A stretch of DNA of 37,052 bases from assembly GCA_028344675.1 (NCBI GenBank), contig JAOMBT010000008.1, forward strand, positions 1 to 37,052, written 5' to 3'. A program made the position numbers and the translations under genes. Shown in pieces: positions 1-37,052 of the stretch; the stretch's first letter is position 1, and each line of letters opens with the position of its first letter. Under the pieces are notes generated by a model, which saw only the letters and a program-made list of their open reading frames with translations, ran no database searches and was not told where the DNA came from. Source of the stretch: Acidimicrobiaceae bacterium (lineage in GTDB: Bacteria; Actinomycetota; Acidimicrobiia; Actinomarinales; Actinomarinaceae).

Positions 1-127
1 TACTTTCACTTATCTCAAGACTTTTTAGATTATTTAGAATACTCTGATTTACTTCAATGGTATTTGTTGTTGTATTAGAACTACAAGATATAAAAATAAA
101 TAATGATATGAGAAATTTAATTTTCAT
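1..127 (-). CDS. Partial lipoprotein (N-terminus only, runs off the window edge)
   Basis: Minus-strand ATG at 127-125; reads MKIKFLISLFIFISCSSNTTTNTIEVNQSILNNLKSLEISES... open to the edge; hydrophobic signal plus lipobox-like ISC; overlaps the 3' end of the upstream gene by 11 bp. Absent from the ORF track. Confidence 0.6.
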   Translation of the reverse strand, partial: MKIKFLISLFIFISCSSNTTTNTIEVNQSILNNLKSLEISES

Positions 128-653
128 AAATTACCAATATTTCATTAATAATTTTTAAATCATTTTTAGGTAATGCAGGATTATTTTTTAAAGATTCCAA
201 TATCTTTATACCTTCATTAATAGTGTCAGGATTTTGAATATATATAATTCCTTTATAGGTACTTCCTAAAAGTGATCCAGGTGATAATTTAACTGCTTCA
301 TTTATATAACTCAGTGATGTTAATTCATCTCCCGACTCGTAAACCATCCACCCTATCTGTGCAAGAGAGTAGCTTTTTAGATCTATGTCACTGGTATTTT
401 CAGCAACATACATAAAGTGAATTAAAGCATTTGAGTAGTCATAAGATTCAAAATACCTGTTAGCAAGAGCAATTCTCATTGGTAAAATATCAGGATTTAA
501 TTTAATTACTTGCTCCATCTCTTTATTAGTTACGTTCGAAAGATCTGTTGATTGATTAGAAGAAATAGAAGAATTGTTATCAAGATTAAAATAAAGAAAT
601 ATAGGAAAAATTAAAATAAACACTGCTGAATAGAACCATTTATTTTTTAACAT
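117..653 (-). CDS. TPR-like membrane-anchored protein associated with cytochrome c maturation (CcmI/CycH-like C-terminal region)
   Basis: N-terminal TM segment, TPR-like helical repeats (LNPDILPMRIALANRYFESYDYSNALIHFMYV), directly downstream of ccmH with overlap. Confidence 0.6.
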   Translation of the reverse strand: MLKNKWFYSAVFILIFPIFLYFNLDNNSSISSNQSTDLSNVTNKEMEQVIKLNPDILPMRIALANRYFESYDYSNALIHFMYVAENTSDIDLKSYSLAQIGWMVYESGDELTSLSYINEAVKLSPGSLLGSTYKGIIYIQNPDTINEGIKILESLKNNPALPKNDLKIINEILVIYEN

Positions 654-999
654 ATAGTTTCCTAATAAAAATCGATATAAAAATTAGAACAATAGAAAGT
701 GGTAAAAGTAGTATTTCTAAATTATTAGTTATTGGATTTGTTATTATTCTCTCCCCGTATCTATTTACCCAGAATTCATTTATTTCACTATCTGTCAGTC
801 CATCATCTATTTGTTTCTCTAATATAGATCTCATATCGTCTGCATACTCTGATGGTGAGTCGTAAATAGTTTCACCCTGACATACAGGGCATAGTAATGC
901 CTTACTCCAAGTTTCTAATCTTGATTCGCTACTTGGAAATAGTAAGGGCATTAAAAGAATGATTATAATTAGTGCAAAAGTGATGTATCTAGACTTCAT
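640..999 (-). CDS. ccmH: Cytochrome c-type biogenesis protein CcmH
   Basis: LLCPVCQGETIYDSPSEYADDMRSIL CxxC motif and C-terminal TM; ccm context. Confidence 0.88.
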   Translation of the reverse strand: MKSRYITFALIIIILLMPLLFPSSESRLETWSKALLCPVCQGETIYDSPSEYADDMRSILEKQIDDGLTDSEINEFWVNRYGERIITNPITNNLEILLLPLSIVLIFISIFIRKLYVKK

Positions 1000-2884
1000 T
1001 TTTTCTTAACCTTGGTAAAAAAGAAAGACTTGTTATAAGTAGACCTATCCACATGATCAGAACACCGTAATTATTCCTAACTATTAACTTGTAGCTATCT
1101 TCATCAATAAATTTAACAGTTATATAGATATCATTAATAATTGATCTAAATACAGCAGGTGAACTAATAGCTTGTTGAGATGAATTTTTGAATATATTTA
1201 ATGAAGTATATTTTGTATGTTCAGTATCTGAAATTGGCAACTTGATTACATTTTTTTCTGGGAGACTTTCTTCAATTGCGTCATATACAAAATATGTTTC
1301 ATTATTGAAATTAAATTCTTCAAACGAACTCAGCTCTTTCTCTGTGGAGTAGCTTTGACTAACATTTAAAATTATTCCAAGTGCAAAAATTCCTATACCT
1401 AGATGAGCTATTTGGCCTGTCCAATAAGAGCTATTCCCCTTAGGAACCCTAAAGTTCTTATAAAGATTATTTACGGTAATAAAAATTAATATAAAAGAAA
1501 ATGAAACTGTAATGATTAAAGAATATGAATTATTTAAAAGAAACAATGAAAAAATAGTCACTATTAGTGCAGTATTAAGTAAAATTATATATTCATTTAA
1601 CCATTTTCGAATGTTTAAATTTCTAATAGATAATTTTACAGAAAAAATCATTAACCCCAATAGAATAAGAAGGAGTGGGCCAACAAGAATATCATAGTAG
1701 GCCCTACCAACAGTAATTTGTCTACTGTAAAGAGTCTCATATATTAGTGGGAAAATGGTTCCAATAAAAACTACAAGTGCAGATGAAAATAAGAAAATAT
1801 TGTTGTAAACAAAAAATCCTGATTTCCCAAACCAATTATCAATTTTTTTTGATTTAGAAAAATATTCGATATTTCTTGACCCTATAACAATGAAAATTAA
1901 TCCAAATAAAAGCATTCCAAACAATAGATAAGTTCCAATATTTCCATTGGAGAATGCGTGAACAGATATAAGAACCCCTGAACGAGTTATAAAAGTTCCA
2001 AATATTGTTGATAAGAACATTAAACCCACAAGAATATAGTTCCAATTCAACAAAGTATTTTGTGTTTTTTGAATTTTAGATGAATGTAAAAATGCTGTGG
2101 CAAGTAACCAGGGTATAAATGATACATTCTCAACTGGGTCCCAGGCCCAATAGCCTCCCCACCCAAGAACCTCATAAGACCAAGCTGCACCAAGAGTTAT
2201 TCCAATAGTTAGGAATAGCCATGGTATATATGTTGTTTTTTCAGCAACTTCAATCCAAGAATTTGAATCCTCTTTTTTGGAATAAAGTCTACTTGTAGCA
2301 GCAACAAAAGGCATTGTCATACCGACATATCCTATGTAAAGCATTGGAGGGTGAATAGCCATTAGTGGATGATTTTGTAAAAGTGGATTAGGTCCACGAC
2401 CAATATTGCTTGTTACTAAGTCTGCAAAAGGTAAAATAGTTGAAGAACTGCAACCTACAGTTGCAAGCTCAATACAGCCGGCAAAGGGTGATGAGCTAAA
2501 AACTGTATACCCAACGAAAAATATCATTATAAGAGTAAAAATTTTAACATCGATATTTGAAGAAGGGTCTTTATAAAATTTTAAATAAAAATACATAAAT
2601 AAACTTAAACAAAGATTCCAAAGCAATATAGACCCGTCTAGTGATCCCCAAAGGGAAGCAAATTTATATAAAGGGGGAGTAGATTTTGCAGAAAAATTAG
2701 CAATATAAGATAAAGAAAAGTCATTTAAAAATAATCCAACTTCAAGTAGGCAAAATAAGAGAACTTGGATAAAAAGATTAACCCTAACAAGTATTTCTGT
2801 ATATAGATTTTTCTTATTAAAAAATAAAATTATTAACAGACTAAAACTGATCCAACTAAAAATAATTCCAGTGTTATAAATCAT
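989..2884 (-). CDS. ccmF: Heme lyase CcmF
   Basis: WWD domain WGGYWAWDPVENVSFIPWLLATAFLHS, multi-TM, 631 aa. Confidence 0.93.
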   Translation of the reverse strand: MIYNTGIIFSWISFSLLIILFFNKKNLYTEILVRVNLFIQVLLFCLLEVGLFLNDFSLSYIANFSAKSTPPLYKFASLWGSLDGSILLWNLCLSLFMYFYLKFYKDPSSNIDVKIFTLIMIFFVGYTVFSSSPFAGCIELATVGCSSSTILPFADLVTSNIGRGPNPLLQNHPLMAIHPPMLYIGYVGMTMPFVAATSRLYSKKEDSNSWIEVAEKTTYIPWLFLTIGITLGAAWSYEVLGWGGYWAWDPVENVSFIPWLLATAFLHSSKIQKTQNTLLNWNYILVGLMFLSTIFGTFITRSGVLISVHAFSNGNIGTYLLFGMLLFGLIFIVIGSRNIEYFSKSKKIDNWFGKSGFFVYNNIFLFSSALVVFIGTIFPLIYETLYSRQITVGRAYYDILVGPLLLILLGLMIFSVKLSIRNLNIRKWLNEYIILLNTALIVTIFSLFLLNNSYSLIITVSFSFILIFITVNNLYKNFRVPKGNSSYWTGQIAHLGIGIFALGIILNVSQSYSTEKELSSFEEFNFNNETYFVYDAIEESLPEKNVIKLPISDTEHTKYTSLNIFKNSSQQAISSPAVFRSIINDIYITVKFIDEDSYKLIVRNNYGVLIMWIGLLITSLSFLPRLRKNEV

Positions 2885-3282
2885 TTTGAATAACTTTTAA
2901 CATCGTATGTTTCACCATCACTTGAAACATATTCATTATCATGTTTAACCAACATGTCATCTGCAAAAAATATATTATTGTCTAATACACCATCAAGAAT
3001 TACACCCATATTTTCTTGAAATAATTCTGGGATAAATCCGTCAAATAATATATCTATTTCTTTGTTACCGTCTGTTATTGTAAAAACTGTATATCCGCCA
3101 TCTTTACTAATAGATCCCTCAACTACAAATCCTCCTAATTTTATTCTTTCGTTAGTTGTTATTTCTATATCTTCAGTTTCAGATGTAGTGTAGTAATAGA
3201 TAGTATTTCTTGAGGCAATTACGGTACTTGCATAAACAATAAGTCCGACGCCCAATAGGACAATAATAAGATTTTTTTTCAC
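2881..3282 (-). CDS. ccmE: Periplasmic heme chaperone CcmE
   Basis: N-terminal TM, OB-fold-like beta pattern, and LVKHDNEY resembling the CcmE heme-binding HxxxY motif (KHDENY in proteobacteria). Confidence 0.87.
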   Translation of the reverse strand: MKKNLIIVLLGVGLIVYASTVIASRNTIYYYTTSETEDIEITTNERIKLGGFVVEGSISKDGGYTVFTITDGNKEIDILFDGFIPELFQENMGVILDGVLDNNIFFADDMLVKHDNEYVSSDGETYDVKSYSK

Positions 3283-3287
3283 TCTAT

Positions 3288-3956
3288 TTAAATTTTAGCT
3301 CTTGATTTAGGATTTAAATAGTCGTCCCACAATATATCGTTAGATCTTCTGAATATTTTTGTGAGAAAGATATGTACCAACGTGACTAGTAAAACACTAA
3401 TTAAAAGAGTTACAAGAATATCTGTAGACATCGGGGCATCACCTGATGCAACCGTTTCTTGACTCAAGATACTTGCTTGTTGATGGACTGATCTCCACCA
3501 AATTACACTAAAATGTAATATTGGAATCTGGATTACACCAAAAATGCCGATAAAGGATGAATTTCTTGCTGTTTTACCTAAGTCTTTATTGAATTGGCGA
3601 GAAGCAATGTACCCTAAATAAACTAGTAAAAGAATAGCAGTTAAATTGAGTCTTGCATCACCCCAAACCCACCATGTTCCCCAAGTTTGCTTTCCCCAAT
3701 AAGAACCTGCTAATAAAGTAATTACGGTAAAAATGACTCCAGATTTTGCATTTGCTATAGCTAATGAGTCATACTTCTGTTTTTTAGTAAAAAAGTAAAA
3801 CACAGAATACAAAAAAGTAAGGGTGTAACCTAAATAAGCAATCCAAACTGTAGGTACATGAATATATAAAAGTTTTGAATAGACACCCTGGGTTACGTCG
3901 TAAGGACCAAAGAAAGAAATTGCAATCCAAACTGCTAATGGTCCATAAAGCATCAT
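3288..3956 (-). CDS. ccmC: Heme exporter protein CcmC
   Basis: WGTWWVWGDARLNLTAILLL WWD motif, 6 TM, position in ccm cluster. Confidence 0.92.
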   Translation of the reverse strand: MMLYGPLAVWIAISFFGPYDVTQGVYSKLLYIHVPTVWIAYLGYTLTFLYSVFYFFTKKQKYDSLAIANAKSGVIFTVITLLAGSYWGKQTWGTWWVWGDARLNLTAILLLVYLGYIASRQFNKDLGKTARNSSFIGIFGVIQIPILHFSVIWWRSVHQQASILSQETVASGDAPMSTDILVTLLISVLLVTLVHIFLTKIFRRSNDILWDDYLNPKSRAKI

Positions 3957-4588
3957 TTCGCACTCCTTAGATAAAAATTAGTAAAAGCGTAAATTATTAA
4001 AGTTATACCTAAATACATCAATAAGTAAATGTTACTTATTTCTTGATTTACACCTAACCATAAAGGTGCAATCAAGATTGCAAAACCAATATATATTGGA
4101 ACAATTATTGTAAATTGAACGAAACGACTATTAAAGCTTGTAGATACTTGAAAAAAAAGATTAATCATTATTGCATTTATACAAAAAAATAATATAGATA
4201 GACATATATATATTAAGGGTGAATTTAGTGATGTATCTGTAAAACCAGAAAATAGAATTAATAAAATTATAATTTGGGGATAAAATATTCCAAGTTCAGC
4301 AATAGTTTTACTATAAAAATAATCAGTTTTCTGTATTGAGGCAAAATTTAATTCTTTTACTAATCTTTGCTCATCTATAGGATTTCTTATTGAAAAAAGT
4401 GTTGTAAATAAAATTAAAAACAAAAGCTCTACTATTAAGAATAGGTCATCATCTACACGGAACCTATTTTCTGACAAAATTGGAAAAACAATTATTAGGA
4501 CTGACATCGTAGGAGTAATTAAAAATAAAGACGTGTTGTTTCTAAATTCCAAACTGGTTTCTTTTTTTATGATGTATTTTCTAATCAT
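3953..4588 (-). CDS. ccmB: Heme ABC exporter permease CcmB
   Basis: Multi-TM protein between ccmA and ccmC; NPIDEQRLVKEL region resembles CcmB. Confidence 0.8.
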   Translation of the reverse strand: MIRKYIIKKETSLEFRNNTSLFLITPTMSVLIIVFPILSENRFRVDDDLFLIVELLFLILFTTLFSIRNPIDEQRLVKELNFASIQKTDYFYSKTIAELGIFYPQIIILLILFSGFTDTSLNSPLIYICLSILFFCINAIMINLFFQVSTSFNSRFVQFTIIVPIYIGFAILIAPLWLGVNQEISNIYLLMYLGITLIIYAFTNFYLRSAK

Positions 4589-5174
4589 TTAAATCAAAAG
4601 TTTTTTCAATATTGTCTAAGGCAATTATGCTTTCCTGGCTTGAAAGAATTGAAGAATTTCCATCAGATTCTCTTTTTTTAAGTAATGATAATAAAAGTTG
4701 AATTCCGTTTTCATCAAGATAAACTTTTGGTTCATCAATACAAAGTACATCAGGATTTTTCAAATCTGCAATTGCTATTTCACTTCTTTTGATCATTCCA
4801 CTTGAAAAGTCTTCAATTAAGTCTTCTTTAAAATTATTAAGTTCATATTTGATAAGTATTTTATTAATCAAACTTTCGTTTATATTTTCCTTGAATAAAA
4901 AATAATTTATATTCTCAATTAAAGAAAGCATCGGGATCAGAGATGGCATTGAGCCAATCTCCATCAATGTATTATTATTTCTTTTTATATCTGAATTAAA
5001 AGTGTTACCAATAAAGTTATTACTAATACACATAAGAAGAGTTGTTTTGCCTGAACCATTTTTACCTATAATTTCATAATTTTTTGATGATTCTAGTGAA
5101 ATCTTTAAATCACTAATCACTACTTGATTACCGTAACCTAATTGAAGACTGTCTGATTCAAAAAAAGAACTCAT
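4581..5174 (-). CDS. ccmA: Heme ABC exporter ATPase CcmA
   Basis: Walker A IGKNGSGKTTLL, signature-like FSSGMIKR, Walker B PDVLCIDEP; cluster context. Confidence 0.85.
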   Translation of the reverse strand: MSSFFESDSLQLGYGNQVVISDLKISLESSKNYEIIGKNGSGKTTLLMCISNNFIGNTFNSDIKRNNNTLMEIGSMPSLIPMLSLIENINYFLFKENINESLINKILIKYELNNFKEDLIEDFSSGMIKRSEIAIADLKNPDVLCIDEPKVYLDENGIQLLLSLLKKRESDGNSSILSSQESIIALDNIEKTFDLND

Positions 5175-6667
5175 ATTTCCATTGTATTAGGTTTTTGATT
5201 TCTTATAAAACGTAAAATAAGATGAAGTTCGTTGTAATAAGTAACTTCATTATTCTGTTTAATTTTTGAATCAAATAAGGATTTATTTTTAATCTTTACT
5301 TCTTGATTTTCAATATTTATATTAAATTTGTTTAGTATTTCTATAATTTGTGAATCTTTGTTATTAATTAACTCTTCTAATTTTTGAAAATAAATATATT
5401 CATTTAATAGCGATTGGTAATTCATTAATATTTGAGCTTTTTCATATTCAAGATTATCTGAAAAGATACCCACCTCTTCTTTGAGTTTTGTAATGGATTT
5501 GGTTATTTCATCAAAAAATAACTTAATTTCGATGTTTAATTTTTGTATATATAAGTTCATATCAAATGATTCCACACAAGCACACGGGGTATCTTTAAGT
5601 ATTGAAATATCACATTTAGTTTTTCTTGAATTATTTTTTTTACAATTAATCAAATTAAGTAATTCATTAAGCATAAATTTAAAATTTTTAGCTTTTGAAT
5701 AACTTAAGAATGGTCCAATTTTAAATAATGTATTTGGTGTATTTTTTATCTTTGAAATTTCTAAATTAGTTTTATTACTCTTAAGTTTAATCCAGTAAAT
5801 ATTTTGTGAAAATTTACCCCTCCTATTAAATCTTGGATTGTGTTGATTGATTATTCTTTGCTCAAGAATTAATGCAGTGAGTTCATTATCTAGCTTTTCG
5901 ATTAATAGTTTATTTGATGCATTTACAATTTTGTTTGATTTGAAGGATCGGGAAAAGCTCAAATGTGAACTTATTCTATTTTTTAAATTTTTAGACTTTC
6001 CAATGTATTGAAGTTTTTGATCTTTTAAGAATAAATAAATTCCTGGACCGGAGGGAATTTCTTTAATTTTATATTTATTTTTTAAATTTTTATCTATTCC
6101 CAATATGAAGTCATTGAGATTTTTTACAGTATCTATATTCGTAATACTTTTTTCTTTAAGGAGATTCTGCAATACTTCATAAGTTGTTAGTACATCTGCT
6201 TTCGCGTTATGTTCATTTTTATTATGAGTTTTATAAAAATTACTTAATGTTTGAAGTTTATGGTTTTTAATTTTACCTCTTAGCAACGCTCTAGAAAGTT
6301 TAAGAGTATCGAGTCTTTCATTCGGAAGATTTACAAATTTGTTTTTGTTCAAATTCATATTTAAAAAAGATAAATCAAAATTTAAATTATGACCTACAAT
6401 TATTGAGTTTTTTAAAAAGTTATTTATTTTTTCAATCTCATTTTTAATTTCTGGTGAGTTTTTTAAATGCCACTCATATATTCCCGTCAGTTTTGAAATA
6501 AATAAAGGGAGCTCTCCATTAGGTTTAAATTTTGAATAATATTCATCAATTTTTTTATTATCTCTTAATTTAATCATGTATATTTCAATGATTTCACTAT
6601 TGTGAGCACTTATACCAGTTGTTTCTATATCTAGAACTACTAAAGTATTATCTTTTAAAATTTTCAA
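5171..6667 (-). CDS. DEDD (DnaQ-like) 3'-5' exonuclease fused to a GIY-YIG / UvrC N-terminal-like nuclease
   Basis: Exo motifs LDIETTG, GHNLNFDLSF, HNAKADVLTTYEV; GIY-YIG GPGIYLFLKDQKLQYIGKSKNLKNRI and LILEQRIINQHNPRFN; UVR-like LEYEKAQILMNYQSLL. Confidence 0.88.
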   Translation of the reverse strand: MKILKDNTLVVLDIETTGISAHNSEIIEIYMIKLRDNKKIDEYYSKFKPNGELPLFISKLTGIYEWHLKNSPEIKNEIEKINNFLKNSIIVGHNLNFDLSFLNMNLNKNKFVNLPNERLDTLKLSRALLRGKIKNHKLQTLSNFYKTHNKNEHNAKADVLTTYEVLQNLLKEKSITNIDTVKNLNDFILGIDKNLKNKYKIKEIPSGPGIYLFLKDQKLQYIGKSKNLKNRISSHLSFSRSFKSNKIVNASNKLLIEKLDNELTALILEQRIINQHNPRFNRRGKFSQNIYWIKLKSNKTNLEISKIKNTPNTLFKIGPFLSYSKAKNFKFMLNELLNLINCKKNNSRKTKCDISILKDTPCACVESFDMNLYIQKLNIEIKLFFDEITKSITKLKEEVGIFSDNLEYEKAQILMNYQSLLNEYIYFQKLEELINNKDSQIIEILNKFNINIENQEVKIKNKSLFDSKIKQNNEVTYYNELHLILRFIRNQKPNTMEI

Positions 6668-7459
6668 TTATTTTGTTAATTCCCACATTCCTATTGCTGC
6701 AGCAGTTGATGCATTTAATGAATCAACATTATTAGTAGATCTTATTCTTAATGATGTGTGTATAATTTTAAACCAATCATCAGAAATTCCGTACTGTTCA
6801 GCACCAACTACTAGGGCATAATTCAAATTAGGTGTAAATTCTTCAATATCCACATCTCCTTCAGGATCAAGTAACAATATTTGATAATTATTTTTTTCTA
6901 AAATAGAAATTACTTCTTGGTTACTTCCACTCCAGATATTTGTATTAAAAATATGCCCTATAGATGATCTTATAACATTTGGATTAAATATATCTGTTAC
7001 CTCATCCGATAAAAATATATTGTTTATACCAAATGACTTAGAAGTTCTTATCATGGTTCCCAAATTTCCTGGTTTTTCAATTTGGTCAGGTATTAATATT
7101 GGTCCGCTTACTTTATTAGGAGTAGTTTGATGACTTGTATTAAACAATGAGATGATTCCATCTGGCCTATCTCTATATGAAATTTCTTTAAATATTTTTT
7201 CAGAAACATCAACAACTCTTATATTTTCAGAGATAAATCGATTTACAAGTGCTTCATTATTCTCACCCATAAAAAAACTATCACAAATATATAAAGTATC
7301 TATATCAAATCTAGAATCTATAAGTTGGTTATTTTCCCTATATCCTTCTGCAATTGACTTCATCTCTGATTTACGATTTCTATTCTTTCTAAGTGATATT
7401 AAAAATTTGTATTCAGGATTAGTGAAAGAACTTATATGTTTATTTTGAGAATTTTTCAT
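6668..7459 (-). CDS. SpoU/TrmH-family RNA 2'-O-methyltransferase
   Basis: EKPGNLGTMIRTSKSFGINNIFL, NPNVIRSSIGHIF, LVVGAEQYGISDDW, SLNASTAAAIGMWE are SpoU motifs 1-3. Confidence 0.9.
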   Translation of the reverse strand: MKNSQNKHISSFTNPEYKFLISLRKNRNRKSEMKSIAEGYRENNQLIDSRFDIDTLYICDSFFMGENNEALVNRFISENIRVVDVSEKIFKEISYRDRPDGIISLFNTSHQTTPNKVSGPILIPDQIEKPGNLGTMIRTSKSFGINNIFLSDEVTDIFNPNVIRSSIGHIFNTNIWSGSNQEVISILEKNNYQILLLDPEGDVDIEEFTPNLNYALVVGAEQYGISDDWFKIIHTSLRIRSTNNVDSLNASTAAAIGMWELTK

Positions 7460-8045
7460 TATGTATCAATTTTTTCTTTTGCAATTTACTAGATGATTTA
7501 GGGTTAACTTCATTCTCCACTCCAGCAGTAATCATTCCCATTATGAGGTAATCTTCTGGAATATCTAATAAATTATGCACACTTTTTCGATTGGTATTAT
7601 GGAGACCCATGAAACCACTTGAAAGTTCTTGCTCCTCTAACAACAACATGCAGTTCATCATTGCAGCTCCAGCATCTACAAACCAATAAGGAACATCCCA
7701 GTCGTTTGAATTAATTGCTTTTGCTTTGTCGTCTTCTGAATATCTTTTATGATATGCATTTTCATTCAAAATTATAAAAAATAGAGCTACAGAGTGAGAT
7801 ATCCACGGATCTTTACCTTGTTCTGTGTATTTTCTTTCATTAAATAAATTAGATATATCTTTAATAGTGTTTTCATTAAAGACTTGGATGATTTCAATAC
7901 CCCTAGAAAAGCCTGCAGTTGGAATCTTAATTGTATAACTTGCTATTTTGTTTAAAGTTTTTTTGTCAAAGTTGACCTTTTTGTAACTTCTAACTATTTT
8001 TCTATTTGATAAAAGACTCTCTAAATAAGAATCCCCATTATTCAT
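7440..8045 (-). CDS. Nitroreductase family protein
   Basis: LLSNRKIVRSYKKVNFDKKTLNKIASYTIKIPTAGFSRG and DAGAAMMNCMLLLEEQELSSGFMG. Confidence 0.82.
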   Translation of the reverse strand: MNNGDSYLESLLSNRKIVRSYKKVNFDKKTLNKIASYTIKIPTAGFSRGIEIIQVFNENTIKDISNLFNERKYTEQGKDPWISHSVALFFIILNENAYHKRYSEDDKAKAINSNDWDVPYWFVDAGAAMMNCMLLLEEQELSSGFMGLHNTNRKSVHNLLDIPEDYLIMGMITAGVENEVNPKSSSKLQKKKLIHNEKFSK

Positions 8046-9105
8046 TTTTATTTAGCAAATAATTTAAAACCATATCACCAACTTCACTTGTACCCATCCC
8101 CATCTTTCCAGCAGAGAGAGATTCTAAGCCTATTGCCGTTTTTATAATTGCGTTCTCAATATCTTCAGAATATTGCTCTTCACCTAATTCTTTAACCATC
8201 ATGGCAGCTGCGCCAATACAAGCTAGGGGATTAATTACATTCTTATCTGTATATTTAGGCGCAGACCCTCCTATAGGCTCAAACATAGATGTTCCCTCAG
8301 GATTTATATTACCTCCAGCAGCAATTCCCATACCACCTTGAATCATTGCTCCAAGATCTGTAATAATATCTCCAAACATATTATCTGTAACAATCACATC
8401 AAACCATTCAGGATTTTTAACCATCCACATACATACCGCATCAACATGAGCATAATCTGTATCAATTTCTGGGTATTCTTTTGCTACATCATTAAATATT
8501 CTTTCCCACAAATCGTGAGCATAAGTTAAAACATTTGTTTTAGCACATAACGTAATTTTTTTACGATTATTGTTTTTTGTATATTCAAAGGCATACTTAA
8601 TACATCTATGTATTGCATAATAAGAATTAATTGATTCTTGGGTAGCAACTTCATTTTCTGTTCCATAATGTATATAACCTCCAGCTCCTGCATAAAGGCC
8701 TTCAGTATTTTCTCTTACAACAACAAAGTTTATATCTTCCGGACTTTTGTCAACTAGGGGAGTATCTACTCCTGGATATAAAATGACAGGTCTTAAATTT
8801 ATATATTGATCGAACTCTTTTCTTAATCTTAGAAGAATTCCCTGTTCAAGAATTCCAGGTTTTACATCAGGATGACCAATTGCACCTAGTAAAACCGCAT
8901 CAGAATTTTTAAATTGATCGATATCTTTATTTGTAACAAGTTCACCAGTTTTTAGATATCTATCTCCACCTAAATCATTATTTGTAAACTTGAATTTACT
9001 TCCATATTTTTCAGAAGATTTTTCTAATACTTTGATTGCTTCATTAACTACTTCTGGACCTGTACCGTCACCAGGGAGTGCTAATATGTTAAATTCTTTA
9101 TTCAT
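8038..9105 (-). CDS. leuB: 3-isopropylmalate dehydrogenase
   Basis: [64 protein letters not shown]; adjacent to leuA. Confidence 0.92.
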
Positions 9106-10592
9106 TTATTCAATGCATTTAAAAACGATTCGATAGAACCTTGAACAACATCTGTTGAGACAGCCCTTCCTTGCTTCATTAGGTGTCCATCATTTATAAT
9201 TGTAACAATTTCAGCTGTTGCATCTGAACCTTTAGTAATACTTTCAACTCTATAGTCAATAAGTGTTGCTTCGGACTTTAGTATTTTTTTCACAGCAGTA
9301 AAAGCAGCGTGGATCATGCCGTCCCCTGTAGCTTCTTCAGTAATTTCATTGTCTCCAACTTTAAGTGTAATTTTAGCAGAAGCGTATTCGTCTTTACTGT
9401 TGACTGATACAGATAATAATTTGGTTGAACTTTGATTAGTTTCAACTTGCCCAACTATAGCTCTTAATTCATTTTCAACAATTTCACCTTTTCTATCTGC
9501 TATTTTCTTAAAAGTATTAAATGCATTATCAAAAGAGTCATTATCAAGGTCTATATTTAAATTATCCAATGCATCTTTAAATCCAGCTCTTCCGGAGTGT
9601 TTACCGAGTATAATTTTTGCTTCTTGACCTACTGAGTCTGGTGACATAATTTCATATGTTGAAGTATTTCTTAGATATCCATGTTGATGTATGCCAGACT
9701 CATGGCTGAATGCATTTTTCCCAACTACCGCTTTATTGAATTGCACTGGGTATCCAGTCAATTTCGAAACTAGGCGCGAAGTTTCAAAAATTTCAGTGGT
9801 TTCAGCTTTAATCTCAACACCAAATTGATCCTGCCTGGTCTTTACAGCCATAATAATTTCTTCAGTAGAAGTATTACCAGCTCTCTCACCGATACCATTT
9901 ATTGCTCCTTCTATCTGTCTAGCTCCTGCGGTAATTGCTGTTAGAGAATTAGCAACTGCTAATCCTAAATCATTATGACAATGGGTAGAAATTATTACAT
10001 CTTCATTTCTACCTTTTACTTGTTCATATACTTGAGTTAACAGTTCAAGGTAGTCTTGAGGGGTAGCATAACCAACCGTATCTGGAACATTAATTGTTGT
10101 TGCTCCTTCTTCAACAGCAGTTTTAAGAACTTCAATTAAAAAATCTTTATCAGTTCTTGTTGCATCTTGTGCAGAAAATTCAATATTATCGCATAGATTC
10201 TTGGCATACTTTACAGATTCTCTTGTATCTTTAAGAATTTCTTCTTTAGTTTTTCGGAGCATATGCTCCATATGGATTTCAGAAGTAGATGTAAAAACGT
10301 GAATTCTTGAGTCTCTTGCAGCTTTTATTGCTTCCCAAGCTTGTTCAATATCATCTGGATGGCACCTAGCTAAAGATGCTATTGTTGAATTCTTAATATT
10401 TTGTGCAATTAAATTTACACCTTCCCAATCACCTGGAGATGATGCAGCAAATCCAGCTTCTATAACGTCAACTTTTAATTTTTCTAACTGCTGTGCAATC
10501 AAGAGCTTTTCAGATGGTGTTAGTGCAATACCAGGACTTTGCTCACCGTCTCTTAATGTCGTATCGAAAATTATTAATTTATCATTACTCAT
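9102..10592 (-). CDS. leuA: 2-isopropylmalate synthase
   Basis: [66 protein letters not shown]-terminal LeuA dimer/regulatory domain. Confidence 0.95.
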
Positions 10593-11605
10593 TTATCTTT
10601 AGCTACATCCTTTGCGTCAAGAAAGGGCATCATATTCCTTAAGCTCTTTCCTATCTCTTCAATTTGATGCTTCGAAGCCTCTTCTCTTTTTTCGTTAAGA
10701 AAAGGGGAGCCCTCTCTAGCTTGTGCCATCCACTCTTTTGCGAATGCTCCTGATTGAATTTCTCCTAATACTTTTTTCATTTCTTTTTTTGTGTCATTAT
10801 TGATAATCCTTGAGCCCCTAGAAAAGTCACCATATTCTGCTGTGTCAGAAATAGAGTGTCTCATCCATTCGAAGCCACCTTCGTACATTAAATCAACTAT
10901 AAGCTTAACTTCATGTAATGTTTCGAAATAAGCACTTTCAGGTTGATATCCAGCTTCAACAAGAGTCTCAAAACCATTTTTTATAAGTTCAGTTAATCCT
11001 CCACATAACACAACTTGTTCACCAAATAAATCTGTTTCAGTTTCCTCTTTAAATGTAGTATTTAAAATACCTGCTCTACCACCTCCGATAGCAGAAGCAT
11101 AAGAAAGGGCAATCTCTTGGGTATTTCCTGAAGTATCTTTATCTACAGCAACCAGACATGGCATACCGCTACCTTCTGAATAAGTTCTTCTTAATAAGTG
11201 ACCTGGACCCTTTGGGGCTACCATAGCAACTGACAAATCTTCCCTTGGTACAATTTCATTGAAGTGAATATTAAAACCATGGGCGAACAATAAAGTTGAA
11301 CCTTCTTTCATATGCTCAGCAATATCAGAGTTGTAAACATCTGCCATAACTTGATCTGGGAGAAGTAGCATTACAACATCAGAATTCTTTGTTGCGTTCT
11401 CAAGGTTTTCGACATTAAGTCCCATATCTTTAGCTCGTTCAAAAGATGATGAATCTTCTCTTAAGCCAACAGTTACTTCTACTCCTGATTCATGAAGATT
11501 TAATGCATGTGCATGACCCTGACTACCAAATCCAATAACTGCAACTTTTAGATTTTTTATTAAATCTTGATTAATTGATGAATCATAAATTATTTTTGTT
11601 TCCAT
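10589..11605 (-). CDS. ilvC: Ketol-acid reductoisomerase
   Basis: [80 protein letters not shown] upstream. Confidence 0.97.
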
Positions 11606-11614
11606 ATTGTCTCC

Positions 11615-12088
11615 TTATAGATTTGATTGTACTGCTATTCTTCCGCCTCTTACCATTTCTATAATTCCAAATGGTTTCATTAATTTTTCAAATTTATTTA
11701 ACTCTTTAGACGATTCTGTTAATTCAAAAATTGCATAATCTTGACCTACATCAACAGATTTTGCACCTACTAAGTTTGCTTTCTCAATTACAGAAGTTTG
11801 AGTCTCCTTGTTTATTGATACTTTAAGTAAAAGTACTTCAGTTTCAATAGTCATTTCAGGATCTAATTCAACTATTTTTATAACATTTACTAATTTATTA
11901 AGTTGTTTTTTCACTTGTTCTACTGCATCTAGTTCAGTGACAATTGTCATTTTAGACCTACCTTCGATATGGGTTGGACCAACTGATAATGATTTAATAT
12001 TAAAACCTCTTCGTGAGATTGTTGAAGAAACCCTCGCAAGTACACCAGGCTTGTCTTCGACTAAAACAGATAATATTCTTTCATTCAT
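11615..12088 (-). CDS. ilvN: Acetolactate synthase small subunit
   Basis: ILSVLVEDKPGVLARVSSTISRRGFNIKSLSVG ACT domain, LEKLMKPFGIIEMVRGGRIAVQ. Confidence 0.96.
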   Translation of the reverse strand: MNERILSVLVEDKPGVLARVSSTISRRGFNIKSLSVGPTHIEGRSKMTIVTELDAVEQVKKQLNKLVNVIKIVELDPEMTIETEVLLLKVSINKETQTSVIEKANLVGAKSVDVGQDYAIFELTESSKELNKFEKLMKPFGIIEMVRGGRIAVQSNL

Positions 12089-13797
12089 AACTGTTTCAAA
12101 TCTTCTTTATTCATAATAATTTGATCGTTACTTCCACCAGCAGGAACCATAGGAAAGACCATATCTTCAGGATCAACTACACAATCAATTAACACAGGTT
12201 TGTCGTTTATATTTAACATTTCATTAAATATTTTTTTAACATCATCTTTTTTTGTCATCCTTAGACCAATAGCACCCATAGATTCTGCAAGTTTTACATA
12301 GTCGGGTGTGTGATGTGTTAGTTCAGACGCAGAAAATTTACTTTTGTAAAATATTTTTTGCCATTGACGTACCATGCCGTGGTTCCCATTATTGAAAACT
12401 ACAATTTTAATAGGAATATTTTCAGTTGAAGCTGTTATAAGCTCTTGGCATGTCATTTGAAAACACCCATCACCATCTAGAGCTAAAACTAATTTATCTG
12501 GAAATGCTGTCTGAGCTCCAATTGCAGCTGGTAATGAGTATCCCATTGTGCCAAGACCACCAGAATTTAACCAAGTATTAGGTTCGGTAAAATTCCAATG
12601 TTGAGAAATCCACATTTGATGTTGTCCAACACCCGATACAACCACAGCTTCTTCTTCTGTGAGGTTTTGAAGCTGCTCTAAAACATAAGGAACCTTTAAT
12701 GGTCCGTCATCCTTCTGATCATAGGATAGTGGAAAGTTCTGTTTCATTTCTTTCAAATCACTAACCCAGTTATCAGTATCTAAGTCAGAGCCTTCTAATG
12801 CTTTTGTTAAACCAATCAAGACACTCTTAGCATCTCCTACAATTGGTACTTCAGCCTCTCGAACTTTACCTATTTCTGCAGGGTCTATATCTGCATGAAT
12901 TACTTTTGCATTTTGTGCAAAAAATTCGGGGTTTGCAGTAACGCGGTCATCAAATCTAACACCAATAGCAATCAATAAATCTGAATTCTGTATTGAGGTA
13001 GTAGCAGTATAATTTCCGTGCATACCTGGCATTTCTAAGCAGAGTTCATGTCCATCTGGAAATGCACCTCTTCCCATTAAAGTTGTGACAACTGGTATAT
13101 TGTGTGTAGTCGCTAAGTTATAAAGTTCTTTGTGAGACTTAGAATGAATTATTCCGCCTCCTACATAAAGTATTGGTTTTTTTGATGATTTTATCAAAGC
13201 AGCAGCTTGTTGAATCATTTTTGGATTTGGCTCTAAGGTTGGTTTGTAACCAGGAAGATCCAAAGTCTTAGGCTCTACCCAGCTTGTTTTTTGATTTAGA
13301 ATATCTTTTGGAATATCTACTAATACAGGTCCAGGCCTTCCAGAAGTTGCAATATACTTAGCTTCCTTTAGGACTTGAGGTATTTCAGTCGCATCAGTAA
13401 TTAAATAATTGTGCTTAGTAGCTACCATTGACAATCCTACGGTATATGCCTCCTGAAAAGCATCATTACCAATAGCAGTTGAGGCTACTTGGCCAGTGAT
13501 TGCTAATAAAGGAGTAGAGTCCATGAGTGCATTTGCTAGTGGGGTAATAAGGTTTGTAGCACCAGGACCTGAAGTAGCAATAACAACTCCGAGTTCTCCT
13601 GTGGCTTGAGCATAGCCCTCAGCCATATGACCAGCTCCTTGTTCATGTCTTGCTAAGATGTGTCTTATTGGACTATCATAAAGCGGATCGTAAGCTGGAA
13701 GAATAGCTCCACCAGGAAGTCCAAAGACTGTAGAAACATTTAAATACTCTAAGCTTCTTACAATTAGTTCAGCTCCAGTTAGTAATTCTTTTGTCAT
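12085..13797 (-). CDS. ilvB: Acetolactate synthase large subunit
   Basis: TVFGLPGGAILPAYDPLYD, HEQGAGHMAEGYAQATGE, DGDGCFQMTCQELITA, NNGNHGMVRQWQ. Confidence 0.97.
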   Translation of the reverse strand: MTKELLTGAELIVRSLEYLNVSTVFGLPGGAILPAYDPLYDSPIRHILARHEQGAGHMAEGYAQATGELGVVIATSGPGATNLITPLANALMDSTPLLAITGQVASTAIGNDAFQEAYTVGLSMVATKHNYLITDATEIPQVLKEAKYIATSGRPGPVLVDIPKDILNQKTSWVEPKTLDLPGYKPTLEPNPKMIQQAAALIKSSKKPILYVGGGIIHSKSHKELYNLATTHNIPVVTTLMGRGAFPDGHELCLEMPGMHGNYTATTSIQNSDLLIAIGVRFDDRVTANPEFFAQNAKVIHADIDPAEIGKVREAEVPIVGDAKSVLIGLTKALEGSDLDTDNWVSDLKEMKQNFPLSYDQKDDGPLKVPYVLEQLQNLTEEEAVVVSGVGQHQMWISQHWNFTEPNTWLNSGGLGTMGYSLPAAIGAQTAFPDKLVLALDGDGCFQMTCQELITASTENIPIKIVVFNNGNHGMVRQWQKIFYKSKFSASELTHHTPDYVKLAESMGAIGLRMTKKDDVKKIFNEMLNINDKPVLIDCVVDPEDMVFPMVPAGGSNDQIIMNKEDLKQL

Positions 13798-13821
13798 AAT
13801 ATAACTTTTCTTTCTATTAGT

Positions 13822-13848
13822 AAAAAAAAACCCCCCTTCTTTGGGAGG
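13822..13848 (-). terminator. Intrinsic terminator (attenuator) between ilv leader peptide and ilvB
   Basis: RNA sense (minus): CCUCCC-AAAGAA-GGGGGG followed by nine U; arms 13843-13848 and 13831-13836, U-tract 13822-13830. Confidence 0.85.
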
Positions 13849-13872
13849 CGCTCATAACAGCAAAATGAGCGC
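13848..13872 (-). promoter_or_regulatory. Hairpin upstream of ilv terminator (candidate pause/antiterminator arm)
   Basis: Perfect 8-bp inverted repeat: gcgctcat 13848-13855 / atgagcgc 13865-13872, 9-nt loop; overlaps leader stop codon and abuts terminator stem. Confidence 0.75.
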
Positions 13873-13922
13873 TAATTAAGTAATAGCACTAATACTGAAA
13901 TGAATACAGCTAAATTTTTCAT
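13872..13922 (-). CDS. Branched-chain amino acid leader peptide (ilvB attenuator leader)
   Basis: ATGAAAAATTTAGCTGTATTCATTTCAGTATTAGTGCTATTACTTAATTAG = MKNLAVFISVLVLLLN; 9 of 16 residues are L/V/I, six in a row before the end, followed by hairpin and terminator then ilvB. Confidence 0.85.
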   Translation of the reverse strand: MKNLAVFISVLVLLLN

Positions 13923-13929
13923 TAAAATA

Positions 13930-13937
13930 ACTATAGT
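13930..13937. promoter_or_regulatory. Candidate bidirectional -10 element (ilv leader / queG)
   Basis: Perfect palindrome ACTATAGT gives TATAGT on both strands, in the only 29-bp gap between the divergent starts (13922 minus, 13952 plus). Confidence 0.5.
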
Positions 13938-13951
13938 AAAGGCTAAGAAAA

Positions 13952-15046
13952 ATGAAACATATAAATCTTAATAATTTACTTATTGAAAATTCATTAATTT
14001 TGCCTAAAGAGGTGAGATTAGGTATTGTTTCATTGCCTTCAGGATTAAGTTTTTCTGAAAAAATTAAAAAAATTAAAAAACAAAATAAACATGCGAATAT
14101 GAAATTTACATTTTCAAATCCTGATTATTCTGGAAAAGCAGATAAATTTGAATGGGCAAATTCTGCTATTGTCTTTACTTTTGATTATAAGCAGAGCAAA
14201 CAAAACTCCTACTTAGCGTCAAAAGGTTCTGGCAAAATAGCAGCATTTGCTGAACAAGATTATTATCAACCTTTGAAAAAAATTACTAGTGAATTTGAAA
14301 ATCTTTTTTCTAAGCTAAATTATAAATTCTATACATTTATTGACAATCCAAACCACTATGACAGAACCTTTTTTGAAGTTTCAGGTTTAGGTTGGCAAGG
14401 TAAAAGTACCATGATGCTAAGTCCTGGAATCGGACCATGGCAACTACTTGGAACTATGTACTCAGACCAGCACTTTGAACCAACTCAGTCACAAAATTAT
14501 TCATGCGGGGAATGCAATCTTTGTCAAATATCCTGTCCAACTGGTGCATTGGATGAAGATTATGTTTTAGATGCGAATAAATGTCTTTCTTATTGGCTTC
14601 AATCTCCAGAAACCATTCCGTATGATATTAGATCTGCTGTAGGTAACAGATTTTATGGTTGCGATGAGTGTCTAGTATCATGCCCTCCTGGCCAAAACAA
14701 CAATTTAACTATTACTAAAAATAATTCTCATGAAGTCGATCTTGAAAAAATAATTATTTCAATAAATGAAGACCTTTTAGATGCATATGGTTGGTTTTAT
14801 ATACCTAAAAGAAATGCTAATTATCTTAAGAGGAATGCAATCATTGCATTAAGCAATAATCCTAAGAATGATACGTATAAATTTTACCTTAAACATTATA
14901 AAACCTTGTCTGATGATTTAAAGATTTACATTTTATGGGGATTGTGGAAATTAGGAAAGATTAATGATATTGGATATTTAATGGATAAAGAAGATAATAA
15001 AGATTTAAAACTTGAATATGAAAAATTAAAAAGTATGACTTCCTAG
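13952..15046 (+). CDS. queG: Epoxyqueuosine reductase
   Basis: SGLGWQGKSTMMLSP, CGECNLCQISCPTGALDEDYVLDANKCLSYW, GCDECLVSCPPGQ. Confidence 0.88.
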   Translation: MKHINLNNLLIENSLILPKEVRLGIVSLPSGLSFSEKIKKIKKQNKHANMKFTFSNPDYSGKADKFEWANSAIVFTFDYKQSKQNSYLASKGSGKIAAFAEQDYYQPLKKITSEFENLFSKLNYKFYTFIDNPNHYDRTFFEVSGLGWQGKSTMMLSPGIGPWQLLGTMYSDQHFEPTQSQNYSCGECNLCQISCPTGALDEDYVLDANKCLSYWLQSPETIPYDIRSAVGNRFYGCDECLVSCPPGQNNNLTITKNNSHEVDLEKIIISINEDLLDAYGWFYIPKRNANYLKRNAIIALSNNPKNDTYKFYLKHYKTLSDDLKIYILWGLWKLGKINDIGYLMDKEDNKDLKLEYEKLKSMTS

Positions 15047-15069
15047 ATTAAATAATCTATTCTTATTCT

Positions 15070-16731
15070 ATGAAAAAAATATCTGATGATGTCACACAAG
15101 GTATAAATAAATCTGCCGCAAGAGCAATGTTGAGAGCTGTAGGCTTGAAAGATGATGACTTTAATAAATTTCAAGTAGGAGTAGTTTCTGCTGGAAATGA
15201 AGTTACTCCGTGTAATTTAACTGGACCAGAGTTATCAGAATACGCAAAAAAAGGTGTAAATGGCCCTGATTCAGCTGCATTAATTTTTTCAACTATAGCT
15301 GTATCAGATGGTATTTCTATGGGCCATGAAGGCATGAGAGCTTCGTTAGTTTCTAGAGAAGTGATAGCTGATTCTGTAGAACTGGTTATGCACGCAGAGC
15401 GTTTTGATGGAATGGTAACCATTGCTGGATGTGATAAATCTTTACCTGGTATGCTAATGGCTGCTGGAAGGATTAATAGGCCAGCTATATTCCTATACGG
15501 AGGTAGTAGTTTACCAGGGGAGTACCAAGGTAAAGATATTTCAATTGTTGATGTCTTTGAAGGTATAGGTGCTTATGAAAAAGGAATTATTACGAAAGAA
15601 GATTTGTACAACATAGAGTGTGCAGCCTGTCCTGGCATCGGTTCTTGTGCAGGTATGTTCACAGCAAACACAATGGCTTCTGTTGGAGAAGCGATTGGGA
15701 TGAGTTTACCAGGCACTGCAGCAATTCCTGCTGTAGATTCTAAATTAAGAGAAGCTGCTGTAAAGTCAGGCGAGCAATTAAATTATCTTTTAAAAAATGA
15801 TATAAAGCCAAGTGACATCATGACAGAGGAAGCTTTTAATAATGCAATTGTGACAGTATTGGCATTAGGTGGAAGCACAAATGCAGTTCTTCACCTTTTA
15901 GCTATTGCTTATGAAACTGGAGTTAGTTTAACTATCGATAAGTTTGATCAACTTAGTAGAAACGTTCCTCACCTTGCAGACATGAAGCCATTTGGAAAAT
16001 ATCATATGGTAAATTTAAATGAAATTGGAGGCGTTCCAATTGTGTCTAAGATTCTATTAGAGAATGATTTAATAGATCCTAATTGCTTAACTGTAACAGG
16101 TAAAACAGTTGGAGAAAATTTGGAGAACATTCAAATTCCTAAAAACCAAAATGTTATTAGTTTTCCCGATAATCCAATTTCAAGTGAAGGAGGCATTGCA
16201 GTACTAAAAGGAAGCTTGTCTCCAAAAGGTTCTGTTGTAAAAACTGCCGGTATTGAAATAAATAATTTTTCTGGCCCAGCAAATGTATTTAACAGTGAAC
16301 AAGAAGCTTTGGATGCCTTATTCAATAATCAAATATCCAAAGGGGAAGTTGTTGTAATTCGTAATGAAGGACCTAAAGGTGGTCCTGGCATGAGAGAAAT
16401 GTTACAGATTACTGCTGCAATAAAAGGTGCTGGTTTAGGTAAAGATGTACTTTTAATTACTGATGGAAGATTTTCTGGAGGCACAACGGGACTTTGTATT
16501 GGGCACGTTTCTCCCGAGGGTTTTGACAAAGGTCCTATATCAATTTGTGAAAATGGAGATATTATCACACTTGATATTGAAGAAAGAACACTCAACCTAG
16601 AAATTAATCAAGATGAAATAGAAAAAAGGTTAGAAAATATTAAACTGCCCTCTCCAAGATACAAATCAGGTGTTCTTCATAAGTACTCCAAGCTTGTAAG
16701 CGGTTCTGATACGGGTGCTGTTACAAATTAA
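15070..16731 (+). CDS. ilvD: Dihydroxy-acid dehydratase
   Basis: [75 protein letters not shown]. Confidence 0.97.
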
Positions 16732-16734
16732 TAG

Positions 16735-17505
16735 ATGATATTTATTTCTGACGTTCACTATCAATTAGATTATTTAAGTAGTTTGCCAAAAAATAAAGGG
16801 CCAGTTGTTATATTAGGTGATTTATTAAATTGGATTGATTATAGAAATGGTGAGGGAATAGCTAAAGAAGTTTTTGGTTTAGAAAATGTACAGAAACTTA
16901 TAGATTTAAGAAAACAACATAAGTTTAAAGAAAGAAAAGAACTCTGGAAAAATTTATATTCTAATGAGCCAGAAATCATAATGAAAAAAATGAGCGAATC
17001 TATAGCAAATCAGTATCATGAAGTTTTTACAATATTAAAAAAGTATGATGTTTGGTTCATTCCTGGAAATGTTGACGATGTTGATATTATGAATACTTAT
17101 ACATCAACTTCTATAAATAATGTTGATGGACTTTTAATCGAGCATAGTGGTGTTAATTTGGGTTTCGCTGGTGGCGGGGTGCCTACTCCCATAAATGCAA
17201 GGGGTGAAATTAGTGAAAGTGCATTTTCACAAAAATTAAGTAACCTTAATCAAGCTGAAATTATCTGTTCTCATGCACCACCATATATAAATGAATTAAT
17301 GACTGATGTTGTTACAAATAAAATTGAACAAGGTTGGAAAAGTCTGTTGAATTTTATTGAAATAAATCATCCAAGATTTTCACTTTTTGGTGATGTTCAT
17401 CAGCCCAAAGCTTCAACCTGGAGAGTTAATAATACAACTTGTATGAATATTGGTTACTTTAGAGCCACTAACCAATATTTAGAATTATCATCAATAATAT
17501 TATGA
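16735..17505 (+). CDS. Metallophosphoesterase
   Basis: ISDVHYQ, ILGDLLNW, PGNVDDVD, CSHAPPYI, FGDVHQPKAS calcineurin-like motif series. Confidence 0.78.
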   Translation: MIFISDVHYQLDYLSSLPKNKGPVVILGDLLNWIDYRNGEGIAKEVFGLENVQKLIDLRKQHKFKERKELWKNLYSNEPEIIMKKMSESIANQYHEVFTILKKYDVWFIPGNVDDVDIMNTYTSTSINNVDGLLIEHSGVNLGFAGGGVPTPINARGEISESAFSQKLSNLNQAEIICSHAPPYINELMTDVVTNKIEQGWKSLLNFIEINHPRFSLFGDVHQPKASTWRVNNTTCMNIGYFRATNQYLELSSIIL

Positions 17506-18410
17506 ATTGCTTATCTTTTGATGTTGGGGGCACAACAATAAAATATGGGGTAATAAACGATAGTTATGAAGTCATATTAAAAGATAAAATACCAACTCCA
17601 AAAAATGAAAAGATGTTTATAAATTCACTCTCAGAAATTATTAGAAAAAATATAAAAAATATTTCAAAAGTATCAGTAGCAATGCCTGGATATGTAAATA
17701 TAGCAAAAAACAAATATTTGTACGGTGCACATTTAAAATACGATATTGATTTTTCAAAGTTATCAAATTTTTTAGAGTATGAATTTTATTTAGACAATGA
17801 TGGAAATGTTGCAGCTTATGGTGAATATTTTCTAAATTATAAAAACAAGTTTTCAAATTTAATAATGTTAACTTTTGGCACTGGAGTCGGTGGGGGAATA
17901 ATCTCCGAAAGTAAGTTATTAAGAGGTCGAGGAAATGCAGGGGAGATTGGACATATGCTTACCTCAAATGATAGAGAAGTTGAGGGTGATAACGGAAAAA
18001 AAGGTAGTTTTGAGTCGTCAGTTGCTGCATCGGTTTGGACAAGGAAGTGCTTTGAACTAACTGAGAAAAATCAAGACTCAGATCTTGCTAGGATTTTTGC
18101 GATTAAAAATGTTGGTTCAGTACTGTTTGACAATTCACTGAACTTAACAAAATCCGAATCCGCTATTAGAGACGAAATAATTCAAAACATCTCAAATGGA
18201 CTTTTAAGTTTATTTGAGATATTCGATAATGAAATTTTTGTACTTGGTGGAAGTATGTCGTCTGAACCCTTTGATTTGATTAATCTTATAGAAAGTGATA
18301 TTAAGAATAGATATAAATTTCCATCTAGAGATTTTCCTGAGATATTTATTGCTTCGCAAGGTGAAGATTCTGGAATTATTGGTGCAGCAGCATTAGCCTT
18401 TAATGAATAA
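17502..18410 (+). CDS. ROK family sugar kinase-like protein
   Basis: SFDVGGTTIKYGVI, DNDGNVAAYGEY, TFGTGVGGGII, GNAGEIGHM; lacks the usual Zn-binding CxCGxxGC. Confidence 0.83.
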   Translation: MNCLSFDVGGTTIKYGVINDSYEVILKDKIPTPKNEKMFINSLSEIIRKNIKNISKVSVAMPGYVNIAKNKYLYGAHLKYDIDFSKLSNFLEYEFYLDNDGNVAAYGEYFLNYKNKFSNLIMLTFGTGVGGGIISESKLLRGRGNAGEIGHMLTSNDREVEGDNGKKGSFESSVAASVWTRKCFELTEKNQDSDLARIFAIKNVGSVLFDNSLNLTKSESAIRDEIIQNISNGLLSLFEIFDNEIFVLGGSMSSEPFDLINLIESDIKNRYKFPSRDFPEIFIASQGEDSGIIGAAALAFNE

Positions 18411-19077
18411 TAAAAATTCTCTCTTACTACCTCCTGAGTTTTTTAATAGTGATCTGGATAGAAAAATTAACTATATTTTAAGTACAAGATTAGAAGTCGT
18501 ATACCTTTTTGATCATAATAAAAATCCAAAAGATAGCACTAAACCAACATATAAATTTATAGATGAAATATTTAATTTATACAAAAAAGTTAATAATCAA
18601 ATAGAACTTGGTGTCTGTGTTTTAAACATAAATAATAAAGAACTAGAAACTTTGATAGAATTTTGTTTAAACCCCTTACTTGAGTTAAAGAATCTACATT
18701 TAGGTTTAGGTACTGGAGATAATAAATATGAAAATCATGAATTTATATATGAAAACAATATAGAAGATGTTATAAATTATATTTTAAAAAATAAGAATTT
18801 CATATCAAATAAATCAAAACTATTTATTGGAGGCAACTCCAAAGATAAAATAGATTTAGTCAAAAAATATAATCTTGGTATTAATCAGTGGATGGGTTTA
18901 GATACAACCTTCATCGATAAGCAAAATATTTATAAAGATTTATTAGATCCAGTTGGGAGTCTGTCAAGATGCATTGTACGCGAAGAACAATTTGAATTTG
19001 ATTATGAAAAAATTCATATAGTAAAAGATTCTAATTTAAAGATTTTTGAAGAAACAATCGATAATATTTTTAAATGA
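18403..19077 (+). CDS. Small luciferase-like monooxygenase (LLM)-type / hypothetical protein
   Basis: LKNLHLGLGTGDNKYENHEF ... KLFIGGNSKDKIDLVKKYNLGINQWMG resembles the strand patterns LGLGxG and GGxS...A..Y of LLM TIM barrels; reduced length (224 aa). Confidence 0.4.
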   Translation: MNNKNSLLLPPEFFNSDLDRKINYILSTRLEVVYLFDHNKNPKDSTKPTYKFIDEIFNLYKKVNNQIELGVCVLNINNKELETLIEFCLNPLLELKNLHLGLGTGDNKYENHEFIYENNIEDVINYILKNKNFISNKSKLFIGGNSKDKIDLVKKYNLGINQWMGLDTTFIDKQNIYKDLLDPVGSLSRCIVREEQFEFDYEKIHIVKDSNLKIFEETIDNIFK

Positions 19078-20246
19078 ATAAATATTCTAATAAGCTAATT
19101 AAAAACTTTCCTGATTATTTATTTAATAAAATTAATGAGCAAAAATTAAATTTACGTCAGGCCGGAGAAGACGTAATAGATCTTGGATATGGTAATCCAG
19201 ATATTCCTTCTCATGAACTAGTTGTTGAAAAGCTTATAGAATCTGCTCAAATTAAAAAAAATCACAAATACTCAGTTTCAAAAGGCATTCATGGCTTAAG
19301 AAATGCAATTTCAAAAAAATATTTAAGAGAATATGGACTTAACATAGATCCAGCTAAAAATATTGTTAATACCATTGGCAGTAAAGAAGGGTTAACACAT
19401 TTACTAATGTCAGTAATTGATAAAGGTGACAATGTAATTGTACAAGACCCAAGTTACCCGATTCATCACTATGCCCCATTAATAGCAGGTGCCAATGTTA
19501 TAAAAATTAAATGTTTAAGTGCAGATGGGTTCATGCAAGACCTTAAAACAAGTCTCGTAAATGAAAAGGTCAAAGTAGTATTAATTTCATTTCCTCATAA
19601 TCCAACCACCCTGACTGTAAATAAAGAATTTTATGATGAATTAGTAAAACTTGCAAAAATATATAATTTCTTATTAATTAATGACTTTGCCTACTCTGAT
19701 ATTTACTTCAATGATGAAAAACCACCATCCTTATTGAATTCTGATCCTGAACTTGAGCACTGTGTAGAGCTTTATTCATTAACTAAAGGTTATTCAATGG
19801 CTGGTTGGAGAGTAGGTTTTGCAATCGGTAATGAAAACGCTATCAGTGCTTTAACTAAGTTAAAATCTTATGTTGATTATGGAACTTTTCAACCAATACA
19901 AATCGCTTCAACAGTTGCAATAAATGATTTAGATGATTATCCAAAAGAAGTTTCTTCTATCTATTCAGAAAGAAGATTATTAGCCAGAGAATATCTTATT
20001 AAAAACGGTTTTGAGGTTCAAGAAAGCAATGCAACGATGTTTGTATGGGCAAAGTTGCCAAAAAATTATAAAAATGATTCAATGAAATTTTCCCTTGATT
20101 TACTTTCAAAATCAAATGTTGCAGTTTCCCCAGGTGTTGGTTTTGGGAAATTTGGTGAAGGTTATATTAGGCTTGCATTAGTAGAGAATAAGCAACGCAT
20201 TAGACAAGCTATGAAAAATTTTACAAAGATAAGTAATAGTGATTAG
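19074..20246 (+). CDS. Class I/II pyridoxal-phosphate aminotransferase
   Basis: DLGYGNPDIPSHELVVEKL, DPSYPIHHYAPLIAGA, NDFAYSDIYF, SLTKGYSMAGWRVGFAIG (PLP Lys). Confidence 0.92.
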   Translation: MNKYSNKLIKNFPDYLFNKINEQKLNLRQAGEDVIDLGYGNPDIPSHELVVEKLIESAQIKKNHKYSVSKGIHGLRNAISKKYLREYGLNIDPAKNIVNTIGSKEGLTHLLMSVIDKGDNVIVQDPSYPIHHYAPLIAGANVIKIKCLSADGFMQDLKTSLVNEKVKVVLISFPHNPTTLTVNKEFYDELVKLAKIYNFLLINDFAYSDIYFNDEKPPSLLNSDPELEHCVELYSLTKGYSMAGWRVGFAIGNENAISALTKLKSYVDYGTFQPIQIASTVAINDLDDYPKEVSSIYSERRLLAREYLIKNGFEVQESNATMFVWAKLPKNYKNDSMKFSLDLLSKSNVAVSPGVGFGKFGEGYIRLALVENKQRIRQAMKNFTKISNSD

Positions 20247-21447
20247 AGAATTTATATCTAATATATTTTTTAATACTGCACTTGGTAATGGATTTTATAA
20301 TGAATTGAACCAAGCTGGATTTCTATACATGAGTTTAATTTCAGTGATTGCAATTATCATTTTTAGATATAGTGAAAAAATTAACCTAAAAGTACTATAT
20401 TTTTTCTGCTTTTTTTTTAGTTCTGTAACCACACTTAATGTTTTGAGGTATATGCCATATGGTGGAGATGCAAATATTTATTGTGAACTTACTGATTATT
20501 CACAAACTTCAGATGTATCAATTTACAATACAACTCTTAAATATACTTTTAACTACCCACCAATATTTGAAAATATTTTTACACGCCTGTGTGCATTTAA
20601 TTATGTTGATAATTATTATTTTTATACACTAACTTTTGGAATACTTTTTTTAATACTATCTAAAAAACAAGACAAAAATATTTTTCTTTACACTTTATAT
20701 TTTTTTGGTTCCTTTTTAGGACTGAGGTGGTCGCTCAAAACAGGTAATTTCGTTTTTCTAGAATTAGTTTTTCTTACACTGTTTGTATTTAATTACAAAA
20801 AAAACAATCCAATCAGCTATGTATTTCTTATATTATTTGGTTTCCAAAGGATTTGGTATTTATTGCTTATACCAATCTTTTTGATTATTGATCGTGATCA
20901 GTATTTTAAAAAATTGCAATTAATTTTTGTATCTTCATTTTTTCTTATTCTTTTCAATTCAAATAATTTATATTCTTATATATCCAGCCTATTTTCTATT
21001 GAAGAAGGATACAGCCTTTTTAAAGAAACTCCTGGACACAATACACCTTCGATTTATTTAGGTTTCCTTAATAGTTTGAATCTAGACTCATCTTTAGTAG
21101 CTTTAATTATTTATTCGTTACTGTCATTTATTTTTACATTCTTATTTATGAGAAAAAAAACATTGTCTAGGGATATAGTTGCTGTCGTGGCAATATGTTT
21201 CTTAATACTCTTGAACCCTTATTTAAAACCTTATCATTTTATTTTCTTTGTACCCTTACTTCTTCTTATTAAAGACGTCTACCTTGTAGATACTAGGAGT
21301 ATGCTTTTGAGTATTCTTTACCCATCTATTTTTTGGATAACTGCATCAAATTTATCAGTTGGTACTATAACTGGTTACTTTCAAACTGTTTGTTTCGGTT
21401 TATTCGTCTTTAACCTTGTTCAGTTAGACTTAGATAGACATGATTGA
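20239..21447 (+). CDS. Multi-pass membrane protein, GT87/DUF2029-like glycosyltransferase
   Basis: Many TM segments; loop YGGDANIYCELTDY...NTTLKYTFNYPPIFENIF resembles polyprenyl-phosphate-mannose-dependent transferases. Confidence 0.5.
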   Translation: MIREFISNIFFNTALGNGFYNELNQAGFLYMSLISVIAIIIFRYSEKINLKVLYFFCFFFSSVTTLNVLRYMPYGGDANIYCELTDYSQTSDVSIYNTTLKYTFNYPPIFENIFTRLCAFNYVDNYYFYTLTFGILFLILSKKQDKNIFLYTLYFFGSFLGLRWSLKTGNFVFLELVFLTLFVFNYKKNNPISYVFLILFGFQRIWYLLLIPIFLIIDRDQYFKKLQLIFVSSFFLILFNSNNLYSYISSLFSIEEGYSLFKETPGHNTPSIYLGFLNSLNLDSSLVALIIYSLLSFIFTFLFMRKKTLSRDIVAVVAICFLILLNPYLKPYHFIFFVPLLLLIKDVYLVDTRSMLLSILYPSIFWITASNLSVGTITGYFQTVCFGLFVFNLVQLDLDRHD

Positions 21448-22459
21448 TTTAAGATCTGATACTGTAACCAAACCTGATAAAGATATATTACAGGAAGCTT
21501 TAGAAGCAGAATTGGGTGATGATGAATATGGGGAAGACCCTACTGTAAATCATCTTCAAAAAAAGTGTTCGCAACTGCTTGGTTTTGAAGATGCATTATT
21601 TGTTTCTTCAGGCCTTATGGGTAATCAGGTATCTTTATTAATACACAACACTCCAGGTAGTGAGGTCATAACAACATCTGATTCTCATATTAAAAATTAT
21701 GAACACGGCGCTGCTTCGTTCTTATCACGTGTTCAGTTTAGAGAAGTAGAACATGAGAATGGCATTATTAATATAGATGAGATTGCTACAACATTTGAAA
21801 AATCAAAAGTTAACAAACCAAATATAAAAACAATAGCTGTTGAAAATACCCACCTGGCTTCTGGCGGATCTATTGTCCCTTACGAACATATAAAAAATAT
21901 TTATGAATTATCTCAAGAACTAAATGTCAACCTACATATTGATGGGGCAAGAGTTTGGCATGCAATCTTGCAAGAGAAATCTTCTCTTAATTATGGGTCA
22001 GTTTGTGACAGTTTAACATTTTGTTTCTCCAAGGCACTTGGAGCACCAATTGGTTCTATGTTATTAGGGAGTAAAGAATTTATTAAAGATGCAAGGGAGT
22101 ATAGAAAGATACTTGGTGGTGGCACTAGACAGGTTGGAGTTATTGCATCTATGGCAAATAAGGCATTAGACAAACGACAAAGATTACTTGAAGATCATTT
22201 AAAAGCAAAACATGTTTATATGGATCTTGTTGATAAAAAAAATGAAAATGTAGAATTTAATGTTAAATACCAAGATACGAATATGGTTTTTCTTGAGTTT
22301 GAAAATAATCAAATTGCGAACAAATTTATAGAAAAATTAAAAAATCAAAAAGTTTTATCTGGTCTTATCAATAAAAACACAGTCAGACTTGTATTTCATA
22401 AAGACATTGTAGATGATGACCTCGAAGTAATAAAAGAAGCTATTTATTCTTCTTCTTGA
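21440..22459 (+). CDS. ltaE: Low-specificity threonine aldolase
   Basis: MIDLRSDTVTKPDKDILQEALEAELGDDEYGEDPTVNHLQ; VNLHIDGARVWHA; CFSKALGAPIGSMLLG. Confidence 0.92.
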   Translation: MIDLRSDTVTKPDKDILQEALEAELGDDEYGEDPTVNHLQKKCSQLLGFEDALFVSSGLMGNQVSLLIHNTPGSEVITTSDSHIKNYEHGAASFLSRVQFREVEHENGIINIDEIATTFEKSKVNKPNIKTIAVENTHLASGGSIVPYEHIKNIYELSQELNVNLHIDGARVWHAILQEKSSLNYGSVCDSLTFCFSKALGAPIGSMLLGSKEFIKDAREYRKILGGGTRQVGVIASMANKALDKRQRLLEDHLKAKHVYMDLVDKKNENVEFNVKYQDTNMVFLEFENNQIANKFIEKLKNQKVLSGLINKNTVRLVFHKDIVDDDLEVIKEAIYSSS

Positions 22460-22683
22460 TCCTTATTCCATTCGGTAATTGATTTTTCTGATAAATTCAC
22501 TAAAACATAAGTACCAATAAGAGAAGACAAACTTACAATTGCAATATAAATCAATATGTCCAATGTACAAGTAGGTTTAGAGTCAGCAATACAAAATGCG
22601 TTACCTAGTAAATAACCTATGTAGGTAGAAAAAATTAAAACAGTTACATAAATTAAAAATCTAGTTTTGTTGCTAAATCTCAT
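22444..22683 (-). CDS. Small membrane protein (about 2 TM), unknown function
   Basis: Two hydrophobic stretches; convergent overlap with ltaE 3' end. Confidence 0.55.
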   Translation of the reverse strand: MRFSNKTRFLIYVTVLIFSTYIGYLLGNAFCIADSKPTCTLDILIYIAIVSLSSLIGTYVLVNLSEKSITEWNKDQEEE

Positions 22684-22706
22684 ATTTATATTAACTTTAG
22701 CTTATT

Positions 22707-22931
22707 ATGAATTTTCCAAACCCATGGATTACAATTTTTACTTTTGTTGCAATATTTTTTTCAGGTTTTTTTTCTTTTATTTTCAGTAGAAAAACTGTAG
22801 ATTTCTATTTAAATAATGTAGAAACAAAATTCTTAAAAACACTAGAGCCAATAATAGGAACTATTGGTTTTGTGTCATCATTTGGCTTGAGTTTGATAAT
22901 TCTTTATTATTTTATTGTTTTTGTAAGTTAA
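22707..22931 (+). CDS. Small membrane protein (2 TM), unknown function
   Basis: Two hydrophobic segments; ORF fills the gap between flanking genes. Confidence 0.55.
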   Translation: MNFPNPWITIFTFVAIFFSGFFSFIFSRKTVDFYLNNVETKFLKTLEPIIGTIGFVSSFGLSLIILYYFIVFVS

Positions 22932-22937
22932 ATGTAT

Positions 22938-23477
22938 TTACACTGTCATACTAAGTATATTATTATTTTCAATCTTTTGTAATTCGCAATGGTCAGGTCT
23001 ATTTTTAGAAAAATCTTTATCACTTAAATAAAAGTATGTAAATGCTCTTATTGTGTCTTGATGAGAGATAAAAAGAGTATCTTTATTGTTTTTAAATATC
23101 CTATCTACTCTTTTATAAACTTCCTCTAATGGCTCATTTGTTTTTATTGAATCTACTTTATATGATTTGTACTCATCAGTTAACTTAATTTCATCGATTG
23201 TTAATCCAATCCATTTGTAAATTCCTTGCCACTCTGTCAAGTCTTCAGAGTAAGTTATATTTAGTTTTAATTCCTCATTAACTGCAAAAGCGGTTTGTCT
23301 TGCGCGCAAGAGAGGGGATGAAATTATTTTTCTTATTTTAAAATCTTTCTTTATTTGTTGTCCTATTTTTTTAGCTTGTAATAATCCATTTTTACTTAGA
23401 AAATAACCTGGTGAGCTTCCATATTGAATATTTTTTAAATTTTGTACTTCTCCGTGTCTTAAAAATAAATTACTCAT
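22938..23477 (-). CDS. Histidine phosphatase (phosphoglycerate mutase-like) family protein
   Basis: NLFLRHGEVQNLKN RHGE motif, ISSPLLRARQTA, LFISHQDTIRA. Start placed at internal Met (MSNLFLRHGE, 23477) rather than the track start 23522. Confidence 0.83.
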   Translation of the reverse strand: MSNLFLRHGEVQNLKNIQYGSSPGYFLSKNGLLQAKKIGQQIKKDFKIRKIISSPLLRARQTAFAVNEELKLNITYSEDLTEWQGIYKWIGLTIDEIKLTDEYKSYKVDSIKTNEPLEEVYKRVDRIFKNNKDTLFISHQDTIRAFTYFYLSDKDFSKNRPDHCELQKIENNNILSMTV

Positions 23478-23515
23478 AAATTTAGCGTAGTGTGAAAAAT
23501 GATTAAAATCTATAT

Positions 23516-23863
23516 ATGGCACTAAACAAAAAAGAACAAGAAATTTTAAATCAAATAGAACAAGAACTTTTGAAAAACGATCCCGATTTAGCTAACACTG
23601 TAAAAGAGTCAACACTTTCAAAGTATACAAGAACAAGAGCTGTGGTTTCTTTTTTTGTTTTCTGTATAGGCCTTTTGACAATGTTTAGCACATATATTGT
23701 TCAACCAACTATTGCACTTGTAGGTTTTGTTGTTATGGCATTAGCTGCATATATTTTTGTTTCCAATACTAAGGCTTTATTAAATGCAGAAAATATAAAC
23801 GAGTGGAATTTTAAACAAGTTTATACTGTTTTAAGAAACAAAGATACCTCTAGACAAAGTTAA
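23516..23863 (+). CDS. DUF3040-like membrane protein
   Basis: MALNKKEQEILNQIEQELLKNDPDLA N-terminus followed by two TM segments, the DUF3040 layout known from Actinobacteria. Confidence 0.7.
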   Translation: MALNKKEQEILNQIEQELLKNDPDLANTVKESTLSKYTRTRAVVSFFVFCIGLLTMFSTYIVQPTIALVGFVVMALAAYIFVSNTKALLNAENINEWNFKQVYTVLRNKDTSRQS

Positions 23864-23912
23864 AAAAATTAATTAAATTTAATATACATCAAAAATTTTT
23901 AGGAGTAAGGTT

Positions 23913-24404
23913 TTGAAAAAAGATGCATTTACATCTAAGCAGGCATGTTATTTATCTGCGTGCACTTCACATCAATTACGATACTGGGATAAAGTAAATT
24001 TAGTTAATCCATCTATTCAGTCATCAAATGGTAAGCCTGGCGTTCCAAAGATGTATTCATTCAGAGACATAGTAGCCTTAAGGGTTATTAAAACTCTTTT
24101 AGATAATGGAATGAGTATTCAAAGAGTTCGAAGAGCATGGAAGTACCTTTCTAAAAATGCAAATTTGACTCATCATTTGTCTGAAGTTCGTCTGGTTTCT
24201 GATGGAAAAACAATTTATTCAGTGGAAGACAAAGAAGTTTTTGATGCATTAAAAAATGGACAGCTTACATTTTTTGAAACGATAGACAGTATTACTCAGG
24301 ATGTTAAAGAAGATGTTTCCAAATTTGAGTTAGATAAAGAAAGATTCTTAAATTTATTGACTAAAGTAGAAGAAGATGTACTTAGTCAAGAACTTCAAGC
24401 ATAA
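23913..24404 (+). CDS. MerR-family transcriptional regulator (actinobacterial Rv1828/Rv1830-like, FtsR-related)
   Basis: SKQACYLSACTSHQLRYWDKVNLVNPS...MYSFRDIVALRVIKTLLDNGMSIQRVRRAW; TTG start with SD AGGAG upstream. Confidence 0.8.
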   Translation: MKKDAFTSKQACYLSACTSHQLRYWDKVNLVNPSIQSSNGKPGVPKMYSFRDIVALRVIKTLLDNGMSIQRVRRAWKYLSKNANLTHHLSEVRLVSDGKTIYSVEDKEVFDALKNGQLTFFETIDSITQDVKEDVSKFELDKERFLNLLTKVEEDVLSQELQA

Positions 24405-24430
24405 TTTAAAAACTAAATTTACTTATCATT

Positions 24431-24943
24431 ATGGAAAAATTTCTTAGCCATCGCACATTAATTTTAAACTCGACATTTCAACCTCTTTCTGTTGTTTCAT
24501 ATAAGCGATCACTATCACTTTTATTAAATAAAAAAATTCATTCTCTTGAAGATTCTAAAATAGTATTTAAATCTGAAAAAATTCAAATGAATTTACCAAA
24601 TGTTGCTTTGTTGAATTATTTTGTTAATGCTCCATACTCAAGAAGAGTTGCGCTCAATAAAGAAAATATTTTCATTAGAGATTTTTACACTTGTCAATAT
24701 TGTGGAGGTATCGCAGAATCTGTAGACCATATTATTCCAAAGTCAAAAGGAGGGGAGCACGTTTGGAGCAATGTAGTTGCTTGTTGCAAAAAATGTAATT
24801 TAATAAAAGCTGACAAAGATTTGTTACTTACAAGCCTTAAATTAACAAAATTACCAGAACCTCCAGTAGGAGCATTTTGGGTAAAAACCATTGTTGGCTC
24901 AAATCCAGATCCATCATGGAAAAAATACCTTAAGTCTGCCTAA
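24431..24943 (+). CDS. HNH endonuclease
   Basis: YTCQYCGGIAESVDHIIPKSKGGEHVWSNVVACCKKCNLIKAD: two CxxC and the HNH core. Confidence 0.9.
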   Translation: MEKFLSHRTLILNSTFQPLSVVSYKRSLSLLLNKKIHSLEDSKIVFKSEKIQMNLPNVALLNYFVNAPYSRRVALNKENIFIRDFYTCQYCGGIAESVDHIIPKSKGGEHVWSNVVACCKKCNLIKADKDLLLTSLKLTKLPEPPVGAFWVKTIVGSNPDPSWKKYLKSA

Positions 24944-24957
24944 AAAATTTTTCTCTA

Positions 24958-25032
24958 AAAGTGTTGCAAAGTGGTAGATAGTGTCATATAATGTTTAAAA
25001 GTGGTTCAAGGCACGAAAGGCGGATAAAGTGT
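24958..25032 (+). promoter_or_regulatory. mraZ promoter with AAAGTG(T/G) MraZ-type boxes
   Basis: TTGCAA 24964-24969, 17-bp spacer, TATAAT 24987-24992; boxes AAAGTGT 24958, AAAGTGG 24968, ATAGTGT 24978, AAAGTGG 24998, AAAGTGT 25026 (overlaps GTG start). Confidence 0.8.
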
Positions 25033-25451
25033 TCCTTGGTGAGTTTCAACATACAATGGACTCTAAAGGTAGAGTAGTTATACCTTCAAAGTTTAGAACA
25101 AGGCTTCAACAGGGCTGTGTAATCACCAAGGGGCAAGATAATTGCCTTCAAATACTTACAAAGAAGACCTGGGAAGAAGAAGCATCAAAAATGGCTTCAC
25201 TTCCTTCAACCGATCGCACTTCTAGACAATTAAGAAGAGCTTTGTTCAGTGGAGCTATTGATGTGAAAATTGACTCTGCTGGACGAGTGCCAATTCCGGA
25301 AAATCTAAGAGAATATAGTGGAATTGATTTTAATGAAGAAGTCACTGTAACAGGTTCTGGTCCGGTAGTAGAAGTATGGTCAACAAGAAGTTGGAAAAAA
25401 ATCCAAAAAGAAGCTGATCAATCATTTGCAAACATAAATGAGGTGAAATAA
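25029..25451 (+). CDS. mraZ: Transcriptional regulator MraZ
   Basis: FLGEFQHTMDSKGRVVIPSKFR and VKIDSAGRVPIPENLREYSGI (two SpoVT/AbrB-like motifs); GTG start with SD GAAAGG. Confidence 0.96.
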   Translation: MFLGEFQHTMDSKGRVVIPSKFRTRLQQGCVITKGQDNCLQILTKKTWEEEASKMASLPSTDRTSRQLRRALFSGAIDVKIDSAGRVPIPENLREYSGIDFNEEVTVTGSGPVVEVWSTRSWKKIQKEADQSFANINEVK

Positions 25452-25462
25452 TAGGTTCATAG

Positions 25463-25539
25463 CCAGCTCTCTAGACAACTAAATTGGAACACCCTTACTC
25501 CGCCCAACTTTCCAATTGGTGCCAGTTCTAGAGAGCTGG
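25463..25539 (+). ncRNA. Structured element in mraZ-rsmH intergenic region (candidate mraW RNA motif-like cis-regulator)
   Basis: Outer 13-bp perfect inverted repeat CCAGCTCTCTAGA (25463-25475)/TCTAGAGAGCTGG (25527-25539), inner 8-bp AATTGGAA (25482-25489)/TTCCAATT (25510-25517), 2 bp before rsmH ATG. Confidence 0.65.
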
Positions 25540-25541
25540 GT

Positions 25542-26450
25542 ATGAATAAAAACAGGGTTGGGTACTTAGAACACGAAGGGGTAATGTTAACTGAAGTTAA
25601 TTCAGTCATTTCAACTTCACCTCCAGGCATTTTTGTAGATGCAACTTATGGATATGGTTCTCATTTTAAAAATATTAAAGAAAAATATCCTAAATTTAAT
25701 CTTTTGGGTTTTGATAGAGATATAGATATTCTTAATACATCAAGTATTGTAAATTTAAATTTTTCACAAATTTCTGATTATCTAAATGAAAATAAAATAA
25801 AACAGATTTCTGGGATTCTTTACGATTTTGGAGTCTCCTCTCATCAGCTCGATAATTATTCAAGAGGTTTTTCTTACTCACACAATGGTCCTTTAGACAT
25901 GAGGATGAATCAGAATGATGAAATTAAGGCATATGATGTAGTCAATACTTTTGATGAAAAGTTAATTGCAAGTATTATATTTCATAATTCTGGAGAAAAA
26001 AATTCACGACGTATTGCAAAAGATATTGTCAACTCTCGTCCTATAGAAAGCACACAAGATCTCGTAAGTGTGATTAAGAATTCTATTGGAAAGCAAAATC
26101 CAAAATATATACGCCAGACTATTAAAAGGTGTTTTCAATCATTTCGAATTTATGTAAATAATGAATTAAATGAAATTCAATTATCTTTAAATAGTATTAA
26201 CAAATTTGTTAAATCAAATGGTGTAATAGTATGTTTAACTTACCATTCCCTTGAAGACAAAATCGTTAAAAATATTTTTAATGAATTAACTACTTCATGT
26301 ATATGTGAAATTTCTTTACCCGTGTGTACTTGTAAAAATGAACAACAGTATTGTTATGGAAAAAAAAAGAAAATTTATCCATCTGATGAAGAAATCTTAA
26401 AAAATCCAAGGGCATCATCAGCAACCCTTCGATATGTGACTAAGTTATGA
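25542..26450 (+). CDS. rsmH: 16S rRNA m4C1402 methyltransferase RsmH (MraW)
   Basis: DATYGYGSHFKNI, LYDFGVSSHQLDNYSRGFSYSHNGPLDMRMNQ, CLTYHSLEDKIVKNIF. Confidence 0.95.
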   Translation: MNKNRVGYLEHEGVMLTEVNSVISTSPPGIFVDATYGYGSHFKNIKEKYPKFNLLGFDRDIDILNTSSIVNLNFSQISDYLNENKIKQISGILYDFGVSSHQLDNYSRGFSYSHNGPLDMRMNQNDEIKAYDVVNTFDEKLIASIIFHNSGEKNSRRIAKDIVNSRPIESTQDLVSVIKNSIGKQNPKYIRQTIKRCFQSFRIYVNNELNEIQLSLNSINKFVKSNGVIVCLTYHSLEDKIVKNIFNELTTSCICEISLPVCTCKNEQQYCYGKKKKIYPSDEEILKNPRASSATLRYVTKL

Positions 26451-26770
26451 AGATCAGAAGTTTATTATTTTCATTTATTGCATTTTTCTTTATTTCTATG
26501 GTTACAAATTTATATTTTAATTTAAAGATCAACACTCTTTCTGAAGAAATCTCAAATATAAAAATAGAAATAGTTGAATTAGAAATTGAAAAATCAAATA
26601 CTGAATTGAAACATATTAAAACTTTTTCAACAAGGAATATCGAATTACTTTCAAAGACCTTAAATTACAAAAGATTAGACATCCATAATAAAAATATAGA
26701 TTTAGTAAAGCCTTATAAATTAGAAGACGAGAATAAAACAATCATAGTTTCAGGTTTTGGTGGAAAATGA
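26447..26770 (+). CDS. ftsL: FtsL-like cell division protein
   Basis: Short protein, one N-terminal TM then coiled coil, between rsmH and ftsI. Confidence 0.65.
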   Translation: MKIRSLLFSFIAFFFISMVTNLYFNLKINTLSEEISNIKIEIVELEIEKSNTELKHIKTFSTRNIELLSKTLNYKRLDIHNKNIDLVKPYKLEDENKTIIVSGFGGK

Positions 26771-28440
26771 ACCTATTTAAAATGAAAAGTATATTACTTT
26801 TTTCATTAATTTTTACAGTAGTAGTTAGTTCTTCCTATATTTTTATATCAACAGTACATGAACTACAATTTACAAATTCAGAGTATTTTAAAGACCAAGC
26901 ACTGTCGTACAGGATTAAATCTAATAAACTCAAAGCATCTAGAGGTAATATCTATGACACAAATTTAAATGTCGTTGCATCAAGTTCTAGGTCATTTAAT
27001 ATTGGTATATTTCCTAAGCAGGTAAAAAATGTTGATGAAGTAGCAACAGCAATCGGAGTAATACTAAATATTGACAATGAAAAAATATTGGAAAAAATTA
27101 CTTCATCAAACAATTTTTTTTATTTAAAAAGAAATATCGAATTTAATGCAGGTGAAGAAATTAAAAGTTGGAACTTAGATGGAATAGTTTTAGAGCCTTC
27201 TTATATGAGACATATTCATTTAGACTCTTTAAAAAAAATAATTGGAAAAGTTGATCCTGATGAAAATGGCATCGAGGGAGTTGAGTATTATTTCAACTCC
27301 AATTTAGAGGGAAAAGATGGGGAAATAAGATATGAAGCATCTCCAAATGGAAAAATGATACCACAAGCTGAAGTCAAAATGGTTCAGCCAGTTCATGGAC
27401 AAGATATTATTTTAACAATAGATTCTGATTTACAGTATTTAAGTGAAAGTTTATGCAAAGATGCTTTAATAAAAACAGAAGCTCTTAATTGTTCAATTGT
27501 GTTCTCATATGCAAATAGTGGTGAGATATTAATTTCAGCTGAACAGCAAAGCGCTAATCTTGAAAGTTATAATATTGATTTAATAAGTTTAAGAGCGATA
27601 TACGAACCTGGTTCATCACTAAAAATATTTTCAATCGGAGCTGCTATTGAATCTGGGTTAATTGATGAAACCACAAAGTTTGTTGTAAATGATAATATTG
27701 AAATTATTGACGGTTCTTGTGCTAAAAATTATCAAGGCTATAAAGCTTGCTACCGTGACTTTCTTAACCATGACCCTTATGAATTAAGCGTTATGGAGAT
27801 TATTGAAAGATCATCAAATGTTGGAACAATTCTTGCAACTCAAGATTTAGAAATAGATTATCTGGAAGATTATTTATCGAAGTTTGGATTTGGGAAAACA
27901 ACAGGTGTTGAGCTAACTGGTGAATTGGCAGGTGGATTTAGCGATTATAATACTTGTGCAACCTGTTTAAGTTCTCTGTCTATTGGTTACTCTATAAATG
28001 TTACGCAACTTCAAATGATTAAAGCTTATAGTATTATCGCCAATGGTGGAATTGATGTAAATCTATCAATGGTTAAGAAAGAAAAAACTATTTTAAATAA
28101 GGAACAAATAATAAGTTCTGAAACTGCAAATAGGCTAAAAAAATTATTAATTAATGTTGTAGATGGTGAAAATGGAACTGGTAGGTCACTAAAACTTGAA
28201 AATTATATTATAGGTGGCAAGACAGGTACCAGCAGAACCCACATTGAAGGTGTAGGGTATTCTGACTATAGATACAATACATCATTTACTGGTTTTATTG
28301 AAACATCAAAAGGACCCGTAGTAGGTTCTGTTATCTTATGGGGTGCCTCTGTTAATCCAAGATCAGAATATGTTACAGGTGGATCTACGGCTGCACCAAT
28401 ATTCAAAAATATTGTCAGTAATTTAGTACCGGGCGAATAA
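26767..28440 (+). CDS. ftsI: Peptidoglycan transpeptidase FtsI (class B PBP)
   Basis: ASRGNIYDTNLNVVA, SxxK in EPGSSLKIF, SSN in ERSSNVGTI, KTG in GGKTGTSRTH. Confidence 0.93.
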   Translation: MNLFKMKSILLFSLIFTVVVSSSYIFISTVHELQFTNSEYFKDQALSYRIKSNKLKASRGNIYDTNLNVVASSSRSFNIGIFPKQVKNVDEVATAIGVILNIDNEKILEKITSSNNFFYLKRNIEFNAGEEIKSWNLDGIVLEPSYMRHIHLDSLKKIIGKVDPDENGIEGVEYYFNSNLEGKDGEIRYEASPNGKMIPQAEVKMVQPVHGQDIILTIDSDLQYLSESLCKDALIKTEALNCSIVFSYANSGEILISAEQQSANLESYNIDLISLRAIYEPGSSLKIFSIGAAIESGLIDETTKFVVNDNIEIIDGSCAKNYQGYKACYRDFLNHDPYELSVMEIIERSSNVGTILATQDLEIDYLEDYLSKFGFGKTTGVELTGELAGGFSDYNTCATCLSSLSIGYSINVTQLQMIKAYSIIANGGIDVNLSMVKKEKTILNKEQIISSETANRLKKLLINVVDGENGTGRSLKLENYIIGGKTGTSRTHIEGVGYSDYRYNTSFTGFIETSKGPVVGSVILWGASVNPRSEYVTGGSTAAPIFKNIVSNLVPGE

Positions 28441-29834
28441 TGAACGATAATTTAAGTTTTGATCATTACCTTGACCTAAATATCGATTATTCAAAAGTTG
28501 TGAACTCAACATTAGATATAAAAGATGATGCAATATTATTCATTGAACTAAATAATGTCGAAAAATTAGATAATTTAATTTTAGAAGCTTTAAAAAAAGG
28601 TGCAAAATTTGTATTAACAAGCAGTAATTCAAAAATTGAAAAAGAAAATGTGTATAGATATAAAAATTATGATGAAGTTTTTAATGATTTATTAAAAAAA
28701 ATATCTCCTAATTTTAAATCAAAGCATTACTTTGGTATAACTGGTACAAACGGTAAAACGACTACGGGTTACTTATTAAAGCAATTAATTGGTAATACAG
28801 CAGCATTTGTAGGTACTGTTGATGAAGAAGACTATTTTAACTTTACAAAAGAAGAACATTTAACCACACCTAAACTTTTTAATTTAGTAAAACTTATTTC
28901 AAACTTTGAAGATGAAATTAATTCAATTATTCTTGAGGTATCGTCGCATGCAATAAAACAAAATCGACTTAGAGATTTAAATTTTATTATTTCAGGATTT
29001 ACAAACCTGAGTCAAGATCATTTAGATTATCACATTAATATGGATGACTATTTAATGACTAAATCAAAACTATTCAACGAAGATATTTCTAATAAATTTT
29101 TGTTTGTTGATACACAATACGGTAAAAGGATTAATTCAGAACAAAATTCTCGAGGTTTATCAATTGGTAATTCGACTTCAAATGATATAGAATTTTTAAG
29201 CTATAAAAATCAAATTATTAGTTTTAAGATTGATGGAATAAAAATTCATGAGCATCTTAATATAACTGGTCCTGAGGCAGTGTATAATTTTTTACTTGCT
29301 TTTGGTTTAGCATACTATTCAGATCTATATGATTTAGAATTTCTTAAAAATAACATTAAGAATCTTAAAAATCCACCAGGACGCTATCAAGTATTAAATA
29401 CTGAAGAATCAATCATTGTTGATTATTCACATACACCTGATGCAATTGAAAAAGTCATTCGCTATACAAAAGATTTGTATCAACATGAGGTAGTTGTAGT
29501 TTTTGGTGCTGGTGGTAATAGGGATAAGTCAAAACGAAAATTTATGGGCCAGGCTGCACAACTAGCAAATAAAATAATTATTACAAATGATAATCCTAGA
29601 AATGAAAATCCTATGGATATTGCAAAAGATATATTAAGTGGAATTGATTTGCAAAAAGACGTAAAAGTAATTCTTGATAGAAAAAATGCTTTAGAAGAAG
29701 GTATTAACTTCCTTAATGATAAAACGACTCTACTAGTATTAGGTAAAGGACATGAAAAACATCAAGAAATAGACAATAAGATTAAAGACTTTGATGATGT
29801 AAATGTTATTAAAGATATATTAGGTAATAAATGA
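28440..29834 (+). CDS. murE: UDP-MurNAc-tripeptide ligase MurE (probably meso-DAP-adding)
   Basis: GITGTNGKTTTGYLLKQL, TNDNPRNENPMDIAKDIL (DNPR motif), LGKGHEKHQEI. Confidence 0.93.
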   Translation: MNDNLSFDHYLDLNIDYSKVVNSTLDIKDDAILFIELNNVEKLDNLILEALKKGAKFVLTSSNSKIEKENVYRYKNYDEVFNDLLKKISPNFKSKHYFGITGTNGKTTTGYLLKQLIGNTAAFVGTVDEEDYFNFTKEEHLTTPKLFNLVKLISNFEDEINSIILEVSSHAIKQNRLRDLNFIISGFTNLSQDHLDYHINMDDYLMTKSKLFNEDISNKFLFVDTQYGKRINSEQNSRGLSIGNSTSNDIEFLSYKNQIISFKIDGIKIHEHLNITGPEAVYNFLLAFGLAYYSDLYDLEFLKNNIKNLKNPPGRYQVLNTEESIIVDYSHTPDAIEKVIRYTKDLYQHEVVVVFGAGGNRDKSKRKFMGQAAQLANKIIITNDNPRNENPMDIAKDILSGIDLQKDVKVILDRKNALEEGINFLNDKTTLLVLGKGHEKHQEIDNKIKDFDDVNVIKDILGNK

Positions 29835-30889
29835 TTGGAATAATTGTATCAGGTGGTTTAAGTTTTTTATTCGTTCTAGTCTCTACTTTTTTAGGTGTAA
29901 AATTTTTTAAAAGTCGCAATATAGGACAAAATATTCAAGAGGAAGTTGTTTTTCATGAACACAAAAAGGGAACCCCGACAATGGGAGGCATTTTTGTAAT
30001 ACTTGGGACTATTTTTGGATTTCTAGTATCTCACATAAACTTTTGGACTATTGGTAGGGGATTTGAAGTTGTATTAAGAAATATTAATACAGACGTATTG
30101 GGGATTCTAATGATCTCAATATCAATGGGATTAGTAGGTCTAATTGATGATTATTTAAAAGTTAGAAAAAGTAGAAATCTAGGACTTAAAGCTGGTCAGA
30201 AATTTTTACTGCAATTAATTGCAGGTTTTTTAGCTTCTTTTTACATATACAGCCTTGGCTATTCAACAAAATTTTATATATTTAGTGGCTTTGGTATAGA
30301 CATTGGAATTTTCAAGTGGATAGTTATAGTTTTATTGATTGTAGGAATAACTAATGCTGTAAACCTAACTGATGGTCTAGATGGTTTAGTAGCAGGAAGT
30401 AGTTGCATTAGTTTTGCCGGAATTCTAGTTATATCTTTTTGGATTTATAGACATACTGGTTATTACAGCGAGTTTGTTAATGAGTCATTTCTGACTGTCG
30501 ATATTTCATTATTAATTTCTTCAATTTCTGGTGCATGTCTAGGTTTTCTATGGTGGAACACCAATCCTGCAAAGATAATTCTAGGTGATGTAGGTTCACA
30601 TTTTATAGGTGCATTATTTCCACTAATTCTCATTTCCTTAGGTGCAGAAGGATTAATTTTATTTTTTTGTTTCTTATTTTTAATGGAAGAAGCATCTGTA
30701 GTTATTCAAGTAGGGTCATTTAAATATAGAAAAAAAAGAGTCTTTAAAATGGCTCCAATCCATCATCACTTTGAAATGTTAAATTGGGCAGAGACAACAA
30801 TAATCGTAAGATTTTGGATTATTAATGGCATATTTGTAGTTCTAGGGTTAGGTCTATTTTATGCTGATTGGGTATTGTTTGGAAGTTAA
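29831..30889 (+). CDS. mraY: Phospho-MurNAc-pentapeptide transferase MraY
   Basis: HKKGTPTMGGIFV, LIDDYLKV, NLTDGLDGLVAG, MAPIHHHFEM. Confidence 0.96.
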   Translation: MIGIIVSGGLSFLFVLVSTFLGVKFFKSRNIGQNIQEEVVFHEHKKGTPTMGGIFVILGTIFGFLVSHINFWTIGRGFEVVLRNINTDVLGILMISISMGLVGLIDDYLKVRKSRNLGLKAGQKFLLQLIAGFLASFYIYSLGYSTKFYIFSGFGIDIGIFKWIVIVLLIVGITNAVNLTDGLDGLVAGSSCISFAGILVISFWIYRHTGYYSEFVNESFLTVDISLLISSISGACLGFLWWNTNPAKIILGDVGSHFIGALFPLILISLGAEGLILFFCFLFLMEEASVVIQVGSFKYRKKRVFKMAPIHHHFEMLNWAETTIIVRFWIINGIFVVLGLGLFYADWVLFGS

Positions 30890-32092
30890 GTGAATAAACT
30901 AATTTTTGGATATGGTGTTACAGGAAAGGCTGTAGAAGCCTTTTATAATAAAAAAAACATACCTTATAAAATATTCGATGAAAACTCCACTGAGAACTAT
31001 GATAATGAGATTTCTAAAGATCAAATATTCAAAGAAGATTTTGATGAAGTAATTCTGTCTCCTGGCATTAATGAGAGTAATGAAACATTGAAGTTAATTA
31101 GAAGTAAAGGCCTGAGTGTTATTACGGATATTGATTTATTTGATAAAAATTTTAATCAAAAAACAAAGTTAATAGGGGTAACTGGTACAAATGGAAAAAC
31201 AACTTATGTGCAATTACTAAGCAAATTTCTTAATGAGGTAGGCTTTACAGCTAAAGCATGTGGAAATATTGGTGAGTCACCGTTGAGCATTTTGGATGAC
31301 CAATATGATTATATAGTTATTGAATTGTCAAGTTATCAGTTACACCATACAAAGAATATTCGACTGGACTATGGAATAATTTTAAATATAGCAAGCGACC
31401 ATTTAGATTGGCATGGTTCTATAGACGATTATATAAAAGCAAAAAGAAAGTTATTTAGTTTTGTGAAAAATGAAAGAGTCATTTTTTATGATAATATATT
31501 TAACACTTCAGACTCAAGAAAAATACATATAAGCAAAGTTGATTCAAGTAAATATAATTTTCAAGAATTAAATCTTCCAACAACCCTAAGTCTCAGCTTT
31601 TTAGATATGATAAATTTTTTAAATCTTGAGAATGGAAATCTTATTATGAAGGGGTATGAATTTTTAAAGACATTCAACACTATAGAGCATAGATTTGAAG
31701 ATGTATCTTTTAATGATGAGGTCACTTATATAAATGATTCAAAGGCCACAAATTTTCATGCTGTTTCAAGTGCAATTAGTAGAGTTAAGAATGCAATTCT
31801 TATACTCCATGGATTAACTAAAGGTATACCCTCAAGTGAACTCGAATTAAACAAAAATATTAAAAAAATAATTAAACCTAAAAATATGAATATTAATTTA
31901 AGTAATTTTGATGGAACTATTATTGAAATTAACTCAATATATGATCTAAAGCCCACATTAATAAATGAAACAGAAAAAGGTGATACAATTTTATTTTCAT
32001 GTGGGGGATCTAGTTTTAATGATTTTAATGATTATGAAGATCGAGGGAACTACTTTAAAAAAATAGTAAAAGAGTTAAAAAATGAAACTTAA
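30890..32092 (+). CDS. murD: UDP-MurNAc-L-Ala-D-Glu ligase MurD
   Basis: GVTGTNGKTTYVQLLSKFL, IELSSYQLHHTKNI, LNIASDHLDWHGS, INDSKATN; GTG start. Confidence 0.92.
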   Translation: MNKLIFGYGVTGKAVEAFYNKKNIPYKIFDENSTENYDNEISKDQIFKEDFDEVILSPGINESNETLKLIRSKGLSVITDIDLFDKNFNQKTKLIGVTGTNGKTTYVQLLSKFLNEVGFTAKACGNIGESPLSILDDQYDYIVIELSSYQLHHTKNIRLDYGIILNIASDHLDWHGSIDDYIKAKRKLFSFVKNERVIFYDNIFNTSDSRKIHISKVDSSKYNFQELNLPTTLSLSFLDMINFLNLENGNLIMKGYEFLKTFNTIEHRFEDVSFNDEVTYINDSKATNFHAVSSAISRVKNAILILHGLTKGIPSSELELNKNIKKIIKPKNMNINLSNFDGTIIEINSIYDLKPTLINETEKGDTILFSCGGSSFNDFNDYEDRGNYFKKIVKELKNET

Positions 32093-33203
32093 ATTATATT
32101 TTGATAAATACTTGCTTAAAATCAACTTAATTTTTATTACTTTATTAATTACTTTTGGGTTATTTTTGGTTTCTTCAGCCACTGCCGTAGAGTCTCAACG
32201 ACTTTATGGTGACAATTTTTATATGATTAAGAACCATTTACTTACTTTATCAATAGGTATTGCATCTGCATTAGTTATTAAACGAGTGAATTACAAAAGA
32301 ATATTAAACAGCTCTAACTATTTGATTATTTTTATCAGTATTACTCTATTTATTCTCCTAACTTATGGAGATAATTTTTGGGGTAGTACACGCTGGCTTC
32401 CTGTTGGTTTCGTAAGCATTCAACCAAGTGAAGTTGCTAAGCCAATTATTCTAATATGGGTAGCTAATCACCTATCTAAAGTTGAACTCGATAATAACAA
32501 TTTAAAAACCATATGGCGTGCACTATTTATGCCAGGTATAGCAGTAGTGCTAATATTCATGCAACCAGACTATGGAATGGCTGCAACAATTGCTTTTATT
32601 ATCTTAATTCAACTATTGTTTTCAAAAGTTAATATTATTTATCCGATTATATTGGCAATACTAGGTCTATTTGGTGGATGGTATTTCTTATCAATTGCTG
32701 CTTATAGAGAAAACAGATTACGAGTTTGGTTAGAAAGAATTTGTGACCCCACTTCTGAAAATTTTCAAGTTGAAGAATTACTAGATAAGTGCTTTCAATT
32801 ACACCAAAGTTTAATTGCAATTAGTTCAGGTGGATTGACTGGTTTAGGACCCGGTACCTCTAGGGCAAGGTGGGGGGCTTTACCAAGTGCTTATTCTGAT
32901 TTTATTTCAGTTATCATTGGAGAAGAATATGGATTTGTAGGATATATTGTATTTGTATTCATACTTTCTGTTTGTATTATTTCATTTTTCTTGATAGCAA
33001 TTCGACAAAAAAATGAATTTAAACGATTGTTTATAGTTGGTTTAGGTGCTTGGATACTATTTCAATCAGTACTGAACTTAGGTGCATCTGTATACCTACT
33101 TCCAATTACAGGAATAGTTTTACCTTTTGTTTCTTATGGTGGATCAGCAATGGTTTCAATTTTTATTGCTTTAGGGATAATGCATAGTAGGCAATATGAG
33201 TAA
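32082..33203 (+). CDS. ftsW: Lipid II polymerase FtsW
   Basis: SEDS family: GSTRWLPVGFVSIQPSEVAKP, GGLTGLGPGTSRARWG, LPFVSYGGSAMVS. Confidence 0.95.
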   Translation: MKLKLYFDKYLLKINLIFITLLITFGLFLVSSATAVESQRLYGDNFYMIKNHLLTLSIGIASALVIKRVNYKRILNSSNYLIIFISITLFILLTYGDNFWGSTRWLPVGFVSIQPSEVAKPIILIWVANHLSKVELDNNNLKTIWRALFMPGIAVVLIFMQPDYGMAATIAFIILIQLLFSKVNIIYPIILAILGLFGGWYFLSIAAYRENRLRVWLERICDPTSENFQVEELLDKCFQLHQSLIAISSGGLTGLGPGTSRARWGALPSAYSDFISVIIGEEYGFVGYIVFVFILSVCIISFFLIAIRQKNEFKRLFIVGLGAWILFQSVLNLGASVYLLPITGIVLPFVSYGGSAMVSIFIALGIMHSRQYE

Positions 33204-34206
33204 AGCAGTATTTTTTTGTGTTGGTACTGGTGGACATGTTCTCCCAGTATTAAATATTGTTGAAAATATTTCAAAAAAGGGTATAAATAAATCTGATATA
33301 TTTGTAATAACTGATAAAAGAGGAGAACAATATTTTAAAGAAAGTTCCCTTGAAGTTATAACTTATCCTTTTGTTTCATCAACAAAAGGTATATTTGGTT
33401 ATCTAATTAACATGTACAAAATTGTAATTTCAGTTTTTGTAATTTTTAAAAAATTAAGAAAACTAGATATTAGTTTTATATTCACTACAGGAGCTTACGT
33501 TGCTCCAGTAGCAGCAGCACTATCACTGATTTTAAGAACTAAATTTTATATTCAAGAACAAAATATATTTGCAGGTCTAGGAAATAAAATTTCTGCATTT
33601 TGTGCGGATCGTGTTTTTACTTCATTTCCAAATACAGAAAATATTTCACAAAAAAAAGTTGATTTCTCTGGTCCAGTTCTAAACATAGATATTGATAAGG
33701 TAAGAAAGAAAACTAATTCTAATCTTACGATTGGATTTCAAGGTGGTAGCCAAGGTTCAAATGAAATTAATGATTTAGCAATTAAGTTTGTAAATGATCC
33801 CACATATCACAAGATTGACGTTATTCATATAGTCGGTCAATCTAATGATGATTACCATTACATTAACAGAGATAACTATACGCCTTATAGTTTTATCGAT
33901 AATATGGATAATTATTACAACTCAATTGACATACAAGTTTCTCGAGCAGGTGGGGGTATACTAGAAGCTGCTTTTTTAAACATCCCACAACTACTTGTAC
34001 CCTTCAAACATGGCACAACTTCTCAACATCAGTCATTAAATGCTCAGTTTTTAGAAGATAGAGGAGCTGCAAAAATTATTACATCTTTTGAAGAACTTAA
34101 AACCATGTTAAATTCCTATCTTGATGACGATTTTTCTAAGTTAGAATTTAATATCAAAGCAGGAAACGACCACATAGGTAAAGTATTAATAAATGAAATT
34201 AATTAA
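33196..34206 (+). CDS. murG: UDP-GlcNAc transferase MurG
   Basis: GTGGHVLPVLNI, IQEQNIFAGLGNKI, GFQGGSQGSNEIN, SRAGGGILEAAFLNIPQLLVPFKHG. Confidence 0.94.
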   Translation: MSKAVFFCVGTGGHVLPVLNIVENISKKGINKSDIFVITDKRGEQYFKESSLEVITYPFVSSTKGIFGYLINMYKIVISVFVIFKKLRKLDISFIFTTGAYVAPVAAALSLILRTKFYIQEQNIFAGLGNKISAFCADRVFTSFPNTENISQKKVDFSGPVLNIDIDKVRKKTNSNLTIGFQGGSQGSNEINDLAIKFVNDPTYHKIDVIHIVGQSNDDYHYINRDNYTPYSFIDNMDNYYNSIDIQVSRAGGGILEAAFLNIPQLLVPFKHGTTSQHQSLNAQFLEDRGAAKIITSFEELKTMLNSYLDDDFSKLEFNIKAGNDHIGKVLINEIN

Positions 34207-35506
34207 ACAATATAAAGAAGTTTTCATATTAGGTATAGGTGGCTCGGGCATGAGTTCTATTGCTAAATATTTAAAACAAAGAGGAGCTCTTGTAAAAGGA
34301 TATGATCAAAGGACCTCGTATATAACTAATTTATTAGAAAATGATGGAGTCAGAACATATCAAGACATGGATAATAAGATTTATAACAAAGATGTTCTTT
34401 ATGTTATTTCAAGTGCTTTTAAAATTGAAGATACTTTTTTAAAAAACTATAAAACAAAAGAAAATGTTATGACAAGACCAAAATTTTTAGATTTACTCTC
34501 AAAAGAAGTAGATATAATTGGAATAACAGGTTCTCACGGAAAAACCTCTACCACTGCATTAATTGCTCATATATTTCATTTTAACAATAAAAATGTCTCT
34601 TACATCTATGGAGGTGTAAACAGTTTTGGAAATATAGGAGGACATTTTGGAGATGAAAATTATCCTTTGGTACTAGAAACTGATGAAGCTTTTAATACCT
34701 TTGAAAACATAGAGATAGATAATTTATTAGTGACAAATATTGATAATGATCATTTGGACTATTATGGGAATTTTTTCAATCTTGTCAAAGCTTTTAATGA
34801 AGTTATCAACAAAGTTAAGCACACTGTTGTGATTAATAACGATGATGATAATTTGAATAAAATTCAAAATGATAATTTACTTACTTATGGAGAAAATGAT
34901 GAGGTAGATATAAAAATTATTGAACCAAATGTTATTTCTTATCAAGGCAATAACTATAAAGTAGATTCCGTTTTAATTGGAAAACACTATCTTTCAAACA
35001 TCGCTGGTGCAATTGCTATTTGTGGATTGTATGAACTTTCTATATCAGAAATACTTGAAGCTATTTCTACGTTCTCAGGAGTCAAAAGAAGGATGGAATA
35101 CATTGGAACCTATAATAACGTAAAATTCTACGATGACTACGGGCACCACCCAACAGAGATTAAAGCTACTATTACTGCGTTAAAAAATAAAACATCTGGA
35201 AAATTATTCGTAATTTTTCAGCCTCATAGATTTTCCAGAACTCGTGATAACTTTCAACATTTACAAGAGAGTTTAAAGGATGCAGATTTTGCAGTAGTAA
35301 CCGATATATACTCTGCAGGTGAAGAACCAATTCCCGGAATAAGTAGTAAAAATTTTAAAGGTGAAAATATTAAATATATAAAGTCTCTTAGATCAGTTCC
35401 TATTTATATTAAAGACAACATAACAAGTGAAGACAATGTCCTTACTCTTGGTGCAGGTGATGTTACCTTATTAGGTCCACAGATACTAAAATACTTACAT
35501 GATTAA
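34193..35506 (+). CDS. murC: UDP-MurNAc-L-alanine ligase MurC
   Basis: LGIGGSGMSSIAKYL, GITGSHGKTSTTALIAH, NIDNDHLDYYGN, DDYGHHPTEIKATI, FQPHRFSRTRD. Confidence 0.95.
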   Translation: MKLIKQYKEVFILGIGGSGMSSIAKYLKQRGALVKGYDQRTSYITNLLENDGVRTYQDMDNKIYNKDVLYVISSAFKIEDTFLKNYKTKENVMTRPKFLDLLSKEVDIIGITGSHGKTSTTALIAHIFHFNNKNVSYIYGGVNSFGNIGGHFGDENYPLVLETDEAFNTFENIEIDNLLVTNIDNDHLDYYGNFFNLVKAFNEVINKVKHTVVINNDDDNLNKIQNDNLLTYGENDEVDIKIIEPNVISYQGNNYKVDSVLIGKHYLSNIAGAIAICGLYELSISEILEAISTFSGVKRRMEYIGTYNNVKFYDDYGHHPTEIKATITALKNKTSGKLFVIFQPHRFSRTRDNFQHLQESLKDADFAVVTDIYSAGEEPIPGISSKNFKGENIKYIKSLRSVPIYIKDNITSEDNVLTLGAGDVTLLGPQILKYLHD

Positions 35507-36359
35507 GACTTCAGCTGTACTCAAAAAGAATACAACCTACAGATTCGGTGGTGTCTGTAATGATTTTTATACATTAATTGATAAAACTGAATTAGATATG
35601 ATTAAAAACTTAGACTTTAATAAAGATTTTTTTATATTAGGGAAAGGTTCGAATGTAGTTTTTTCAGATTGTAAATATGATGGAATAGTTATTCAAAATA
35701 AAATGGAAAATATAGATTTTGATTTTTCTAATGAATCTGTAAATGTAGATGCTGGCGTTTACTTACCAAACTTATCACGATATTTAAAAGATATAGAAAG
35801 AACTGGAGGGGAGTACTTACTTGGTATTCCAGGTACAGTAGGCGGAGCAATAAGGATGAATGCTGGTTGTTATGGTTATGAATTTATGGATTGTGTAAAT
35901 TTCATAACTTACTTTGATACAGTTGATAAGACAATTAAAAATATTACAAGGGAAAATATAAAATATAGTTATAGAAACACAGAAATTAAAAATGCAATCA
36001 TTCTGTCAGCAAATTTAAGTTTTATAAAAGAAGATCCAATAAAGATTCAAAATAAGATGACAGAATATTCACAACATAGAAAAAATACACAACCTTCAGC
36101 AATATATAATGCTGGAAGTGTTTTTAAAAATGGTAACGATTATTTTGCTGCTGAGCTGATAGAACAGTCCGGACTTAAAGGTTATGAAATTGATGGTGTA
36201 AAAGTAAGTGAGAAACATTCTAATTTTTTTGTAGCTTCAAAGGATGCTAAATCAAAATCTTTATATAAATTAGTTAAATTTGTAAAAGAAGAAGTCCACA
36301 ATAAGTATGGTGTTCTTCTAAATGAAGAAATTATATTTATAGGGGATTTTCTTGATTAA
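35499..36359 (+). CDS. murB: UDP-N-acetylenolpyruvoylglucosamine reductase MurB
   Basis: LGKGSNVVFSD, LLGIPGTVGGAIRMNAGCYG, NAGSVFKNG, GVKVSEKHSNFFV. Confidence 0.94.
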   Translation: MIKTSAVLKKNTTYRFGGVCNDFYTLIDKTELDMIKNLDFNKDFFILGKGSNVVFSDCKYDGIVIQNKMENIDFDFSNESVNVDAGVYLPNLSRYLKDIERTGGEYLLGIPGTVGGAIRMNAGCYGYEFMDCVNFITYFDTVDKTIKNITRENIKYSYRNTEIKNAIILSANLSFIKEDPIKIQNKMTEYSQHRKNTQPSAIYNAGSVFKNGNDYFAAELIEQSGLKGYEIDGVKVSEKHSNFFVASKDAKSKSLYKLVKFVKEEVHNKYGVLLNEEIIFIGDFLD

Positions 36360-37047
36360 AGACTATTCACAATTAGAACAAATTAGTTTTAGAACCTTTT
36401 TAGCTTTTTCATTACTTATTCTTGTATTTTTAATACCGTCTTTATTTATATTTTCACAATCTTATAGAGTCAAAGATATTGAAGTTCAGGGTTCCTTATC
36501 TATTAATGAGTATCACTTTAGCCAGTTTTACAACACTTCTATTTGGGCCATAGGAGAAAATTCGTTTGAAAGCATTTATACATTAGATAAAACTATTGAA
36601 AAAATTGAATTAACAAAAGAATTACCAAACAAATTGACAATTAAAATTGATCATTATTTACAAGTTGCAAAAATTACAGATTTAAGAGGCTCAGCGCCTA
36701 TAGAAAAAATACTTTATAAAAATTTACTTTATAAAAATACAGAATTAAATAATGAAGTAATCAATGTGACTATTTCAAATGGACCTGTAGATGATGGATT
36801 TAATGGAGAACTTGTAACTCTAGCTATGACTTTAATAAACTTTAAAATCGATATATCAAAAATTACTTTAACACTTAATGGCGCATCCTTAACTGGTGAA
36901 TATGAGGGTATCGTTATTGACTTTCTAAAACCTTTGGATTTAGCAACAAAAGGTTCGGCAATAGGAGAGCTTCTGGAAAAAGGTAACTGTACTGGTGAAG
37001 TAACTTTTGTTTCTAAGGAATCATTTATAACAAGTTGTAAAATCTAA
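36352..37047 (+). CDS. ftsQ: FtsQ-like cell division protein with POTRA domain
   Basis: N-terminal TM followed by YRVKDIEVQGSLSINEYHF POTRA-like start; position at end of dcw cluster; TTG start. Confidence 0.75.
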   Translation: MIKDYSQLEQISFRTFLAFSLLILVFLIPSLFIFSQSYRVKDIEVQGSLSINEYHFSQFYNTSIWAIGENSFESIYTLDKTIEKIELTKELPNKLTIKIDHYLQVAKITDLRGSAPIEKILYKNLLYKNTELNNEVINVTISNGPVDDGFNGELVTLAMTLINFKIDISKITLTLNGASLTGEYEGIVIDFLKPLDLATKGSAIGELLEKGNCTGEVTFVSKESFITSCKI

Positions 37048-37052
37048 ATATA

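Follow-up and report, generated by a model that had tools for sequence, protein, structure and literature searches.

A nested hairpin with a nearly invariant loop between mraZ and rsmH: probably a new regulatory RNA of one actinobacterial class

What occupies the one wide gap at the entry of the division and cell-wall (dcw) cluster in this genome, and does it control the gene that follows? In the 37,052-nucleotide stretch of DNA analysed here (the window), mraZ (25029..25451, forward strand) is followed on the same strand by rsmH, also called mraW (25542..26450), which is the gene proposed to be gated. From rsmH to about 37,047, each gene overlaps or abuts its neighbour, and the mraZ-rsmH gap is therefore the only sizeable one in the run, as the initial annotation had stated and as the gene coordinates bear out. 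The source genome is low in GC and its closest named relatives are Candidatus Actinomarina; in this streamlined marine lineage the median intergenic distance is 2-3 bp (PMC7771536).

The region upstream of mraZ has features of its own. Three GTG(T/G)(T/C) boxes at 24961, 24971 and 24981 (24961-24992), spaced by 10 bp, are interleaved with a sigma-70-like promoter, TTGCAA-17-TATAAT, and are kept in the relatives examined; by their sequence, these boxes look like MraZ autoregulation boxes. A block directly 5' of mraZ (AAAGTGGTTCAAGGCACGAAAGGCGGA, about 25000-25028) is near-identical among the Actinomarina relatives compared, and an HNH-endonuclease-like open reading frame (24431-24943; CQYCGG...VDHIIPKSKGG) adjoins the mraZ promoter on its upstream side.

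The gap itself holds a nested hairpin. A 13-bp perfect inverted repeat (CCAGCTCTCTAGA, 25463-25475, and TCTAGAGAGCTGG, 25527-25539) encloses an 8-bp one (AATTGGAA, 25482-25489, and TTCCAATT, 25510-25517) with a 20-nt loop (CACCCTTACTCCGCCCAACT, 25490-25509), while an SD-like AGAGAG occupies 25530-25535 and rsmH begins with the ATG at 25542; the sequences and positions originally given for all of these features are correct. In a repeat search, the outer repeat, 20 nt at 95% complementarity, was the best-matched long inverted repeat of the window. Beyond this description, GUUCAUA at 25455-25461 pairs with UAUGAAU at 25541-25547, a 7-bp extension absent from the initial annotation, and the rsmH AUG is therefore buried in addition to the SD-like AGAGAG. 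The whole RNA element, which includes the rsmH start codon, thus spans 25455..25547 (93 nt, forward strand, as are all its parts), and the mraZ stop codon (25449-25451) lies 3 nt ahead of the stem. The 5' arm of the outer stem (25455..25475) consists of the 7 bp of GUUCAUA opposite the start-codon region, one mismatch, and 13 bp, CCAGCUCUCUAGA; its 3' arm (25527..25547) contains both AGAGAG and the AUG (25542-25544). Inside it, the inner stem (AAUUGGAA, 25482..25489, with UUCCAAUU, 25510..25517) carries the apical loop CACCCUUACUCCGCCCAACU (25490..25509), of which the ACUCCGCCC portion is nearly invariant throughout the class, and is followed by an asymmetric internal loop with a conserved 3' side, UGCCAGU (25520..25526; class form GCGCCAGCG).

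The predicted RNA fold has an energy of -40 kcal/mol (z = -4.4), which was equalled by 0/200 shuffles. According to the computation, the rsmH AUG has an unpaired probability of about 0.001, and opening the start region 25527-25550 costs about 23 kcal/mol. The stem has no U-tract on its 3' side and no terminator-like site was detected, in line with the earlier view that this is not a terminator. The claim that it is a translational switch or processing element holds in part: it is a non-terminator RNA that sequesters the SD-like stretch, and a switch function is what we infer from this. The observation of a nested hairpin is thus confirmed as real, and is stronger than first described.

Conservation within Candidatus Actinomarina is extreme. 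Among 29 species, 87/93 columns of the element are invariant and mean identity is 98.5%, whereas third codon positions, compared in gapless pairs, are 60% identical in mraZ and 58% in rsmH; the element is therefore very strongly constrained, stems included. Because the sequence is frozen, covariation within these 29 species is nearly absent. An absence of covariation in relatives had been proposed as grounds for refutation, but the genus taken alone is misleading in this respect, since the class is strongly positive. The stems in Actinomarina are frozen like the loop, although compensatory change occurs elsewhere in the class, and pairing alone is insufficient to explain this.

In the class, a common hairpin was found upstream of rsmH in most of the 24 relatives inspected. 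R1, a 40-nt covariance model of the apical hairpin built from six class relatives, matches at least 143/296 class genomes, nearly always once per genome; this is a lower bound because R1 missed Actinomarina in whole-genome mode, and it recovered the Actinomarina element at E 0.01-0.03 in a small search. The source genome likewise holds a single copy. For 110 of the 115 class matches examined, rsmH lies directly downstream, with mraZ detected directly upstream in most, and the remaining five are among the weakest. In the phylum sample, R1 matches 13/298 genomes, of which eight belong to the class; the other five matches are weak, and none is near rsmH. In six sampled class members, no element was found within the stretch inspected. 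Four of them have mraZ and rsmH overlapping by 4-8 nt, and such gene overlap may substitute for the element as another way to set rsmH translation.

The pairing is supported by covariation. In an alignment fitted to the model, 70 cells of the inner hairpin have both pairing partners changed, whereas shuffles average 31. For the full element, we rely on an alignment of 21 sequences made with MAFFT without structure, in place of an earlier one whose register had been picked for maximal pairing and in which two subgroups were one base off. In the MAFFT alignment, 90.2% of cells pair, versus 34-47% when the arms are slid, and compensatory double changes occur in 20/36 pairs, a number reached by 0/500 shuffles; RNAalifold, unaided, gives essentially the same stem. 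Sequestration of the rsmH ribosome-binding region by a structured RNA, as initially proposed, is thus borne out by the fold and by class-wide covariation, with the start codon paired too.

Is this RNA already known? Neither the window, nor the element, nor 20 class loci matched any Rfam family, and a literature search retrieved no paper describing the element. The initial annotation had suggested either that it is a diverged mraW RNA motif (RF01746) or that it forms a new class. RF01746 gives no match on the window, on the element at E<=10 or on 20 class loci at E<=1, and is found in none of the sampled class genomes; in the phylum it occurs in 15/248 genomes (11 above the cut-off), with hairpins placed between -4 and +18 nt relative to the mraZ stop. 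The suggestion of a new class is therefore the one supported, as no Rfam family matches and the loop differs, even though the slot is shared with the mraW motif. Common ancestry, with the element as a divergent homologue of the mraW motif, is a tentative possibility: the slot directly 3' of the mraZ stop, the long nested hairpin and a C-rich loop starting with ACU speak for it, but the RF01746 model gives no score on any class locus tested, the loop consensus differs and the phylum sample contains no intermediate. As judged from sequence comparison, the hairpin with its near-invariant loop upstream of rsmH is an uncatalogued RNA family of one actinobacterial class, and probably a new regulatory RNA.

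The family has two architectures. Type A comprises 39 class sequences and Actinomarina, including the element of the source genome. Its outer stem is 17-39 bp long, mostly 22-30, and the 3' arm carries GGGGGG, GGAGGG or similar; the SD-like G-run is covered by the stem, and in most members an in-frame rsmH start lies within the stem at +14/+15. In type A and Actinomarina, SD and start codon are thus paired in a conserved, covarying stem. Type B has an extra hairpin, often with GGAGAGA, and its rsmH start is often >=30 nt past the stem. Universal SD sequestration is rejected, as many type B members lack it; sequestration is a trait of type A and not of the family, whose members have in common their location, a long stem and the loop. 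A strict geometry from mraZ stop to stem across the class was also rejected, as this distance varies widely. The second hairpin of type B (loci L047-L053 and L160-L185) often carries GGAGAGA or GGGGAGAAA, and its GGAG is a conceivable pairing partner for the CUCC in the first loop.

We propose, at roughly even confidence, that the element acts in cis as a gate on rsmH translation, and this gating would possibly extend, via overlapping reading frames, to the following dcw genes. By default, the gate would be closed, with the SD-like stretch and the start codon buried in the long stem, as folding and covariation suggest. It could be opened by the ribosome that ends mraZ, whose stop is here 3 nt from the stem and which would melt the base of the hairpin, and/or by a factor acting in trans, which would recognise the near-invariant loop and shift the balance. 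The near-invariant loop beside variable stems in the class counts for the gate. The rsmH starts beyond the stem in type B and the variable distance from the mraZ stop count against its generality, and the frozen stems of Actinomarina count against an account based on pairing only.

The main rival to this translational gate is processing by RNase III, in which the duplex would be cut, mraZ and rsmH mRNAs would be separated with stabilities of their own, and rsmH would be translated from the cut product, which has lost the 5' arm. In length the duplex suffices, with about 20 bp near-continuous in the present element and often 22-30 bp among type A members, the enzyme is encoded in the source genome and in nearly all relatives searched, and a start outside the stem, as in type B, is compatible with such cleavage. 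Furthermore, Corynebacterium glutamicum depends on cleavage of its mraZ mRNA by RNase III to divide efficiently, according to the account of Maeda et al. (2016) in a paper that cites it (PMC8247434). However, the cut reported there falls in the mraZ coding region, and processing explains neither the near-invariant apical loop nor why SD and start codon keep fixed positions within the type A stem. We consider this explanation unlikely.

For the gate, the question then becomes which factor might read the loop. Across 99 distinct elements, for which CCGCCC served as the anchor, the loop core ACUCCGCCCGCUU hardly varies; the flanks, which were not used as anchor, are CU in 99/99 and GCUU in 97-99/99 per position. 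Two further elements have CUCCACCCG in the loop, and the Actinomarina form is ACUCCGCCCAACU. The class loop core ACUCCGCCCG is identical at 9/10 bases to 16S 1396-ACACCGCCCG-1405, which spans C1402 and is where the core matches best in 16S from three species. A match this good over C1402 was reached by 13/3000 shuffles for the 14-nt class core and by 80/3000 for the 23-nt loop; the Actinomarina loop alone scores lower and is not significant (301/3000). The likeness to 16S around C1402 is a post hoc observation and is to be taken as suggestive. An extension of the mimicry to the RF01746 loop was rejected, as there is no 16S match there.

Because the loop copies the 16S stretch around C1402, the residue that RsmH methylates (PMC5053481), RsmH would be the likeliest loop-reading factor. 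The gate would stay shut while free RsmH occupies the loop, and pre-30S particles would draw the protein away by titration. The occurrence of a single copy upstream of rsmH (110/115) fits such autogenous cis control, and one locus per genome together with the precedent of sgm and kgmB is suggestive of it. Against it stand the requirement for 30S, as the substrate of RsmH is the assembled 30S and not naked 16S (PMC5053481), the RNA binding without sequence specificity of human METTL15 (PMC10828496) and the lack of a match in the RF01746 loop. On this evidence, RsmH as the loop-binding factor is an attractive but doubtful candidate, and the fuller reading, in which it would bind its own mRNA because the loop mimics its 16S substrate, so that a sensor of 30S maturation controls translation of rsmH and possibly of the dcw genes, is perhaps on the improbable side.

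Assembly factors besides RsmH also work on the same 16S site. The loop could accordingly be bound by another factor, such as a small RNA or a protein of the ribosome or of its assembly, and the gate would then not be autogenous via RsmH; conservation of the loop at the sequence level and the dissimilarity of the RF01746 loop to 16S would also agree with this. However, there is a single locus per genome, always at rsmH, and a search of the source genome, about 70% complete, for a base-pairing partner of the loop core (GGGCGGAGT) returned the element itself only; we regard such a factor as unlikely. Finally, a repeat, mobile-element remnant or terminator, to which the inverted repeat and its near-frozen state within the genus might point, is largely refuted by the compensatory stem changes and, given the single copy, the fixed position upstream of rsmH class-wide and the lack of a terminator-like site, is very improbable.

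The element matters in several respects. An uncatalogued, strongly covarying RNA family stands at the dcw cluster entry in a highly streamlined free-living marine lineage, where about 90 nt are frozen genus-wide despite near-absent intergenic space. RsmH offers a concrete candidate ligand for mraZ-rsmH leader RNAs, of which the Actinomycetales counterpart, the mraW motif, has no known function in the literature found. If the reading of RsmH mimicry is true, it would tie ribosome assembly to cell division across a whole bacterial class.

Three known systems invite comparison. The sgm signal is the CCGCCC of 16S 1399-1404. Like rsmH, sgm and kgmB encode decoding-site 16S methyltransferases, and their translation is under negative autoregulation (PMC2791848); they are different enzymes, for drug resistance, and leader structure and covariation were compared for rsmH only. 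In C. glutamicum, double-stranded RNA in the mraZ-mraW transcript is likewise important for division, as far as the citing paper relates, but the cleavage reported there falls within the mraZ coding sequence, whereas the present element lies between mraZ and rsmH. The mraW RNA motif (RF01746) of Actinomycetales, listed in Weinberg et al. 2010 (PMC2864571) and of unknown function (PMC5640933), shares with the element the slot between the mraZ stop and rsmH/mraW, the long nested hairpin and a C-rich apical loop. That loop is CUUCCCC in the mraW motif and ACUCCGCCCGCUU here, the rsmH start usually lies beyond the hairpin in the former and is paired together with the SD in the latter, and the two differ in taxonomic range. 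Overall, the element sits in the same place as the mraW motif, is not a member of it, and possibly shares its job.
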